Assembly: GCA_027483445.1 (NCBI GenBank)
Contig: JAIXUS010000018.1
Coordinates: 62,001-126,000 of the forward strand
Reading direction: 5' to 3'
Length of the DNA stretch: 64,000 nucleotides
Origin: Bacteroidota bacterium
Lineage (GTDB): Bacteria > Bacteroidota > Bacteroidia > M30B66
Shown: positions 1 to 64,000 of the stretch, one piece after another
How positions within the stretch are numbered: the first letter of the stretch is position 1
Layout: every line of letters starts with the position of its first letter
Made by a program: the position numbers and the translations under genes
Notes under the pieces: model-generated
The model's input: only the letters and a program-made list of their open reading frames with translations
Database searches by the model: none
What the model was told of the DNA's origin: nothing

Positions 1-681
1 GCCGCCTCATCGCAATCGGTCGCAGAGCTTGTTTTTGCTCACCTTTTTGCCGGTGTTCGTTGGCTGCAGGATGCCAACCATACCATGAGAACTGTTGGCA
101 ATACTCAGTTTAACGGGCTGAAAAAAACCTATTCAGCCGGAATCGAACTGCAAGGCAAAACGCTGGGAATTATTGGCTTTGGTCGAATTGGTCAAGCAGT
201 TGCCCGAATGGCCATCGGTATGGGTATGAAAGTAATGGCCGCCGACCCCTTCATTCAGGAAGTTACTTTAGAACTCCATATTGCCCAAACTGGCAATAAA
301 CTTAGCATTCCAATCCAAACCGCACCTTTCGATACTGTAATTGCGCAAAGCGATTTTCTCAGTTTACATGTCCCTGGAAAGGTGAATGGTAAAGCGGTAC
401 TCGGGGCCGACGAGTTATCACGCTTGAAAAAAGGAGCCGGAGTGGTCAATGCCGCCCGGGGCGGGGTGATCGACGAAGATGCACTGCTCCAGGCCCTCAA
501 TTCGGGGCATCTGAGCTTTGTCGGTCTCGACGTGTTTGAAAATGAGCCTACACCCCGTGAAGATTTACTCACTCACCCCAAAATCTCCGTGAGTCCTCAC
601 ATCGGCGCATCTACAGCCGAAGCTCAGGAACGCATTGCCACCGAATTGGCACAGTATATCATTCGGTATTACACCCGCTAA
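1..681 (+). CDS. serA: D-3-phosphoglycerate dehydrogenase, 3' part (5' end outside window)
   Basis: NAD-dependent oxidation of 3-phosphoglycerate, the first step of serine synthesis, in the cytoplasm. The reading frame is open from base 1 and starts with the family segment SVAELVFAHLFAGVR, so the gene begins upstream of the window; the ATG at 85 is internal. Visible are the Rossmann motif GIIGFGRIG, the NAARGG segment carrying the catalytic Arg, DVFENEP with the catalytic Glu region, and PHIGASTAEAQ with the catalytic His. The protein stops soon after that His, so it is the short form without a C-terminal ACT domain; feedback control by serine through that domain is therefore not expected. 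The next gene starts 2 bases after the stop, implying co-transcription. Confidence 0.93.
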   Translation, partial: AASSQSVAELVFAHLFAGVRWLQDANHTMRTVGNTQFNGLKKTYSAGIELQGKTLGIIGFGRIGQAVARMAIGMGMKVMAADPFIQEVTLELHIAQTGNKLSIPIQTAPFDTVIAQSDFLSLHVPGKVNGKAVLGADELSRLKKGAGVVNAARGGVIDEDALLQALNSGHLSFVGLDVFENEPTPREDLLTHPKISVSPHIGASTAEAQERIATELAQYIIRYYTR

Positions 682-683
682 TT

Positions 684-1934
684 ATGGGGTTTATTCATCC
701 ATTCCGCGGACTTGTTCCGGCGAAGCATCGGGTTGAAGCTGTCATTTCAAAACCCTTCGACACCTATTCCTCCAAAGAGGTGGAAACGGTTGTGAAGGCC
801 AACCCTGAATCTTTCCTTAATATCATTAAGCCCGAGTTGGCCAACGGTAAGCGTACTCGTCCCGACAACCCTGAGGCTCAGCAAAAAAGCCGACATAAAT
901 TTTTGCGGTTTTTGCAGGATGGCATTCTCGAAAAACAACCTGAGCCGGTGTATTACATCTACCGCCAGGTAAAGCCTCACTTTGTTTACACAGGTTTAAT
1001 CGCCACCATCGACGCAAGTGCCTACCGCGATGGACGAATAAAGATTCACGAACAAACGCTGGCTCCCAAGGAAGAAAAGTTGAAGGATTACCTCAGCATT
1101 GTTGGCATAAATGCCGAACCGGTGATGTTTACTTATCCACATAAGCAGGAGATCGACGAGTTGATGAATCGGCTTACCGCCAATGAACCGTATGCGCAGT
1201 TTCATTTTGATGGCAAGGATCATCTACTCTGGGTGGTAAGCCATCATGAAGACATTTCGGTTATTCAGCGAGAGTTTGATAAACTAAGCACTGTTTACGT
1301 GGCCGATGGACATCATCGCTCAGCCTCTTCGGTGCTGCTGGCCGAAGAGTCACCCGAAAACACTCCGGCGAAAAGGTTCATGGGAATTTTTCTTCCCGAT
1401 CACAACCTGCAGCTTTTCGAATTTAACCGTCTGGTGAAGGATACCGGAGAACTGACCCTCACCCAAATTTTGGGTCGTCTCGAAGAAGATTTCGAGGTAG
1501 ATGTGGTGAATGCGGAGGTGTTTAAGCCAAGCCGATTGCACGAGTTTTCCATGTACATGGATGGCAAATGGTTCAAACTCAACCTGAAGCTGGCCGCCCA
1601 AAACAATCAGTTAGGCGATAAGCTCGATGCCAATATTCTCACCCAACGGATTTTGGCGCCCTTGTTTGAAATCAGCGATTTACGAAACGATACACGCATA
1701 GGATTCCTGAGCGGATTGAAAGGCCCCGAAGAAATGAAAGCTCAGGTCGATAGCGGTCGATATGCTCTGGCCCTCGGACTTTTCCCTGTGAGCTTCCAGC
1801 AGTTTTTTAGCTTCAGCGATCAAGGAAAAATGATGCCGCCCAAAACAACCTGGTTTGAGCCCAAGTTATTGAATGGATTGGTGATTTACGATTTGGAGAA
1901 CGAAGCGCATGGATACCATCGCAAAACGACTTGA
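684..1934 (+). CDS. DUF1015 family protein
   Basis: A 416-residue cytoplasmic protein of the DUF1015 family; its biochemical role is not established. The start MGFIHPFRGLVPAKH and the central motif VADGHHRSASS are typical of the family, and length is normal. In many Bacteroidota this gene sits beside serC and serA, and here it follows serA by 2 bases, so a link to serine metabolism is an inference from context only. Its last 26 bases overlap the next gene in another frame, suggesting translational coupling. No signal peptide or membrane segment is seen. Confidence 0.85.
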   Translation: MGFIHPFRGLVPAKHRVEAVISKPFDTYSSKEVETVVKANPESFLNIIKPELANGKRTRPDNPEAQQKSRHKFLRFLQDGILEKQPEPVYYIYRQVKPHFVYTGLIATIDASAYRDGRIKIHEQTLAPKEEKLKDYLSIVGINAEPVMFTYPHKQEIDELMNRLTANEPYAQFHFDGKDHLLWVVSHHEDISVIQREFDKLSTVYVADGHHRSASSVLLAEESPENTPAKRFMGIFLPDHNLQLFEFNRLVKDTGELTLTQILGRLEEDFEVDVVNAEVFKPSRLHEFSMYMDGKWFKLNLKLAAQNNQLGDKLDANILTQRILAPLFEISDLRNDTRIGFLSGLKGPEEMKAQVDSGRYALALGLFPVSFQQFFSFSDQGKMMPPKTTWFEPKLLNGLVIYDLENEAHGYHRKTT

Positions 1935-2568
1935 GGCCATACGGGCCGAATTACTTCCAGGTGTTAGCCTTGTAGCGGTTTCAAAAACGAAACCGGTAGA
2001 GATGATATTTGAGGCTTATCAAGCCGGACAGAGGATTTTTGGTGAAAACCGAGCTCAGGAAATGGCCGCGAAGTTTTCGGCTTTACCGCCCGACATCGAA
2101 TGGCACATGATCGGTCATCTGCAAACCAATAAAGTCAAGTATATCGCGCCATTCGTTTCGCTCATTCATTCGGTCGACTCCGAAGCATTGCTTGATGTCA
2201 TCCAAAAAGAAGCACAAAAACACAATCGGATTATTCCTTGTCTCATTCAGGTTTACATCGCAACGGAAGAAAGCAAGCATGGCTTCTTACCTGAACAAGT
2301 ACTGCCGCTGTTGGAGTCCTCAGCACGTAACCGTTTTCCCAATGTGGCCATTCATGGGCTTATGGGAATGGCCAGTTTCACTGAGGATGACCAATTGATT
2401 CGCCGTGAGCTTGCGGGCTTGGCTAAGCTCTATCGTGAAGCTAAGGCAACAACAGGACTTGAGCTTCCGGTACTTTCAATGGGAATGAGTGGCGATTATC
2501 GTATTGCCATGGAAGAAGGCAGCACAATGGTGCGGATTGGTTCTTCTATTTTCGGAAGCCGGTCCTAA
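1909..2568 (+). CDS. YggS/PLPBP family pyridoxal-phosphate homeostasis protein
   Basis: A small cytoplasmic PLP-binding protein with a single alanine-racemase-like barrel. The family is known to influence vitamin B6 and amino-acid homeostasis without a demonstrated enzymatic reaction. Family marks in the 219 residues: VAVSKTKP near the N-terminus with the PLP lysine, IGHLQTNK, HGLMGMA, and the C-terminal phosphate-binding stretch SMGMSGDYRIAMEEGSTMVR followed by IGSSIFGSR. The start ATG lies inside the 3' end of the DUF1015 gene (26-base overlap), which puts it in the serA operon. Its stop overlaps by 4 bases the end of a convergent secreted-protein gene. Confidence 0.93.
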   Translation: MDTIAKRLEAIRAELLPGVSLVAVSKTKPVEMIFEAYQAGQRIFGENRAQEMAAKFSALPPDIEWHMIGHLQTNKVKYIAPFVSLIHSVDSEALLDVIQKEAQKHNRIIPCLIQVYIATEESKHGFLPEQVLPLLESSARNRFPNVAIHGLMGMASFTEDDQLIRRELAGLAKLYREAKATTGLELPVLSMGMSGDYRIAMEEGSTMVRIGSSIFGSRS

Positions 2569-3524
2569 TGAATCACCATCAGGTTTGCCTTGCGTAATTC
2601 AGTCTTATCCTGAACCATCAGCATATAAAGTCCGGCCGGCAAACCACTCACATTGATTCTACCTTCAGGGCTGATAGCCACTTGCTGCATTTTTCCAGAC
2701 ATATCGAAGAGTTGAGCCGAAGCTTGTTGAGCATCAATTCCGTCTAACTGAACCCAATCAGTAGCTGGATTAGGAAAAAGCCCTACACTGGAACGTTCTG
2801 CCTGACTAACTCCAACGCCATTGTTTGGAACGTTAATGCCTCCGGGCGTTATGCCCGCGCCTTGCGGGAAATTGGCACTCACTTCCAATGGATCAAATTG
2901 ATTAGGGCTGATGAGGTCGCCATTGTACCAGGCTGAGGCCGAGGAAGGCGTAGTGTTGTCGAAGAACCGCACTGCCGCATCCGGAGTGCCCGCACTTTGG
3001 CTTAAAATCACGCCTCCGTAAATGAGGGCATTTACATCGCCATTGGTCCAACCTACAGCGTCCTGAATGATAGCTCCCTGCGGTAATTCGAGCACTCCAT
3101 CGTTGTTGTTGTCATAATCGACGTTTGTTAAAATCGGCGATGGACTGAACAAGACGAGAAACGAAATGCTTCCGTTGTCAAGAATGGGCAGACCAAAAAT
3201 TAAGGTGTCTTTGAAAACCGTTGGTGGTGCGATGTTCGGATATCCAAGGCTTGTTCCAATGAATACCAATCCATTGGAGCCCAGCGTGATTCCGTTAAGT
3301 GGAATAACCAAATCGGAATTTCCGGCGCTACCGGGGTCGCCTTCGATGACTACGACAAAAATGTTATTAAGGGTGCTTCCGGGACTGCCTTTAAGCTCGA
3401 TAAATTCCTTCCCATCGTCGGCTCCGGGCGGATTTACTACAATTTCGTTGAGGAGTAACTGTGCATTCAATGCACCAGCAGTCAGCACAAGGCTGAACAA
3501 GGAAGTAATTAGAGGTTTAATCAT
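2565..3524 (-). CDS. Secreted lamin-tail-like protein with T9SS type A sorting domain
   Basis: A 319-residue secreted protein of unknown function. The N-terminus (MIKPLITSLFSLVLTAGALNAQ) is a signal peptide. The next ~100 residues open with LLLNEIVVNPPGADDGKEFI, resembling a lamin-tail domain, an immunoglobulin-like fold common in secreted Bacteroidota proteins. The last ~80 residues contain LFPNPATDWVQLDG and a LPAGLYMLMVQD segment, the pattern of a T9SS type A sorting domain, so the protein is expected on the cell surface or outside. It begins 2 bases after the stop of the CotH-type gene, which has the same N-terminal domain, so the two are probably one operon. Confidence 0.82.
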   Translation of the reverse strand: MIKPLITSLFSLVLTAGALNAQLLLNEIVVNPPGADDGKEFIELKGSPGSTLNNIFVVVIEGDPGSAGNSDLVIPLNGITLGSNGLVFIGTSLGYPNIAPPTVFKDTLIFGLPILDNGSISFLVLFSPSPILTNVDYDNNNDGVLELPQGAIIQDAVGWTNGDVNALIYGGVILSQSAGTPDAAVRFFDNTTPSSASAWYNGDLISPNQFDPLEVSANFPQGAGITPGGINVPNNGVGVSQAERSSVGLFPNPATDWVQLDGIDAQQASAQLFDMSGKMQQVAISPEGRINVSGLPAGLYMLMVQDKTELRKANLMVIH

Positions 3525-3526
3525 GC

Positions 3527-6500
3527 TTATCGGGTGATGGAAATTCTTCCTTGAGCCGTTTCGAAATACTCGTCTTTCAGGAAATAATTGAGGACGTAAA
3601 AGTAGACATCATCTGGTAAAGGGCGACCGTTAATTGTGCCATCCCAAGAAAAATCGAGTTTATCGGATTGAAACACCTGTTCTCCCCAACGATTAAAAAT
3701 TCGGATGTTACCTTGCGAAACGGTTTCTGTGTGGTACACCTCAAATACATCGTTGAGATTATCACCGTTAGGAGTGAAACCACTTGGAACATACATCGTT
3801 TGCGGAATTACTTCTTTCAGTTTAAAATGTGCAATGAGGGTATCGGTGGTGTCGATGACAAACGAATTCACACTCAGGCTTGAGTCGGTAAATGAATGGT
3901 ATTGCAGCTCCCAACGGTCGAATTCGAATTCCTCGAATCCGTAGTTATCGATGTTGATTAATGTTTGTGGGAAGTAGACCTCAGTATGCGGATATTCTTG
4001 AAGCCAATCACTATTAAGCAGCACTTTACCTGAACCTTCCGGCTGCACCTGAACGGTGAGTAACCATGTTTGCTTAGGAATAAATCGAATAAAGATGGTA
4101 TCATCGGCCGAAGCTTCCAGGAAAACACTGGTTTGTAAAGGATCGGGACTGAAAGTATGGTTCGCCGCTGCGTACTCCACAAAATCATAGTTCGGATCGG
4201 CTGTAGCTGTTAAGCTCAATGGGAATCCGTCGTTATAAGTATTGCTGAATGGGAATGCCCCGGGGGTAATTCCATTGATTGAGACCGTTCCTCCATTGGG
4301 AGGTTCAATCACGAAGGTAATATCGTGCGTTTCAACCACCCTGAAATGAGCAACAATACTATCAGCACCTGCAATCATGAAGCTGTTGATGGCATCAGTG
4401 GTAGCACCGTTCAAGGTTGAGTTGAAAACCTCCCAATAATCGAATACATAAGCCGGACTGCTTGGTGTAGCCTCTAAATCGCCCTCAACACCTCCAAAAT
4501 AGGAGCCGCTCCAAGGGTAATTCGGAATGGTAAGCTCGTTGAACTTTATTGTACCACCTCCAGCAGGAACCACCTGAAAGGCCATCCGATGCGGCCCATC
4601 CACTTCATAACAGTTTACCACTCCCTGCTCTTCGATGTACTCGCATCGCCCAACAATCTGGCCTCGCATATAATCAATGTTGCCTTGCCAATCGGCCATT
4701 GTTCCTCCCCAACGTGCAATCTGACGTGGCATTTCTGTTTCAATGTGTGCCTTAATACTGTCGAAATGCGCCAAAGCATACTCGCAGCCGAGGTATGTAT
4801 TGATAAGTTCAGCGTATCGGTTTACAAAACGCTGTTTAAATTCCGGGTTGGCCAACAAGCGGTTGTAAACGTTTAGATGCCCTTCTTCTGGACCTGCATT
4901 TTGAAACTGCTCATCCAAATCGCAGGGGTCAGCATTGAAATCGGTGGTGGGCCAATTGCTGTAGTTCTGCCCCAAATCGAACACGTTGTCCATGTCCCAC
5001 AAGATGTACTTCCAACGAACGGGTGGCGTTCCACGGCCTCTCCACCACATGGTGTTCCAGTTCATCCAGTCGGAGTTCACACTCCAAGTATTCAGAATGG
5101 TGTAATCAATCAAAGAGGCCACATCTAAACGCCCCGAAACAGCACCGTAGTTAGCCGGATCGGTCATGTCGTTGGTCATGATGTAGTTGTACAAATCGTT
5201 CCAGTCATCAGCGCTACCATAGCGCACCTCGAGTCCTCCCCAAAAACTAAGCATGTCGAGGTCTTCCTCTTCCTGGTTCCAGTAGTAGTCGGTGTAATCC
5301 GGGTCATTCACCCTTTCGCGTACTTCATACAGACCCCAATATTGCCCGTTAATGTAAACTGCACAATGTTGATTCCGCCTCAGATCGACATTTAAATTTG
5401 CCCGTTCGGCCAAAGACTGAATAAAGGCATCGCGAAGGTGGCAACCTGGCCCCCAGGTAAACGGATAATTGTCGGAAGCTCCGGCCTTGAATATGATTCG
5501 TTGAAATTCTTGTCGGGGTGATGTCGGGAAAATTGGGTAGTCGATTTGATCATCGTACCCATACTGATCGCGCACAATAAAGCCAACCCCTTTTTGATTG
5601 AACGCCCAGGAGTCATTCCCATGGCGATCTACTTCCCCAAACGACTCAAACAGAAGCTGACCGGTGGGTGAAAAATACTCTATCGCAGCTGGAATTTCTT
5701 GCCAACCTGAAGCGAACAAGTCATCGTACTCGTCAGAAATCCACGAAGCAATTGGCATGTCGTGGCTAACGCCAATCAGGTAGGTGTTCGAGGCAATAAA
5801 GCTGGGTAAAAAACCACTACCGTTTGCAGGGAAGGCCCGTGCACGAATTACAGTAGAGGCATTTACAGTAATTGGAGTGGTAAATTGTGGAGAAGTCGCG
5901 CTAGGTTCTGCTCCATCGAGGGTGTATCGAACTGTATAACCGGCATCACCGGAAATAATATCTATGGTTTGTGCACCGGCATAAATTCCCGGAGCCAAAC
6001 TAAACTGTGGCGTATCTGCATATCCGCTGAATGATGTTGCCCCATTGGCGGAACCTGGAGTAGGTGTTGTGAAAACTCGCCAATTCCCACCGTTAGGCTG
6101 CCGTCCCCAGCTGTGATTAACCTGGATTGGACTCAATGCGTATGAGTCGAGCAAAGTACCAATGCTGTTGGAAAACAAAACGGTTTCTCCGTTCATTTGA
6201 TTCAGCTTAAAGTTGGTGTGTAAAGCCAAACCATTGTTTTCGTCTCTGCCTGAACAGAAAAAAAGGCGGTACGTTCCTGCATTGATCACGGTTCCTGCCG
6301 GAATTTGCCATTTTGTGGGATTGGCAGGCTCATCGCTCAGGAAGAAACTGCTTATATCAACAGCGGCAGGTCCGGCATTGTAAAGCTCAATGTAATCTTC
6401 ATAGTCCCCGTAGTCATCTGCAACTATTGCCCTGTTGGCCGCCGAAATTTCGTTTATCAGCACCTGAGCCCGCAATGAATGCAGGCCAAGCGAGAGTATA

Positions 6501-6529
6501 GATACGAGAAAAATATAGATAGATTTCAT
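3527..6529 (-). CDS. Large secreted CotH-type protein (lamin tail, chitobiase-C-like, CotH, repeats, T9SS type B)
   Basis: A 1000-residue exported multidomain protein. Order of parts: signal peptide (1-22); lamin-tail domain (about 22-135, LINEISAANRAIVADDYGDY); chitobiase-C-like Ig segment (about 172-250, RYTLDGAEPSATSP); CotH domain (about 255-620) with YWGLYEVRERVNDPDY and the metal-binding motif WDMDNVF at 511-517; three related beta repeats (about 660-900, ending in phrases such as IVAHF, IFIRF, LIAHF); and a gliding-motility-type C-terminal domain (about 910-1000, FTPNGDNLNDVF, FNRWGEQVFQS) that marks T9SS type B export. CotH proteins are atypical secreted protein kinases in spore formers; substrate here is unknown. 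It has its own promoter and precedes the small lamin-tail gene. Confidence 0.88.
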   Translation of the reverse strand: MKSIYIFLVSILSLGLHSLRAQVLINEISAANRAIVADDYGDYEDYIELYNAGPAAVDISSFFLSDEPANPTKWQIPAGTVINAGTYRLFFCSGRDENNGLALHTNFKLNQMNGETVLFSNSIGTLLDSYALSPIQVNHSWGRQPNGGNWRVFTTPTPGSANGATSFSGYADTPQFSLAPGIYAGAQTIDIISGDAGYTVRYTLDGAEPSATSPQFTTPITVNASTVIRARAFPANGSGFLPSFIASNTYLIGVSHDMPIASWISDEYDDLFASGWQEIPAAIEYFSPTGQLLFESFGEVDRHGNDSWAFNQKGVGFIVRDQYGYDDQIDYPIFPTSPRQEFQRIIFKAGASDNYPFTWGPGCHLRDAFIQSLAERANLNVDLRRNQHCAVYINGQYWGLYEVRERVNDPDYTDYYWNQEEEDLDMLSFWGGLEVRYGSADDWNDLYNYIMTNDMTDPANYGAVSGRLDVASLIDYTILNTWSVNSDWMNWNTMWWRGRGTPPVRWKYILWDMDNVFDLGQNYSNWPTTDFNADPCDLDEQFQNAGPEEGHLNVYNRLLANPEFKQRFVNRYAELINTYLGCEYALAHFDSIKAHIETEMPRQIARWGGTMADWQGNIDYMRGQIVGRCEYIEEQGVVNCYEVDGPHRMAFQVVPAGGGTIKFNELTIPNYPWSGSYFGGVEGDLEATPSSPAYVFDYWEVFNSTLNGATTDAINSFMIAGADSIVAHFRVVETHDITFVIEPPNGGTVSINGITPGAFPFSNTYNDGFPLSLTATADPNYDFVEYAAANHTFSPDPLQTSVFLEASADDTIFIRFIPKQTWLLTVQVQPEGSGKVLLNSDWLQEYPHTEVYFPQTLINIDNYGFEEFEFDRWELQYHSFTDSSLSVNSFVIDTTDTLIAHFKLKEVIPQTMYVPSGFTPNGDNLNDVFEVYHTETVSQGNIRIFNRWGEQVFQSDKLDFSWDGTINGRPLPDDVYFYVLNYFLKDEYFETAQGRISITR

Positions 6530-6562
6530 AGTGGTCAGTGAACGCGCATGTTAACGCAACTT

Positions 6563-6592
6563 CAAATTTACATGAAGTTCTTCGAATAGCAA
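6563..6592 (-). promoter_or_regulatory. Bacteroidota-type promoter of the CotH-type gene
   Basis: On the minus strand a TTG (6592-6590) is followed by 19 bases and then TAAATTTG (6570-6563), a full match to the TAnnTTTG -7 box. The predicted start lies near 6556, giving a leader of about 27 bases before the ATG at 6529. It separates CotH-gene transcription from the upstream receptor gene. Confidence 0.6.
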
Positions 6593-6646
6593 TCGAAAGC
6601 ACTTTATTTCTTACGCATTCACAAATAATTATTGATAAAAACCTGA

Positions 6647-8980
6647 TCAAAATTCGAGTCGGTAACTCAAGGTTGGAATAATACCCGTCATGTAAATAAC
6701 CTCCTCTTTTAACGCGTCGTTGTTGAAGTAGCGGCCAAACTCATTCAAACGATTACTCACATTTTGAATGTCGATTTTCCAAACACTGGCCGTTTTCCTT
6801 TTATTGATGGTGTAGCTGATGCCTAAATCGGCTCGGAAATAATCGGCTGCCGAGGCCGAATATGCCCTCGCTTCATCATATACTCCTGTTCCGGCTTCGA
6901 GCGATTCCTCGAGAAGCACGGGCGTGAATTTTCGTCCACCCGAATATACAACCCGTACATTCAAACTAAGGGTGTTTTTGTCCTTGATAGTGAACTCTTT
7001 ACCGGCCAAAAAGCTTCCTGCATAGCGGTTGTTAAAAGCGGTATTTCTCCAAACGCCGTCTGAACCCCGGTAGCGAGCGTCGAAAAAGGAGTTTGTGAGA
7101 AGGAAGTATGTGCTGTTGGAGAAATATTTTTCAAATGTAAATTCAATTCCATAGTTCCGGCCCAGCCCGCTGTTTTCGGCGGCAAATGTGGCAAAGCCCT
7201 GACTCATATTCAGCATCGACCGAAAGCTGGATATACCTTTTTCCACAGGTACATCATACAAATGCTGATAGTACACTTCGGTTTTGAAGTGCAGGTTTTT
7301 TCCGGGCAAACATTCATAACCCATCACAGTGTGGAAAGCTCGCGAAAAGCCCAATTGGGTATTGGGTATGGTGTTCATGCCGCTTAAGTCGGGAATTCGG
7401 GCAAAGTAAACGGCTAAGTCTTCCAGTCGTGAATGCAAACCAATGCCGGCACTCAGGACTTGTGAACCCTTGAAATTCCACTTAATGCCCGCACGTGGCT
7501 CCAATGCTCTTTTATTGTTGAGCAAAAAATGACTGTAGTGGATGCCCGTATTCAAGGTGGTTTGCTCGTTGATGCGATGCTGCCAATTGAGAAAGCCTTG
7601 CAGCAAACCTGTTTGACCGCGTTGGTCTACATCTGTTCTGTACATGTCGTTGGGCTTATCAAAAATCACCGTTTTTAGGTTATATTTCAGTAAGCTTCCA
7701 ATAGCGCCAGCACGAAGACTGTTTTTGCGGTTGATTTTGTGGTTAATGGTTGATGACACTCGGTATGCCATATTTTGATGGCCTTCTTCGGAGGCTTTGT
7801 AAAGTACAACACTATTGGTATCGAGCACAGTGCCCTCATATTCGTTCGATGTGAGCGTGCCTGCAACTACGGTTTTTATCCATGTTTTATCGTTGAACAA
7901 ATAACTGTGTGTGAGGCCGGCAACGCCGAGATAGGTCCTGAAACGATCAGCATAATTCGTTTTCATACCTTCAAAATCCTGATTGATACTGCTCAATCCA
8001 CCAATGCCAAAGAGGGTAAACTGACCGGCTTTTTGAGTTGGAAGGTTGAGGTTGAACGATAAATCCTGGAAAACCGGAATGGCATCCCCCACAATTTCTA
8101 CCCCCATGCGTTGAAGAAGCGCCAAGGAGGAGTAACGATAATTGAAGAGGTAGGAGCCCGCTTTTCCCTTTTTGAATGGCCCTTCCAGGGCGATGTCGGT
8201 ACCGATTACTCCAACTTGAAGTGCATTTTCACGCTGCTCGTTATTGCCTTTTCGCAAGCGGATGTCGAAGACCCCTGAAGCTGCGTTTCCATAGTCGGCC
8301 GGAAAGGCTCCGGTGAAGAAGTCGGAATTGGCCATCATGTTGTTACTCAGCATGGAGATGGCTCCACCGGATGCTCCCTGGTTGGAAAAGTGGTTTGGAT
8401 TTGGAATTTCAATGCCTTCCATACGCCAAAGTAGGCCCCGGGGCGAGTTCCCCCGAACCACGATTTCGTTGGTTCCATCAGCATTCACCGTTACTCCGGC
8501 AAAGCTTTGTGCCATCCTGCCCGGATCGTTTAAGGCCCCGGCATAACGCTTGGTTTCCTCAACCGAAAACTGACGGGCACTTACCGTGGCCAACTCATTC
8601 AAGGCTTCTGTTTTATTAGCGCCTTGAGCCGAAATTTCCACAGCCTCAATTTCTACCGTACTCTCAGTAAGTTTAAGGTTTAGAATGACTTCCTTTCCGG
8701 TTCCGACCACGACATTAGGCATGTTTAATTCCTGATACCCCAAAAGTTTCACCTGAATGGTATAGCGCCCGATTGGAACTGCGTTAAGTCGGAACTGACC
8801 GTTGAGGTCGGTTATTGTTCCCATGATTGGATTGCTGGGTATCAGCAGAATGCTCGCACCGGGAATGGGCATTTCAGTAATTTGATCGCGAACCTCACCA
8901 CGTATGGTTTGGCTGAGCGTTTGGCCTTGGCAAATAAGGTGGATGTTAAGCAGAAAAATCAGAATTGATGTGGTTTTCAT
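6647..8980 (-). CDS. TonB-dependent outer-membrane receptor with carboxypeptidase-regulatory-like N-terminus
   Basis: Outer-membrane receptor that imports an unknown ligand using TonB energy. From the chosen ATG at 8980 it has 777 residues: signal peptide (MKTTSILIFLLNIHLICQGQ), a CarboxypepD_reg-like domain (IRGEVRDQITEMPIPGASIL...), a plug (ETKRYAGALNDPGRMAQSFA, EIVVRGNSPRGLLWRMEGIE), then a beta barrel ending in the aromatic-terminal LSYRLEF. The in-frame ATG at 9010 would add ten polar residues ahead of a good signal peptide, so 8980 is preferred. There is no STN signalling domain and no SusD partner. It follows a surface-repeat protein gene by 62 bases and is probably co-transcribed with it. 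Ligand cannot be read from the sequence. Confidence 0.9.
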   Translation of the reverse strand: MKTTSILIFLLNIHLICQGQTLSQTIRGEVRDQITEMPIPGASILLIPSNPIMGTITDLNGQFRLNAVPIGRYTIQVKLLGYQELNMPNVVVGTGKEVILNLKLTESTVEIEAVEISAQGANKTEALNELATVSARQFSVEETKRYAGALNDPGRMAQSFAGVTVNADGTNEIVVRGNSPRGLLWRMEGIEIPNPNHFSNQGASGGAISMLSNNMMANSDFFTGAFPADYGNAASGVFDIRLRKGNNEQRENALQVGVIGTDIALEGPFKKGKAGSYLFNYRYSSLALLQRMGVEIVGDAIPVFQDLSFNLNLPTQKAGQFTLFGIGGLSSINQDFEGMKTNYADRFRTYLGVAGLTHSYLFNDKTWIKTVVAGTLTSNEYEGTVLDTNSVVLYKASEEGHQNMAYRVSSTINHKINRKNSLRAGAIGSLLKYNLKTVIFDKPNDMYRTDVDQRGQTGLLQGFLNWQHRINEQTTLNTGIHYSHFLLNNKRALEPRAGIKWNFKGSQVLSAGIGLHSRLEDLAVYFARIPDLSGMNTIPNTQLGFSRAFHTVMGYECLPGKNLHFKTEVYYQHLYDVPVEKGISSFRSMLNMSQGFATFAAENSGLGRNYGIEFTFEKYFSNSTYFLLTNSFFDARYRGSDGVWRNTAFNNRYAGSFLAGKEFTIKDKNTLSLNVRVVYSGGRKFTPVLLEESLEAGTGVYDEARAYSASAADYFRADLGISYTINKRKTASVWKIDIQNVSNRLNEFGRYFNNDALKEEVIYMTGIIPTLSYRLEF

Positions 8981-9042
8981 CGATGAAATAGGATTTGGAA
9001 GGCTTGTCATAAAAGCCTTATTGATTTGTTGGTTTTGATGGA

Positions 9043-10254
9043 TTAGAATCGAATACTGAGAAATCCGCCCGGCCAGAGTTGCACACGGGTTTGGTTGTAA
9101 ACTTTGTCGAAAACACTGTAAGGAGCCACGGTTTGGTCGGTAGTTAGCTCTCCGACCGATTGTTTGTTTACAATCAGGCAGTTAAAGCTCGGCCCCGCCG
9201 AGATGGCAAAACGGGTTGCAACTTGCCATGTAAATCCAAATTGTGCCTTACTGAGGAGGTTAAGGTGGTTGGTGTACCACTGACCTTCGTTAATGTGCGA
9301 GGCCAACAGGTCGATGTTCATCCGAAAGCGGCCCCTCGGCTTAAGGTTGACCCCAATACCGGTTCCCCAGGCCCAGGCAAAGGCATTGCCCGGTCTGGCA
9401 GAAAAGTGAAACAAATTGTAAAACCGATCTGAGCCTGTTTTCAGCTGAATGCCCAATGGAAAGGTTTCGTTGGCTGTGAGTTCAAAGGCGGTAAATCCTC
9501 CTTTTCTTACGATGCTCAAAAAACCAATAGGAGTGCCGCTTTCTAAAGAGTCGGTGTAATTGATAAATCCAACCTGCAGGCCTTTTAGTCGCTTTGTGAT
9601 ATTTAGGAATCCCGCTATTTGCAGCCCTTTTGTACTCCCAGTTGCGAGATTCATAAAACCTGCAACCTGCACTCCATTCAACGAATCCTGAGCGTGGTTG
9701 TAAAAGCCTGAGGCTTGAGTTCCCTTAACCGGTGCCGTGGCGATGTTGCTAAAACCTGCCGTTTGAATTCCATTGAACGACTGGCTGTTCACATTTAGAA
9801 ACCCAGCGCTCTGCCATCCTTCGAACGAGCCATTATTCACATTGCAGAATCCTGCAGCCTGCACGCCTGATGAAGTGTCGTTAACAACGTTGGCAAATCC
9901 TGCGGCTTGCACACCTCTGCTTCCATGCCGAGTTACATTGCTGAAGCCAGCGACTTGAAGGCCATCGCTTTGGCCCCCAACCACATTCACAAATCCGCCG
10001 ATTTGTGCACCGCGAACATCGTTTTTTACCACATTGGCAAAACCACCCAGCTCGAAGCCATCAACACCTCCCGAATAGCCTGATATTAAGTTCAGCGAAA
10101 AGGTGTTGATGCTGCGAGCGTTGCCAATTCCATTGGTGCCCAAGGGATGAACAAGGGTGATTTGGAAGGGTCTTGTTTGGGTTATTGTGCTGTCGCCGGC
10201 CTTAACGGCTGTATACAGTCCTAAAAAAATCAAAAGGGAAATTCCAGTTTTCAT
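9043..10254 (-). CDS. LA_2272-type surface repeat protein
   Basis: A predicted surface or outer-membrane protein of about 403 residues, unknown function. A signal peptide (MKTGISLLIFLGLYTAVKAG) supports the start at 10254 rather than 10263. The middle holds ten consecutive repeats of exactly or nearly 16 residues with consensus GxQxAGFxN followed by seven variable residues, e.g. GVQAAGFCNVNNGSFE. The last ~160 residues look like membrane beta strands (WAWGTGIGVNL, FGFTWQVATRFAISAG). Repeats and tail both resemble those of the larger protein at 11269-13215, so the two are paralogues. The name comes from a Leptospira family with GF-N repeats; assignment is from the repeat pattern. It lies between pirin and a TonB-dependent receptor on the same strand. 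Confidence 0.78.
   Translation of the reverse strand: MKTGISLLIFLGLYTAVKAGDSTITQTRPFQITLVHPLGTNGIGNARSINTFSLNLISGYSGGVDGFELGGFANVVKNDVRGAQIGGFVNVVGGQSDGLQVAGFSNVTRHGSRGVQAAGFANVVNDTSSGVQAAGFCNVNNGSFEGWQSAGFLNVNSQSFNGIQTAGFSNIATAPVKGTQASGFYNHAQDSLNGVQVAGFMNLATGSTKGLQIAGFLNITKRLKGLQVGFINYTDSLESGTPIGFLSIVRKGGFTAFELTANETFPLGIQLKTGSDRFYNLFHFSARPGNAFAWAWGTGIGVNLKPRGRFRMNIDLLASHINEGQWYTNHLNLLSKAQFGFTWQVATRFAISAGPSFNCLIVNKQSVGELTTDQTVAPYSVFDKVYNQTRVQLWPGGFLSIRF
9583..10059 (-). repeat. Coding tandem repeat, 48-base (16-codon) period
   Basis: Ten in-frame units encode GxQ-x-[AG]GF-x-N plus seven variable residues, the last unit being 15 long. The amino-acid pattern is strict while the DNA copies differ, so this is an old, selected protein repeat rather than a recent expansion. 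Confidence 0.8.
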
Positions 10255-10314
10255 ATTGGTCATTTCCCTTTTGACAGGTCAGGGGGCATGCACCCCTATG
10301 TGAATGAAAAAAAA

Positions 10315-11193
10315 TTATTCCTCAATCAGGACGCCCATTTTTCCCATTTGATAGTCGCGCATGGCTTCGAGCAGTTGAGTTTCGCTATTCATTACAAAGG
10401 GACCATGAGAGGCCATGGGTTCGGCCAACGGTAAGCCACTGAGCAAAAGCAAGCGCGTAGGCTTTTTGGCTTGGAATGAAATGCCATCACCATCGTTTTT
10501 ATACAGAACAGCATGGTGCATTTCGGCCGAACCATAATTGGGAATTTCGATTTCTCCATCGAGTAAATACAGGATTACTGTTTCAGCGGCGGGTAAATTG
10601 AGCGCTATGTTTGCCCCTGGCTGTGCGTCGATGGTAGCTGTAGTAACTGGCGAAAGGGTAGGGATTTTCCCTTCTAAACCGGCGAGCTGCCCACTCACCA
10701 GTTTTATTTGGTATTTACCCTGAGGATCATTTATGCGCGGCATGTCATCCCCGCGTAGCGGAAAATAGGCCGGAGTATCCATTTTATGCTTCGCCGGAGT
10801 GTTTACCCAGAGTTGGATAATTTCTTGCCGACCTCCCAAATCGTGAATGTTGGCCGGAGGTCGCTCACTGTGAATGATGCCTCGGCCGGCATTCATCCAT
10901 TGAACACCGCCTTCGAGCACAACCGATGAGTTACCGAAACTGTCGCGGTGATGCACACCCCCTTTGAAGATGAAGGTAACCGGCGAAAACCCACGGTGCG
11001 GGTGTGGACCAACGCCGTCGTTTTTGGGGTCGAAAAACTCCGAAATCTTCATATCGGCATGGTGTAGCAACAGAAAAGGGTCGGGGTAATCAACGTAGTG
11101 AGAAGGGAATGGCTGACGTACCCGAAGCTTACCCATCGGGTATTCCTTGGCGTACAGCAAGGCTTGAACGCTTCGGTTTTGGGTTGTTTTCAT
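10315..11193 (-). CDS. Pirin family protein
   Basis: A 292-residue cytoplasmic bicupin of the pirin family; bacterial members bind a metal and some have quercetinase activity, but the substrate here is unknown. The N-terminal cupin shows the expected histidine cluster VGPHPHRGFSPVTFIFKGGV followed by HHRDSFG and GGVQWMNAGRGIIHSE, which supplies the metal ligands. The C-terminal half contains the second cupin and ends VLIEE. Its upstream region carries a perfect 16-base palindrome 19 bases before the ATG, suggesting regulation by a dimeric repressor or activator. It sits between two paralogous surface-repeat genes, although its family is not normally envelope-related. Confidence 0.93.
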   Translation of the reverse strand: MKTTQNRSVQALLYAKEYPMGKLRVRQPFPSHYVDYPDPFLLLHHADMKISEFFDPKNDGVGPHPHRGFSPVTFIFKGGVHHRDSFGNSSVVLEGGVQWMNAGRGIIHSERPPANIHDLGGRQEIIQLWVNTPAKHKMDTPAYFPLRGDDMPRINDPQGKYQIKLVSGQLAGLEGKIPTLSPVTTATIDAQPGANIALNLPAAETVILYLLDGEIEIPNYGSAEMHHAVLYKNDGDGISFQAKKPTRLLLLSGLPLAEPMASHGPFVMNSETQLLEAMRDYQMGKMGVLIEE

Positions 11194-11212
11194 GGGGTAA
11201 AGTTAGAAAAAC

Positions 11213-11228
11213 ATATGTACGTACATAT
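11213..11228. promoter_or_regulatory. Perfect 16-base palindrome upstream of pirin
   Basis: ATATGTACGTACATAT is a perfect inverted repeat centred at 11220/11221, between the pirin start (11193) and the end of the STN-repeat gene (11269). Size, symmetry and position suit an operator for a dimeric helix-turn-helix regulator. No clear -7 box was found beside it and no regulator gene is adjacent, so the factor is unknown. Confidence 0.45.
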
Positions 11229-11268
11229 ATTTGAGATGTCAACATAACTAATTGTATATCAAATGATA

Positions 11269-13215
11269 CTAGAAAAATCGGATGCCGGCTTGCCAGCCTA
11301 ACCAGCCAAAAAACTGCGCGTCGGGACGGATTTCGCTGAACAGATCGCTACGATGTATACCGGGGCGTTCGCCATTTAGGTTATTTTCATCGATACGATA
11401 AGTGTGGATGCATGGTCCTGCAAAGAGTTGTATTCCACGTACAGGTCGCCAGCCCAGGTATAGGTTACTCTTGGCCCAGAGATCGGGAAAAACATTAGGA
11501 AGAAACTGCCCCTGGAAAACGGTAGCCAATTCAAGGTCGATGCCGAAGAAGAACTTTTTTCTGGCTCGAAGTTCGGTACCGAGGCCATAGCCAAAACTCG
11601 AGAATTGGGCATTGTTGAGTTGAAAAAGTCCGGCGCTAACGATATTGTACAATCCATACGTTCCGGTGCGGAAACGAACCATCAGTGGATTTACATCGCC
11701 TGTGGAGAGTTCCAGCTTATGGTAACCTCGTCTCACGAGGCTTATCAGGCCAAAGGTAAATCCGCTAACGGTGTCAGATACATTGATGAGTCCGACTTGT
11801 GAACCGCTCACTGTGCCGGCAATATTGAGTAAACCGGAAATTTGGGAGCCTCTAAGCGTATGTGCAAAGTTTGCGAGGGCTGCAATCTGGAGGGTTTGTG
11901 AGCTGTCGGCTACCACATTCACAGCGCCGCTTAACTGAACACCGCTCATGTCGCCTGCACTCAGGTTCATAAAACCTGCACATTGTACGCCCTGAAAGTC
12001 GCCACTGGTGATATTGGTAAATCCTGCCACCTGCACGCCGCTGGCTTTTTTACCGCTCCAATTCAGAAATCCGCTCATTTGAATTCCACGAAGCGATTTC
12101 CCGGAGAAATTGCTAAACCCGGCAATCTGCAAGCCTTTTACCTGGCCGCGGGCTAAGTTAAAGAAGCCCGCAGTTTGAATACCGCGTAAGGTGTCGAGCG
12201 AAAGGTTGTAAAATCCTGCCAATTGGGCCCCATCAACCCGGCCAATATTGTTATTCATGAATCCGGCGAACTGAATCCCTTTTGTGGCACCCCCGGTAAT
12301 ATTCATGAATCCGGCAAGTTGAAAGCCCGAAACATCGCGTCGGGTAATATTGAACAAACCGGCTATTTCTGCGCCATTCAGCCCCATTGAGTACCCACCG
12401 AGAACATTCAGGGAAAAATGATTTTGGATGACTCCGCCGAATTGCCGGTTGCTACCAAGGGTGGGAAGAAATCCAACCTGGATACTGCGTTCTTCAAAGA
12501 ATATACGGTTTTCGGTGTGGAACACTTGCTCTTCCGAAACCACAGCCTGAAACAGACCGTTGGTAGCCAAGTTGGATGGGATTTCCGGTTCGATGCGTTG
12601 TAATTCATCAATTGTGGCCGGCCTGATGCGAATATTTAATGGGGTGTCGCCTTTCGGCTTGATGACAATTACGGTATCGCGATAGCTCTTTCGGCTAATC
12701 AAAAGATGAACATATTCGGGCTCTCTGTCCAACTCGATTCGATACCGTCCAGTTTGGTCGCTAAGGGCGCTTTTGAGCTGACCGGCTTCATACACAGAGG
12801 CATATTTCACCGCCTTGCCACTTAGTTTATCGGTAATGGTACCCTCCAGCACATATTTTTGATTGCCCAGCTCGGATCTTTTGTTTTTGTTGGGAATGAT
12901 AATGATGTGATTGCCTCCCGAACGCAACTGAATGTCATCACCCAACACTTGTTGTAAGCAATAACTTACCGTTTTCTGCTCGGCTCTGAGGCTTTTCTTT
13001 TCGTTGGGATTAACCGTTGATGCATTGTATGAATAAAGAAAGGCACCTTTTGCGGCGATGACTTTAAGGGCTTCCTGTATGGTCACTTCGCGCAATTGTA
13101 CACTGATTCTTCGCTGTAAGGGATTGTCTTGTGATAAGCCCAAGGCCGTTTGAAAAAGGAAAGTCAGAATAACGGCGAAACCCCTAACAACCAATGCCTT
13201 TAAGCGAATATTCAT
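11269..13215 (-). CDS. STN-domain protein fused to LA_2272-type 16-residue repeats
   Basis: About 648 residues, probably outer membrane. Parts (numbered from an ATG at 13221): signal peptide (1-30); STN domain (about 38-110, VTIQEALKVIAAKGAFLYSY), the periplasmic module that contacts FecR in TonB-receptor signalling; a CarboxypepD_reg-like domain (about 124-200, LEGTITDKLSGKAVKYASVY); a linker; about thirteen tandem repeats of consensus GxQxAGFxN (283-486); and a strand-rich tail (about 487-650) like that of the paralogue at 9043. The ATG at 13215 is used, 13221 being equally possible; either overlaps the fecR 3' end. Third gene of a sigma-FecR operon, a place usually taken by a TonB-dependent receptor. 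No plug or receptor barrel is present. Confidence 0.8.
   Translation of the reverse strand: MNIRLKALVVRGFAVILTFLFQTALGLSQDNPLQRRISVQLREVTIQEALKVIAAKGAFLYSYNASTVNPNEKKSLRAEQKTVSYCLQQVLGDDIQLRSGGNHIIIIPNKNKRSELGNQKYVLEGTITDKLSGKAVKYASVYEAGQLKSALSDQTGRYRIELDREPEYVHLLISRKSYRDTVIVIKPKGDTPLNIRIRPATIDELQRIEPEIPSNLATNGLFQAVVSEEQVFHTENRIFFEERSIQVGFLPTLGSNRQFGGVIQNHFSLNVLGGYSMGLNGAEIAGLFNITRRDVSGFQLAGFMNITGGATKGIQFAGFMNNNIGRVDGAQLAGFYNLSLDTLRGIQTAGFFNLARGQVKGLQIAGFSNFSGKSLRGIQMSGFLNWSGKKASGVQVAGFTNITSGDFQGVQCAGFMNLSAGDMSGVQLSGAVNVVADSSQTLQIAALANFAHTLRGSQISGLLNIAGTVSGSQVGLINVSDTVSGFTFGLISLVRRGYHKLELSTGDVNPLMVRFRTGTYGLYNIVSAGLFQLNNAQFSSFGYGLGTELRARKKFFFGIDLELATVFQGQFLPNVFPDLWAKSNLYLGWRPVRGIQLFAGPCIHTYRIDENNLNGERPGIHRSDLFSEIRPDAQFFGWLGWQAGIRFF
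11764..12375 (-). repeat. Coding tandem repeat, about thirteen units of 16 (later 15-14) codons
   Basis: Ten successive units keep a 48-base period (e.g. GIQFAGFMNNNIGRVD, GLQIAGFSNFSGKSLR), after which spacing shortens to 15 and 14 codons. The G-x-Q-x-[AS]-G-F-x-N core is kept while loops vary, consistent with a repetitive beta structure. Confidence 0.8.
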
Positions 13216-14206
13216 GGCCATTTTTGATAATCGTTAATCCAAAGGTTTCTCCGATGATGCTCAGAATTTCATCGAGCGACTGCTGCTTAAAGGAAGCGGT
13301 AAGCCTACAATTTTCCAGTCCGGTACCCAGCAGAGTTATCCGCGTTCTGAACAAATCGCCCAGCAGAAGCGCTACACTTCCCAAATCGGTATTCTCAAAT
13401 ACCAGTGTTTTATCGAAGGCAAAGTCAAGCGCTTGAGCAGTTCCCATTTGCACCTTGATTTTTCCTTGATGACCAATCACTGCTGTTTGTCCGGGCACAA
13501 TCACCACAGCACTGGAGTCGGCGTTTGCTTTTTTGGCCGGGGTATTCGATACAAGCACTTTCCCTTCAATCACCGAAACCTTCATGGCTTCACCGAGACT
13601 ATCTGTTTCTACAGTAAATGTGGTTCCCAAAACCCGTATAAATCCTTGTTGGCTTTCTACAACGAATGGCTTAGACTCGTTACGTTTCACTTTGAAGCGC
13701 GCAGAGCCCTTGAGTAATATTCTTCGTTCCGTTCCCGTTTCAAAAAGGTTGTATTGCACGCTCGACCCTGGCTTTAATGTAACAACCGAGCTGTCGGGAA
13801 GCATTGATTCCTTGTAAGTTGTTCCGCTTGATATTTCCGCAACATACTGCACCGTTTTCGCAGGGTCATCCCTGAACAGGAAAAACAGCCCAAAAGCGAT
13901 GAGCAATGTTGCTGCAACGGATAAACCTAAGGCCAGCCTAACAACTCGCCCTTTGTTGGTTTGGCCTTCTTTCGTCGGCAAATTGGTCAATTGCGGTTTT
14001 AGCTTTTGCCATGCCTTTTCAGTATCGAATTTATGACTTGGAGCGGACGTTCCCAGCTCCAGAACCTTTTTATAACGATCTATTTCAATCGCTCTTTCAG
14101 GATCTTCGGCCAGCCAATGTTCGAGTTCGGCCCGTTCTAATGGAGAGGCCTCTCCCAGCAAATAGCGGGCAATCAGGGCTTCGTTGGGTTCGGGGTTGGT
14201 TGACAT
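13184..14206 (-). CDS. FecR family anti-sigma factor
   Basis: Inner-membrane regulator that holds an ECF sigma factor until an outer-membrane partner signals through the periplasm. The 340 residues contain an N-terminal cytoplasmic part (1-88, IARYLLGEASPLERAELEHW), one transmembrane helix (about 89-111), the periplasmic FecR domain (SGTTYKESMLPDSSVVTLKPGS...) and a C-terminal DUF4974-like segment (LVFENTDLGSVALLLGDLF... LDEILSIIGETFGLTI). It begins 5 bases after the sigma gene stop, and its last 30-40 bases overlap the start of the STN-repeat gene, so the three genes form a tight operon. Confidence 0.93.
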   Translation of the reverse strand: MSTNPEPNEALIARYLLGEASPLERAELEHWLAEDPERAIEIDRYKKVLELGTSAPSHKFDTEKAWQKLKPQLTNLPTKEGQTNKGRVVRLALGLSVAATLLIAFGLFFLFRDDPAKTVQYVAEISSGTTYKESMLPDSSVVTLKPGSSVQYNLFETGTERRILLKGSARFKVKRNESKPFVVESQQGFIRVLGTTFTVETDSLGEAMKVSVIEGKVLVSNTPAKKANADSSAVVIVPGQTAVIGHQGKIKVQMGTAQALDFAFDKTLVFENTDLGSVALLLGDLFRTRITLLGTGLENCRLTASFKQQSLDEILSIIGETFGLTIIKNGHEYSLKGIGC

Positions 14207-14211
14207 GGCAT

Positions 14212-14829
14212 TTACATTAAGACCGTTAACATGAAAATCACCCCTACGCCGGGCCGAAGAAATTGCAATGCTCCTGCAGCGAGGCCCGCCAGCACCGGTA
14301 AATAGTCTCTGAGCTCGGAACGCAAAATTTTAAGGGCTTTTCCCATTTGATTTTCTACTGTTTTGATAGAAATATCAAGGGTTTCGGCAATTTCTCGGTA
14401 CGAAAACCCGGCCTCTCGGCTTAGCTGGAAAATTCGTCGACATTCACCGGGAAGCCTCTGCAAGGCTTGTGAAAACTGATGAAGCAATTGACGATGTTCT
14501 GCATTTTCTTGAGGCATCTGCGCTTCGTCGAACTGCAGCTTCCAATCTTCGCGGTAGTGCCCCTTCACTTTTTGATGGTCAATCCAATTGAGGCAACGGT
14601 TGTGCACCGATCGGTACAAATAAGCCTTCAGGCTGGTTTGAATGCTGAGTTGAAGCCGTTTCTCCCACAATTTTACAAAAACCTCCTGGACAAACTCCTC
14701 AGCCTGGGTTTCGTCTTTCAGCAATGAAAAGGCATATCTGCACAAGGGTTCATACCAATTTCTGAAAACGGTTTCAAAGGCTGTTGTGTGGCCATTGCGG
14801 ATTTCTTCAATGAGTTTGGCGTCATCCAT
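14212..14829 (-). CDS. ECF RNA polymerase sigma-70 factor (FecI-like, Bacteroidota type)
   Basis: Directs RNA polymerase to a small regulon when released by the adjacent FecR. Start chosen at 14829 (MDDAKLIEEIRNGHTTAFET); the in-frame upstream extension to 14880 is hydrophobic and unlike sigma factors. Region 2 is LCRYAFSLLKDETQAEEFVQ followed by EVFVKLWEKR; region 4 is FSYREIAETLDISIKTVENQ. After region 4 come about 30 largely hydrophobic residues (LPVLAGLAAGALQFLRPGVG then VIFMLTVLM), which could contact the membrane. The FecR gene follows by 5 bases. Target promoters are not identifiable here. Confidence 0.92.
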   Translation of the reverse strand: MDDAKLIEEIRNGHTTAFETVFRNWYEPLCRYAFSLLKDETQAEEFVQEVFVKLWEKRLQLSIQTSLKAYLYRSVHNRCLNWIDHQKVKGHYREDWKLQFDEAQMPQENAEHRQLLHQFSQALQRLPGECRRIFQLSREAGFSYREIAETLDISIKTVENQMGKALKILRSELRDYLPVLAGLAAGALQFLRPGVGVIFMLTVLM

Positions 14830-14884
14830 CGGGCCTGCGAAAATACAGAGAATCAAAAAGGAAAGTGAATTGCAAGGCACTCTG

Positions 14885-14913
14885 TTGCCCCACAGCGGCT
14901 TTGCCTATATTTG
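14885..14913 (+). promoter_or_regulatory. Promoter of the OmpH-like chaperone gene
   Basis: TTG (14885-14887), an 18-base spacer and TATATTTG (14906-14913) match the Bacteroidota -33/-7 consensus. It explains why the TTG codon at 14911 is not the start: it is part of the -7 box. Predicted transcription begins near 14919, a dozen bases before the ATG at 14932. Confidence 0.65.
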
Positions 14914-14931
14914 CCCCTTCCTAATTCGATT

Positions 14932-15534
14932 ATGAAAAATATCAATTTGATTTTCAATGTTCTGCTTTCAATGGCGGTAGTTGTACTTTTTGCCTTGCAT
15001 TTTTCCGGGAAGAAAGACGATACCAGCGATACTGCAGCTAATGTGGCTGCAGCCAGTAAGAATTTACGCGTAGCTTACTTTAACGCCGACACTGTTCGTG
15101 AGAATTATGAGTTGTTCAAGGTTGAGCGTGATGCCATGGAAAAAGATATGAAAGCCGCTGAAGATCGCCTTTTAAACGAGCAGAAACGCTTTCAGAGTGA
15201 TGTTCAGGAGTTTCAGCAGCGAGCTGAATTTTTAACCCTTACCGAAAGAGAGAATCGGGAGAAAAAGCTGGGTCAAAAGCAGCAGGAACTGATGCAACTT
15301 GAGCAAAAACTAAGTAACGATCTTGCCGACAAAGAGGCGGGTGTAAACAAACGTATTTTCGAAAATATTGAAGCCTTCCTAAAAGATTACGCTAAAAAGA
15401 ATGGCTTTACCTATGTGTTTTCCTATGTTCCGGGTGGGCAGCTTTGGTATACCGATCCTGCCTTAGACATTACCAAAGACATGCTTAAGCACTTGAATGA
15501 GAAGTATGCTGAAAACAAAAAAGCCGGAGAATAA
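14932..15534 (+). CDS. OmpH/Skp family periplasmic chaperone
   Basis: Predicted periplasmic chaperone for unfolded outer-membrane proteins. From the ATG at 14932 it has 200 residues: an N-terminal hydrophobic export segment or anchor (about 5-22), then LRVAYFNADTVRENYELFKV, the start of the OmpH domain, and a long charged coiled coil (about 65-140, rich in E, K, Q) that forms the Skp tentacle. The C-terminal NGFTYVFSYVPGGQLWYTDP and ALDITKDML return to the body strand and are typical. It is single-copy here, with its own promoter and a hairpin terminator overlapping the stop codon. Confidence 0.9.
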   Translation: MKNINLIFNVLLSMAVVVLFALHFSGKKDDTSDTAANVAAASKNLRVAYFNADTVRENYELFKVERDAMEKDMKAAEDRLLNEQKRFQSDVQEFQQRAEFLTLTERENREKKLGQKQQELMQLEQKLSNDLADKEAGVNKRIFENIEAFLKDYAKKNGFTYVFSYVPGGQLWYTDPALDITKDMLKHLNEKYAENKKAGE

Positions 15535-15545
15535 TTCCGGCTTTT
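15519..15545 (+). terminator. Hairpin terminator of the OmpH-like gene
   Basis: AAAAGCCGGA (15519-15528) pairs with TCCGGCTTTT (15536-15545) around a 7-base loop. The stem includes the TAA stop (15532-15534) in its loop region and ends in a short T run. It separates the gene from the tRNA on the other strand. Confidence 0.7.
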
Positions 15546-15553
15546 GATTTCTG

Positions 15554-15636
15554 TGCCCAGGACAAGACTCGAACTTGCACGAGCTGAGCTCACTACCCCC
15601 TCAAAGTAGCGTGTCTACCAATTTCACCACCTGGGC
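15554..15636 (-). tRNA. tRNA-Leu (anticodon GAG)
   Basis: The minus strand from 15636 reads GCCCAGG, the acceptor 5' arm, and ends CCTGGGC plus A at 15554, giving 7 paired bases. A D arm (TGGTGAAATTGGTAGACA) and a T arm with GTTCGAGTC are present. The anticodon stem CTACT/GGTAG encloses the loop TTGAGGG, so the anticodon is GAG, reading CUC and CUU. Length of 83 and an extra variable arm fit the class II leucine type. The 3' CCA is not encoded. Confidence 0.95.
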
Positions 15637-15675
15637 AAGGGGACGGCAAAAATAGATAAATTTTCAATTCTCCAA

Positions 15676-16191
15676 ATGGCCTCAGCATTATTCCTTTGCG
15701 GCATGCCCGGAAGCGGGAAATCAAGTTTGGGGAAGAAGCTGTCGTTACGCTTGAAAATCAAGTTTATAGATCTTGATCAATGGATTGCTCAACGTACCGG
15801 AATCAATCCTACCGAATGGATTGAGCAATACGGAGAATCGGCTTTCAGAGAAGCTGAAGCCAAGGCCTTACGAGAAATTCCTCTTCAAGAGCCATTGGTT
15901 GTAGCTTGTGGTGGAGGAACACCCTGTTTTCATGAGAATCTCGCCTATATGTTTGAGCAAGGCATCGTGGCGCGCATTGATTTGCCGCTCACAACCTTAA
16001 TTCAACGGCTGTCATCAGCAACGCCCCAAAGGCCACTGCTTGCAAATGGCTCGCTTGAAGAGCGCATACCCGCCTTGTGGGAGGCACGAAAGTGGTTCTA
16101 CCTGCAAGTGGTAAATGTGCTTAGTCCTTTAAAACAGAGCGAGTTAGAAATGGCCGCGCTTTGTCGCGCGTGGATGGCTCAACACAGGTAA
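15676..16191 (+). CDS. aroK: Shikimate kinase
   Basis: ATP-dependent phosphorylation of shikimate in the aromatic amino-acid pathway, cytoplasmic. The 171-residue protein has normal family length. It has the P-loop GMPGSGKS at 9-16, the shikimate-binding Asp in KFIDLDQWI, the arginine region GESAFREAEAKAL, the CGGGTP loop and the lid segment SSATPQRPLL. No other aro genes are nearby. Its last 13 bases overlap the end of the convergent phosphoribosyltransferase gene. Confidence 0.95.
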   Translation: MASALFLCGMPGSGKSSLGKKLSLRLKIKFIDLDQWIAQRTGINPTEWIEQYGESAFREAEAKALREIPLQEPLVVACGGGTPCFHENLAYMFEQGIVARIDLPLTTLIQRLSSATPQRPLLANGSLEERIPALWEARKWFYLQVVNVLSPLKQSELEMAALCRAWMAQHR

Positions 16192-16676
16192 ACTTCAGTC
16201 ATGCCGTTATTTTCCTCAACGCTCACGTGTTCCTGCAATGTAGTTGAAAGGCTTAGCCCAACAAAGTCGGTATGCACCGGGAATCTAGCATGGCCTCGAT
16301 TTACAAGCACTGCAGTTTGAATTGAGGCTGGCTCCATCGGAATAAAGTGATGGATAGCATGCATGAGTGTTCTGCCCGAGTTTTGAACGTCATCAATCAG
16401 AACCAGCACCTTTTGCCGAACGTCATCGATGCGCGCACCCGATTGTATTGTTCCGTCCAAGGGGTTTGTCTTATTTAATGAAACTTGAAAAACCGTAGGT
16501 TGAGACGCTCCAAATTCTGTGAGGTAAGCAGCTATGGTTTCAGCAATGGCAATGCCTGCCTGAGCCACACCTACGAGCACCACTTTTTCTCCGGCATTTT
16601 TCTCGTAAATCTGAAGTGCCATACGCTGCAACTTTCGGTTTACCTGCTGAGCATCAAGAATTAATCGTTTATTCAT
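16179..16676 (-). CDS. PyrR-like phosphoribosyltransferase
   Basis: A type I phosphoribosyltransferase of about 165 residues, similar to PyrR, which in other bacteria acts as a uracil phosphoribosyltransferase or as an RNA-binding attenuator of pyrimidine genes. The PRPP-binding motif VLVLIDDVQNSGRTL is clear, as is VVLVGVAQAGIAIAETIAAY. The start MNKRLILDAQQVNRKLQRMA at 16676 matches the family; an upstream ATG at 16700 adds eight residues without support. No pyr operon or attenuator is adjacent, so the regulatory role is unproven and a purine or uracil salvage role remains possible. Confidence 0.8.
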   Translation of the reverse strand: MNKRLILDAQQVNRKLQRMALQIYEKNAGEKVVLVGVAQAGIAIAETIAAYLTEFGASQPTVFQVSLNKTNPLDGTIQSGARIDDVRQKVLVLIDDVQNSGRTLMHAIHHFIPMEPASIQTAVLVNRGHARFPVHTDFVGLSLSTTLQEHVSVEENNGMTEVYLC

Positions 16677-17112
16677 GAATATCGGATTCGCTTGGTGCAA
16701 GTTAGAACTAAACCTCCATTCTGAGGCAAGCGCAGTTTGGGTTTATTGGATGCGTAGAATTAAAACCTTGAAATCATGCATATTTGTTCGATGTTAATGC
16801 ATAGTCCGCTGAGAAACATCGATTGAGTGTATTCATAGCACATTAATCCTTATTCAAATAGGAGTTTAAGCAATGAAATTTAGTGGGGCTTTCTAAAATC
16901 CATGGACTTCTGAATTGGTTCTGATTACTGTTTCTGACTTTTCAGTAGTCCCTGATTTCTGTTGTGAATTTTGAAATTCAATCCAATCAAAGACGCTTTA
17001 TTCCAAACTCCCACGCGAAGGCCAAAGTACGACTGCTGTGGCTGTTAGTACTGTATTGTATTACTTTTGAGCGCTGTACTGAAATTCTCCGGAACACGTT
17101 TATTGCACTCGA
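16677..17112. other. 436-base region without a recognised gene
   Basis: No convincing coding frame, RNA gene or repeat is seen. The region is more AT-rich than its surroundings. A TACTTTTG box at 17062-17069 on the plus strand matches the -7 consensus and could drive the gene at 17113, but no TTG stands at the right distance upstream. The left end must hold the promoter of the phosphoribosyltransferase gene. Confidence 0.5.
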
Positions 17113-17826
17113 ATGCATAACAAATTGAGTCTTTTCATTGGGTTGATTTTTTCGCTTTTTGCAAGTCAACTGCGGGCTCAAGACCATATTTTTCTGCGCA
17201 ATGATGAAGGCACTCTGGAGTGCTTTATTCTCGAAGCAAACGATTCGCTAATCGTATTTCGAACCCTAGACCCCAACGATAAGCAAGAGTATGAAATTGC
17301 GGTTTCGGAGATTTATGGTTTTTTACTGGAAAACCCTGAAATGCTGCAAACAACAGCCAATGTTCAGAAAACTTGGCAATTAGAATTTCGAAATTCAGGG
17401 AAAAGGAGAAAACCCACATTTCGGGAGGGCAATAGCATTCTTTTTAAGCTCATTGGCGACACGCTTGAAATGCCACGAAGTGCTAAAATTACCGACATTC
17501 AGCCCGATAGCATTCAGTTGGAAGTTAGGCGAAAACGGGTTCCGGAGAGAATTACTTACGGCTTTAATCAGTTCGCTTCTTTTGGATATCGAACGCCATT
17601 GACCGAGGTTGTAACACTAATTGTTGCTCCTGTTTCGGCCTTGCAGGATGGCAGTTTCTTTTTGTACCGAAAACTTCTGTTAGAAGAGGGTTGGACCTTC
17701 GAGGTTCTGGAAGGCAAACAGGCTTCACGAATACCTTTTGTACGAAAATATCCACGCAGGGCGCGAAAGGTGAAACTACCCGTTCAAGTAAGGCTTCGGG
17801 GTAAACGTAAACTCAAAGAAGACTAG
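17113..17826 (+). CDS. Exported protein of unknown function
   Basis: A 237-residue protein I do not recognise. The first 23 residues (hydrophobic core LFIGLIFSLFAS, ending LRAQ) form a signal peptide. The remainder is soluble, strand-rich and mixed in charge (ECFILEANDSLIVFRTLDPN near the N-terminus), ending in a strongly basic tail (RKYPRRARKVKLPVQVRLRG). The general look (short strands describing a quantity, then a basic end) is common in lineage-specific Bacteroidota envelope proteins. It overlaps by 4 bases the end of a convergent gene. Confidence 0.65.
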   Translation: MHNKLSLFIGLIFSLFASQLRAQDHIFLRNDEGTLECFILEANDSLIVFRTLDPNDKQEYEIAVSEIYGFLLENPEMLQTTANVQKTWQLEFRNSGKRRKPTFREGNSILFKLIGDTLEMPRSAKITDIQPDSIQLEVRRKRVPERITYGFNQFASFGYRTPLTEVVTLIVAPVSALQDGSFFLYRKLLLEEGWTFEVLEGKQASRIPFVRKYPRRARKVKLPVQVRLRGKRKLKED

Positions 17827-18704
17827 CCGTGGTAATTGAGAATTTCTAACAGCGTTTTGAGATCCTCTACTTTATTGGGGTACCCTAATTTTTCATAAGC
17901 GAAAATCAGGTTTCGCAATTGCCGTTTCACAATATCGACATTCGGACAGCTCTCATAAAACAAGCGTTGTGGCTCTAAGTTGAGCTGCTTTAAAAAGGTA
18001 TCAATCTCTCTTCGCGAAAAAACAGCGCCCCGGCTAAACGGATTGATGTAAAACAAAATCGGTTCTTCCTCTCCTTCGCGATGAATGCTGTATTCGTCGC
18101 GATAAGCCAAGATAAAATGCTCGGGTAAATTAACCCCGTAAATTGGAATGTTAAGCCCTTGGGCAATAACCGAATACACAATACTGAGTGAAAGCGGGTT
18201 CCCCTTTTTCGATTCTACAACGTTGTTGATGTAAGAGTTTTGAGGGGCATGGTAATTTGTGGTGTTCCCACTGTAGTTATAAACCTCAAATAATATATGG
18301 TTGATGACTCTAACCTTTTCGTAAGCCGTTAGGTTTGCATTGAGCTCTAACCAAACATCACGACGAATAAGCTCTATTTGCCGACGTACATACTCTTCGT
18401 CTAAATCGGGATATTGATATCGGGAAACCAGCAGAGTTCCCGATAATAAATCGGTTCCGCCTGTTGAGGCCCATAACCTCAATTCTTCCTTAACCGTATT
18501 GAATTGAATGGTTTGGATGATGTCTTCAATGCGCGATTGAAGCACATTGTTGAAGGTGTTTTCCCAAATGCTTTCCAATTCAGGGATAACCATACTGCCG
18601 AAAGAGAGCAGCTTCTCCCTGATACTGCTGAAAATTTCCTCATCTGGATCTTCCAGCAAGCGTATCATGGCCTGCAATTCGCTTTTTTCGGGTAGTGTTT
18701 CCAT
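17823..18704 (-). CDS. Transglutaminase-like / SirB1 family protein
   Basis: A 293-residue cytoplasmic protein. The central part resembles the transglutaminase-like domain of SirB1 proteins: NSYINNVVESKKGNPLSLSI, VYSVIAQGLNIPIYGVNLPE and HFILAYRD, with the conserved His. The usual catalytic Cys position of true transglutaminases is not evident, as in other SirB1 relatives, so enzymatic activity is doubtful. An alpha-helical N-terminal region precedes it. The gene starts 5 bases after the nucleoside phosphorylase stop, suggesting one transcript. Confidence 0.82.
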   Translation of the reverse strand: METLPEKSELQAMIRLLEDPDEEIFSSIREKLLSFGSMVIPELESIWENTFNNVLQSRIEDIIQTIQFNTVKEELRLWASTGGTDLLSGTLLVSRYQYPDLDEEYVRRQIELIRRDVWLELNANLTAYEKVRVINHILFEVYNYSGNTTNYHAPQNSYINNVVESKKGNPLSLSIVYSVIAQGLNIPIYGVNLPEHFILAYRDEYSIHREGEEEPILFYINPFSRGAVFSRREIDTFLKQLNLEPQRLFYESCPNVDIVKRQLRNLIFAYEKLGYPNKVEDLKTLLEILNYHG

Positions 18705-18709
18705 TGTAC

Positions 18710-19582
18710 TCAGGCCACAAGCCTGTCGAGAACTGTTTTAACGAGATTTTCAATCACAGGTTTATAATTACGGCTATATTCGAGGTTAGCTCGGTTTGCA
18801 ATGATGGCGCAAAGCGTACAGGCTTTGTGTCCCAGAAGTCGCGACAGGCCATATAGCGCGGAAGTTTCCATTTCGAAATTGGTAATCCTCAAGTTTTCGC
18901 CTTCAAAAGCCATCATACGTTCGTTGAGGTCCGCAACAGCCGGATTGAGCCGTAATGTGCGTCCTTGAGGGCCATAAAACCCACAGGCAGTGGCCGTAAT
19001 ACCTGTGAAAAAACCTTTACTCAGTTTTTCCAATAACGCAGCATCACCTTCAACCAAATATGGTTTGTTTAAACTTGTCGGAAGCTGAAGCGTAGCATTG
19101 ATTGCCGCCAACAAGCGCTCTTCGTTGGGGTTTTCTGAAAACCCATAAAAGTGCATAAGGCCATCAAAACCAAGCCCATGGGTAGAAGCAACCACCGAAT
19201 CAACAGGTATATGACTCATGAGCGTGCCCGATGTTCCGATGCGAATCAGGGTTAGCGCTGAATGGGCATCCTTCTTCACCCGATTTTTTAGATCGATATT
19301 TACCAACGCATCCAGTTCGTTGATGACAATATCGATGTTATCGGTGCCAATTCCGGTAGAAAGGGCTGTAATCCTTTTCCCTTTGTAAATGCCGGTATGG
19401 GTAACAAACTCTCGGTTGCTTACTTGGTGTTCAATCTTATCGAAATGGGCCGAAATGACTTCCACCCGACCTTGGTCGCCCACCAACAAAATAGTATCAG
19501 CAATTTGCTCTGGTTGAAGCCGAAGGTGATAAATACTTCCGTCGGGATTTAAGACAAGTTCTGAACTCGGTATGGGCTTCAT
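18710..19582 (-). CDS. Nucleoside (uridine-type) phosphorylase
   Basis: Cleaves a nucleoside with phosphate to free base and ribose-1-phosphate, in the cytoplasm, for salvage. The 290-residue sequence shows the PNP/UDP family phosphate site GDQGRVEVIS (variant of GDPxR), ALSTGIGTDNIDIVINELDA, RIGTSGTL, and the ribose-binding ITNFEMETSALYGLSRLLGH. The FEMET element and overall order favour uridine over purine phosphorylase, but base preference cannot be read with certainty. It is followed by the SirB1-like gene and lies back to back with a universal stress gene only 43 bases away. Confidence 0.88.
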   Translation of the reverse strand: MKPIPSSELVLNPDGSIYHLRLQPEQIADTILLVGDQGRVEVISAHFDKIEHQVSNREFVTHTGIYKGKRITALSTGIGTDNIDIVINELDALVNIDLKNRVKKDAHSALTLIRIGTSGTLMSHIPVDSVVASTHGLGFDGLMHFYGFSENPNEERLLAAINATLQLPTSLNKPYLVEGDAALLEKLSKGFFTGITATACGFYGPQGRTLRLNPAVADLNERMMAFEGENLRITNFEMETSALYGLSRLLGHKACTLCAIIANRANLEYSRNYKPVIENLVKTVLDRLVA

Positions 19583-19592
19583 CAGGATTGAT

Positions 19593-19600
19593 TAGTTTTG
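19593..19600 (+). promoter_or_regulatory. Candidate -7 box of the first universal stress gene
   Basis: TAGTTTTG matches TAnnTTTG in the 43-base gap between divergent genes and ends 25 bases before the ATG at 19626. No TTG is found at the usual distance upstream, so support is limited. Confidence 0.4.
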
Positions 19601-19625
19601 CGCTTCTTTAAGACAAAGAAAGGGA

Positions 19626-20510
19626 ATGAATACTTCAAAAAAAAACATTCTGGTTCCTGTTGATTTTTCCGACCAGAGTCTAATCGCCCTTCAGTACGCT
19701 GAAGGAATTGCCCAAACAACATCAAGCGACCTTTTTCTGCTCTACGTACATTCAGAGCAAAGTATGCTTTCAAGCATATTTTCCAACTCCGATTCGGATG
19801 AAAAAGCCTTCGATCAAGCGTGGGAAAAGCTGGGGCAACTCGCTCTCGATGTAGAAAAACGTTCTGGAGTAAAGGCAACAGCCTTGGTTGCCAAAGGAAA
19901 GGTATCTGATGAAATCATTCAGGTTTCCGAATTGGTAGGTTCCACATTTATCATCATGGGCACCAATGGTTCAGATTCGTTTGTGCGCCGATTTGTAGGC
20001 TCCAACGCTCTGAAGGTCGTACGCGAATCGCGAATTCCGGTTTTCTCCATCAAAGGAAAGCCCGCCCATACCGGTTTCCGTCAAATTGTACTTCCGCTCG
20101 ATTTGACCAAAGAAACCCGAGAAAAGGTGAAATTGGCCATCACGTTCTCGCGATATTTTAACGCCGAAGTTAAGGTGGTTTCCATTCTAATGACCGACGA
20201 TGAAGAGGTGATTAGCCGTCTGGAGTTTTTGCTCAACCAGGTAGAAGCCTTCCTCACCGAAGCAAATGTAAAGTGCAGTGCGGAATTGGTTAAAGTGCCT
20301 GAAAATCACGAAGATCTCGGCGAGGAAGTATTGAAGTATGCCGAAAGAGTAGGAGGCGACCTGATTATGATTATGACCCAACAGGAAAACGACTTCAAGG
20401 ATATGTTTATCGGCTCTGCAGCGCAAACCGTAATTAATAACTCGGGAATTCCGGTTTGCTCAATCATACCCAACTACAATCGAACGGTTGTAGTTTTTAG
20501 ACCCTACTAA
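19626..20510 (+). CDS. Universal stress protein, two UspA domains
   Basis: A 294-residue cytoplasmic protein with two UspA domains, about 5-145 and 150-285. The first begins NILVPVDFSDQSLIALQYAE and holds the nucleotide-binding type motif MGTNGSDSFVRRFVGSNALK (variant of G-2x-G-9x-G-S/T). The second begins RQIVLPLDLTKETREKVKLA but has a degenerate C-terminal motif (MTQQENDFKDMFIGSAAQTV), so only the N-terminal domain is likely to bind ATP. A strong hairpin terminator follows. A paralogue lies directly downstream. Confidence 0.92.
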   Translation: MNTSKKNILVPVDFSDQSLIALQYAEGIAQTTSSDLFLLYVHSEQSMLSSIFSNSDSDEKAFDQAWEKLGQLALDVEKRSGVKATALVAKGKVSDEIIQVSELVGSTFIIMGTNGSDSFVRRFVGSNALKVVRESRIPVFSIKGKPAHTGFRQIVLPLDLTKETREKVKLAITFSRYFNAEVKVVSILMTDDEEVISRLEFLLNQVEAFLTEANVKCSAELVKVPENHEDLGEEVLKYAERVGGDLIMIMTQQENDFKDMFIGSAAQTVINNSGIPVCSIIPNYNRTVVVFRPY

Positions 20511-20526
20511 AACAAGCCTGTAAAAT

Positions 20527-20568
20527 CAACGCCTTGTTATTCAGATGAATAGCAAGGCGTTGTTGTTT
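20527..20568 (+). terminator. Strong hairpin terminator between the two universal stress genes
   Basis: CAACGCCTTGTTATTC (20527-20542) pairs over 16 positions (one wobble) with GAATAGCAAGGCGTTG (20547-20562) around a four-base AGAT loop, followed by TTGTTTCT. The ATG at 20545 falls in its loop, so that codon is not the start of the next gene. Confidence 0.85.
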
Positions 20569-20619
20569 CTGACCATCATCTTTCTTAGCTTCCCCTACAA
20601 ATCAAACGCTATCAGGATT

Positions 20620-21507
20620 ATGCAAATGCTCGATGTAAAAAGGATTCTTATTCCCACAGACTTTTCCGATACTGCTAATTTGGCCTTAAAACATGCCGTT
20701 CAAATGGCGCGACTAACCGATGCTGAGATTGTTCTGCTGCATGTAGTTTCTACGTTTGCCTTTCGGGTTAATCTGCCGGAGGCTGAAGAAGATGAGGCGC
20801 AAAGCAATCGACTTAATTCAGCGGTTAATCGACGTTTGCAGGAGATGGCGGCTGAAATAACCCGCGAAAGCGGAGTGAAGGTTTCTGTCGAGATGGCCTA
20901 TGGCCGCATTCGAGAGGAGGTAGTTAAGCTTGCCGAAGAACGCGACGCCGATATGATTGTGTTGGGTACACATGGTGTGAGCGGCCTAAAAGAATTCTTT
21001 ATGGGTTCAAATGCCTTTAGAATCGTTTCTGATGCAGGTTGCCCTGTACTCTCCATTCAAGAATCGGCAAAAGAAGTTGGCTTCAGAAAAATTGCTGTGC
21101 CAATCGATAACTCCTTCCATTCCCGCGAAAAATTGGGCATTGCCGTTAGAATAGCTCATACCTACGGCGCGAAATTGCTCATTTGTGGACTTCGTTCACA
21201 CGACCACGACGACGAAACGCTTAATGCTAAGTTTCGGGTGAAAATGAAGCAGGTGGAAGATTTTCTCGAGGAGCGACAGGTGGATTTTGAGTCGACCACA
21301 CTTTTTTGCTCCAATATCGCAAAGGCCACCATGGACTTTTCCGAAAATCAGGGTGCCGATTTAATCATCATCATGAACGAGCAGGAAATTAATTCAACAG
21401 GCTTCTTCCTCGGCCCTTATGCGCAACAGGTCGTAAACCATTCAAAGATTCCGGTAATGAGCATTCGCCCAACAACCGGCCATATCAACTCTGTTACACC
21501 GTATTAA
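20620..21507 (+). CDS. Universal stress protein, two UspA domains (paralogue)
   Basis: About 296 residues. The start is placed at 20620 (or 20626, which has AGGA eight bases upstream) because the longer frame begins in the preceding terminator and the conserved domain starts at VKRILIPTDFSDTANLALKH. Domain 1 carries a full ATP-type motif, LGTHGVSGLKEFFMGSNAFR; domain 2 (FRKIAVPIDNSFHSREKLGI onward) has a degenerate one (MNEQEINSTGFFLGPYAQQV). This arrangement mirrors the upstream paralogue, indicating tandem duplication. The aminotransferase gene begins 5 bases after the stop. Confidence 0.9.
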   Translation: MQMLDVKRILIPTDFSDTANLALKHAVQMARLTDAEIVLLHVVSTFAFRVNLPEAEEDEAQSNRLNSAVNRRLQEMAAEITRESGVKVSVEMAYGRIREEVVKLAEERDADMIVLGTHGVSGLKEFFMGSNAFRIVSDAGCPVLSIQESAKEVGFRKIAVPIDNSFHSREKLGIAVRIAHTYGAKLLICGLRSHDHDDETLNAKFRVKMKQVEDFLEERQVDFESTTLFCSNIAKATMDFSENQGADLIIIMNEQEINSTGFFLGPYAQQVVNHSKIPVMSIRPTTGHINSVTPY

Positions 21508-21512
21508 GCGAA

Positions 21513-22736
21513 ATGTCGACCGGGCAAGGATTGTCGCTCCGTACATTGTTTTTAAGGCATGTGGCGCAAACTTCGCCAACACCTCCTATGCTTGAGCCGG
21601 AACGGGCCGAAGGCGTATTCATTTACGATACCTCCGGAAAGCGTTATTTCGACTTTATTTCGGGCATTTCCGTGTGCAACACAGGCCACCGTCATCCTCA
21701 GGTGGTTCAAGCCATTCGGGAGCAGTCTGAAAAGTACTTTCATGTGATGGTCTATGGCGAGTTCGTTCAGGCTCCGCAGGTAAAGCTTGCTAGCCGACTG
21801 GCCGAAATTCTACCCAAGCCAATCGACAGCATCTATTTTGTAAATTCAGGTGCTGAGGCCGCAGAAGGAGCCCTCAAACTGGCCAAAAGATTTACCGGAC
21901 GCACCCAAATCCTGGCTTTCCAAAATGCGTATCACGGAAGTACACATGGCGCACTTAGCGTTATGGGCTCCGATTACTTTAAGCAAGGCTACGGACCTCT
22001 TCTGCCCAATGTCGGCTTTCTGCGCTTCAATAATTTTGATGATTTAAGTCGAATTACCGAAGAGGTGGCTTGTGTGATGGCGGAAACCATTCAAGGCGAA
22101 GCCGGAGCGCTGGTTCCTCAATACGAGTGGCTTCAGGCCTTGCGAAAGCGATGTACCGAGGTTGGGGCTTTGCTGATTCTCGACGAAATACAATCGGGCT
22201 TCGGACGAACAGGAGCCTGTTTTGCCTTTCGCCATTATGGTGTTGTTCCAGATATTGTGTTGATGGCCAAAGGAATGGGTGGAGGAATTCCCATTGGTGC
22301 CTTTGCTGCACCTTCCGCTATTATGCAGTGTCTTAGCAATAACCCGGTTTTGGGTCACATCACCACTTTCGGAGGCAACGCTTTGGCATGTGCCGCTTCA
22401 TTGGCCTCTTTGGAGGTAATTCTTGAGCCGGGCTTGATGACAAGTATTCCTGAAAAGGAAGCCATTATCCGTTCAAGTCTAAGCTCCAAACACATTCGAT
22501 CTATTCGGGGCCGTGGCCTTTTACTAGCCGCCGAGCTTGATAACAATGCCGCAGTACTTCGCACTATGGAAGCCTGCTTTCGAAGAGGCTTGATTACCGA
22601 TTGGTTCCTCTTTGCCGATCATTGTTTAAGGATTGCTCCACCCTTAATTATCAGCACTGCAGAACTGCTGGAAGCCTGTCAAATCATTCAGGACAGTATT
22701 GAAGAAGCATACAGCACGGCTCAAAGCCTCCATTGA
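21513..22736 (+). CDS. Class III pyridoxal-phosphate aminotransferase
   Basis: A 407-residue fold-type I transaminase related to acetylornithine, 4-aminobutyrate and ornithine aminotransferases. Key features: GSAEAA-like SGAEAAEGALKLAKRFTGR, the Asp of LILDEIQSGFGRTG that pairs with the PLP ring nitrogen, and the PLP lysine in LMAKGMGGGIPIGAF. The exact amino donor cannot be set from sequence; no arg, lys or biotin genes are adjacent. It follows the universal stress gene by 5 bases and is likely co-transcribed. The convergent nusB gene ends 4 bases after it. Confidence 0.9.
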   Translation: MSTGQGLSLRTLFLRHVAQTSPTPPMLEPERAEGVFIYDTSGKRYFDFISGISVCNTGHRHPQVVQAIREQSEKYFHVMVYGEFVQAPQVKLASRLAEILPKPIDSIYFVNSGAEAAEGALKLAKRFTGRTQILAFQNAYHGSTHGALSVMGSDYFKQGYGPLLPNVGFLRFNNFDDLSRITEEVACVMAETIQGEAGALVPQYEWLQALRKRCTEVGALLILDEIQSGFGRTGACFAFRHYGVVPDIVLMAKGMGGGIPIGAFAAPSAIMQCLSNNPVLGHITTFGGNALACAASLASLEVILEPGLMTSIPEKEAIIRSSLSSKHIRSIRGRGLLLAAELDNNAAVLRTMEACFRRGLITDWFLFADHCLRIAPPLIISTAELLEACQIIQDSIEEAYSTAQSLH

Positions 22737-22740
22737 AGGC

Positions 22741-23688
22741 TTACTCAACCAATCCTCTTCCGGTTTTCACGATTTTCTCATCCCGACGATAGTCGGCAAC
22801 AATTTTATCCAAAATTCCATTGATGAAGTTTTTGCTTTGAGGACTGGAGTAATCCTTCGACAATTCGATGTACTCATCCAAAGTCACTTTCACCGGTATA
22901 CTTGGAAATGCGGTGAGCTCAGTAATGGCCATCTTCATCAGAATCATATCCATTTTGGCCACACGTTCAATTTCCCAATTTTGGGTTCTGGAAGCGATCT
23001 CTTTTTCAAAAGCCTCGCTGTGTGCAATGGTTTTTCTAAACAAATCGGTCGCAAAAACACGGTCGGCCTCGGCCTCCTTATGCAATGGCAATAACTCAAA
23101 ACTCGGATCCGCATCAGGTTTTATGGAGCGGATGGTTTTTAAAACACCGGCTTGAATCACCCCTATCTCATCTAACCAATAAATGCTTCGTTCTTCGAAC
23201 AGTTGCTCGATGGATTCGGAGGGAAAAACAATTTCCTCAAACACCCAAACCAGAATATCGCGGTCTTGCTTTAAATCGGGCTCTTCAATGGCAAGGTATT
23301 CTAGGAAATTCGGATGATTTCGCATCTGCATAAAGTGCTTCTTCACCAAATCGCCCTGATCGGCCCATCCGATTTTACTTTTTTCAAGCCTTTTCTGAAG
23401 CTCTGAATGCTCTTCTATAGCCTTCACCAATGCATTGTTGACGAAGTTCAGACTTGGATTCAAATCTTCAGCCGTGGGCAAATGCTTTTGTTTCCGCTCC
23501 TGAATCAGGTTTTCAGCTGAACGCTGGAACGCTCCAACCAACGAAAGATACATCAGATACATGTCGTACACCTTGTCGATGCTGTGAAATAACTCGTTTT
23601 CACCGATGCGTATCTCCTGATGGTCGGCCTGGAAAAACGCATACAAGGTTTTCAATACTTTTTCTCTGATGTGTCTTCGGTTGAGCAT
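22741..23688 (-). CDS. nusB: Transcription antitermination factor NusB (long form)
   Basis: Binds boxA RNA with NusE (S10) to support rRNA antitermination. The protein starts LNRRHIREKVLKTLYAFFQA, as NusB proteins do, but at 315 residues is about twice the usual length. The C-terminal half holds the recognisable domain (AFEKEIASRTQNWEIERVAK, MDMILMKMAITELTAFPSIP, then KVTLDEYIELSKDYSSPQSK). A helical insertion of roughly 150 residues in the middle is common to Bacteroidota NusB. The start codon overlaps the dehydrogenase stop by one base. Confidence 0.92.
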   Translation of the reverse strand: MLNRRHIREKVLKTLYAFFQADHQEIRIGENELFHSIDKVYDMYLMYLSLVGAFQRSAENLIQERKQKHLPTAEDLNPSLNFVNNALVKAIEEHSELQKRLEKSKIGWADQGDLVKKHFMQMRNHPNFLEYLAIEEPDLKQDRDILVWVFEEIVFPSESIEQLFEERSIYWLDEIGVIQAGVLKTIRSIKPDADPSFELLPLHKEAEADRVFATDLFRKTIAHSEAFEKEIASRTQNWEIERVAKMDMILMKMAITELTAFPSIPVKVTLDEYIELSKDYSSPQSKNFINGILDKIVADYRRDEKIVKTGRGLVE

Positions 23689-24809
23689 TAGCGGATAGAA
23701 TGAGAAAGACGAATTCGACCAACCGACTCAATGCGCTGTTCGGCCAATCTTTTTGCAGCTTGTATGGTTGGAATGTTTTCTTCGCGGGCAATGGTAAACA
23801 CATTGAGGGCAGCGTCGTAGATGCGCTCTGTTTTCGACATGGCTCTTTCGCGGTTGTAACCTTCCAATTCTATGGATACATTAATCAATCCACCCGCATT
23901 AATTAAAAAGTCGGGCGCATAAAGGATGCCTTTGTCTTTGCACAGTTGCCCATGCACATCTTCATCCGCAAGTTGGTTGTTGGCGGCTCCTGAAATAATT
24001 GAACAACGCAAACGTGAAAGGCTCTCTGTGTTCACGGTTGCGCCAAGCGCGCATGGAGCATAAATATCGATATCGAGATCGAACATGCCTTCCGCTTCTA
24101 CCACCTGAATGGCCGGATTTTTAACCGCTGCGGCCGTTAGGTTTTCGGCGCTAATGTCATACACATAAACCTTAGCACCTTCTTTACCTAAATACTCCAC
24201 AAGGCTTTGCCCGACTTTTCCAACGCCTTGCACAAGCACTTTTTTGCCTTGTAAGGAGTCGTTGCCAAATGCTTCTTTAGCAGAGGCTTTCATGCCGAGA
24301 TAAACGCCATACGCTGTAACCGGTGATGGGTCACCGCCGCCGCCCAGAATTTCGGGAAGGCCCGTTACATGCTTTGTTTCCATAGCCATGTATTCGATGT
24401 CGCGCGTGCTGATGTTTACATCTTCAGCCGTAATGTAGCGTCCGCCTAAACCATCGACAAACTTGCCGAAACGGCGAAGCATAGCCTCTGATTTCTGGGT
24501 TTTTGCATCACCAATAATCACAGCCTTTCCACCGCCAAGGTTAAGTCCTGTGATGGCGGCCTTGTATGACATTCCGCGCGAAAGACGTAAAACGTCCGTC
24601 AAGGCCTCGGCTTCAGTACGGTAATTCCACATTCGGGTACCTCCCAAGGCGGGGCCAAGATGGGTATTGTGAATGGCCACGATGGCTTTTAATCCGGTTG
24701 ATGGATCGTAGAAGTGCACCACTTGCTCGTGGTTTCCTGCCAGCATACCGCTCAGCACCGAAGAAACCTCGGCTGCCGTTGCTGTTGCAAGGTCGGTTGT
24801 TGTTGACAT
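23688..24809 (-). CDS. Glu/Leu/Phe/Val dehydrogenase, leucine-dehydrogenase type
   Basis: NAD-dependent oxidative deamination of a branched-chain or aromatic amino acid, cytoplasmic, 373 residues. Catalytic lysines lie in MSYKAAITGLNLGGGKAVII (K83 and K95). The Rossmann motif VQGVGKVGQSLVEYLGKEGA begins the dinucleotide domain, and APCALGATVNTESL plus GAANNQLADEDVH and PDFLINAGGLINVS are typical of leucine/valine dehydrogenases. Substrate preference is inferred from that resemblance. It is the first gene before nusB and is transcribed away from an ABC exporter across a 152-base gap. Confidence 0.9.
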   Translation of the reverse strand: MSTTTDLATATAAEVSSVLSGMLAGNHEQVVHFYDPSTGLKAIVAIHNTHLGPALGGTRMWNYRTEAEALTDVLRLSRGMSYKAAITGLNLGGGKAVIIGDAKTQKSEAMLRRFGKFVDGLGGRYITAEDVNISTRDIEYMAMETKHVTGLPEILGGGGDPSPVTAYGVYLGMKASAKEAFGNDSLQGKKVLVQGVGKVGQSLVEYLGKEGAKVYVYDISAENLTAAAVKNPAIQVVEAEGMFDLDIDIYAPCALGATVNTESLSRLRCSIISGAANNQLADEDVHGQLCKDKGILYAPDFLINAGGLINVSIELEGYNRERAMSKTERIYDAALNVFTIAREENIPTIQAAKRLAEQRIESVGRIRLSHSIR

Positions 24810-24961
24810 ATGAAGAGTTTTGATTTTGGGAGAGTTTGGGAATGCAATGTGCGTAAGAAAATCGGTACTTTCGCAGCGCAGTTCTAAAGCTTGATTTTTT
24901 AAGGGGGCACAAAAGTAGAGCTTTTTCTATAGCCCTCAAAATTCGGCCTTTCGGGCAATTC

Positions 24962-26764
24962 ATGAAATCGTTAAAATTTCTTAATCCTTATTTATACAAG
25001 TACCGGGTGCGACTCTTGCTCGGTACCCTATTCGTTACCGTATCTAATATTTTCGCCATTTACCCGGCAGAAGTGCTCCGAAAGGGCATCGACCTGGTGA
25101 TCGAAGGCATTCGTGTAAATCAACTCTTCGAAGGCGCCCCATTGCAGTCGTCGCTCCGGGAAGCATTTTTTAGCATGCTCCTCGTTTTTGGATTGATCGT
25201 AATTGCAACAGCCCTATTGAAGGGGTTGTTCATGTTCTTCATGCGGCAAACCATTATTGTTATGTCGCGGCTTATTGAGTACGACTTAAAGAACGACATC
25301 TACAAACACTACCAAAAGCTCGATCTGGCTTTTTACAAGAAGAATAAAACCGGCGACTTGATGGCCCGCATCAGCGAAGATGTGAGCCAGGTTCGCATGT
25401 ACATCGGACCGGCAATCATGTATGCCATCAGTACAGTTACCCTCTTTGTTTTGGTGCTGGTGCGCATGCTTAGCATCCATGTAGAGCTTACCTTGTATGT
25501 GCTGGCGCCTCTTCCAATCCTTGCGCTGAGCATTTATTTTGTGTCGAGTCGCATGATTCAGCGCAGCGAGAAAGTGCAACGCCAACTCTCCAGAATTTCC
25601 TCCTTTGTTCAGGAGAATTTCTCCGGAATTCGTGTTCTTAGAGCATACAACCGCGGAGAAGAGGCTGTGCGTTCCTTTTCAGAGGAAGCCGATCAGTATC
25701 GACGCCGCAACATCGACCTGGTCATGGTTAACGCGCTCTTTTTACCCATGATTACACTGTTGATTGGCCTGAGCACACTCATTACCGTATATGTTGGGGG
25801 CATGAAGGTGTTTTCGGGCGATATCACCACCGGTACCATCGCTGAGTTCATCCTTTACGTAAACATGCTCACCTGGCCTGTGGCCTCAATTGGTTGGGTT
25901 ACCTCAATCGTGCAGCGGGCGGCGGCCTCTCAGCAGAGAATTAACGAGTTTTTGGCCTACCGGCCTGATGTCATCAACCCTGGAGGACAAGAACAACAGC
26001 TACAAGGAGCCATTCGGTTCAACCAGGTTCATTTTACCTATCCTGATACCGGAATTGAAGCCCTGAAAGGAGTTAGCTTTGAGCTGGATCCCGGAAAGTC
26101 GTTGGCCATTATTGGCCGAACTGGATCGGGCAAGTCGACCATTGCAGCTTTGCTGGCCCGCATGTACGACCCTTCAAGTGGTACAATTGAACTGGATGAC
26201 ACTCCATTGAACAAGCTCAATCTCAACTCCTTGCGCAGTGCCATTGGATACGTTCCGCAAGAAGTATTTCTGTTTTCCGATACCATCGCCAACAATATCG
26301 CTTTTGGATTTAAGCCCAAGCATATTCCGTCTGAATCTGACGCAGCACTGATCGAACAGGCTGCTCGCGACGCCGTCATTTATGACAGCATTGCACAGTT
26401 CCCGGAAAAATTCGAAACCCGGGTAGGGGAGAGGGGCGTTACACTTTCCGGCGGGCAAAAACAACGCGTTTCGATTGCCCGTGCTTTGTTAAGAAAACCC
26501 GAATTGCTTATTCTCGATGATTGCCTGAGTGCCGTCGACACGGCCACCGAAGAGCAACTGCTGAACAACCTTCGTCGCGTTATGCTTGGTCGCACCACAG
26601 TAATCATCGCGCACCGCATCTCTTCGGTACGTTTCTGTGATGCTATTCTGGTTTTAGACCAAGGAAAGATTGCTGAACAAGGAACTCACCAGGAACTGCT
26701 AGATCAAGATGGCATTTATGCTTCTATTTATCGGAAACAGTTGCTGGAAGAGCAGAAGCAATGA
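24962..26764 (+). CDS. ABC exporter, fused membrane and ATPase domains
   Basis: A 600-residue half-transporter that works as a dimer in the inner membrane, of the MsbA/MDR-like type. Residues about 1-330 hold six transmembrane helices; the ATPase follows with Walker A GRTGSGKST, Q-loop YVPQEVFLFSD, signature LSGGQKQRVSIARALL, Walker B LLILDDCLSAVD and H-loop IIAHRISS. Substrate (lipid, drug or peptide) cannot be told from sequence. The signature and Walker B are intact, so it should be active. It is a single gene between convergent and divergent neighbours. Confidence 0.93.
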   Translation: MKSLKFLNPYLYKYRVRLLLGTLFVTVSNIFAIYPAEVLRKGIDLVIEGIRVNQLFEGAPLQSSLREAFFSMLLVFGLIVIATALLKGLFMFFMRQTIIVMSRLIEYDLKNDIYKHYQKLDLAFYKKNKTGDLMARISEDVSQVRMYIGPAIMYAISTVTLFVLVLVRMLSIHVELTLYVLAPLPILALSIYFVSSRMIQRSEKVQRQLSRISSFVQENFSGIRVLRAYNRGEEAVRSFSEEADQYRRRNIDLVMVNALFLPMITLLIGLSTLITVYVGGMKVFSGDITTGTIAEFILYVNMLTWPVASIGWVTSIVQRAAASQQRINEFLAYRPDVINPGGQEQQLQGAIRFNQVHFTYPDTGIEALKGVSFELDPGKSLAIIGRTGSGKSTIAALLARMYDPSSGTIELDDTPLNKLNLNSLRSAIGYVPQEVFLFSDTIANNIAFGFKPKHIPSESDAALIEQAARDAVIYDSIAQFPEKFETRVGERGVTLSGGQKQRVSIARALLRKPELLILDDCLSAVDTATEEQLLNNLRRVMLGRTTVIIAHRISSVRFCDAILVLDQGKIAEQGTHQELLDQDGIYASIYRKQLLEEQKQ

Positions 26765-26782
26765 CGCTCCTTTTCGTGGGTC

Positions 26783-27646
26783 TTAATCTTTCTGCGGCTG
26801 AAGCCCTCGCTCGATTTTAACCGGTTTTCCAGCACCTTCATCTTCGTTTCGGGCTTCATGGTTGGCGATAAAAACCCACTTCCCTTTCTCAAATCGAAAG
26901 GCGTCGGTGGTAAAATCGGGACTGTAAAACTCGTACTGACCTTCTAAGCTGGGTTGCGAGGGCGCAAGATGGTCGAAAATGATAAGCCCTGTTTTTTCCT
27001 GATATCGCAACGACATACTCGCTTTCTCGGCGTGTTCAAAGAAAACCCTGTGGCGAACCCTTTTGCCATCATCAAAAATTGGAGCGCCAAAACGTGGGCT
27101 TAAATCAGAGCCAAAGCTCAACACATCAATCAGCTTCTTATTGCTGAATGCTGTGTTGCCATCCCAACCCAGTAAAGTGTAATAGCTCGTTTTTTTGTAA
27201 CGGGTTTTGATGATTTTGTAATACAAGGCACCGTACCACTCTTCGGGCTTGAGCACCTTTGTACCAACCTTGGTCAACTGGCTCGATGCATCATTGAGTA
27301 CGATGAGTTTGCCGGCTTCCTTTCCTTGATTTTTCATCCGAATGCGTCCAAAAAACAAGTACGTGCCATCTTCCTGAGGTACATTCCAGGTAAAGAGCCA
27401 GAAGGTTTCGTCGGGCGCCTTTATGGCCGAGATGCTTCGAATGGTGTCAAAACGTGCTTCCCAGCCAGAAGGCATAAGCAACAGTGAATCAAGTGCATTT
27501 GCCAGGCTTTCTTGGCTAAGCATCCTTTCAGCCTCAGTTTTTGCGTAAAGCATTTGACGGCCCAGCAGCGAAATCTTCGACTGCGCCTTTAGATTAAGGC
27601 TGAGTGATAGAAAAAGAGTGAAAACAATCAGCGAACGTATTGCCAT
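26783..27646 (-). CDS. Exported protein of unknown function
   Basis: A 287-residue protein with a signal peptide (ending LNLKAQ at about 22). The mature part contains repeated aromatic strands (FWLFTWNVPQEDGTYLFFGR, EEWYGALYYKIIKTRYKKTS, YYTLLGWDGNT) and ends in a basic tail. I recognise no domain with a known function, but the gene follows the dihydroorotase-like gene with a 19-base overlap, in an operon with a BatA-like protein, so a shared envelope or regulatory role is possible. Confidence 0.65.
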   Translation of the reverse strand: MAIRSLIVFTLFLSLSLNLKAQSKISLLGRQMLYAKTEAERMLSQESLANALDSLLLMPSGWEARFDTIRSISAIKAPDETFWLFTWNVPQEDGTYLFFGRIRMKNQGKEAGKLIVLNDASSQLTKVGTKVLKPEEWYGALYYKIIKTRYKKTSYYTLLGWDGNTAFSNKKLIDVLSFGSDLSPRFGAPIFDDGKRVRHRVFFEHAEKASMSLRYQEKTGLIIFDHLAPSQPSLEGQYEFYSPDFTTDAFRFEKGKWVFIANHEARNEDEGAGKPVKIERGLQPQKD

Positions 27647-28893
27647 CCCCGCCAGGTTGAAACCATTTGAACCTGCCCTTTGAACTCTTGCCCAAAAAAG
27701 GCATTGTTGCTTGATTTTGAGCGATTCATTGCTTCGGAAAACGTAAAAACTGCATTGGGATTATAGGCGAAGCAGTCGGCAGCCTGACCTTCATGAATGC
27801 GTGTTTCCGGTAAACCCAGAATTTTCCGGGGTTTACGGCTCAAAAGCTCAATGGTTAATTCTTCATCACCCAAGGCTTTAAGCGTTGCATTCCAAAGGGT
27901 TTGGATTCCACAAGTTCCAAATGCGGCATATCCGAATTCAACCTCCTTTTGTTCGATGTTCCAAGGTCGGTGGTCGGAGCAAACCACATCGATTACTCCA
28001 CGTTTTAACGCTGAAATTAAGGCTTTTCGGTCGTCATCCGCCCGTAGCGGCGGCCAAACCTTAAAGGCGGTATCGAAACCGGCGAGTTCGTTTTCGGTGA
28101 ACAACAAGTGGTGACTGTAAACAGAGCAACTTATCGCAAGTCCTTCTGATTTAGCCGCTTCAATGAGGGCTACCGAACCGGCCGAACTTATGCCGTTGAG
28201 GTGAACCGGCCGATTGTGGTAACGCGCTAATGTGATGGCTCTCACAACACCCAGATGCTCGCTGATGGCGGGAGTTCCTTTAAGCCCAAGCCGAACGTTC
28301 ATTTCGCCTTCGTTCATAAGCCCTCCATGGTGCAAGCCGGCGTCTTCGGCGTGAAGCATGAGTAAGCCACCGCTGATCTCGGTGTAGGGTAAGGCCAGAT
28401 GAATGAGCAAGGTATTTTTTACAGGACTTTTATCGTCGCTAAACGCAAGTACACCCGCTTGGGCCATATCATAGAGTTCTGCGAGGTCTTTACCTTCGGC
28501 TTTTACCGAAACTGCCCCAACCGGATGAACGGTAATGGGTAGGCTTGCTGTTTTGTGGAGGAGTGCTTCTACGGCACTTCGGCTATCTGTAACCGGCTCT
28601 AAAGCAGGCATATAGTTTATTTCTGTAACACCACCGGCCAGCGCAGCCTTGCACAAGGTGCTCATGATTTCTCTTTCTTCAAAGCCGGGCTCTCCGCCGC
28701 TCACTTGAAAGTCGAATAAACCGGGAGCAAGGGTTAAATTTTCCGGCATATCTGCCGGGATGGCCCCTGGAACATGGGCTTGAACCTTTTGAAAAACACC
28801 GGCCTCAATTACAACATCCACGGCTTGGTTGTGCAGCGGATTTCCAGGTTCACAAAGTCGAACATTGCTGAGGTGAAGGCGCGAAGAATTCAT
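27628..28893 (-). CDS. Dihydroorotase-like amidohydrolase lacking the metal-binding histidines (probably non-catalytic)
   Basis: 421 residues, clearly in the dihydroorotase fold by order: PGLFDFQVSGGEPGFEEREI, HAEDAGLHH, SVYSHHLLFTENELAGFDTA, KVWPPLRADDDRKALISALK, CSDHRPWNIEQKEVEFGYAA. In active enzymes the first segment reads DxHxHxREPG. Here the two histidines are Q63 and S65 and the Arg is G67; the substrate Asn of MPNT is missing (MPALEP); and the third metal His of HxxHxS is G234 (HLNGIS). The Asp of SDH is kept. With four or more active-site residues gone it should not hydrolyse dihydroorotate and may be a structural or regulatory partner. Overlaps both operon neighbours (4 and 19 bases). 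Confidence 0.85.
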   Translation of the reverse strand: MNSSRLHLSNVRLCEPGNPLHNQAVDVVIEAGVFQKVQAHVPGAIPADMPENLTLAPGLFDFQVSGGEPGFEEREIMSTLCKAALAGGVTEINYMPALEPVTDSRSAVEALLHKTASLPITVHPVGAVSVKAEGKDLAELYDMAQAGVLAFSDDKSPVKNTLLIHLALPYTEISGGLLMLHAEDAGLHHGGLMNEGEMNVRLGLKGTPAISEHLGVVRAITLARYHNRPVHLNGISSAGSVALIEAAKSEGLAISCSVYSHHLLFTENELAGFDTAFKVWPPLRADDDRKALISALKRGVIDVVCSDHRPWNIEQKEVEFGYAAFGTCGIQTLWNATLKALGDEELTIELLSRKPRKILGLPETRIHEGQAADCFAYNPNAVFTFSEAMNRSKSSNNAFFGQEFKGQVQMVSTWRGWQYVR

Positions 28894-30932
28894 GGTTTTA
28901 AAAAACGAAGAAGTAAAATCTCACACAACAGAAAAAGTAGGGCAAGGATGACAAACCATTTCCACAAAGGCTTCCCTTCGTCGAGCTGAAGCACGGTTTG
29001 CTTGATTTCTTTTTGGTTACCATCCAGCACTGCTGCGCCCGAAAAACCGGCCTGGTCTAGTGCTTTTTCAACTTCGGCCTGCTCCGGAAAGCTCCCACCC
29101 GATTCTGTTCGATTGTAGTTAAATGAGACCCGCGCTAAAATGCTGTCGCCAAGGGTCAATAAGTAATTCCCGGCTTCCTTAAGTTGTTCGCCGGGAATAA
29201 CCTTCAATACGCCATCACTAACCAAATGCTGCGGAATCACTTCAAAGCGGCCATCTTCGCTTTTCAACTTTAAAGTTTGGTCAGTTCCAGGTTGCGCACC
29301 TTTTAATTCAATGGTCTCATTGTTCCCTAACACATAATACAAAGGACTCGATACAACGCTGTAAAGGGCTATTTTATAAAGTGTTGGGATGAATAAAGCA
29401 TGTTGTTGGAAGTTCGATGCTTCTTCTGAAAGCGGAACTGCACATTGGTAGATTTTTCCTTTACCGGCATCGAACTCAGAAAAGAAGGGCTCACCATTTT
29501 GAAGTTTCATGATCGATACTTCGCGTGCTCCCGGCGAAGGGCTAAATTTGATGTAATTCTTAACTTTCGGTAAATCAATGCCTTCCGGTGTTTTCTCAAA
29601 TACGTCATCGTAAATTGGGTGACGATAGTTGAAGCTGCCCACTTGTTGGCTCACAGCCATCTTTTGTTGGTAAAGGCCCGCCCGAAAGTCGGAAGCCAAA
29701 GCCTGATAACTGTTTAAATCGGCTTTCAATGAGGGAAAAACAAGCAGTGTGGCTCCGTTTTTAACGGCTTTGTTTAGCTCTAAAATTAAACCGCTCGATA
29801 AGTTGGGTAAAGCATGGAGAATGATAAGGTTCTGTTTGGAAAGCTCGCTATAATCAATGCTTTGAAAGGGTACGCTTTTAAAACGAAAGGCAGGATCGTT
29901 GGCGTACAGCCTTTCTAGAAATGGATTAGGAGTCTCCCCTTCAATGCTGAGTACTTGAACAGCTTCATGGATTGGATAGCTGAAGTAAAAGGCATCATCG
30001 AACACGACTGGAAAATCGGTAATTTTTACCTGTCCTGAATGAAAGCCTACACCGCTCACGCTAAAGGAAACGGGCAAAACGGTGCTTGAATCGGCACCAA
30101 CCGTCAGCGAACCCAATCCTTTCTGATTACCATCTACACTTACCTGAACAGGGCGATTTTCAACACCTCCTGTCGAATGGTTGCGCAATTGAATTTGAAT
30201 TAAGTCGGCCTTACCGTTTTGCCGATAAGGAGTCTCGAACCAAATGCTGTCAATTGAAATATTATCGCTTAGTTGGGCTTTGATGTGAATGCAGTTTAAG
30301 CCAATCAGCGTGTCGGGGCGAATCACATTGAAATCGCTTTGAGTAGATTGAAAATCGCTGATCCAATAAATAAGGGGTTGGCTGCTTTTGTCGCCAAGTA
30401 GAACATCTCTTTGTCGGCTGTAAATTTCTGAAAGTGGTCTACTGGCAGGGGAAATCTTAACTTCCTGAAGCATTTCGAGAAACTGCTCTTTGCTTAAGAG
30501 GCGTTGATGTTTGCCTTCAAAATCGTTGGTGATAAGCTGGAAGCGGTCTGTTGGTTTGTAGGCACTGATAAGGTCGGCGGCGTGTTTTTTAGCCAGATCG
30601 AGCAGATTAGAGCTTTCGCCCCGGGCATCCATCGAAAAGGAGTTATCGACGTAAATTGAAATTGCACGTCGGGCTGCCGTATTTTTCCGGTTAGCAGGAA
30701 TAAAGGGTTGCGCAAAAGCAGTAACTAAGGCAGCCAACGCAAGACATCTTGCCAGCAATACAAGCAAGTGCTTTAGCCTTGAGCGACTTTGGGTTTCCTC
30801 CTTAAGTTCACGCAAAAAGCGAACATTGGTGAAGTAAACCGTTCTAAATCGCCTGAAATGAAAGAGGTGGATGAGGATGGGGATTGCCAATACAAGCAAT
30901 GCCCAGAAAAACGCCGGATTCGTAAACTTCAT
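28890..30932 (-). CDS. BatA-like membrane protein with von Willebrand A-type domain
   Basis: A 680-residue inner-membrane protein. The N-terminal BatA domain (about 1-80; FTNPAFFWALLVLAIPILIH then LFHFRRFRTV) contributes two helices. A vWA region begins at about 90 and has a MIDAS-like DNSFS at 96-100. A beta-rich middle and a C-terminal helix (WKWFVILALLFLLCEILLLR) follow. BatA proteins of Bacteroides were linked to aerotolerance, but the function of this longer form is unknown. It is the first gene of an operon with the dihydroorotase-like and exported proteins. A -7 box lies only seven bases from its start. Confidence 0.88.
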   Translation of the reverse strand: MKFTNPAFFWALLVLAIPILIHLFHFRRFRTVYFTNVRFLRELKEETQSRSRLKHLLVLLARCLALAALVTAFAQPFIPANRKNTAARRAISIYVDNSFSMDARGESSNLLDLAKKHAADLISAYKPTDRFQLITNDFEGKHQRLLSKEQFLEMLQEVKISPASRPLSEIYSRQRDVLLGDKSSQPLIYWISDFQSTQSDFNVIRPDTLIGLNCIHIKAQLSDNISIDSIWFETPYRQNGKADLIQIQLRNHSTGGVENRPVQVSVDGNQKGLGSLTVGADSSTVLPVSFSVSGVGFHSGQVKITDFPVVFDDAFYFSYPIHEAVQVLSIEGETPNPFLERLYANDPAFRFKSVPFQSIDYSELSKQNLIILHALPNLSSGLILELNKAVKNGATLLVFPSLKADLNSYQALASDFRAGLYQQKMAVSQQVGSFNYRHPIYDDVFEKTPEGIDLPKVKNYIKFSPSPGAREVSIMKLQNGEPFFSEFDAGKGKIYQCAVPLSEEASNFQQHALFIPTLYKIALYSVVSSPLYYVLGNNETIELKGAQPGTDQTLKLKSEDGRFEVIPQHLVSDGVLKVIPGEQLKEAGNYLLTLGDSILARVSFNYNRTESGGSFPEQAEVEKALDQAGFSGAAVLDGNQKEIKQTVLQLDEGKPLWKWFVILALLFLLCEILLLRFLKP

Positions 30933-30939
30933 CTCAGGG

Positions 30940-30947
30940 CAAAGATA
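30940..30947 (-). promoter_or_regulatory. -7 box directly before the BatA-like start
   Basis: On the minus strand TATCTTTG is read from 30947 to 30940 and ends seven bases before the ATG at 30932, so any transcript from it would begin almost at the start codon. A matching TTG at -33 is not obvious. Confidence 0.4.
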
Positions 30948-31016
30948 ATCGCAAATTCACGATATCGACAGATTCATCATTGGGCTTCTCGTTACCTTTA
31001 ACCACGATTTCAATAC

Positions 31017-31646
31017 ATGATGAATTGGGATAAACTACGTCAAAAGTTGGCCGAAGCCCTTCCGGGAGCAGAGGCGCAATTGCAGATGGCACCAATTGGT
31101 CGTCGAGTGCTTCCTCCGCCCGATGCTGAATTCCGTAAATCAGCAGTTTTGATTCCTTTGTTACAGCAAGAGGGGAAAACAACGATTGTACTTACCCGCC
31201 GGGCAGAATACCCGGGTGTTCACAGCGGCCAAATTAGTTTTCCCGGAGGTAAGTTTGAGCATGGCGAAGCAGACCCTATTCAAGTTGCAAAACGTGAGGC
31301 CGAAGAAGAAATTGGGTTGCCCGTTGGCCGTGTTGAAGTGTTGGGAATGATGAGTGAGTTGTATATTCCTGTCAGCAAAATGCTGGTGTATCCGGTTTTA
31401 GCAAAAATCACCAAGCCCAATAGATGGTTAGCTGATCCTCGTGAGGTAAATGAGGTGTTGGAAGTGCCAATTGAATTTTTCCAAAACCCACGAAATATAA
31501 TTAGCTACACGATTAAGCATAGCGAAAACTTGGTTGAGGTTCCTGCTTTTGATTGGCAACCTATTCCTATTTGGGGCGCAACCGCAATGATGATTAGCGA
31601 GCTACTCGAAATTATTCGCCTGATAGATTACGAAGGGCAAACTTGA
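31017..31646 (+). CDS. NUDIX hydrolase, CoA-pyrophosphatase type
   Basis: Probably hydrolyses CoA or its derivatives to phosphopantetheine and adenosine 3',5'-bisphosphate. The 209-residue cytoplasmic protein has the CoA-pyrophosphatase signature RRAEYPGVHSGQISFPGGK (residues 61-79) followed at once by a NUDIX box ending VAKREAEEEIGL (91-101) with the metal-binding glutamates. An ATG at 31020 is an equal start candidate. The gene's last 35 bases overlap the convergent small membrane protein gene. Confidence 0.9.
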   Translation: MMNWDKLRQKLAEALPGAEAQLQMAPIGRRVLPPPDAEFRKSAVLIPLLQQEGKTTIVLTRRAEYPGVHSGQISFPGGKFEHGEADPIQVAKREAEEEIGLPVGRVEVLGMMSELYIPVSKMLVYPVLAKITKPNRWLADPREVNEVLEVPIEFFQNPRNIISYTIKHSENLVEVPAFDWQPIPIWGATAMMISELLEIIRLIDYEGQT

Positions 31647-31815
31647 TAATGATTAATAGAATCACCGCACCCCCAACAATCATGGCCACTAAGCCCATGT
31701 TACCAAACTGCTTGCGGGTAACATGAATGTCTTTACGAAACGACCAAAAAAGAATGCCAATAAACGATAGCATGAACAGGCCTGCAAAAATCCAATGTCC
31801 TGGAGTAATGTCCAT
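31612..31815 (-). CDS. Small protein with two predicted membrane helices
   Basis: About 67 residues from the ATG at 31815 (MDITPGHWIFAGLFMLSFIG). The longer in-frame start at 31845 lies in a terminator and is rejected. Two hydrophobic stretches flank a basic loop (SFRKDIHVTRKQFGN), then a second helix (GLVAMIVGGAVILLIIIKFA) and ALRNLSGE. Function unknown. It is convergent with, and overlaps, the NUDIX gene, so it could be translated from a short transcript reading through the terminator just upstream. Confidence 0.6.
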   Translation of the reverse strand: MDITPGHWIFAGLFMLSFIGILFWSFRKDIHVTRKQFGNMGLVAMIVGGAVILLIIIKFALRNLSGE

Positions 31816-31838
31816 AAAAAAAGGCCGGTAAACCGGCC
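31816..31838 (-). terminator. Terminator after the T9SS-sorted protein gene
   Basis: On the minus strand GGCCGG (31838-31833), loop TTTA, CCGGCC (31828-31823) and seven T (31822-31816) form an intrinsic terminator 18 bases past the stop at 31857. It lies directly against the start of the small membrane protein gene. Confidence 0.85.
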
Positions 31839-31856
31839 CCCTCAATTTTTCAAAGA

Positions 31857-32546
31857 TTAGTTTCTAATGACGAGCTTTCCAGTGTAGATGCTATTGCCTC
31901 TTTCACGGATAGTGTAAAAGTACAAGCCCGGACGAAGCGAAGAAACAGGTACTTCAACAATGCCTTGGCTGCCTTTCAGTTTGTTGCCATAAATTTTATT
32001 TCCCAACATATTGTATAATTCCACATAGGCATTACCACCTAGTCCGGAATATGCAATAGAGAACTGGCCACCGCTCAGTGTGTGACTTACTGAAGCCTGA
32101 CGATCACTTACGTCACTAATCCCAACTGTTGCGGGGTCAAATGTGGCTATGAAATCAATGGAATCGTTGGGATTGCTCTCCAAGTAAAAGGTATAGCGAA
32201 CACGTGCTTCACCTTCCGCGCCATTGTTTTTATAGTAACCATGAAATTGGTTCAGGATTCCATTAGGTTCGACAGTTAAGGCCACCGGAGCAACGATAAC
32301 GTTTGGGTTATAACATTGCGCCCAACAGAAATATACCTCACCGCCTTGGGGTACTTCAAGCGCTTGGCTTTTTACCAATACATTGAGCGATTGACCGGTA
32401 TTGTTGCGGATGTTTCCTTTAACGGCGAGTGCATCCTGGAGCGGATCGTAGTAGTTAGCCACCACATTTTCAATTTGTAAACTTTGAGCTATTGATAAGG
32501 TCGCCCATACAATCATTGAAAATGTAAAGAGTAGTTTTCTGTTCAT
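31857..32546 (-). CDS. Secreted protein with T9SS type A sorting domain
   Basis: A 229-residue secreted protein. A signal peptide (about 1-20, ending IAQ) is followed by a beta domain beginning LQIENVVANYYDPLQDALAV with three cysteines (CWAQCYNP), and the last ~80 residues (GGNAYVELYNMLGNKIYGNK, LRPGLYFYTIRERG, YTGKLVIRN) are a type A sorting domain. The middle domain may bind a ligand through its Cys pair, but no function is known. It has its own promoter region with a palindrome and a terminator, so it is monocistronic. Confidence 0.8.
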   Translation of the reverse strand: MNRKLLFTFSMIVWATLSIAQSLQIENVVANYYDPLQDALAVKGNIRNNTGQSLNVLVKSQALEVPQGGEVYFCWAQCYNPNVIVAPVALTVEPNGILNQFHGYYKNNGAEGEARVRYTFYLESNPNDSIDFIATFDPATVGISDVSDRQASVSHTLSGGQFSIAYSGLGGNAYVELYNMLGNKIYGNKLKGSQGIVEVPVSSLRPGLYFYTIRERGNSIYTGKLVIRN

Positions 32547-32564
32547 ATTACAGCTTTCGAATTA

Positions 32565-32588
32565 CAAATGTAATAAACAATGTTTATT
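32565..32588 (-). promoter_or_regulatory. -7 box with adjoining 17-base palindrome
   Basis: TACATTTG (minus strand, 32572-32565) is a full -7 match, 18 bases before the ATG at 32546. Immediately upstream, sharing one base, is the perfect inverted repeat AATAAACA-A-TGTTTATT (32572-32588), lying where the spacer between -33 and -7 would be. A regulator bound there would block or help polymerase. Confidence 0.5.
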
Positions 32589-32600
32589 TGTAAAGGTTGT

Positions 32601-32636
32601 AAAAAAGAAAAGCGCAACTGTTTTCAGCTGCGCTTT
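32601..32636 (-). terminator. Terminator of the large Omp28-type gene
   Basis: On the minus strand AAAGCGCAGCTG (32636-32625), loop AAAA, CAGTTGCGCTTT (32620-32609) with one wobble pair, then TCTTTTTT. It lies 20 bases past the stop codon. Confidence 0.85.
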
Positions 32637-32655
32637 CCATATTCAATGATGAATG

Positions 32656-34494
32656 TTACAGGATAACTACCTTTTTGGTAGTTGTGCTGCCATTAGAAAG
32701 AATGTTAATCAGGTAACTTCCTTTAGCAAGATTGTCGGTTGCAATGTTGATTAATTGCTCGCCATTAAGGTTGTTCATAAAGCGAGTCTCTACAACGCGA
32801 CCCTGAAGATCGGTCATTTGGAGAGTGTAATCAGCACCAGTAGCCGTAAAGCTAATGTTCACTAGCTCAGAAGCAGGGTTTGGATACACATTGAGACCAA
32901 TTGCGTTTTCTGCTTCTTTAATACCTACAGTTCCGATGTTGATGTTGTCAACATACAGGTTGTTTCCAAAATCAGAAGACGCACGGAACAACACGATAAG
33001 CTTGGTAGCATTGGCAAAATTACTCAATGAAACACTCTCACTTCTCCACTGATTTGCTGCTGTGGGTGTGAAAGGAGGTTGGGCTGGGGTTAATGTAGCG
33101 AGGTCTGCACCTTGTTTATCGAACACAGATGTCCAGTTTGCTCCACAGTCTGATGAAACCAATACTTCCAAACGATCGTTTTCAGCTGAATACTGACGGT
33201 AAGCTACATCAAAATTCAAAAGTTTCTCTGGAACTGAGCTTAAGTCAATAGGAGCCAGATACACATCTCCTGAAGATCCTGCTGGGAATGTCCAGTTATT
33301 GAAGAAAATCGAACCTTGGTTCGCGTTAACTCTTACCCAATTTGAATTGCTCTCAGTTTCTAGGTGGTAATTAGCATACGGGAATGCTGTAGAAGTGAAA
33401 TTCTGACTAAAAATTCCAGTTGCTCCGGGAGCTGAAATTGCGGCAAAAGAAGCAGAGCGGCTGCCAATAGGCGAGTTTTGTCCTGAGTTATTGATGTTTG
33501 TCAGGAAGGTGGTTAACACATGGCTTCCAGAAGGAACAGCAGTGGTTGGAATGTTGAAGTTTGTGCTTCCACCGGGTGCGATATTTCCTGAAAAAGGAGC
33601 TGTTTGCGGTGTATTGTTGTTGATTTGGTAATTGATGGTTGCAGAAGTAATTGGAGTGTTGCCATCATTGCGCAATGTTACCGAAGCACCAGACAATTCA
33701 GTAGCACATGAGTATCCGGTAGGCGCTGAAACTGAGCTCACAACTGCATAATCAGAAAGATCGATAGGTGCAGAAACAGCAGCCTGATGAATCTCTTTCG
33801 TAGAATTGTCCTGAACCCATGCTACAAAGCCAAGTTCTGTGAGGTCATATATATAGGATGGAATCGCAACATTGTTAAATGTGAATGTTTGCGTCCCACC
33901 TGCAGAAGCAAAGTTAGATGCGACTACAGCAGACCCGTTCTGGTTTGGAACCATCTTACGCATTACACTGCTGAACTCGGTTTCTCCATTTGAACCAGGA
34001 GCAACGTCAAAAACAATCTCCTTTTCAATCATAGCCACTTGAAGAACCGTGTTTGTGGGGTTCCAAGTGTTAGGCGCTGTAATTGTTACTGTTACATTGG
34101 CAGTAGAAAAGCCTGGGTTAATAACATGACTGATCGTCAGGTTTATCGGTGACGCCACAGCATAACGCGTATCAATGGCCGATTGAGAAACATCTAAGTT
34201 GGTCCCGTCCATTACACGATCAGGAACACCAGTGACGCCATAGTAATCAACGCGGGCATCAATTTCTGCAGGGTTGTGCTCGTACATGGGGTCAAATCCA
34301 GGCCAGCTCACCTGATACTTAACAGTAACAATTTTTGATGAATTGTTGTTAATCAGGGCATTAAATGCAGGGTTTTGCGCCGCACATGGGCCGCATGATG
34401 CCTGAGAAAAACTTTCAGCAAGAATCAGACGCTGCTGTGCAATCGCTCCTCCTGCCACTACCATTGTTACAATGGAGAGTATAATTTTTTTCAT
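32656..34494 (-). CDS. Omp28-family secreted protein with thioredoxin-like motif and T9SS type A sorting domain
   Basis: A 612-residue exported protein. After a signal peptide (1-19) comes a thioredoxin-like Omp28 domain starting LILAESFSQASCGPCAAQNP with C34-G-P-C37, then beta domains of CARDB or Ig type, a jelly-roll-like domain before the end, and a C-terminal sorting domain (IGLNVYPNPASELVNISFTA ... YLINILSNGSTTTKKVVIL). The CxxC suggests a thiol redox or disulfide role at the surface, but activity of Omp28 proteins is not established. It is flanked by its own promoter and terminator. Confidence 0.83.
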   Translation of the reverse strand: MKKIILSIVTMVVAGGAIAQQRLILAESFSQASCGPCAAQNPAFNALINNNSSKIVTVKYQVSWPGFDPMYEHNPAEIDARVDYYGVTGVPDRVMDGTNLDVSQSAIDTRYAVASPINLTISHVINPGFSTANVTVTITAPNTWNPTNTVLQVAMIEKEIVFDVAPGSNGETEFSSVMRKMVPNQNGSAVVASNFASAGGTQTFTFNNVAIPSYIYDLTELGFVAWVQDNSTKEIHQAAVSAPIDLSDYAVVSSVSAPTGYSCATELSGASVTLRNDGNTPITSATINYQINNNTPQTAPFSGNIAPGGSTNFNIPTTAVPSGSHVLTTFLTNINNSGQNSPIGSRSASFAAISAPGATGIFSQNFTSTAFPYANYHLETESNSNWVRVNANQGSIFFNNWTFPAGSSGDVYLAPIDLSSVPEKLLNFDVAYRQYSAENDRLEVLVSSDCGANWTSVFDKQGADLATLTPAQPPFTPTAANQWRSESVSLSNFANATKLIVLFRASSDFGNNLYVDNINIGTVGIKEAENAIGLNVYPNPASELVNISFTATGADYTLQMTDLQGRVVETRFMNNLNGEQLINIATDNLAKGSYLINILSNGSTTTKKVVIL

Positions 34495-34516
34495 GTTGAA
34501 GATTTAGTTGGAAGGG

Positions 34517-34547
34517 TAAAATTAGGAAGTTGTTAATTCAACTGCAA
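34517..34547 (-). promoter_or_regulatory. Promoter of the large Omp28-type gene
   Basis: TTG (34547-34545), 20-base spacer, TAATTTTA (34524-34517), one mismatch from the -7 consensus; 22 bases to the ATG at 34494. The divergent TlpA-type gene shares this 239-base gap. Confidence 0.5.
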
Positions 34548-34733
34548 GAAAACCACTTAATTTTTTCAACTTTGCACAGATTTCGCCAAAGACCCCCACT
34601 TAATCACAGCGTTTTGTTAGACAGTAAAGCCATTTCAACCGACAAACGCATGAATATGTTACCACCCATCCGCTTGTCTGAAAGGAAAAATAATTAGTTT
34701 AGCCTGTCATCAATCGTTACGCTTCTAAAAACA

Positions 34734-35249
34734 ATGAACAATCTACTCCTCTTTCTTCTACTGATTCCTACGGCTTTATTAGCCCAGACGAAAGGAAAAA
34801 GTCGTGAATTGCCCATCGCGCAACTAAAAACCCTCGATGGCAAAACTATCTCCACAGCCGATTTTCAAAATAACGGAAAGCCAATCGTGCTCTCATTCTG
34901 GGCTACGTGGTGCAAGCCCTGCGTAAACGAGCTCACAAATATTGCCGAACTCTATGAAGAGTGGCAAGAAAAAACCGGAGTTAAGATTATCGCCATCTCT
35001 ATCGACGATGCCCGAAATATGACCAAGGTGGCTCCTTTTGTTAATGGAAAGGGTTGGGATTATGAAGTGTATCTTGACTTAAACTCTGACCTAAAAAGAG
35101 CTTTGAACATTAATCTTGTTCCCCATACGTTTTTACTTAACGATAAGCTTGAAATTGTATGGCAACACAACAGCTACACCGAAGGTGATGAATTCAAGCT
35201 CTTCGAGAATATTCAAAAAGTGGCTGAAGGCAAATTTGTAGCAGAGTAA
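34734..35249 (+). CDS. TlpA-family thiol-disulfide oxidoreductase
   Basis: A 171-residue exported thioredoxin-like protein, probably reducing disulfides in the periplasm. Signal peptide about 1-18 (LLLIPTALLAQ). Active site FWATWCKPCVNEL with C60-K-P-C63, and the cis-proline turn LVPHTFLL, are intact. The length fits small TlpA proteins. It is the first gene of a plus-strand run with a barrel protein (5-base gap), an Omp28-type lipoprotein, a porin-like protein and ubiX, and stands back to back with the larger Omp28 gene, so a shared thiol function is plausible. Confidence 0.9.
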   Translation: MNNLLLFLLLIPTALLAQTKGKSRELPIAQLKTLDGKTISTADFQNNGKPIVLSFWATWCKPCVNELTNIAELYEEWQEKTGVKIIAISIDDARNMTKVAPFVNGKGWDYEVYLDLNSDLKRALNINLVPHTFLLNDKLEIVWQHNSYTEGDEFKLFENIQKVAEGKFVAE

Positions 35250-35254
35250 GCCCA

Positions 35255-36904
35255 ATGTATTTCTCTAAATTGACTCAGCTCTGCACCGTTGCAGCGCTTG
35301 CCTATGGCTTTTCAGCCTTTGGGCAATCCACCGAAAAAGCAACCGATTACGGCGAGCTTCACGGTAACTTCCAATTGGATGCTCAATACTACAATGTCGA
35401 TACCCTCATCGGAGCTCCCATCGTACCCGAAAAAATCCTCTCCAACGGATTCTTGAATCTATGGTACACCAAAGGAAACTTCACCGCAGGTCTTCGTTAT
35501 GAGAGCTATCAGAATGTGATGCAAGGTTTCGACCCGCGTTTTCGGGGCTCCGGTATTCCTTTCCGCTTTGCAAGCTACACCAACGAAAAACTCGAAGCCA
35601 CAGTTGGTAATTTTTACGAACAATTCGGTTCAGGCATCATTCTCAGGGCTTACGAAGAACGAGGTCTTGGTTTTGACAATGCTCTGGAGGGAATTCGGGT
35701 TAAGTATGAGCCCGTACAAGGCCTCACTATCAAAGGATTCATTGGCCGACAGAGAGCATTTTTCGCTCTTAGTCCCGGAATTCTTCGCGGAGGAGATTTA
35801 GAGGTGAACGTAAACGAGCTTCTCTTTCGGAATAAAGAATACAAAACCGTCGTCATTTTCGGTGGAAGCGCACTCAGTCGCTATCAGTCAGATCAGGATC
35901 CGATTTATATTTTGCCTGAAAACGTGGCCGCCTTCGGCGGAAGACTTAACGTGATTAGAGGAAAATTCAATTTCCTCGGAGAGTATGGATACAAAATCAA
36001 TGATCCCGCTGCAGTCAACAAATTCATCTACCGCGATGGTCAAGCCTTAAATCTATCGGCAACCTACTCTACAAAGGGCTTTGGTCTCCTGGTGGCTGCA
36101 AAACGTCTCGATAACTTTGATTTTCGTTCCGACCGCACTGCTACAGGGAATGCAAACAACATCAATTTCCTGCCCGCTGCAACCCGACAGCATACCTATA
36201 ACCTTCCAGCTACCATTTACCCTTATGCCACTCTTCCCAATGGTGAAGTCGGTTACCAAATTGAGCTCTCATGGAGGTTCAAAAAAGGAAGTAAACTGGG
36301 GGGCAAATACGGTACTGAAGTAACCATCAATGCCTCAGGTACAAATGGTTTGGCCAAAACACCGGCTTCTAATGATACACTGGGCTACGAGTCGCGATTC
36401 TTTTCCATCGGAAAAGAGGTGTACTTCCGAGACTACCACATCGAAATCCACAAGAAGTTCAGTAAACAGTGGAAGGCAACGCTGATGTTGCTTTATTGGG
36501 TGTACAACAAAGACGTTGTACAAGGAACAAAAGGCTTTGGGACAGTTTATGCACCCATGGGAGTGCTCGATGTAGCGTATAAAATCAACGATAAACATAC
36601 TGTGCGCATTGAAGCCCAAACCCTTCATACTGAGCAAGATTTCGGCTCATGGGCGATGGGCTTAATCGAGTATACATACTCTCCCAATTGGTTTGTCGGT
36701 GTTATTGATCAATACAATTACGGAAACAAATCACCCGATTTGCGTATTCATTATGTAACGGTTAACGCCGGTTACATGCACAAGGGAAATCGAATTATGG
36801 TTGGCTACGGAAGGCAGCGCGCAGGAATCTTCTGTGTGGGTGGAGTTTGCCGTTTCGTTCCCGCCTCAAATGGATTAACCTTGTCGGTGCTGAGTAGTTT
36901 TTAA
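35255..36904 (+). CDS. Predicted outer-membrane beta-barrel protein (DUF6029-like)
   Basis: A 549-residue protein with signal peptide (about 1-23, ending FSAFGQ). Almost the whole mature part consists of alternating strand-like segments with aromatic girdles (LWYTKGNFTAGLRYESYQ, YGRQRAGIFCVGGVCRFVPA), ending in SVLSSF, typical of an outer-membrane barrel with a C-terminal Phe. It resembles Bacteroidota proteins placed in DUF6029, but I cannot confirm the family. It starts 5 bases after the TlpA gene, so it may partner the thioredoxin and the Omp28 lipoprotein downstream. Confidence 0.72.
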   Translation: MYFSKLTQLCTVAALAYGFSAFGQSTEKATDYGELHGNFQLDAQYYNVDTLIGAPIVPEKILSNGFLNLWYTKGNFTAGLRYESYQNVMQGFDPRFRGSGIPFRFASYTNEKLEATVGNFYEQFGSGIILRAYEERGLGFDNALEGIRVKYEPVQGLTIKGFIGRQRAFFALSPGILRGGDLEVNVNELLFRNKEYKTVVIFGGSALSRYQSDQDPIYILPENVAAFGGRLNVIRGKFNFLGEYGYKINDPAAVNKFIYRDGQALNLSATYSTKGFGLLVAAKRLDNFDFRSDRTATGNANNINFLPAATRQHTYNLPATIYPYATLPNGEVGYQIELSWRFKKGSKLGGKYGTEVTINASGTNGLAKTPASNDTLGYESRFFSIGKEVYFRDYHIEIHKKFSKQWKATLMLLYWVYNKDVVQGTKGFGTVYAPMGVLDVAYKINDKHTVRIEAQTLHTEQDFGSWAMGLIEYTYSPNWFVGVIDQYNYGNKSPDLRIHYVTVNAGYMHKGNRIMVGYGRQRAGIFCVGGVCRFVPASNGLTLSVLSSF

Positions 36905-36938
36905 TTTTTTAATTTTGAACGTTTTAGATTCGTACACT

Positions 36939-37799
36939 ATGAAAAAGAATCTGCTACTGCTTTCCCTTGCAAGTCTGTTGTGGTTTGCCTCAGCCTGCGA
37001 CAAGGTAGAAGGGCCATTCTCAGAAGGTACTTCAAATGGGAACAATCCTGATACTACACAAACTTTTTTCAGGAAAATCCTCATTGATGAATTTACCGGT
37101 CACAAGTGTGGCGAATGCCCTTACGCTGCTCGCACACTCAAGCAAATTCAAGAGCTTTACGGCGATAAAGTCGTTGCAATCGCTATTCATGCCGGAAATT
37201 TTGCAACACCGAACCAAAACGGCCCGATGGTGTATGACTTCCGCTCTCCGGAAGGAAATCAGCTCGACCAATTTTTTGGAAATTCGGCGGCAGGTCTGCC
37301 TAACGGTCTAGTAAATCGCATTAGCAACGGAGGAACAAGTATTGTTTCTCCTACCGATTGGTCTACGCGTGTAACAAACCTCATCAATCAGCCGGCAGAT
37401 GCATGGCTTACCATTGATCTCGATTTTGTTTCCGACACTCGAGTGCTGAACGCTTCGGTAGAAACCAAGTTTCTTCAAAGTGTTGAAGATTCACTCAATA
37501 TTGCTCTCTATGTTTTGGAAGACAGCATTCAGCGACCTCAGGTTATTTACAACGACCCTAACTATCCCAATAGTTTTATTGAAAATTACCACCACCGCCA
37601 TGTGCTTCGTGGAAGCATGAACGGCGCTTGGGGTAATGCATTGGCGACTGGGCAGACATTTACCAACGGACAGCTCATTACCACAACTGGAAATATTACG
37701 CTGCCCTCCAATTGGAATGCAGAACAAGTGTCGGTCGTAGCTGTTGTGTATAAAGCGATAACCAAAGAAGTGGTTCAAGTTGAGGAAAAGAAGCTATAG
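36939..37799 (+). CDS. Omp28-family lipoprotein with thioredoxin-like CxxC
   Basis: About 286 residues. The start at 36939 is chosen because MKKNLLLLSLASLLWFASAC ends in a lipobox with Cys20; the 36915 start adds eight residues before a good signal. The Omp28 motif LIDEFTGHKCGECPYAARTL (C57-G-E-C60) is followed by a thioredoxin-like strand order (VVAIAIHAGNF). Expected location: lipid-anchored to the outer membrane, facing the periplasm or surface. It is a shorter relative of the protein at 32656, without a sorting domain. Confidence 0.85.
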   Translation: MKKNLLLLSLASLLWFASACDKVEGPFSEGTSNGNNPDTTQTFFRKILIDEFTGHKCGECPYAARTLKQIQELYGDKVVAIAIHAGNFATPNQNGPMVYDFRSPEGNQLDQFFGNSAAGLPNGLVNRISNGGTSIVSPTDWSTRVTNLINQPADAWLTIDLDFVSDTRVLNASVETKFLQSVEDSLNIALYVLEDSIQRPQVIYNDPNYPNSFIENYHHRHVLRGSMNGAWGNALATGQTFTNGQLITTTGNITLPSNWNAEQVSVVAVVYKAITKEVVQVEEKKL

Positions 37800-37800
37800 T

Positions 37801-38433
37801 ATGTTCAGTACACATTTTTTTGCCCGGCTCGCTTTGATGTCCGGGCTTTTTTTCGCTCACAACACTTTTGGGCAGGGCTTTCAAGCGGGTTGGTTGGCAG
37901 GGCTTAACACCTCGCAAATTACTGGTGACAATCTCGCAGGCTACAACAAACCTTCATTTACTGCCGGCGTTTGGGTAAATCGCACCTGGAAAGATGAGCG
38001 TTGGGCGGTTACCATGGAGATGGCCTGGCTTCCACGCGGTGCCCGTTCCGTTCTAAGAGCCGAAGATTCCATTCCCACACTATATCGCCTCAATCTCAGA
38101 TACATTGAGGTCCCGATAATGCTCTCCCTTCGGGTTTATAAGAAGTTCCACTTTGAAACCGGGATTGGCGCCGGCGTCTATATCAATCACACCGAAGAAG
38201 ACGAATTTGGCGATATGAGCGGCATTTACGGCCCACGGGAACAATTTACCCGTTTCGACATTTCATTCAATGCCGGAATAACCTGGAAATTCCACGAAAG
38301 GTGGAGCCTGAATGTTCGGTCGGCCAATAGCATGTTTCCGGTTCGCAACCACGATCAGGATGCTAAATTCCGACTCAATCAGGGGCAATACAGCTCCAGT
38401 ATTATGGCCCGGCTTGTATACCGTTTTCAATGA
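37801..38433 (+). CDS. Porin-like outer-membrane beta-barrel protein
   Basis: About 210 residues from the ATG at 37801, which follows the Omp28 stop by one base; an earlier in-frame start at 37780 lies in that gene. A signal peptide ending FGQ leads to a PorT-like small barrel: GFQAGWLAGLNTSQITG, LNLRYIEVPIMLSLRVYKKF, HFETGIGAGVYINHT, ending in SSIMARLVYRF with terminal-aromatic RFQ. Function unknown. A terminator-like hairpin lies in the signal-peptide codons, and ubiX overlaps its end by 4 bases. Confidence 0.8.
   Translation: MFSTHFFARLALMSGLFFAHNTFGQGFQAGWLAGLNTSQITGDNLAGYNKPSFTAGVWVNRTWKDERWAVTMEMAWLPRGARSVLRAEDSIPTLYRLNLRYIEVPIMLSLRVYKKFHFETGIGAGVYINHTEEDEFGDMSGIYGPREQFTRFDISFNAGITWKFHERWSLNVRSANSMFPVRNHDQDAKFRLNQGQYSSSIMARLVYRFQ
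37822..37853 (+). terminator. Terminator-like hairpin inside the porin gene's signal-peptide codons
   Basis: GCCCGG (37822-37827), 13-base loop, CCGGGC (37841-37846), then seven T. It starts 21 bases after the ATG at 37801. It could end some transcripts of the upstream Omp28 operon; the long loop lowers its strength. Confidence 0.4.
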
Positions 38434-38996
38434 AAAAAAAGGTCGTAGTTGCTGTAACCGGAGCCTCAGGTTCTATTTATGCTAAGGTATTGTTCGACAA
38501 ACTGAGATTGTTAAGCGATCAGATTGCTGAACTGGGCATTGTACTCTCATCCAATGCGTCCGATGTTTGGAACCATGAATTGGGGTTCCCCATCGATGCT
38601 TCCTTGCCCGGGAAGGTATGGGAACGAAACAATTTTTTCGCGCCTTTTGCCTCAGGATCTGCTAAATACGATACAATGATTATCGTCCCTTGCTCAATGG
38701 GAACACTTGGTCGGATAGCCTCTGGTCAGTCAGATGATCTCATAACCCGGGCCGCCGATGTGGTACTTAAAGAGCGCCGCAAGCTTATTCTTGTACTCCG
38801 AGATACACCCTACTCATTGATTCACATTCGCAATATGCTTTCTGTAACCGAAGCCGGTGCAATTGTTTGTCCGGCAAGCCCATCTTTCTACGCCCAACCA
38901 GCCGATTTTGAGGCTCTTGCCGCTACAGTCATCGATCGGGTTTTGGATTTGGCAGGCTTCGAAATTTCAGCAAAGCGTTGGCAAGAATCAGACTGA
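38430..38996 (+). CDS. ubiX: UbiX family flavin prenyltransferase
   Basis: Makes prenylated FMN, the cofactor of UbiD-type decarboxylases, in the cytoplasm. 188 residues; the N-terminal [20 protein letters not shown] binds FMN, and [20 protein letters not shown] then [20 protein letters not shown] with [10 protein letters not shown] are characteristic. Ubiquinone is generally not made by Bacteroidota (menaquinone is), so the partner is another UbiD-like decarboxylase not in the window. Its 4-base overlap with the porin-like gene joins it to an envelope operon without obvious logic. Its end overlaps queG by 9 bases. Confidence 0.93.
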
Positions 38997-39938
38997 TGGG
39001 CCTTCATCGTTGAGAAAGCGAATTGTTCGCGAGAGGCCATCAAAACCAGCGCGTTGTACTGCTGATTTTGAAAACAATCTACCAAAGGTCTCTTCCGTTA
39101 GCTCCATCCATTCTTGCTTGCTCATCTCCGCCAATTCAGGATGAGCAGAAAAGGCCGGTTCCTTATGGGGTTTGGCAAAGCGGTTCCATGGACAAACCTC
39201 CTGGCAGATGTCGCAACCAAATGCCCAGTTATCCAGTTTTCCTTTAAACCCTTCGGGGATTGCATCACGCAGTTCAATAGTCAGGTAGGAAATACATTTA
39301 CTGCCATCTACCACATAAGGCGTAATGGCTTCAGTTGGACAAGCATCTATGCATCTTGTGCAGCTGCCGCAGTAGTCCTTAATAGGCCCGTCGGCTTCCA
39401 ATTCCAGATCAATGATCATTTCGGCAATGAAAAACCACGAACCTGAGTGCCGGGTGATGAGGTTACTGTTTTTCCCAATCCACCCCAAGCCCGATTTGCT
39501 CGCCCAGGCTTTGTCCATTACAGGAGCCGAATCCACGAAGACTCTTCCATGAACCTCGCCCACCTCCTCCGAAATGCGCTCGACCAATTCAAACAGCTTC
39601 GCTTTAATCATATGGTGATAGTCTTCGCCGTAGGCATAGCGCGAAATTTTGGGGGCATCTTCCGTTTGCTTGATTGGCTCGCAGGCGTAATTAAACAATA
39701 GCGAAACTACACTTCTGGCTCCTGGAACAAGCTTCCTGGGGTCGATTCTCTTGTCGAAATGCCGTTCCATGTAGCTCATTTTCCCATGCATCGATTGGTT
39801 AAGCCAAAGCTCGAGCCTGCGTGCTTCATCCTCTAACTGAGTGGCTTCAGAGATTCCACAGTACTGAAAACCAAGGGTATTTGCCAGACTTTTCACAATG
39901 TGGGCCCTTTCCCTTTTCAGCAGATCAGCTGTGGTCAT
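38988..39938 (-). CDS. queG: Epoxyqueuosine reductase
   Basis: Reduces epoxyqueuosine to queuosine in tRNA, the last step of that modification, using cobalamin and two [4Fe-4S] clusters. 316 residues. Cluster ligands are seen in [12 protein letters not shown] (C190, C193, C196, C200) and in CISYLT (C215) with CDICQEVCP (C242, C245, C249). The active-site Asp lies in [14 protein letters not shown]. Its start overlaps the ruvB stop by 4 bases, so the two genes share a transcript. Confidence 0.95.
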
Positions 39939-40975
39939 AAATGATGGTCATCAGCAAATAAACCGCCTTGGCGCCCCTGACGGGGAAGACCTAAATGCTT
40001 GTAAGCGAGATCTGTAACTTCTCTGCCTCTTGGTGTTCTCATGAGAAATCCCTCCTGAATCAAGTAGGGTTCATACACTTCTTCGATGGTTTCAGGATCC
40101 TCTCCACATGCTGTCGCAATGGTATTCACGCCAACAGGTCCGCCCTTGAATTTTTGAATGATGGTAGTAAGAATACGGTTATCCATTTCATCGAGGCCAA
40201 ACCGATCAACATTTAGTGCATCTAAGGCCATTTGAGTAATTTGTTTGACAATTCGGCCGTCGCCTTTTACCATGGCAAAGTCGCGCACACGGCGAAGAAG
40301 GGCATTTGCGATCCGAGGTGTGCCTCGACTTCGACCTGCAATTTCACGGGCGGCCTCATCTTCAATCTCTACCTTCAGCAAGCCCGCCGAACGTTTAATA
40401 ATCTTCGACAATAAGCCGGCGTCGTAATACGAAAGTCGTGAATTGATGCCAAACCTAGCCCGCAAAGGCGAAGTAAGCAAGCCTGATCGTGTAGTAGCCC
40501 CGATCAGGGTAAACGGATTCAGATTGATTTGGATAGCTCTGGCATTGGGGCCCGATTCAATGAGAATGTCGATTCGGTAATCCTCCATTGCCGAGTACAG
40601 GTATTCTTCCACCACGGGGCTTAATCGATGAATCTCATCAATGAATAGAACATCGTTCGCATCTAAGTTGGTCAGCAAGCCCGCTAAATCACCCGGTTTG
40701 TCTAGCACCGGGCCAGATGTAACCTTGATTCCAACTCCAAGTTCGTTGGCAATGATGTTGGCCAGTGTAGTTTTACCCAAGCCTGGAGGACCGTGAAGCA
40801 AAACATGGTCAAGCGCCTCCTCACGCATGCGGGCCGCCTCTACAAAAATTTTCAGGTTTTCAAGTACTTGATGTTGGCCGGAAAAATCGTCGAACGACAA
40901 AGGCCTGAGCACCTTTTCAATCTCTCTGTCTTTGGGAGAAAGATGCTCAAATTCAGGATTCAGGCTTTGATTCAT
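39935..40975 (-). CDS. ruvB: Holliday junction branch migration helicase RuvB
   Basis: ATP-driven motor that, with RuvA, moves Holliday junctions during recombinational repair. 346 residues, normal length. Walker [20 protein letters not shown], Walker [21 protein letters not shown], sensor 1 [19 protein letters not shown] and the arginine finger region are all present, as is the C-terminal winged helix ([17 protein letters not shown]). ruvA and ruvC are not nearby. The gene heads a two-gene unit with queG, about 80 bases from the terminator of the respiratory operon. Confidence 0.97.
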
Positions 40976-41006
40976 TCAGCACAAAGTTAGGTGAATACCC
41001 TAAATG

Positions 41007-41040
41007 AAAACGTCCCGACAATGTTTTGCCGGGACGTTTT
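41007..41040 (-). terminator. Terminator of the act-cta respiratory operon
   Basis: AAAACGTCCCG (41007-41017) pairs perfectly with CGGGACGTTTT (41030-41040), an 11-base stem with a 12-base loop, 19 bases past the ctaD stop. The A/T ends make it usable in both directions, but only the minus strand has a gene running into it. Confidence 0.85.
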
Positions 41041-41058
41041 CAGACAGTTGATTAATGA

Positions 41059-42906
41059 TTAGTGAGCACCCTCTTTTTCCTCTTCTGGAGTGAGTGGTAC
41101 CGTTTGAGGAACAAAGTCATCAGCCATACCAGGCTTACTGTAATCGTAAGCCCAACGATGAACTTCAGGAATGGCTCCCGGCCAGTTTCCATGAATATGT
41201 TCTACTGGAGTTGTCCATTCCAGAGTATTGGCTTTCCATGGATTTTGCGGCGACTTCTGTCCTTTGAAAATACTGTAGAAGAAGTTCAGTAAGAAGATGA
41301 TTTGTGCTGTTGCTGCAAGGATGGCAAACCAGGTAACCATCACATTGATGTCTACCAAATTGTCGAATATCGGGAATTCGGTATTCGAGTAATAACGACG
41401 TGGTACACCGGCCATGCCTAGGAAGTGCATTGGGAAGAACACTCCATACGCACCAATAAAAGTGAGCCAGAAGTGCACATACCCCATTTTCTTGTTCATT
41501 AGCTTACCGAAAAGCTTCGGGAACCAATGGTAAACTCCGGCGAACATGCCAAAAATTGTTGCAGAACCCATCACCAAATGGAAGTGAGCAACCACGAAAT
41601 AGGTATCGTGTAAGTTGATGTCTAGGGCAGAGTCACCGAGTATTAGCCCGGTTACACCACCAGTAATGAAGAAAGATACCAAGCCAATCGCAAACAGCAT
41701 CGCAGGCGTAAACTGAATGTTACCTTTCCAAAGAGTTGTGATGTAATTGAACGCCTTAACGGCGGATGGAATCGCGATAAGCAATGTTGTAAACACGAAC
41801 ACTGAACCAAGGAATGGATTCATTCCGGTGATGAACATGTGGTGCCCCCAAACGATGAATGAGAGGAAGGCAATTCCCAAAATCGAAGCGATCATTGCAC
41901 GGTAACCAAAGATTGGCTTACGGGCGTTGGTTGCAATTACTTCTGAGGTAATACCTAGGCCTGGAAGCAATACAATGTATACTTCTGGGTGTCCAAGGAA
42001 CCAAAATAAGTGCTCGTAAAGAATTGGACTACCGCCGTTGTGCTCTAAGGCCTGACCTCCAATGTAGATGTCGCTGAGGTAGAATGACGTTCCGAATGAA
42101 CGGTCGAAAATGAGCAACAAAGCAGCTGCAAATAGAACTGGGAATGAAAGAACTCCAAGTATAGCGGTTACGAGAAATGCCCAAATAGTAAGTGGCATGC
42201 GGGTCATAGACATACCTTTTGTGCGTAGGTTGAGCACTGTAACAATGTAGTTCAATGAACCGAGCAAAGAAGACACGATGAACAACGACATGGACACCAA
42301 CCACAAGGTCATGCCTAAGCCCGATCCTGGCATGGCTTGTTCAAGTGCACTTAACGGCGGGTAAACAGTCCAGCCTCCCGACGCTGGCCCTGATTCAATA
42401 AATACCGAGAAAAGCATCACACAAGAAGAAGCAAAGAAGAACCAGTAAGACAACATGTTCAGAAAACCTGAAGCCATGTCGCGAGCTCCCAACTGTAATG
42501 GAATAAGCAAGTTGGAGAAAGTACCCGACAATCCTCCTGTAAGAACAAAGAATACCATGATTGTACCGTGGATGGTTACCAATGCAAGGTAGAAATTGGG
42601 ATCAAGAACCCCACCGGGAGCCCACTTCCCTAAAACGGCCTCAAGTACAGGAAAACTTTTTCCTGGCCAAGCAAGCTGAAGGCGAAATACAACCGACATC
42701 AACATGGCAATCACACCCATGAATACCGCAGTTATCAAAAACTGCTTGGCAATCATCTTGTGATCCTGCGAAAAGATGTATTTGCTGATGAATGTCTCAT
42801 GATGATGATGCTCATCTTCATCATGTTCGTGCGCGTGAGCATGACCGGCAACTACTGCCTTAACGTCTGACTCAGAGTGTGGAAGGTTTGTTTCCATGGC
42901 TGACAT
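41059..42906 (-). CDS. ctaD: Cytochrome c oxidase subunit I
   Basis: Catalytic subunit of the heme-copper oxidase that reduces O2 to water and pumps protons, inner membrane. 615 residues with about twelve helices. Ligands and channels are visible: VTIHGTIMVFF (heme a His), LGHPEVYIVLLPGLG (CuB His and linked Tyr, with the K-channel), IVWGHHMFITGM (CuB pair), VAHFHLVMG (heme ligands). The N-terminus is unusual: a histidine-rich stretch at 22-36 (HAHAHEHDEDEHHHH). A start at 42897 (METNL) is possible. Last gene of the act-cta operon; subunits III and IV are not in the window. Confidence 0.96.
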   Translation of the reverse strand: MSAMETNLPHSESDVKAVVAGHAHAHEHDEDEHHHHETFISKYIFSQDHKMIAKQFLITAVFMGVIAMLMSVVFRLQLAWPGKSFPVLEAVLGKWAPGGVLDPNFYLALVTIHGTIMVFFVLTGGLSGTFSNLLIPLQLGARDMASGFLNMLSYWFFFASSCVMLFSVFIESGPASGGWTVYPPLSALEQAMPGSGLGMTLWLVSMSLFIVSSLLGSLNYIVTVLNLRTKGMSMTRMPLTIWAFLVTAILGVLSFPVLFAAALLLIFDRSFGTSFYLSDIYIGGQALEHNGGSPILYEHLFWFLGHPEVYIVLLPGLGITSEVIATNARKPIFGYRAMIASILGIAFLSFIVWGHHMFITGMNPFLGSVFVFTTLLIAIPSAVKAFNYITTLWKGNIQFTPAMLFAIGLVSFFITGGVTGLILGDSALDINLHDTYFVVAHFHLVMGSATIFGMFAGVYHWFPKLFGKLMNKKMGYVHFWLTFIGAYGVFFPMHFLGMAGVPRRYYSNTEFPIFDNLVDINVMVTWFAILAATAQIIFLLNFFYSIFKGQKSPQNPWKANTLEWTTPVEHIHGNWPGAIPEVHRWAYDYSKPGMADDFVPQTVPLTPEEEKEGAH

Positions 42907-42951
42907 AAGCGAACTACTGTTTTTTTTGATTGTTTTTGCCTGACTCTTCTA

Positions 42952-43989
42952 TCACATATCAACCCCACTAGCAGGCTCAGTGTTCGGGGTGTTGGAAATT
43001 TCTGCTGTTTGTGTTTTCGGCTGGCGAACTTGTGCCCACGTTTTTTGCTCCGACAACCACTTGTTGTAGTCCTCCTGAGTTTCAACGATGATATCCATTT
43101 GCATGTTATAATGTGCGGCTCCACAAATCTTGTTGCACAATAAAACATAATTGAATTTGTCGTTACCAAGTTTTTTACGCATCTCTGCTGTTGTAATGGT
43201 AGGTGTAAATTCAAATGTGGTTTCCATACCCGGTACACAGTTCATTTGAGCTCTAAAGTGTGGCATGTAAGCACTATGAATCACATCACGAGAACGGAAT
43301 TTGAAGAGCACAGGTTTGTCTTTCACGATGTGAAATTCACCTTTAACAATGATATCATCATCGCCTTTTCCATCTTCCATCATTCCTAGATCATTTCCTT
43401 CGCCAATACTGCGGAAATCTGAGCGGCCAAGAACATTATCTTTACCTGCGTAGCGAGCGGTCCAGTCGAATTGTTTCGAGTACAATTCAATAACCGTCGC
43501 ATCTTTAGCACCAGGGTAAATTACATCGTTCCAAACTGTTAGACCGTAAGCGATGAGTCCAGTTAAAACGACTGCCGGTATCACTGTCCAAATCATTTCC
43601 AGTTTATTGCTGTGCGCGAAATAAACTGCTTTTTTCCCCTTGTAGCCTGCATGCTTGTAAGCCTGATAGGCTAGAACAATGTGGGTTCCAATGAACACTA
43701 TGGTAATGAGTACCAAAGTTACATTGAAGAGCATATCGATTTCAGGTCCATGCGCTGATGCTGCCTCAGGAAGCAGCTTGTCTTTGTAGGCATATAGCTG
43801 CCAAGCGAAGAAGGCAAACAGGCCAATTACAAACAGGGCCCAAAAATTTCCTTGGTTTCTGTTTTCAGCATCAGTAACTATATCGTCTTGCCTGCGGTTT
43901 CTAAGCTCAGCCGAAAGCGCTGCAATGGACATCACCCGTATACCGGCAATGACGAATAAAACAATGACTGCAAGAATTAAAAATGTCAT
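42952..43989 (-). CDS. ctaC: Cytochrome c oxidase subunit II
   Basis: Electron-entry subunit with the CuA centre, inner membrane with periplasmic domain. The start at 43989 (MTFLILAVIVLFVIAGIRVM) is preferred over 44019, which would overlap actF. The protein has three hydrophobic segments near the N-terminus, and the domain has the His of HSAYMPHFRAQMNCVPGM and the CuA motif CNKICGAAHYNM (C-x3-C-x3-H). The acidic residue usually between the two Cys is replaced (N-K-I), a modest departure. It sits between actF and ctaD in the operon. Confidence 0.95.
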   Translation of the reverse strand: MTFLILAVIVLFVIAGIRVMSIAALSAELRNRRQDDIVTDAENRNQGNFWALFVIGLFAFFAWQLYAYKDKLLPEAASAHGPEIDMLFNVTLVLITIVFIGTHIVLAYQAYKHAGYKGKKAVYFAHSNKLEMIWTVIPAVVLTGLIAYGLTVWNDVIYPGAKDATVIELYSKQFDWTARYAGKDNVLGRSDFRSIGEGNDLGMMEDGKGDDDIIVKGEFHIVKDKPVLFKFRSRDVIHSAYMPHFRAQMNCVPGMETTFEFTPTITTAEMRKKLGNDKFNYVLLCNKICGAAHYNMQMDIIVETQEDYNKWLSEQKTWAQVRQPKTQTAEISNTPNTEPASGVDM

Positions 43990-44015
43990 GGGATCGTTTC
44001 TTGAAGTGAATGAAA

Positions 44016-45200
44016 TCAAATGTGGTGATGAACACTTTCTTCGTAGAAGACGTGTGTTGGATTGCTAACAGGTTTGCTGGCCAATTTGTTCAGAACAATA
44101 AAGAGGAACAGTCCAAGGAAGCCTAACATGGTACCGATTTCCATCCAGCCTAAGTGCCAATGTTCTTTCATAACTCCCGGAGTAATCATTACAAAGTTAT
44201 CGCTCCAGTGTCCAATTAAAATCATTATACCAGTGAAGGTGAGAACTCCTGTTCTTCTTTTTGCCCCACGCTTAATTAATATGAGGAAAGGGAAGAAGAA
44301 ATTGAGGAATAGGTTGAAAATGAAGAGGAATTTATAGTTCTCGAAGCGATCCATGTAGTAGGTAACCTCCTCAGGAATATTTGAGTACCAAATCAACATG
44401 AACTGAGAAAACCATAAGTATGTCCAAAATACGGAGAACGCAAACATGAACTTGCCTAAGTCGTGAATGTGATTCTCATTCACTTCTGGCAGTAAACCAC
44501 GTCCTTTCAAATGAAGCACAACAAGCGTAATCACAGTTAGAGCACTCACAAAAAAGCCTGCGAAAGTGTACCAACCAAAAAGAGTAGAGAACCAGTGAGT
44601 GTCAATTGACATAATCCAGTCCCACGCAGAGGTAGATGAAGTAACCGCAAAGAACACCAGAAACCAAGCGGCAAGGCTTTGTGTTGCCTTCCAGTTTTGA
44701 ACGTTAAGTCCTTGGCCTTCAATTTCTGACCGCTTCATGAAGGCGCGGAAGAATAAAACCCATCCACCTAAATAAACAACGGTTCTAATGATGAAGAATA
44801 CTGGATTCAAAAATCCAGACTTACCAGCTATGATAGAATCATAATGCTCACTAGCAGGATCATGCACATGGGGATCAGCCCAGTGGTAAACATGATTTAT
44901 ATGTAGTGCAGAAAGAATCACCACAACTCCGAAAATTGCTGCGCCATAAGGCAGAACGCTTGAAACAGCTTCAATAGGTCGTTTCACAGCAGCAGACCAG
45001 CCAACTTCAGCAGCATACTGGACAGCAAGGAAGAACAAAGCTCCCAAGCCAATAGCCATGAAAAAGAATGAGTTGTGTAGCAAAGTGGGCCACGCTCTGT
45101 GAGAATCGGCGAGGAATCCTCCCACAATCGACAACAGACCAATTGCCATTAAGGCAATGCTCAGGTTTTTTGTCTTGGAAGAGAAGGTGTAATTACTCAT
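44016..45200 (-). CDS. actF: Alternative complex III subunit ActF
   Basis: Integral membrane subunit of the quinol:cytochrome c oxidoreductase, related to ActC/NrfD, and thought to line a proton path. 394 residues with about ten helices; the starting HRAWPTLLHNSFFFMAIGLG and the following helices identify it. Its position after actE and before the oxidase genes is the usual order. The gap to ctaC is about 26 bases with the preferred start. Confidence 0.93.
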   Translation of the reverse strand: MSNYTFSSKTKNLSIALMAIGLLSIVGGFLADSHRAWPTLLHNSFFFMAIGLGALFFLAVQYAAEVGWSAAVKRPIEAVSSVLPYGAAIFGVVVILSALHINHVYHWADPHVHDPASEHYDSIIAGKSGFLNPVFFIIRTVVYLGGWVLFFRAFMKRSEIEGQGLNVQNWKATQSLAAWFLVFFAVTSSTSAWDWIMSIDTHWFSTLFGWYTFAGFFVSALTVITLVVLHLKGRGLLPEVNENHIHDLGKFMFAFSVFWTYLWFSQFMLIWYSNIPEEVTYYMDRFENYKFLFIFNLFLNFFFPFLILIKRGAKRRTGVLTFTGIMILIGHWSDNFVMITPGVMKEHWHLGWMEIGTMLGFLGLFLFIVLNKLASKPVSNPTHVFYEESVHHHI

Positions 45201-45228
45201 GATGGCTTGAAATAAAGCGTCAGAATTA

Positions 45229-45894
45229 TTATTTGGTGATTGAAGCTGTTGCAGCCGCAGCCGCTGTTGTGTCTGTCTTGGCCGCGCTGCTGTCAGAGCT
45301 AATGCCTAAGCCATCATTGCGTAGCTTTTTAACATACTCTATAACCTCCCAGCGTTCGGCAAAGTTGATTTGTGCTGCATGTGAGCCCATCATATTCTTA
45401 CCGTAGTAAATGGTATGATACATTTTACCTTCGGGAAGATCCTTGATGGAAGCACCATAGTAAGACGGAACTCCGGCATACTTGTCGCGCTGAACCAAAA
45501 TGCCATTTCCATCTCCTTTTTCACCATGACAATGAACACAGAAGTTGTTGTAAATCTTCTTGCCCTTCTCCAAAAATTCTGGAGATACGGGATAAGGATT
45601 TTTAACTTGAACACCAGCTAACTCATAGCCTTCGTTGGTGTTTGGAAATGGGTATGTTTCGTGGAAAGGAAGAGTTTCTGCATTGAAACGCGGTATTGTT
45701 CTCGCAACGGGCTTCATCGCTGAACCATTTTCGTTAAAAGGACTCTCGCCATATGTCTCGTAGGCTGGCCCACGGTACATATCAGGCATGTATTCCAAGC
45801 CCGGACTCAAAGGATCAGACTTACAGGAAGAAAGCAAGGCTAATCCACACAGTACTGCTGAAACAGGAAAAACAATTTGAATCAGTTTCTTCAT
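45229..45894 (-). CDS. actE: Alternative complex III subunit ActE, mono-heme cytochrome c
   Basis: Periplasmic lipid-anchored cytochrome c of the complex, passing electrons toward the oxidase. 221 residues; a lipobox (ALLSSC, Cys24) anchors it. One heme site, FCVHCHG (C119, C122, H123), and an axial Met in YGKNMMGSHA. The region around PVARTIPRFNAETLPFHETY is typical of ActE. Confidence 0.95.
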   Translation of the reverse strand: MKKLIQIVFPVSAVLCGLALLSSCKSDPLSPGLEYMPDMYRGPAYETYGESPFNENGSAMKPVARTIPRFNAETLPFHETYPFPNTNEGYELAGVQVKNPYPVSPEFLEKGKKIYNNFCVHCHGEKGDGNGILVQRDKYAGVPSYYGASIKDLPEGKMYHTIYYGKNMMGSHAAQINFAERWEVIEYVKKLRNDGLGISSDSSAAKTDTTAAAAATASITK

Positions 45895-45905
45895 GGGGCC
45901 TATTT

Positions 45906-46439
45906 TTACAGTTCTTTTTGGTTGATTTCAATGGCTCCGGTACTTTGCAATACTGAAATGATTTCAGATTGAGCCACTTTCTTATTTTCCGCTACCTGAA
46001 TCTCCATGATAAACTTATCGTCTGTAGAGCGAGGATCAGGATTGTGCGCCTTGCGACCAGGGTAAATTTTGTTCACCAACAAATAGCTCAACACCATACC
46101 GTGAGCCGCGCAAAAAACCGTAAGCTCGAATGTAACCGGAATAAATGCAGGCATATTTTCAAACCACGAGAAGCTGGGTTTTCCGCCCACATTCATTGGC
46201 CAATCGTGAATCATCATGTACCAGGTCATCAGAATCGCCATTGATGTTCCAAACATGCCGTAAAAAAATGCGGCATTTGAAAGACGTGTAGGTTTGATGC
46301 CAATTACCGGATCTAAACCGTGGATAGGAAAAGGTGAAAAAACATCATTGATGCGAACTCCCTTACCGCGCAGTGCACGAGCACTGTTCAGAAGAATTTC
46401 TTCATCATCGAATACACCATAAATGACTTGTTTGCTCAT
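45906..46439 (-). CDS. actD: Alternative complex III subunit ActD (DUF3341)
   Basis: Small membrane subunit of the complex with two helices, 177 residues. It begins VIYGVFDDEEILLNSARALR and carries VRINDVFSPFPIHGLDP, the DUF3341 signature. Role: structural contact between ActC and ActB. The gene starts 6 bases after actC. Confidence 0.95.
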   Translation of the reverse strand: MSKQVIYGVFDDEEILLNSARALRGKGVRINDVFSPFPIHGLDPVIGIKPTRLSNAAFFYGMFGTSMAILMTWYMMIHDWPMNVGGKPSFSWFENMPAFIPVTFELTVFCAAHGMVLSYLLVNKIYPGRKAHNPDPRSTDDKFIMEIQVAENKKVAQSEIISVLQSTGAIEINQKEL

Positions 46440-46445
46440 AAATTC

Positions 46446-47822
46446 TTAGTGGTGCGTTTGGTTAGTGTTTTCGCTGGTCGATTTTACAATAGTCTTTAGT
46501 TCACTCATCGCGATTACTGGGAACGTGCGTGAGAAAACCAAGAAAAGCGTAAAGAAAATACCGATTGTTCCAATGAAGATTCCGATATCTACGAAAGTAG
46601 GGTGGAACATAGTCCAGCTGGATGGCAGATAATCGCGGTGCAATGAGGTTACGATAATCACAAAGCGCTCAAACCACATTCCGATGTTCACGAAAATCGA
46701 AATGATAAAGGTGGCCATTAAACTCTTGCGAATCTTTTTGAACCAGAAGAGCTGTGGAGTAATTACGTTACAAGTCATCATCGACCAATAAGACCACCAA
46801 TATGGTCCGGTAGCGCGGTTGAGGAAGGCATATTGCTCATACTCAACACCTGAATACCACGAGATGAAAAGTTCAGTTAAGTAAGCCACACCTACAATGG
46901 AACCGGTGATAATGATGATTTTATTCATCGCTTCCACGTGCGTAATGGTAATGTAATCTTCCAAATGAAGCACCTTGCGCATGATAATCAACAGCGTAAG
47001 TACCATGGCAAAGCCCGAAAAGATGGCTCCGGCTACGAAGTAAGGAGGGAAAATCGTGGTGTGCCAACCCGGAATAACGGAAGTTGCAAAGTCCATTGAT
47101 ACAATAGTGTGCACCGAAAGTACAAGCGGGGTTGATAACCCGGCCAATACAAGCGACACTTCTTCAAAGCGTGACCATTGCTTTGCGGAACCACTCCACC
47201 CGAAAGAAAGGATGCTGTAAATTTTACGCATGCCTGGCTTTACCTGACGGTCGCGGATTGAAGCAAAATCCGGAATCAAACCAGTATACCAGAATACTAA
47301 GGAAACACTGAAGTAAGTCGAAATCGCAAATACGTCCCAAAGTAGAGGTGAGTTGAAATTCACCCACAATGAACCAAAGGTATTTGGCAAAGGCAATACC
47401 CAATATGCCATCCAAACCCTACCCATGTGCATTACCGGGAAGAGGGCCGCGCAGATTACGGCGAAAATAGTCATCGCTTCCGCTGAACGGTTAATTGACA
47501 TTCTCCAACGCTGGCGAAACAGGAGGAGAATCGCCGAAATCAGAGTTCCAGCGTGACCAATACCTACCCACCATACAAAGTTGGTGATATCCCAGGCCCA
47601 GCCTACCGTTTTGTTCAATCCCCAAACGCCAATACCGGTTCCAATGGTGTAAGCAAAACAACCCACACCCCATAGGGCAATCAGGGCAGAGATGGTGAAC
47701 ACCACCTTGAACATGCCATTCGCCTTACCTTCAATGGGCCGCGAAATGTCTTCCGTAATCTGATGATAGGTTTTAGTACCTAAAATCAACGGCTCTCTAA
47801 TCGATGAAGAATGATTTGCCAT
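46446..47822 (-). CDS. actC: Alternative complex III subunit ActC (NrfD-like quinol-oxidising membrane subunit)
   Basis: Integral membrane subunit with about ten helices in two four-helix bundles; binds and oxidises menaquinol near the ActB iron-sulfur clusters. 458 residues; conserved stretches VWGLNKTVGWAWDITNFVWW, VGIGHAGTLISAILLLFRQR and FVSSIVPGWHTTIFPPYFVA-like SVIPGWHTTIFPPYFVAGAI are characteristic. Gap to actB is 22 bases. Confidence 0.96.
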   Translation of the reverse strand: MANHSSSIREPLILGTKTYHQITEDISRPIEGKANGMFKVVFTISALIALWGVGCFAYTIGTGIGVWGLNKTVGWAWDITNFVWWVGIGHAGTLISAILLLFRQRWRMSINRSAEAMTIFAVICAALFPVMHMGRVWMAYWVLPLPNTFGSLWVNFNSPLLWDVFAISTYFSVSLVFWYTGLIPDFASIRDRQVKPGMRKIYSILSFGWSGSAKQWSRFEEVSLVLAGLSTPLVLSVHTIVSMDFATSVIPGWHTTIFPPYFVAGAIFSGFAMVLTLLIIMRKVLHLEDYITITHVEAMNKIIIITGSIVGVAYLTELFISWYSGVEYEQYAFLNRATGPYWWSYWSMMTCNVITPQLFWFKKIRKSLMATFIISIFVNIGMWFERFVIIVTSLHRDYLPSSWTMFHPTFVDIGIFIGTIGIFFTLFLVFSRTFPVIAMSELKTIVKSTSENTNQTHH

Positions 47823-47844
47823 ACCTTCTATGCTGAGTCTGGGT

Positions 47845-50800
47845 TTATGCTTTTTCGTTTACTGATTTGTTGCGCACTTTGGTGAGATAATACACCGATG
47901 GCTGCGTTCCTACTTCTTCCAACAGTTGATAGCGACGCTCGTTTTCCCAAGCCTTGCGAACCACCGACTCCTTATCGTTAAAGTCGCCGAAGCTAATCGC
48001 GTTTGTTGGGCAAGCCTGCTGACAAGCAGTCTTGATGCTTCCGTCTTTCGGACGCTCTCCGTTTTTCTTCGCCGCCAGCTTCCCGGCTTGAATTCGTTGA
48101 ACACACATTGAGCACTTCTCCATCACACCACGGCTGCGAACCGTAACGTCTGGATTTAGCACCATTTTACCCATGTCATCATACATGTTGAAGTCGAACT
48201 GCTCGTTCTCATTGTAACGGAACCAGTTGAAACGACGAACTTTATATGGACAGTTGTTGGCACAGTAGCGAGTACCAATACAACGGTTGTAGGTCATTTG
48301 GTTAAGGCCTTCCAAGCTGTGTGTGGTGGCCAACACCGGACATACAGTCTCGCAGGGAGCCTGATTGCAATGCTGACACATTACCGGCTGGAATACGACC
48401 TCGAGGGTATCATCGTTCGTCGCAGGAACCTCCATTTTGAGGAACTTGTCGATTGCTCCTACACCATCTTTTTCAGCCTTTTCTTCGGTCATATCAGAAG
48501 TGTAGTAGCGGTCGATACGCATCCAGTGCATTTCACGACTGCGACGTACTTCATCCTTTCCAACAACAGGAACGTTGTTCTCTGCAGTACAACTTACCAC
48601 ACAGGCACCACAACCAATACAGCTGTTCAAATCGATGGCCATGTTCCAGAAGTGGTTCTTATACTCGAAGTTTTGCCACAAGTCAAGCTCTTGAGGCTTG
48701 GCCTTCCCGTCTTTACCTACTTTTGATGAGTTGGTAGCCAAGAGGATATCCTCATTGCCAGCTTTGCGGTCTTTTTTGTATTCTTCTAAGGTGGTTTCCT
48801 TCACAATCTCGCGCCCCATCATCGTGTGATGCGTTTGCGTGGCCGCAATGTGATATTTACCGTTGCTGCCGGAAACAGAAACTCCCGAGACATGTAAGTG
48901 GATATACCCACTCTTCACTGATGCGAAACGGAAAGCGTTAGCTCCAATTCCTTCAGCAGTCTTACCAATTCCCTTACGCCCGTATCCAACTGCAATAGCG
49001 ATTACTCCTTTTGGAATACCAGGTTGAGGAACTACGGGTAAGGTTACTTTGTTAGTTCCAAGGCTTAATTCAACCGTATCGGAAAGTTGCTCCTGACCCA
49101 TCAGTACGTTGAATCCTTTTTCCCCCATTTCATCCGGGTTCATCAACACGTAGTTGTCCCAGGTTACTTTAGTGATTGGATCAGGTAATTCTTGAAGCCA
49201 CGGATTATTCGCTTGCTGTCCCCAGCCTAAACCTGTCTTCTCATAAACCACCAGCTCAACACCTGATGCATTCGAAGCTGCGACAATCGCTGAGGCCGCT
49301 GCATTGATGTCTAAAACTTGTACAACAGGTACAACCGGTGCAGGGCTTGCATTAGCAGCTGTCGAAGCAGCACTTTCAACAGCTGTAGCTTGTTGACCAA
49401 TTACTAAACCGTCGTGGAGTGTCTTCGCCCAAAACGATTGAAAACCGGTTAATGCTGAACCTGCGGATGGGTAAACTTGTGTTTCCCAAACTTTGGCTAT
49501 ATAATCATGTGAGCTAGTTGTATTTCCAGCCCAAATTAACATGCTTTCTAAGGCTTGACGGGTTTTTCCAAGCGGATTAATCACTGGCTGGCCTAAGCTG
49601 AAGTAACCAGTTCTGGGGTTAGCATCAGTCCATGATTCTAAGAAGTGATTATCTGGAGCGTTAAACTTGCACACCGCAGCTGTCTCGTCATTGATATCTG
49701 AGAATGAAACGCTCAAATCAACTTTTCCTAAAGCCTTGGCAAACGTTTCCCCATTAGGAAGTGTGTATACCGGATTGGTATTGTAAACCAATAACGCATC
49801 AACCTTTCCTGCTTCCATTTCAGCAACTAAACCTGAAACTGCAGCATCATTTCCCTGGCGGGTTAAATCTGCAACTGAGGTATCTATTGTGTTGCCGTAG
49901 GCTCCAAGGTATGTATTGATGGCATTAACAGCCAATTGTACATTGGGATCATTGATTCCGCAAACGACTAATGCTTTGCCTTTGTGGTTATTCAGCTCTG
50001 AAGCAACCTTGGCAATAACAGCATCTTTAGATGTACTTTTTGAAGCTACCGAATTACCGGTAAGCTTAGCATACAGATTCAATACTGCGAGTCCAAGTTC
50101 GGATGGCTTTAAAGAGATTCGCTTGTCAGCATTCGCGCCCGTCATGGTCATCAAAGACTCTATTTGGACGTGGCGAGACATGCTCGGATTCTCTTTGTTC
50201 ACTTTACGCTTCTCAGCATACTGGCGGGCATACTCAACGGGAGAGAGCCAACCTGAGAGGAAATCGCATCCAATCCCAACAACAAAATCAGCTTTGTCAA
50301 AGCGATAGGTTGGAATCATATTCTTACCATGCGTCGACTGATGAGCGTCGGCAATTGACTTATACGATACTGCGTCATATTGAATAACTTGTGCAGTAGG
50401 ATACTTAGTCGCAAATTCAGTCATGGCCGCACGAATGCTCGGACTTACTACTGTTCCAGTTAAAATCCGGATATTACCACCCCGGGCAGAAATTGCCTCA
50501 AGTTTGCTAACCACCTCTTTATCGAGCGTTTTCCAATCCGAATCTTTACCGGAGATTTTAGGAGCACGTAAACGATTGGAGTCATACAGCGAAAGTACCG
50601 AGGCCTGAATACGAGCCGTTGATCCTCCTTTAGTAATTGGGCAAAGCTCATTGCCATCCACTTTGATTGGTCTTCCCTCACGTGTTTTTACCACAACAGA
50701 GGCGAAATCCTGACCGTCCCAATAGGATGAGGCATAGTAGTTAGCGACTCCTGGAGTGATTTCCTCAGGTTTGTTTAGATATGGAATAGCTTTTCTTACC

Positions 50801-51015
50801 GGTGCTTCGCAGGCAGCCAACGATGCAGCTGTAACGCTGAAGCCTAACACTTTTAGGAAATCTCGACGGTTAGTTTGAGTGCTAACTGTACTTTCATTTC
50901 CGAGAAACTGATCCACGGGAAGTTCCTCAGCGAATTCATTCTGTTGCAGGCGTTGGAATTCAGGAGTTTCCTGAAGTTCTTCCATCCCTTTCCAGTATTT
51001 CTTCGTATTGCTCAT
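47845..51015 (-). CDS. actB: Alternative complex III subunit ActB (molybdopterin-like and iron-sulfur domains)
   Basis: Large periplasmic subunit, 1056 residues. The N-terminus has a twin-arginine export signal (RRDFLKVLGFSVTAASLAAC, Arg50-Arg51) ending in a lipobox-like LAAC with Cys69, so it may be a Tat-exported lipoprotein. The middle is a molybdopterin-oxidoreductase fold which, by family knowledge, lacks the cofactor. The C-terminal part holds four cysteine clusters for iron-sulfur centres: CIGCGACVVSC, CQHCNQAPCETVC, CIGTRYCANNCPY, and CSMCVQRI with CQQACPTNAI. Takes electrons from ActC and passes them to ActA. Confidence 0.96.
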   Translation of the reverse strand: MSNTKKYWKGMEELQETPEFQRLQQNEFAEELPVDQFLGNESTVSTQTNRRDFLKVLGFSVTAASLAACEAPVRKAIPYLNKPEEITPGVANYYASSYWDGQDFASVVVKTREGRPIKVDGNELCPITKGGSTARIQASVLSLYDSNRLRAPKISGKDSDWKTLDKEVVSKLEAISARGGNIRILTGTVVSPSIRAAMTEFATKYPTAQVIQYDAVSYKSIADAHQSTHGKNMIPTYRFDKADFVVGIGCDFLSGWLSPVEYARQYAEKRKVNKENPSMSRHVQIESLMTMTGANADKRISLKPSELGLAVLNLYAKLTGNSVASKSTSKDAVIAKVASELNNHKGKALVVCGINDPNVQLAVNAINTYLGAYGNTIDTSVADLTRQGNDAAVSGLVAEMEAGKVDALLVYNTNPVYTLPNGETFAKALGKVDLSVSFSDINDETAAVCKFNAPDNHFLESWTDANPRTGYFSLGQPVINPLGKTRQALESMLIWAGNTTSSHDYIAKVWETQVYPSAGSALTGFQSFWAKTLHDGLVIGQQATAVESAASTAANASPAPVVPVVQVLDINAAASAIVAASNASGVELVVYEKTGLGWGQQANNPWLQELPDPITKVTWDNYVLMNPDEMGEKGFNVLMGQEQLSDTVELSLGTNKVTLPVVPQPGIPKGVIAIAVGYGRKGIGKTAEGIGANAFRFASVKSGYIHLHVSGVSVSGSNGKYHIAATQTHHTMMGREIVKETTLEEYKKDRKAGNEDILLATNSSKVGKDGKAKPQELDLWQNFEYKNHFWNMAIDLNSCIGCGACVVSCTAENNVPVVGKDEVRRSREMHWMRIDRYYTSDMTEEKAEKDGVGAIDKFLKMEVPATNDDTLEVVFQPVMCQHCNQAPCETVCPVLATTHSLEGLNQMTYNRCIGTRYCANNCPYKVRRFNWFRYNENEQFDFNMYDDMGKMVLNPDVTVRSRGVMEKCSMCVQRIQAGKLAAKKNGERPKDGSIKTACQQACPTNAISFGDFNDKESVVRKAWENERRYQLLEEVGTQPSVYYLTKVRNKSVNEKA

Positions 51016-51050
51016 ACTCGTTGTAAGTCCTTGTTAGGTGATGTGATGGA

Positions 51051-52316
51051 TCAGTAGTGACACTTTGAACATTCGAGCCCACCCAGTGAACCGATTGTAA
51101 ACTTGTCCCCTTTTTTATACTTCGGATCATTAACGAATTGCTTGTGAAGCTCTTCGTAATACTTGTTGTCCTTGTCGACTTCCGTCTTTCGGTGACAGTC
51201 GATACACCAACCCATTGTAAGTGGTGAGTGCTGCTGCACAACTTCCATTGAATCAATCGGGCCATGGCACGAGGTACACTCGATTTTACCTACTGCTACG
51301 TGTTGACTGTGGTTGAAGTAAGCATGGTCAGGCAGCGAGTGAACACGAATCCATTGAATAGGCTTTTGGTTTGGACCATAGGTTCGTGTTTCCGGATTGT
51401 AATCAAGCGCAGCGTAAATCTTGCCTATTTCCTCTTTTCCGTATTGTGGCCCTTCCTGAATGTACATGTGACAGTTCATACACACATTGGCCGATGGGAT
51501 ATTGGCATGTTTCGACTTTTCAACACCACTGTGGCAATAAACACAAGCAATTTGATTGTCGCCTGCGTGAAGTTTGTGTGAGAATTTAATTGGTTGCTCT
51601 GGAGCATACCCTTGATAAACCCCAATTCCCATAAGGCCATCCCATCCTTGTTTGAGAACCCAGATAACCAAAAAAAGACTAATTACTGCAACGATTTTCT
51701 TGTTGTTGGATGCCCAAATTCTGAACTTCTCGGTTGGTGTTCTTATGGGTTCTGGTTCAGTTATGATTCCCTTCTTCTCGTTTACCAATGATTCTAAAGA
51801 GCTCTTCACAGAGTTCAATACATTAATCAGTACGAGAAGGACAAAACCTACAATAATTAAAATGTAGAGATAAGAATCAGATGAAGTCTCAGTTGCCCCA
51901 GCCCCAGCGCCTGCCCCATCAGCCTTAGCAGCACCATCGCCAGCCGCGGAAGCAGGAGCATCTCCGCCCTTGTCTGTCCAATCAATAAGGGCAATGATTT
52001 CTGCATCGCTTAGGTTTTGAGCTGGCATCACGGAGCGCCCATACTCCTCAAACAATTTGTTGGCGTAGGCATCCCCCGTTTTGAGGAATTCCGTTGAATT
52101 TTTGATCCAGGCAATCAGTTTGGCTTCATCAGGCCAACGGCTTCTGATGCCTTTTAAGCCAGGACCAATTAATTTTTGGTCGGTTGGCTTATGGCAAGAT
52201 GCGCAGTTAGCCTTAAATAGTTTAGCGGCATCCTGAGCCTGCAGTGTGTTCGCTTGGAAAATAACAGCCAGAAAAACGGCTACTCCCAACAAAATTTTTG
52301 CGCTGATTCTTTGCAT
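51051..52316 (-). CDS. actA: Alternative complex III subunit ActA, fused mono-heme plus penta-heme cytochrome c
   Basis: 421 residues with six CxxCH sites. After a signal peptide (about 1-28) comes a class I cytochrome c domain (C38-AS-C41-H42, likely axial Met97), an Ala/Gly-rich linker (about 120-145), two helices (about 149-170 and 207-222), then five more hemes at C258, C279, C347, C371 and C416, each followed by His. ActA is described as a penta-heme protein; the N-terminal mono-heme domain is additional. First gene of the operon; its promoter is about 45 bases upstream. Confidence 0.95.
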   Translation of the reverse strand: MQRISAKILLGVAVFLAVIFQANTLQAQDAAKLFKANCASCHKPTDQKLIGPGLKGIRSRWPDEAKLIAWIKNSTEFLKTGDAYANKLFEEYGRSVMPAQNLSDAEIIALIDWTDKGGDAPASAAGDGAAKADGAGAGAGATETSSDSYLYILIIVGFVLLVLINVLNSVKSSLESLVNEKKGIITEPEPIRTPTEKFRIWASNNKKIVAVISLFLVIWVLKQGWDGLMGIGVYQGYAPEQPIKFSHKLHAGDNQIACVYCHSGVEKSKHANIPSANVCMNCHMYIQEGPQYGKEEIGKIYAALDYNPETRTYGPNQKPIQWIRVHSLPDHAYFNHSQHVAVGKIECTSCHGPIDSMEVVQQHSPLTMGWCIDCHRKTEVDKDNKYYEELHKQFVNDPKYKKGDKFTIGSLGGLECSKCHY

Positions 52317-52360
52317 AGGAACTACAGGTTTAACAAACCTATTTCACTTTTTACGGCTGC

Positions 52361-52391
52361 AAATTTAACGGTTCGCGCTTTCCTTGTTAAC
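52361..52391 (-). promoter_or_regulatory. Promoter of the act-cta operon
   Basis: TAAATTTG (52368-52361, minus strand) is a full -7 match; TTA lies 20 bases upstream (52391-52389), close to the TTG -33 box. Predicted leader of about 38 bases before actA. Confidence 0.5.
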
Positions 52392-52547
52392 GTTTTTTTG
52401 GTGTTTTGCCAATTTGGAACGATTCTAAATAAATTGCATTGTATACAAAATCAGGTAGTTGCGATTTTTCCTCCATGGTGGTGCGGCTTTCTATCTTTGG
52501 AATTGTCTGATTCTCATGACTATTAAATAATCTTAATCTGAGACTGT

Positions 52548-52579
52548 TTTGTTAAAACTCAAGCCAGAAACTACATTTG
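52548..52579 (+). promoter_or_regulatory. Promoter of the SPOR-domain gene
   Basis: TTTG (52548-52551), 20-base spacer, TACATTTG (52572-52579): both boxes match the consensus. The -7 box ends six bases before the ATG at 52586, so the transcript would have almost no leader. It also rules out the TTG at 52577 as start. Confidence 0.65.
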
Positions 52580-52585
52580 CATCTT

Positions 52586-53017
52586 ATGAGCAAGCAAATT
52601 TGTTTCTTTCTTTTTTCATTTAACGCATTGTTAATGAATGCAAAAGCCCAGAATTCCGATTCAACAAGCATTCAAGGTGGATTTCTTGTGCTCAATTATG
52701 CTCCAGGTATTGAACTACTTATTGAGCGATACAAGAAAGTTAACTATAGCGCAATAGGGCCGGAAGGTTACAGGGTACAAATTTTTACTGCTGCCGGAAA
52801 CGAGGCTAAAGAGAAGGCTTCAGTAGCCTTATCTGAATTCCAACTTAGCTTTCCAGAAATTGCCGCGTATTTGACTTATCAGCAGCCTAACTTCAAGGTG
52901 CGTTGTGGTAATTACAGATATAAATCAGAAGCCCGGAAATTGCTAAAGCGAATTGCTTACCAATATCCGGGCGCCTTCATAGTAAAAGACTTCCTTAAGG
53001 TTGAGGAAATGCCTTAG
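52586..53017 (+). CDS. Exported SPOR-domain protein
   Basis: 143 residues with a signal peptide (about 1-22, ending MNAKAQ) and one C-terminal SPOR-type domain ([20 protein letters not shown] ... [20 protein letters not shown]). SPOR domains bind septal peptidoglycan stripped of stem peptides, so a cell-division or cell-wall location is likely. No enzymatic domain. It is a lone gene; its stop overlaps the convergent infB end by 4 bases. Confidence 0.8.
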
Positions 53018-55929
53018 AGCTTCCGTTTAATTTCAACTTGCTCATAGCCTTCAATGATGTCTCCAACTTTGATATCGTTGAACCCATCGATGTTGAGCCC
53101 GCATTCATATCCTGTGCTCACTTCCTTCACATCATCCTTGAAGCGCTTTAGTGATCCAAGGCCACCAGAGTACACCACGATGCCATCTCTTATTAGGCGA
53201 ATTTTTGTGTTCCTGTTTATCTTTCCATCAAGAACGTAACAGCCTGCAATTGTGCCAATTCTAGAGATCTTGAAAGTCTCTCTAACCTCTACGTTGCAAA
53301 CAATTTTCTCCTCGTATTCAGGTGCAAGCATGCCCTCCATCGCGGCTTTAACTTCTTCAATCGCATTGTAAATGATTGAATAAAAACGCATATCGATTTG
53401 CTCACTTTCAGCAAGTTTTCTGGCACTGGAGGATGGACGAACCTGGAATCCGACGATAATCGCATTAGAAGCTGATGCCAGAAGTACGTCACTTTCAGTT
53501 ACCTGACCAACAGATTTGTGAATGATGTTTACTTGAATCTTTTCGGTTGAAAGCTTTAGCAATGAATCTGATAGCGCCTCAACCGAACCATCCACGTCAC
53601 CCTTGACAATTATGTTCAATTCTTTGAAGTCGCCAATAGCAATCCTGCGGCCTATTTCATCTAATGTGATATGCTTGTGCGTACGGATGCCTTGTTCACG
53701 TTGAAGTTGCTGCCGTTTATTGGCAATTTCCCGGGCCTCACGCTCATCAGACATGACGTTGAACTTATCACCTGAGGCCGGCGCTCCACTTAAGCCAAGC
53801 ATTTGTGCAGAGATCGAAGGACCGGCTTCTTTTACCGGTTGACCTCTTTCATTGAACAATGCTTTTACCCGACCGCTATACACTCCGGCCAACACAACAT
53901 CACCAATTCTTAGAGTACCAGAAGTAACAAGAACTGTACTTACGTAACCTCTTCCTTTGTCCAACTCCGATTCAATGATTGTTCCCGCAGCCCTCTTGTT
54001 TGGATTTGCTTTTAAATCAAGCAACTCGGCTTCTAGAAGAACTTTCTCTAAAAGTAGATCAACGTTCTTACCCTGTTTCGCAGCTACCTCCTGTACTTGA
54101 TATTTACCGCCCCAGTCTTCTACAAGAATATTCATCGCTGCAAGTTGTTCCCTGATTTTATCAGGATTAGCGCCTGGTTTGTCAATCTTGTTGATGGCAA
54201 ACACGATGGGAACCTGAGCTGCCTGAGCATGATTGATGGCTTCTACGGTTTGAGGCATTACACTGTCGTCGGCTGCAATCACAATAATCGCGACATCGGT
54301 TACCTGCGCACCTCGTGCACGCATCGCGGTAAATGCCTCGTGACCGGGAGTATCGAGGAAAGTGATTTTTTTACCATTTTCCATTTTTACGTTGTATGCC
54401 CCGATGTGCTGTGTAATTCCACCAGCTTCTCCAGCGATGACATTCGATTTACGTATGTAGTCAAGCAACGAGGTTTTACCATGGTCAACGTGCCCCATCA
54501 CCGTAACAATTGGTGGACGAGGTTGCAATTCGTCATCCGTATCCTCATCCTCACGAATGGCCTCCTGAACTTCAACGCTAACAAACTCGACTTTATATCC
54601 AAATTCACTAGCCACAATGGTTAATGTCTCAGCATCCAAACGTTGGTTAATCGAGACAAACAATCCCAATGTCATGCATGTGGCGATAATGCTATTCACC
54701 GGCACGTTCATCATCTTAGCCAACTCATTCGCAGTAACGAACTCGGTTACCTTAATAACCATGTTCTGATTCTCCAGCTCGGCCTCTTCTTGTGCCGCTC
54801 GATAATCTTCTCGTTTCTGCTTTCTATGTTTGGCTGATTTTGATTTTTGCTTGCTTTGGCCGCTTAAGCGAGCTAGAGTTTCTTTGATTTGTTTTTGTAC
54901 CTCCTCTTCAGTAAGTTGGACTTTAGGGGCTGGAGCCGGACGATTGCCTGGTTTTCCATGGGACGGACCGCGCTGATTGTGGCCCTGCTGGTTGCCTCCT
55001 TGCTGATTTCCTCCTTGTTGCTGACCACTTCCACCTACTGGTCCTTCAATTCGCTTTCTTTTCTTCTTAGCAGCCTGGTTAGCAGACTGTTGTGTATTGT
55101 TTGACGAAGCAATGGGTTTTTTATCAGGAAGTTGTATGGTCCCTAGAATTTTAGGTCCTGTGAGCGCACTTCGTGGAGCTCTGTAAAGGGCGTCTTCGGC
55201 CGCTTCCTCAGTTTTTGCTTCTGCAGGCTCTTCTGGTGCAATAGGCTTGGGAGCTTCCGAAACAATTGGTGCATCAACGATATCTTTCGGAGTGTCACCT
55301 TCGGGAAGTTTAGGCTCTTCAACGGTTGCGGGAGGCTCTTCTTTTTGTTTCTCTTCCTTGGGAGCTTCCTTTTTCTTCCCCTTGTTGCCTTTTAGGGCAT
55401 CTAAATCGATCGTGCCTAAAACCTTTGGCCCTTTGACTTCGGGGCTTGTGCCAATTTCCACATCTGTTTTTATTTCAACTTCAGTTACTTCAGGTTTTAC
55501 CTCAACAACCGGCGGTAAATTAACAGGTTCTTCGATGGGCGCTGGCGCAGGGGGAGTTTCAGGCTCGGGCGCTTTAACTACTGGAATTTCTTGCTTAGGC
55601 CGCTCAACAACCGGATTCAGATTTTTTACCAGTACTTCTTCAGGCTCATGCTCAACCTCTCCAGCCTTAGTTTGCGAAGGCTGCGTTTCGTCCAATGTAA
55701 CAGTCTCCCGCTTTATCCGTGACTGAATGATTTTTTTGGACTCCTCCTTTACATCTTTCTCTTTACCGTATTCTTTCATCAACAATGAATACATGTCATC
55801 GGTGATCTTTGAGTTACGGTTAATATCGCTGAATCCCTTTGCAGAAAGGAAATCCATGACAGTTTGCACACCGACGTTGAGCTCGGTGGCAACCTTCATA
55901 AGGCGTTTTACTGGTGATGTTTCTGACAT
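53014..55929 (-). CDS. infB: Translation initiation factor IF-2
   Basis: GTPase that places initiator tRNA on the ribosome. 971 residues. The N-terminus ([22 protein letters not shown] region) is the IF2N domain. A long, low-complexity stretch (about 80-340) of Glu, Pro, Lys, then Gly/Gln, follows. The G domain has [34 protein letters not shown] and [12 protein letters not shown]; domains 2-4 are complete to [12 protein letters not shown]. Last gene in rimP-nusA-infB. Confidence 0.97.
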
Positions 55930-55965
55930 CCGTTGTTTTTAGGGTTATTCAAATGGGTTCCATGC

Positions 55966-57201
55966 TTATTCAAATTCAGCACGGAGAATCTTCATTACTT
56001 CTTTGATGGTTTCTTCTTCCAAGTCGGTGCGCTTCACAAGGTCATCAACAGGCAATTCCAACACACTTTTCGCAGTATCACAGCCAATGCTCTTCAACTC
56101 ATCAATAATCCATCCTTCGATTTCATCTGCAAATTCATCCAGATCAACATCTTCCATGTCCACTTCCGAATCACGGTAAACATCAATCTCATAACCGGTT
56201 AGCCGGCTTGCAAGCTTAATGTTCAAGCCTCCTTTTCCAATAGCTAATGAAACTTGGTCGGGCTTTAGATAAACCTCTGCTCTTTTTGCAGCCTCGTCCA
56301 ATTTGATCGTGGTGATTTTCGCTGGACTAAGTGCTCTCGTTATATATAGGTTATTGTTGGTGGTAAAGTTGATGACATCAATGTTTTCATTGCGAAGCTC
56401 TCGCCCTATTGCATGAATACGACTCCCTTTTACCCCAACGCATGCACCTACCGGCTCAATCCTGTAATCATAGCTCTCCACTGCTACCTTGGCGCGGACA
56501 CCTGGCTCACGTACAATTTTCTTGATGGTAATCAAACCGTCAAAGATTTCAGGCACTTCTTGTTCGAAAAGCTTCTCTAGGAAAACCGGTGAGGTTCTAG
56601 ACAAGATGATTTGTGGGTTAGAATTTTTCATTTCAACCCGCAAAACCACGGCGCGAACAGTTTCCCCTTTTTTATAAAAGTCAGACGGAATCTGCTCTGA
56701 TTTTGGGATGATCAGCTCATTGCCGTCTTCATCTAAAATCAACACTTCCTTTTTCCAAACCTGGTAGATTTCTCCACCTACTATTTCTCCAATCCGGGTT
56801 TTGTATTTCTGATAGATGGAATCTTTCTCAAGGTCAGAGATACGACTTACAAGATTCTGCCTAAAAGCCAAAACCGCTCGACGCCCGAAATCATTTAAGT
56901 GCACTTCTTCTGAAAAATCTTCACCCACTTCAAAGTCTGGCTGAACCTTTATCGCCGCCGAATATTCAATCTCTTTGTTAGGGTCTTCAACTGAACCATC
57001 TTCAACAATAATACGATTCCTCCAGACTTCGAGGTCACCTTTATCAATGTTAATGATGATATCAAAGTTCTCGTCCGAACCGTACTTCTTTATAATCATG
57101 CTGCGAAAAACATCCTCGAGAATTCCCATCATGGTAGCTCTGTCGATGTTCTTGAATTCCTTGAACTCAGCAAATGATTCTATAAGAGCGGCATGTTCCA
57201 T
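55966..57201 (-). CDS. nusA: Transcription termination/antitermination protein NusA
   Basis: RNA-polymerase-binding factor that promotes pausing and termination. 411 residues: N-terminal polymerase-binding domain, S1 domain (RIGEIVGGEIYQVWKKEVLI), two KH domains (VGACVGVKGSRIHAIGRELR; VSLAIGKGGLNIKLASRLTG) and a short acidic tail (VELPVDDLVKRTDLEEETIK-like); the second acidic repeat of E. coli NusA is absent, as usual outside Proteobacteria. It lies between rimP and infB, gaps 20 and 36 bases. Confidence 0.96.
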   Translation of the reverse strand: MEHAALIESFAEFKEFKNIDRATMMGILEDVFRSMIIKKYGSDENFDIIINIDKGDLEVWRNRIIVEDGSVEDPNKEIEYSAAIKVQPDFEVGEDFSEEVHLNDFGRRAVLAFRQNLVSRISDLEKDSIYQKYKTRIGEIVGGEIYQVWKKEVLILDEDGNELIIPKSEQIPSDFYKKGETVRAVVLRVEMKNSNPQIILSRTSPVFLEKLFEQEVPEIFDGLITIKKIVREPGVRAKVAVESYDYRIEPVGACVGVKGSRIHAIGRELRNENIDVINFTTNNNLYITRALSPAKITTIKLDEAAKRAEVYLKPDQVSLAIGKGGLNIKLASRLTGYEIDVYRDSEVDMEDVDLDEFADEIEGWIIDELKSIGCDTAKSVLELPVDDLVKRTDLEEETIKEVMKILRAEFE

Positions 57202-57221
57202 ATGTGCTGCTTGCTGTGGGG

Positions 57222-57683
57222 TTAAATTTTTATGATCAATCGGGTTTCCAGTAACTCATCCAATGCATACACTGGCGAAATACCAAGCTCCGGGTTTGGG
57301 TTTTTTTTCGTTTTCTTGGGTATATCAGGTTGAATGTGAACCGATTTCTCATCGGCCGACACTAAAATGCCGGTAACTTTCCTACCGTCTTTCATTTTCA
57401 ATTCAACGGCCTGGCCTGCATATTTGACATATTGTCGAATGTGCTTGAATGGCTGATCAATTCCCGGAGATGAGACTTCCAGCTCAAAATCTTCCTTTTC
57501 ACGATCGAGCGAGTGTTCAATGTGCCTGCTTAGTGCAATGCAATCCTGAATAGACACATGCTGATCGTTTTCAATAAATACAGATATGCGATTGGTCGAA
57601 CTTACCTTAACATCAATAAGGTAGTTCTGAGTTCCTTTGAGAAAGGCCTCTGCCAATTGTACTATTTGATTTCTTTGAATCAT
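57222..57683 (-). CDS. rimP: Ribosome maturation factor RimP
   Basis: Helps 30S subunit assembly. 153 residues; conserved DCIALSRHIEHSLDREKEDF, FELEVSSPGIDQPFKHIRQY and the SH3-like C-terminal part GQAVELKMKDGRKVTGILVS are seen. First gene of the operon; a hairpin with a U run lies 14 bases before its start. Confidence 0.93.
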   Translation of the reverse strand: MIQRNQIVQLAEAFLKGTQNYLIDVKVSSTNRISVFIENDQHVSIQDCIALSRHIEHSLDREKEDFELEVSSPGIDQPFKHIRQYVKYAGQAVELKMKDGRKVTGILVSADEKSVHIQPDIPKKTKKNPNPELGISPVYALDELLETRLIIKI

Positions 57684-57697
57684 CAGCGTTTGTCAAT

Positions 57698-57730
57698 AAA
57701 AAAAGGAGACACGGTCCCCTTCCTTTTTTT
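57698..57730 (-). promoter_or_regulatory. Hairpin with U run in the rimP leader (possible attenuator)
   Basis: Read on the minus strand, AAAAAAAGGA (57730-57721) pairs with TCCTTTTTTT (57707-57698) around a 13-base loop that can form a further GAC/GTC stem. The seven-base T run ends 14 bases before the rimP ATG, so this could be a leader terminator. A role is unproven and the stem is AT-rich. Confidence 0.4.
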
Positions 57731-57856
57731 CTTTAGCCGCCGCAAAACTACACAAAGTTCTTGAATCCACAAAGCGTCAATGCACACACTTTTTAATTGT
57801 AGGTGGAAGAATTCAGTTATGGAATCAATCCCGATAAACCCGAAAATTTGTTCGTC

Positions 57857-57886
57857 TTTGTTTGAAAACAAGTTTCTGTATATTTG
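57857..57886 (+). promoter_or_regulatory. Promoter of the exbB-exbD-exbD-tonB cluster
   Basis: TTTG (57857-57860), 18-base spacer, TATATTTG (57879-57886). Both boxes match. The leader to the ATG at 57951 would be about 58 bases. It also places the in-frame ATG at 57780 outside the transcript. Confidence 0.65.
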
Positions 57887-57950
57887 CCCGCATTCAAAAT
57901 TTTTGCACCATTCAATTAACAACCCAATCCCTTCACCAATCTTACCAGCA

Positions 57951-58766
57951 ATGAGTAACAATCAGAAAACCGGAGACAATCCGATCGGCGCCTTCTTCGC
58001 ATCTGCAGTAATTTTACTTTCCATTGTAGCGTGTTCGCTCGTCTATATGTTTGTGATGGGAGATCCCTCACACTTCGAAGGTGGCGACCCCGTTAATGGT
58101 CACCCCAAACCTGGTGATGTGCTGGGTATCGTTTACAAAGGTGGTTTTATTGTACCTATATTGATGTCAATCGTTGTAATCATCATCGCTTTCTCCATTG
58201 AACGCTTCATTACAATTACTAAGGCCAAAGGTCGCGGACGCCTGAACGTATTTATCCGTAACCTACAAAACATGATTGGCAACAATCAAATTGAAGCTGC
58301 TGTATCAGAGTGCGACAAGCAAAAAGGCTCATTGGCAAACGTAATGAAAGCCGGTTTGCAGCGTTACCGCATTCTTCAGAGCGATACCACCATGGATAAA
58401 GATCAAAAAGTGGCGGCAATGCAAAAAGAACTCGAAGAAGCTACATCATTAGAGTTGCCTATGCTCTCCAAGAATCTAGTAATCATCTCTACCTGTGCAT
58501 CAATTGCTACTCTCGTAGGTCTGATCGGAACAGTATTGGGAATGATTAAGGCCTTCTCGGCCCTTGCACAGGCAGGTGCCCCGGATGCAGTTGCTCTTGC
58601 AAACGGTATTTCTGAAGCACTCATCAACACTGCCCTTGGAATTACCGGTTCTACCGTGGCAATCATCATGTACAATTATTTCACCACACAAATTGATAAC
58701 CTGACCTACAAAATCGATGAATCAGGTTTTTCTCTTGTACAAAGCTTTACCGCCTCAACCAAGTAA
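57951..58766 (+). CDS. exbB: ExbB/TolQ/MotA-type proton channel protein
   Basis: Inner-membrane channel subunit that uses proton motive force to energise TonB. About 271 residues from the ATG at 57951 (MSNNQKTGDNPIGAFFASAV); the longer frame upstream lies before the promoter. Helix 1 (about 15-37) is followed by a Gly-rich periplasmic loop (GDPSHFEGGDPVNGHPKPGD), and the family core ERFITITKAKGRG ... STCASIATLVGLIGTVLGMI ... LINTALGITGSTVAIIMYNY is complete. Followed by exbD after 20 bases. Confidence 0.93.
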   Translation: MSNNQKTGDNPIGAFFASAVILLSIVACSLVYMFVMGDPSHFEGGDPVNGHPKPGDVLGIVYKGGFIVPILMSIVVIIIAFSIERFITITKAKGRGRLNVFIRNLQNMIGNNQIEAAVSECDKQKGSLANVMKAGLQRYRILQSDTTMDKDQKVAAMQKELEEATSLELPMLSKNLVIISTCASIATLVGLIGTVLGMIKAFSALAQAGAPDAVALANGISEALINTALGITGSTVAIIMYNYFTTQIDNLTYKIDESGFSLVQSFTASTK

Positions 58767-58786
58767 TCTCTCCAGCACTTTAGGCT

Positions 58787-59410
58787 ATGCCGAAAATAAA
58801 AATGCCCAAAAACAGTCCGTCCATCGACATGACGCCGATGGTGGATCTGGCGTTTCTGCTGGTGACGTTCTTCATGTTGATTTCTCAGTTCCGCGCTGAG
58901 GAGGCCGCGGTTATCGATATTCCTTCCTCAGTGTCTGACCTGAAAATTCCAGAAAAAGAACTGCTCATGATTCTTGTCGACAAGCAAGATCGTGTGTTCT
59001 TTAACCTCACCGGTCAGGTTGAGCGCGATTCGTTATTGATGCGTATGTCGAAAGAGTACAAAATTACTTTCAACGACAAACAAAGAAAGGAATTCTCTAA
59101 CATGGCTTCCTTCGGAGTTCCCATCAAGCAAATGCCATCTTACCTCGATGCTAACTCTACTGAGCGTAAAAAGCTCGCGGAGAAGTCGACAGGAATCCCT
59201 ATGGACTCGCTCAATTGTGAGTTGTGTAGATGGATTTACCATGCCCGAAGAATCGCGCCGAAATTCCGTGTGGCCATCAAGGGCGATCAGGTAACCAGCT
59301 ATCCAGTTGTGAGAAAGGTGATGGATTACCTTCAGGATGACAACATCGGTAAGGTGAACAAATTCAACCTCATCACAAACATGGAAACCGGTCCGGCTCC
59401 AACAGAATAA
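58787..59410 (+). CDS. exbD: ExbD-type biopolymer transport protein, first copy
   Basis: Partner of ExbB carrying the proton-conducting Asp. 207 residues, against about 140 in E. coli. One helix (about 17-37) begins IDMTPMVDLAFLL with Asp20. The periplasmic part has an extended region (about 110-160) with a Cys pair in LNCELCRW, absent from short ExbD. The C-terminal ExbD fold (RVAIKGDQVTSYPVVRKVMD) follows. Confidence 0.92.
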   Translation: MPKIKMPKNSPSIDMTPMVDLAFLLVTFFMLISQFRAEEAAVIDIPSSVSDLKIPEKELLMILVDKQDRVFFNLTGQVERDSLLMRMSKEYKITFNDKQRKEFSNMASFGVPIKQMPSYLDANSTERKKLAEKSTGIPMDSLNCELCRWIYHARRIAPKFRVAIKGDQVTSYPVVRKVMDYLQDDNIGKVNKFNLITNMETGPAPTE

Positions 59411-59460
59411 AATTTTTGAACCTTATTCATCGTTAACCATAACGAGCAAAAAATCAAACC

Positions 59461-60123
59461 ATGGCACAACTCAATACAGACGACGGCGGTGGTGGGAAAA
59501 AGAAACACGGAAAGAAAAGAGCGAAAAAAACGTCTACCCATATCGACATGACACCAATGGTGGATTTGGGCTTTCTTCTTCTGACTTTCTTCATCCTGAC
59601 CACTACGTTCAATAAGCCGCAAGCCATGCAGCTTACAATGCCAAAAAAGCTCGACGATCCAACTGTCAAGCCCAATACGGTTGCTGCAGATCATACCCTA
59701 AACGTATTGCTAACCAAAGACAATACGGTGTACTACTATTTCGGAATGGCCGACCCGACTAAAGGTGCCCTTCCTGCGCTTAACAAAGTAACCTTTGGCC
59801 CCGATGGTCTCCGTAAAGTGCTCATTGACGAAAACAACAAACGCCACAGAGCCTACGATGAAATCGAAAAGCTGAAGAAAGAAGTGGCTGAAGGAAAGCT
59901 TCCAAAAGACTCTTTAGGAAAAAAGAAAATCGATTTCTTTACCGAGAAAAGCCGCAAGACTTCCGTACTTACTGTCTTACTCAAACCAGATAAGGACGCC
60001 AAATACAAGAATATTGTTGATGCCCTCGATGAAATGGCCATTTGCAATATTGGTATTTATGCTTTGCTTGAGTCTAACGAGGTTGAAAACCAGATGATTG
60101 CCAACGCTTCAACCTACAATTAA
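59461..60123 (+). CDS. exbD: ExbD-type biopolymer transport protein, second copy
   Basis: 220 residues. A basic, Gly-rich N-terminus (GGGKKKHGKKRAKK) precedes the helix with HIDMTPMVDLGFLLLTFF (Asp35). A charged, Lys-rich insertion (about 120-170) lies in the periplasmic domain; the end (VDALDEMAICNIGIYALLES) resembles the ExbD C-terminus. It differs enough from the first copy to form a heteromeric ExbD pair. tonB follows 11 bases later. Confidence 0.9.
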   Translation: MAQLNTDDGGGGKKKHGKKRAKKTSTHIDMTPMVDLGFLLLTFFILTTTFNKPQAMQLTMPKKLDDPTVKPNTVAADHTLNVLLTKDNTVYYYFGMADPTKGALPALNKVTFGPDGLRKVLIDENNKRHRAYDEIEKLKKEVAEGKLPKDSLGKKKIDFFTEKSRKTSVLTVLLKPDKDAKYKNIVDALDEMAICNIGIYALLESNEVENQMIANASTYN

Positions 60124-60134
60124 ATCGTATCGTT

Positions 60135-60932
60135 ATGGCTGAGTTACTTGCAGTAAAAGAGTTCGACGAAATCGTTTTCGAGAACCGAAACAAAGAATAT
60201 GGAGCATATGTGCTCCGTAAGAAGTATAACCGCAACATGAATCTTGCTTTTGCAATAGCAATTGCCACCTTGTTGCTTGCCATTTCTATTCCTACAATTC
60301 TTGATAAACTTAGCGAACTCACTGCAGAGGAAGTTAAGGTTCAGGAAGTTGACCTTACGCTGGCTGATCCGCCACCACTCGATAAGGATGAGCCACCACC
60401 ACCGCCACCACCACCAGATCCACCACCACCAGTGCAGGAGACTATCAAGTTTACGCCGCCTGTTATCGTAGAAGAGGTAAAAGAAGAAGACATTCCTCCT
60501 CCGGTTGAACAAACCAACGAAACCACGGTGAGTGATAAGACTCAAGAAGGCTCTAAAGACATTATCGATCTTCCAGACGATGGTGGAGGTGGAGATGACC
60601 TTGGCCTTGGGCAGCAAGAAATCTTTACCATCGTAGAGCAAATGCCCGAATTTCAAGGTGGTGAAGAAAAACTCCGTGAGTTTCTCTCCAAAAACATCAA
60701 GTATCCTGCTATGGCCCGTGAAAACGGCATTTCAGGAACCGTTTACATCACTTTCGTTGTGGAAGGAGATGGTAAAATTACAGATGTGAAATCCCTCCGC
60801 GGTTTAGGTGGCGGGTTAACCGAAGAGGCGCTTCGCGTAGTTAAAATGATGCCGAATTGGACTTCCGGTAAACAAAATGGTAAGCCAGTTCGCGTTCAGT
60901 TCACCCTTCCAGTGAAGTTTACCCTCCGATAA
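60135..60932 (+). CDS. tonB: TonB family energy-transducing protein
   Basis: Links the inner-membrane ExbB/D motor to outer-membrane receptors. 265 residues: N-terminal helix (LAFAIAIATLLLAISIPTIL, about 36-55), a proline- and acid-rich periplasmic stretch with DEPPPPPPPPDPPPPVQ, and a C-terminal TonB domain (about 175-265: YPAMARENGISGTVYITFVV, ENGDGKITDV-like EGDGKITDVKSLRGLGGG, MPNWTSGKQNGKPVRVQFTL). Its likely clients include the receptor at 6647. Confidence 0.93.
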   Translation: MAELLAVKEFDEIVFENRNKEYGAYVLRKKYNRNMNLAFAIAIATLLLAISIPTILDKLSELTAEEVKVQEVDLTLADPPPLDKDEPPPPPPPPDPPPPVQETIKFTPPVIVEEVKEEDIPPPVEQTNETTVSDKTQEGSKDIIDLPDDGGGGDDLGLGQQEIFTIVEQMPEFQGGEEKLREFLSKNIKYPAMARENGISGTVYITFVVEGDGKITDVKSLRGLGGGLTEEALRVVKMMPNWTSGKQNGKPVRVQFTLPVKFTLR

Positions 60933-60963
60933 ATCCTCACACTTGGACTCGATTTTACGGGTA

Positions 60964-61149
60964 ATGAGCCTAATAGTGATTGTACTTTACATCACTGTAG
61001 GCTCATTACTCATTTTTACTCATTATTTTAACCATCTTCTACAAGGACAGCTTCGGACAATCACCGGAATCCTTTGTATAGCCTACGGCGTTTTCCGTTT
61101 GGCTCGTTGGTTAATGAATCGTTCCTCTAGCTCTCAAGCCGATGAATAA
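60964..61149 (+). CDS. Small membrane protein of unknown function
   Basis: About 61 residues from the ATG at 60964 (a TTG at 60943 would add seven). Two hydrophobic stretches, MSLIVIVLYITVGSLLIFTH and LRTITGILCIAYGVFRLARW, then a Ser-rich end. It lies in the exb-tonB transcript and overlaps the next gene by 8 bases, so it is translated with it. Confidence 0.65.
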   Translation: MSLIVIVLYITVGSLLIFTHYFNHLLQGQLRTITGILCIAYGVFRLARWLMNRSSSSQADE

Positions 61150-62062
61150 GCTTGTGTTTTTGATTGCCTTAGTAATTTCTACCTGCGGTTTTTCCTCTTG
61201 TGGTGGAAGTGATCCATCTACTTTGCAAGAAACCACTACCCGTGGGAATATCCGAATCGCTGCTGACGATGCCTTTCAACAAATGCTGAATGCAGAGCTT
61301 TTCGTTTTTCATTCTGAATATAAATATGCTAAAGTGAATCCAACATATACTTCCGAAGGCGATGCCATGAAGTTATTGCTGGATGACTCTGTGCGGTTAG
61401 CGGTAATTACTCGGAAGCTCAATGAAAACGAACGCAGCTATTTGAAAAGTAAGGACATCTTTCCCAAAGAAACGCTAATCGCCTACGACGCACTTACGTT
61501 TATCGTAAATAAAGAAAACCCGGATACTCAGATGAGTTTTAATTCTTTGAAAGCGCTTTTTACGAGCCCTGTCAAAGTTGATAATGCTCCTCAGATTGTT
61601 TTTGATTCTCCCAAAAGTGGCAATGCTCGTTATCTGCGGGCCCTTTTCGGAATTAAGGAATTGCCTTCACACTGTTATGCGCTGAAGACCAACGAAGAAG
61701 TTCTTAAATATGTTGAAGCGAATAAAAACGCCATTGGTATTGTGGGTTCTAACCTGATTTCAGACCCCGACGACACACTAACACAGGCATTCACGTCAAA
61801 AATAAAGGTGGTTGGTGTTTCGGCTCAATCAGACCCTGATGGGAAATTGGGTTATCGACAGCCTTACCAGGAATATATTGCGGATGGCACTTACCCATTT
61901 AAAAGAGAGGTATACATAGTAAGTCGTGAAATAGGCACGAGACTTGGTACCGGCTTCGCCTCTTTTGTTGCAAGTGATAAAGGGCAACGCATCATTTTGA
62001 AATCAGGGCTTTTGCCCGCAGTTGTGCCCGTTCGCTTTGTCGAAATAAATACAGAATTCTGA
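61142..62062 (+). CDS. PstS-like substrate-binding lipoprotein
   Basis: 306 residues; a signal ending FSSCGGS (lipobox Cys about 20) anchors it. The body resembles periplasmic phosphate-binding proteins: GNIRIAADDAFQQMLNAELF, the AVITRKLNENERSYLKSKDI segment, and PLTFIV-like ALTFIVNKENPDTQMSFNSL. No pstCAB genes are adjacent, so phosphate import is unlikely to be its only job. It belongs to the exbB-tonB operon, whose purpose suggests an envelope role. Confidence 0.82.
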   Translation: MNKLVFLIALVISTCGFSSCGGSDPSTLQETTTRGNIRIAADDAFQQMLNAELFVFHSEYKYAKVNPTYTSEGDAMKLLLDDSVRLAVITRKLNENERSYLKSKDIFPKETLIAYDALTFIVNKENPDTQMSFNSLKALFTSPVKVDNAPQIVFDSPKSGNARYLRALFGIKELPSHCYALKTNEEVLKYVEANKNAIGIVGSNLISDPDDTLTQAFTSKIKVVGVSAQSDPDGKLGYRQPYQEYIADGTYPFKREVYIVSREIGTRLGTGFASFVASDKGQRIILKSGLLPAVVPVRFVEINTEF

Positions 62063-62086
62063 ATTTTTTACTCGAAATAAATCCAC

Positions 62087-63688
62087 ATGAACCGACTTGT
62101 TTTAATGATTCTCACACTTTGGGCTACCATAGCAGGGGCGCAAACATTAGAGGATGCCAAGCGATTAACCCTTAATGAGCAGCACGAAGCGGCCTCCTCA
62201 GCTTTTCGTCAGCTTGTAGCTAAATTCCCGGTTAAAGGAGATTACTGGTTTTACTTTGGCGAAAACCTGTATAAGAGCGAAAACCCTGATTCAGCCAAAG
62301 TGCTGTATACGCTTGGTGTTCAAAATGAGCCAACCAATCCACTTAATTTTATCGGCTTGGGTAAGGTAGCTCTATCTGAAGGCAACCAAGCAGAAGCCGA
62401 TCAGTTGTTAAAGAAAGGACTTGATTTAGGTGCAGGAAAAAATGTAGAGGCTTTAATTCGACTTGCTGAGGTTTATATCACAGCGGAAAAGAAAAATTTA
62501 CCTGAAGCCTTTAAGTTGTTGCAATCGGCTGAAAAACTCCAACCTAAAAATCCGGAAATACAAATTCTTAATGGCGACGCTTTCCTCGAAAATAATGATG
62601 GAACTTCAGCTATCAAGTATTACGAAAAGGCGAAGGCTTTAGATCCCAAATCGCCAGCTGCTACCTTGAGAATTGGTCAGCTTTGGCTTCGAGCCCGCAA
62701 TTACCAAGGTAAAGATAGCCAGAAAGGAGCATTAGAGTATTATCAGGAGGCCATTCAGCTAAGTCCGGATTTTGCACCGGCCTACCGAGAATTAGGCGAC
62801 TTATATGCACTTGCCCAGCGCTATCCTGAAGCCAAGGAGAATTACACCAAATACCTCGAACTGTCGAAAGGAAATACTACTGCTAAGCGTCGCTATGCGG
62901 CCTTCCTTTTCCTGACCAAAGACTATGAAGGAACACTTAATCAGGTTGATGAATTGTTGAAGGTAGACACTTCGTACAACATACTCAATCGCTTAGCAGC
63001 CTATGCGGCATTTGAAGCAAAGAAGTTTGATGTAGGTTTGGCCGCAATTGAAAAGTTCCTTGCTCGCCAGCCGGAAAACAAGATAACAGCGAACGATTTC
63101 ACCTACTATGGTAAAATTCTCTCCGCACTGGGAAAGGATTCCCTTGCTGTGGTTAAATTAGAGACCGCTCTGTCGAAAGATTCTTCGAATACCGATTTGT
63201 TTAGTGATTTAGCGGTTATCTACTCCAAGCAAAAGCGCTATGAAGATGCAATCCGCATGTATCAGAAAAAAGTTAGTGCCGGCAAAGCCATCACCAACGA
63301 TTACTTTAGAATGGGCCAGGCTTACTATCAGCTTCAGCAATTTGGTAAGGCCGACACCGCATTTGAACAAATCACCATTCAACAGCCTAAACTGATTACT
63401 GGCTATGTGTGGAGAGCCAAAGCAAACTCAAGTCTCGACGCTGATTTAAGTAAGGGCCAGGCAAAGCCGTTTTACGAAAAGGTGGTTGAGATAGGTGAAG
63501 CCGACGAAGCCAGCGCCAACAAGTACAAGAAAGATCTCGGTGAAGCATACCGTTATCTTTATTCATACTACAACTTTACTGCGAAAGACAAAGCCCAAGC
63601 GCAGGTTTGGCTTGAAAAATTAGTGAATGTGTATCCTGAAGACCAACAGTTGAAAAAAGCCCTTGAGGAAATGAAGGCCGGAAAGTAA
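62087..63688 (+). CDS. Exported tetratricopeptide-repeat protein
   Basis: 533 residues. A signal peptide (about 1-19, ATIAGAQ) and then about ten TPR-like helical pairs (e.g. AIKYYEKAKALDPKSPAATL, ALEYYQEAIQLSPDFAPAYR, ELGDLYALAQRYPEAKENYT). A scaffold for protein contacts, likely periplasmic. It is the last gene of the exb-tonB run and may organise that machinery. Confidence 0.85.
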   Translation: MNRLVLMILTLWATIAGAQTLEDAKRLTLNEQHEAASSAFRQLVAKFPVKGDYWFYFGENLYKSENPDSAKVLYTLGVQNEPTNPLNFIGLGKVALSEGNQAEADQLLKKGLDLGAGKNVEALIRLAEVYITAEKKNLPEAFKLLQSAEKLQPKNPEIQILNGDAFLENNDGTSAIKYYEKAKALDPKSPAATLRIGQLWLRARNYQGKDSQKGALEYYQEAIQLSPDFAPAYRELGDLYALAQRYPEAKENYTKYLELSKGNTTAKRRYAAFLFLTKDYEGTLNQVDELLKVDTSYNILNRLAAYAAFEAKKFDVGLAAIEKFLARQPENKITANDFTYYGKILSALGKDSLAVVKLETALSKDSSNTDLFSDLAVIYSKQKRYEDAIRMYQKKVSAGKAITNDYFRMGQAYYQLQQFGKADTAFEQITIQQPKLITGYVWRAKANSSLDADLSKGQAKPFYEKVVEIGEADEASANKYKKDLGEAYRYLYSYYNFTAKDKAQAQVWLEKLVNVYPEDQQLKKALEEMKAGK

Positions 63689-64000
63689 TCAGCCTTTCAT
63701 ATTGGTGAACTGAATCGGGATGTCCAGAGTTGCTGCTCTGAGCATCCCGATTACTTTTTGAAGGTCGTCAATCTTTTTTCCAATCACTCTTATTTGATCC
63801 TCCATTACTTGAGCTTGAACTTTTACTCCAGAGTCTTTAATGAGCTTCATGATTTTTCTCGCTTCTTCTTTATCTACGCCCTGGCGGATGGCAATGTCTT
63901 TCCTGACCATCGCCCCGCTGGCATATTGTGGTTTTCCGAAATCCATGCAATTGGGGTCGATCTTCTGTTTGATGAGTCTTGAACGTACAATGTCCTCCAT
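63689..64000 (-). CDS. yajQ: YajQ family protein, 3' part (5' end outside window)
   Basis: The C-terminal 103 residues of a DUF520/YajQ protein of about 163. Segments VRSRLIKQKIDPNCMDFGKP, GAMVRKDIAIRQGVDKEEAR and VQAQVMEDQIRVIGKKIDDL match the family. The ATG at 64000 is an internal Met; the true start lies beyond the window. Related proteins bind nucleotides such as cyclic di-GMP. Confidence 0.93.
   Translation of the reverse strand: MEDIVRSRLIKQKIDPNCMDFGKPQYASGAMVRKDIAIRQGVDKEEARKIMKLIKDSGVKVQAQVMEDQIRVIGKKIDDLQKVIGMLRAATLDIPIQFTNMKG

Follow-up and report, generated by a model that had tools for sequence, protein, structure and literature searches.

A FecI/FecR-type operon of Bacteroidia that probably signals through a solenoid-barrel protein in place of a TonB-dependent receptor

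Cell-surface signalling, as textbooks describe it, uses one protein as both sensor and importer, and sensing is hard to separate from TonB-driven transport. The locus described here, in a 64,000-nucleotide stretch of a Bacteroidota bacterium (the window), raises the question of whether FecR can be addressed by an outer membrane protein that is not a TonB-dependent receptor (TBDR). A preliminary description had read it as a sigma factor gene, a fecR gene with a DUF4974-like end, and a third gene joining STN and CarboxypepD_reg domains to repeats; profile searches, AF2 models and a periodicity analysis bear this reading out (Table 1). The sigma gene starts where that description placed it, at an ATG at 14829 by reading of the sequence. 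The first 38 bases of the third gene overlap the 3' end of fecR. In a promoter footprint upstream of the sigma gene, the conserved AT-rich element faces the divergent OmpH-like gene and gives no ground for proposing a sigma-specific promoter.

Table 1. Features of the operon and its neighbours, with positions in the window
Feature	Position	Strand	Basis
ECF sigma factor, FecI-like, Sig70_bacteroi1 type, 205 aa	14212..14829	minus	TIGR02985, Sigma70 profiles
FecR anti-sigma factor / sigma regulator, 340 aa	13184..14206	minus	PF04773, PF16344, AF2, Foldseek
FecR helical anti-sigma domain	residues 9-74		
FecR transmembrane segment	residues about 87-111		read from sequence
FecR juxtamembrane all-beta domain			
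FecR STN-like C-terminal subdomain	residues 267-336		
STN-CarbD-solenoid-barrel transducer, 650 aa	11269..13221	minus	profiles, AF2, Foldseek, orthologues
STN signalling domain, residues 36-112	12886..13116	minus	AF2, Foldseek, profile
CarboxypepD_reg-like / transthyretin-like domain, residues 122-200	12622..12858	minus	PF13715, Foldseek
Predicted beta-solenoid of LA_2272-type 16-residue repeats (G-x-Q-x-A-G-F-x-N), residues 243-498	11728..12495	minus	NF047436, lag-16, AF2
Predicted outer membrane beta-barrel of about 8 strands with C-terminal Phe, residues 499-650	11272..11727	minus	AF2, Foldseek
STN-less paralogue: repeats and barrel, ends in Phe	9043..10263	minus	NF047436 3.5e-13
TonB-dependent receptor without STN: CarbD, weak plug, barrel	6647..9010	minus	profile search

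Profile searches matched the sigma factor to TIGR02985 (3.6e-50), Sigma70_r4_2 (3.9e-14) and Sigma70_r2 (6e-12), and FecR to PF04773 (1.9e-15) and, at its C terminus, to FecR_C (PF16344, the former DUF4974; 1.4e-9). The AF2 model of FecR (pLDDT 87) is matched by Foldseek to a Parabacteroides FecR (4m0n; 1.2e-20) and to the PupR CCSSD (6ovk_R; 1.8e-15), the domain crystallised with the PupB signalling domain. The FecR of the window is canonical. The locus thus has the parts of a FecI/FecR system: a FecI-like ECF sigma factor, a FecR with one transmembrane segment and a periplasmic domain of the PupR-CCSSD fold, and a predicted outer membrane protein with an N-terminal STN.

That third protein runs from a signal peptide through STN, CarboxypepD_reg and a beta-solenoid of 16-residue repeats to a small predicted outer membrane beta-barrel with a terminal Phe. 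In the window protein alone the STN match (2.5e-4) lies below the Pfam cut-off; 36 of 56 orthologues match STN, the best at 7e-12. AF2 gives the segment a beta-alpha-beta / beta-alpha-beta-beta topology, with strands and helices spanning residues 38-110 (pLDDT 91.5), and Foldseek matches it to PilQ N0 (4ar0). A family-only STN profile also matches ordinary transducers of the SusC/FecA-like kind: about 30 of their signalling domains are picked up, at 9.9e-19 to 5e-4. Based on this topology, the Foldseek match and the recovery of TBDT signalling domains, the STN is genuine; a segment with another fold would have spoken against the preliminary description. A Pfam STN search of the window's own genome gave no match at E 1e-3, the Pfam model being too weak here, and genome-wide STN counts were made with the family-specific profile instead. 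The next domain matches CarbopepD_reg_2 (PF13715) in all 56 members (5.6e-7 in the window protein) and 5aq0 by Foldseek (1.7e-4).

The repeats belong to a known family, NF047436 (LA_2272_repeat), which scores 29.5 bits in the window protein against a curated cut-off of 25 and is matched by 42 of 56 members. Lag-16 residue-identity autocorrelation is 0.333 over residues 286-490; 1000 shuffles averaged 0.08 and never exceeded 0.14. About thirteen repeats had been counted originally; ten copies fit the strict pattern, and the 16-residue register runs on over some 13-14 coils of the AF2 model, in keeping with that count. The region (pLDDT about 98) is predicted to be a beta-solenoid, based on the strand pattern in DSSP strings. 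In the barrel segment, strands fall at residues 500-649 and resemble the outer membrane proteins NspA, OmpX, OmpA, PagP and Ail, at weak Foldseek E-values of about 0.02; 53 of 72 orthologues end in Phe. Domain orientation in the model is unsure (pTM 0.72). The predicted order is STN, CarbD, solenoid and outer membrane barrel, which probably leaves the solenoid in the periplasm, barring a course through the barrel itself. The label of a repeat surface protein is therefore not supported.

Neither a plug nor a TonB-dependent barrel (PF07715, PF00593) was found in the window protein or among the families matched by 55 orthologues, as the preliminary description had said, and the protein thus lacks the two parts expected of a TonB-dependent transducer. 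Signalling should therefore not depend on substrate import through it.

We examined linkage to FecR across 72 STN-form loci, from 71 genomes of 28 families and one MAG contig. FecR lies immediately upstream in 71 of the 72, and in the remaining locus the gene is cut by the contig end. The two genes overlap in 51 loci, and the sigma gene adjoins FecR in 68. As a negative control, FecR and sigma were absent from all nine loci with STN-less repeat proteins only. As a positive control, 40 regions with other FecR_C matches had an STN TBDT directly downstream in nearly all cases. The repeat protein in its STN form is therefore not a gene found mostly away from sigma/fecR, the outcome that would have spoken against the original proposal. 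The window's genome has one FecR_C and one STN, encoded in adjacent genes. Among 49 carriers, 36 have a single FecR_C, each beside the STN-repeat gene, and a scan of 15 genomes for STN gave a single one in 10 of them, always in the STN-repeat protein.

Because FecR linkage is near-absolute, and the sole FecR_C and STN sit in adjacent genes, the 650-residue protein is almost certainly the FecR transducer, and the proposal that it replaces a TonB-dependent one stands. In a mirror-tree comparison, the partial correlation of STN was 0.33 with the FecR juxtamembrane domain and only 0.16 with FecR_C. At least 71 species of Bacteroidia carry the operon, which looks like a widespread, undescribed form of outer membrane signalling; one carrier available in culture is Persicobacter psychrovividus NBRC 101262. 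A related-locus search with a 3-row alignment returned four loci, all MAGs. Proteins with the STN do not form a single clade: a tree built on the C-terminal part forces at least six changes between STN and STN-less forms and gives no support to a single origin.

FecA/FecR/FecI, PupB/PupR and FoxA/FoxR resemble the window in the sigma factor, the juxtamembrane and STN-like periplasmic domains of FecR, the operon order, and an outer membrane protein with an N-terminal STN. Unlike FecA, PupB and FoxA, the window's protein has a solenoid and small barrel, with no plug, 22-strand TonB barrel or transport route. The Bacteroidota SusC- and FecA-like STN TBDTs that accompany FecR and sigma have homologous sigma, FecR, STN and CarboxypepD_reg parts in the same gene order, but their STN-CarbD part is followed by a TBDR of 800-1200 aa, not by a repeat solenoid and barrel, and in the SusC type a SusD-like gene comes after the transducer. 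An STN transducer without a TBDR barrel is already known in a FecR-type system, VreA of VreA/VreR/VreI (PUMA3) in P. aeruginosa (PMC2729926). VreA is small, mostly soluble and periplasmic, with a TolA/TonB-like C-terminal domain, whereas the window protein ends in a solenoid and barrel predicted to anchor it in the outer membrane, and its type belongs to another phylum and is conserved in 28 families. The 16-residue repeats are shared with the LA_2272 family surface repeat-containing proteins (NF047436) and the VC2662 family (NF047437), but those models cover repeats or short stand-alone proteins only, with no STN, CarbD or FecR operon. We found no open-access paper describing an STN-CarbD-repeat-barrel FecR architecture, although this does not prove that none exists. 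The early claim of a new architecture thus holds in part: TBDR-free STN transducers have a precedent in VreA, and the window system adds to cell-surface signalling a variant that is new and widespread.

Two neighbouring genes bear on how the transducer might work. The STN-less paralogue, likely a partner or target gene, has counterparts on the same strand, downstream or in-locus, in about 21 of 72 loci. The receptor at 6647 has CarbD and a weak plug and, as noted originally, no STN; the family profile places the genome's one STN elsewhere. DUF2807 proteins recur in about 20 of 72 loci; that they and the STN-less paralogue replace one another is ruled out by the 11 loci that have both.

The preliminary description left two routes, signalling to FecR itself or through the receptor at 6647. 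The direct route is favoured because the genome's single FecR_C and single STN are adjacent. In the other, the STN-repeat protein would be an adaptor, and the TBDR would bind and import the ligand with TonB and contact the repeat barrel or the STN-less paralogue; the STN-repeat protein would then relay the signal to FecR in trans, which makes a split transducer. Such a receptor is a frequent cassette partner, present in about 60% of loci, and in 33 of 50 genomes (34 including a contig-truncated copy) the STN-repeat locus contains the best genome-wide match to it. Separate pairs of a repeat-only gene and a TBDR at two loci also suggest that repeat barrels and this TBDR cooperate. However, about 40% of loci have no such TBDR within the fetched stretch, and several genomes that look complete have their best match outside the locus. 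A requirement for the receptor at 6647 is thus not supported, and we regard the relay as rather doubtful.

Slightly less plausible still, and in our estimate unlikely, is that barrel and solenoid report an outer membrane or periplasmic condition, such as repeat-barrel or TBDR assembly, by an RseA-like stress logic built from FecR parts. A closed 8-strand barrel offers no import path, the long periplasmic solenoid and the nearby STN-less look-alike could compete for a common partner, and the recurrence of DUF2807 proteins is in line with this idea, but extracellular ligands drive most known FecR systems. The repeated gain or loss of STN on the tree would also suit a repeat protein that merely serves the sigma factor as target or cargo, with an STN left over from domain shuffling and a FecR that answers another transducer. 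STN presence tracks FecR exactly (71/72 versus 0/9), however, and many genomes have no other STN protein, which makes this reading very improbable.

We consider it likely that the locus is a FecI/FecR cell-surface-signalling operon whose outer membrane transducer is not a TonB-dependent receptor. We propose a mechanism from the literature on FecR-type signalling (PMC11637429, PMC7186176). The exported protein would be held in the outer membrane by its small C-terminal barrel, as predicted, with the solenoid and transthyretin-like domain extending into the periplasm and STN at the tip. As in FoxA/FoxR and PupB/PupR, docking of STN would shield FecR. A ligand, a partner outer membrane protein or an envelope change acting at the barrel loops or solenoid might then release or reshape the contact; regulated proteolysis of FecR could follow and free the sigma factor. 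Its targets probably include the operon itself, the downstream STN-less paralogue and the TBDR. For the wider claim, that this is transport-uncoupled, TonB-independent FecR signalling by a dedicated barrel-solenoid sensor of outer membrane or surface state rather than of an imported nutrient, and that many Bacteroidia lineages have no other FecR system, we see a little less than an even chance.

Evolution would here have separated sensing from TonB-driven transport in a broadly conserved operon, so that one can test how little it takes to switch FecR and whether this requires TonB energy. The LA_2272 repeat family, so far named without a function, gains one, and many environmental Bacteroidia may have no FecR system other than this operon.

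Profile searches matched the protein encoded by the third gene of the operon (the transducer in the table) to CarboxypepD_reg, to STN below threshold, and to the 16-residue repeats of NCBIfam NF047436. The 16-residue period is far above chance, with an identity at lag 16 of 0.333 versus at most 0.143 in 1000 shuffles. The pirin gene that separates this gene from its STN-less paralogue is kept in two loci of the same genus (L044 and L045) and lies nearby in L046.

Genes of the run in the window and STN-barrel proteins of a second type in the loci compared
Feature	Location	Strand	Remarks
ECF sigma factor, Bacteroidota FecI-like subfamily	14829-14212	minus	TIGR02985
fecR	14206-13184	minus	PF04773 + FecR_C
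Third gene (STN-repeat transducer)	13221-11269	minus	start codon within 3' end of fecR
Pirin	11193-10315	minus	
STN-less repeat paralogue	10263-9043	minus	
TonB-dependent receptor without STN	9010-6647	minus	
CotH/type IX-sorted protein	6529-3527	minus	CotH-kinase, lamin-tail, InlB-B-repeat, CHU_C type IX sorting domain; closes gene run
STN + barrel protein, ~460 aa	L147:2510-3961		
STN + barrel protein, ~460 aa	L149:4398-5786		
STN + barrel protein, ~460 aa	L150:4293-5663		
STN + barrel protein, ~460 aa	L151:4599-5990		
STN + barrel protein, ~460 aa	L152:3281-4657		

The STN domain of the third protein is genuine, as the preliminary description had read it. PF07660 (STN) was matched by 36 of 56 orthologues (best 7e-12), and CarbopepD_reg_2 by all 56. 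In an AF2 model built from a 56-sequence alignment (mean pLDDT 91.5, pTM 0.72), residues 38-110 form beta-alpha-beta, beta-alpha-beta-beta, the topology published for signalling domains (PMC11637429). Foldseek matched this part to the PilQ N0 domain and the part after it to the transthyretin-like domain of carboxypeptidase D. A profile made only from STN segments of this transducer family retrieved the signalling domains at the N terminus of transducers of SusC-like and FecA-like type that adjoin other FecR genes (E 1.7e-18 to 5e-4).

After the CarboxypepD-like domain, the model has strands of 7-8 and 4 residues in each 16-residue coil (residues 243-431), then longer strands, and finally eight long strands with a terminal Phe (residues 500 to 649). 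From this strand pattern we read a predicted beta-solenoid with about 13-14 coils and, after it, an outer membrane barrel of eight strands. Foldseek matched the last part to the small outer membrane barrels NspA, OmpX, OmpA, PagP, and Ail. A C-terminal Phe is present in 53 of 72 orthologues; among the STN-less copies, 24 of 31 have it. Outer membrane barrels of eight strands have both termini on the periplasmic side, and the solenoid, which lies between STN and barrel, is therefore expected on that side too. Apart from the barrel loops, the earlier label of surface protein was thus not borne out.

A class-wide search found matches to the repeat protein in 149 of 395 genomes. We took 80 loci from the match list and annotated them with profiles made from the window proteins. 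The STN form occurred in 72 loci, counting the window and a MAG contig (L107); apart from that contig, they come from 71 genomes, of 28 families by the search's family labels. As had been proposed, it follows sigma-fecR: in 71 of the 72, the gene immediately upstream, in the same orientation, is FecR, the sole miss (L088) beginning at a contig end, and the two genes overlap in 51. The first batch was chosen for matches extending to the N terminus and therefore speaks to the linkage of the STN form, not to how frequent it is. A second batch, chosen without that requirement, yielded 11 loci of the STN form, each of which has FecR and sigma genes within the stretch taken, and nine loci whose repeat proteins all lack STN; FecR and sigma are absent from all nine. 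The copy on a Bacteroides ovatus plasmid also lacks both STN and FecR. A sigma gene comes before FecR in 68 of 72 loci. The other four are L088 and L107, which are at contig ends, L048, and L114, where sigma is present but not directly before FecR. In L048, a divergent monooxygenase-like gene takes the place of sigma beside the operon's FecR (6311-7351). The operon is also present in cultured Persicobacter psychrovividus NBRC 101262 and Persicobacter sp. JZB09.

Exclusive pairing argues most strongly for the repeat protein as the transducer of FecR. The window genome has one FecR_C and one STN, in neighbouring genes. A single FecR_C occurs in 36 of 49 carriers, each adjoining the STN-repeat gene by coordinates. 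When 15 genomes were scanned with the STN profile, ten had one STN, located in the STN-repeat protein or its frame; multi-FecR genomes (G040, G043, and G048) had many, in TonB-dependent transducer frames of 900-1200 aa. In the single-FecR genomes, this leaves FecR without any TonB-dependent transducer that carries a detectable STN. The AF2 model of FecR (pLDDT 87.2) shows a helical domain on the cytoplasmic side, then a TM helix and an all-beta domain, and at the C terminus an STN-like domain. It matches the PupR CCSSD (6ovk_R, 1.8e-15), which was crystallised with the signalling domain of PupB, as well as a FecR from Parabacteroides, and by these matches the predicted receiving partner is canonical.

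As controls, we annotated 40 regions around other FecR_C matches (L162 was taken from the wrong side and L135 ends at a contig edge). In nearly all complete regions, the next gene downstream encodes an STN-bearing TonB-dependent transducer, which is either SusC-like, with about 1100-1200 aa, or FecA-like, with about 800-925 aa, in agreement with known FecR systems. L157 has an unusual insertion between FecR and its STN-bearing transducer (2711-3817), a 368-aa protein that weakly matches Glyco_hydro_42 (1.4e-4). A second STN protein type other than a TonB-dependent receptor also follows sigma-FecR: about 460 aa, with STN and an OMP_b-brl_2-like barrel. It was seen only in G039 and G079, of one genus, and the genes after it encode large adhesin-like proteins that are type IX-sorted and have SBBP or SprB repeats.

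Rather than required parts, the remaining cassette genes are probably partners or targets. In 33 of 50 genomes (34 including a truncated copy in G008), the STN-repeat locus contains the best genome-wide match to the STN-less receptor, although such genomes have about 7-20 receptor matches each. About 21 of 72 loci contain STN-less repeat copies, and about 20 contain DUF2807 proteins (e.g., L099:5723-6448, head GIN domain, PF10988 1.1e-48). Away from sigma-FecR, an STN-less repeat barrel directly beside the same receptor family (L125:6911-10574 and L126:4616-8241) is possibly an outer membrane partner pair. In a tree of the C-terminal part, the STN form is not one clade, with at least six forced changes.

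Beyond the gene order, domain homology, folds, and exclusive pairing established by computation, the transducer would reside in the outer membrane with its solenoid in the periplasm, and its STN would dock on FecR. Co-divergence lends this docking no decisive support, with partial correlations of 0.33 between STN and the FecR juxtamembrane domain and 0.16 between STN and FecR_C. In the published model, the signalling domain is bound before the signal and shields the anti-sigma factor (PMC11637429, PMC7186176); by homology, the same protective binding may apply here. FecR would then undergo proteolysis, freeing the way for sigma to act on its putative target genes, and signalling may be independent of TonB. 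The preliminary description suggested that this would be a new architecture. VreA is an STN transducer without the receptor barrel (PMC2729926), and the idea of such a transducer is therefore not categorically new. We found no description in the open literature searched of an outer membrane-anchored solenoid-barrel transducer, which spans 28 families and is often the sole FecR system, and we regard it as a new variation on cell-surface signalling.
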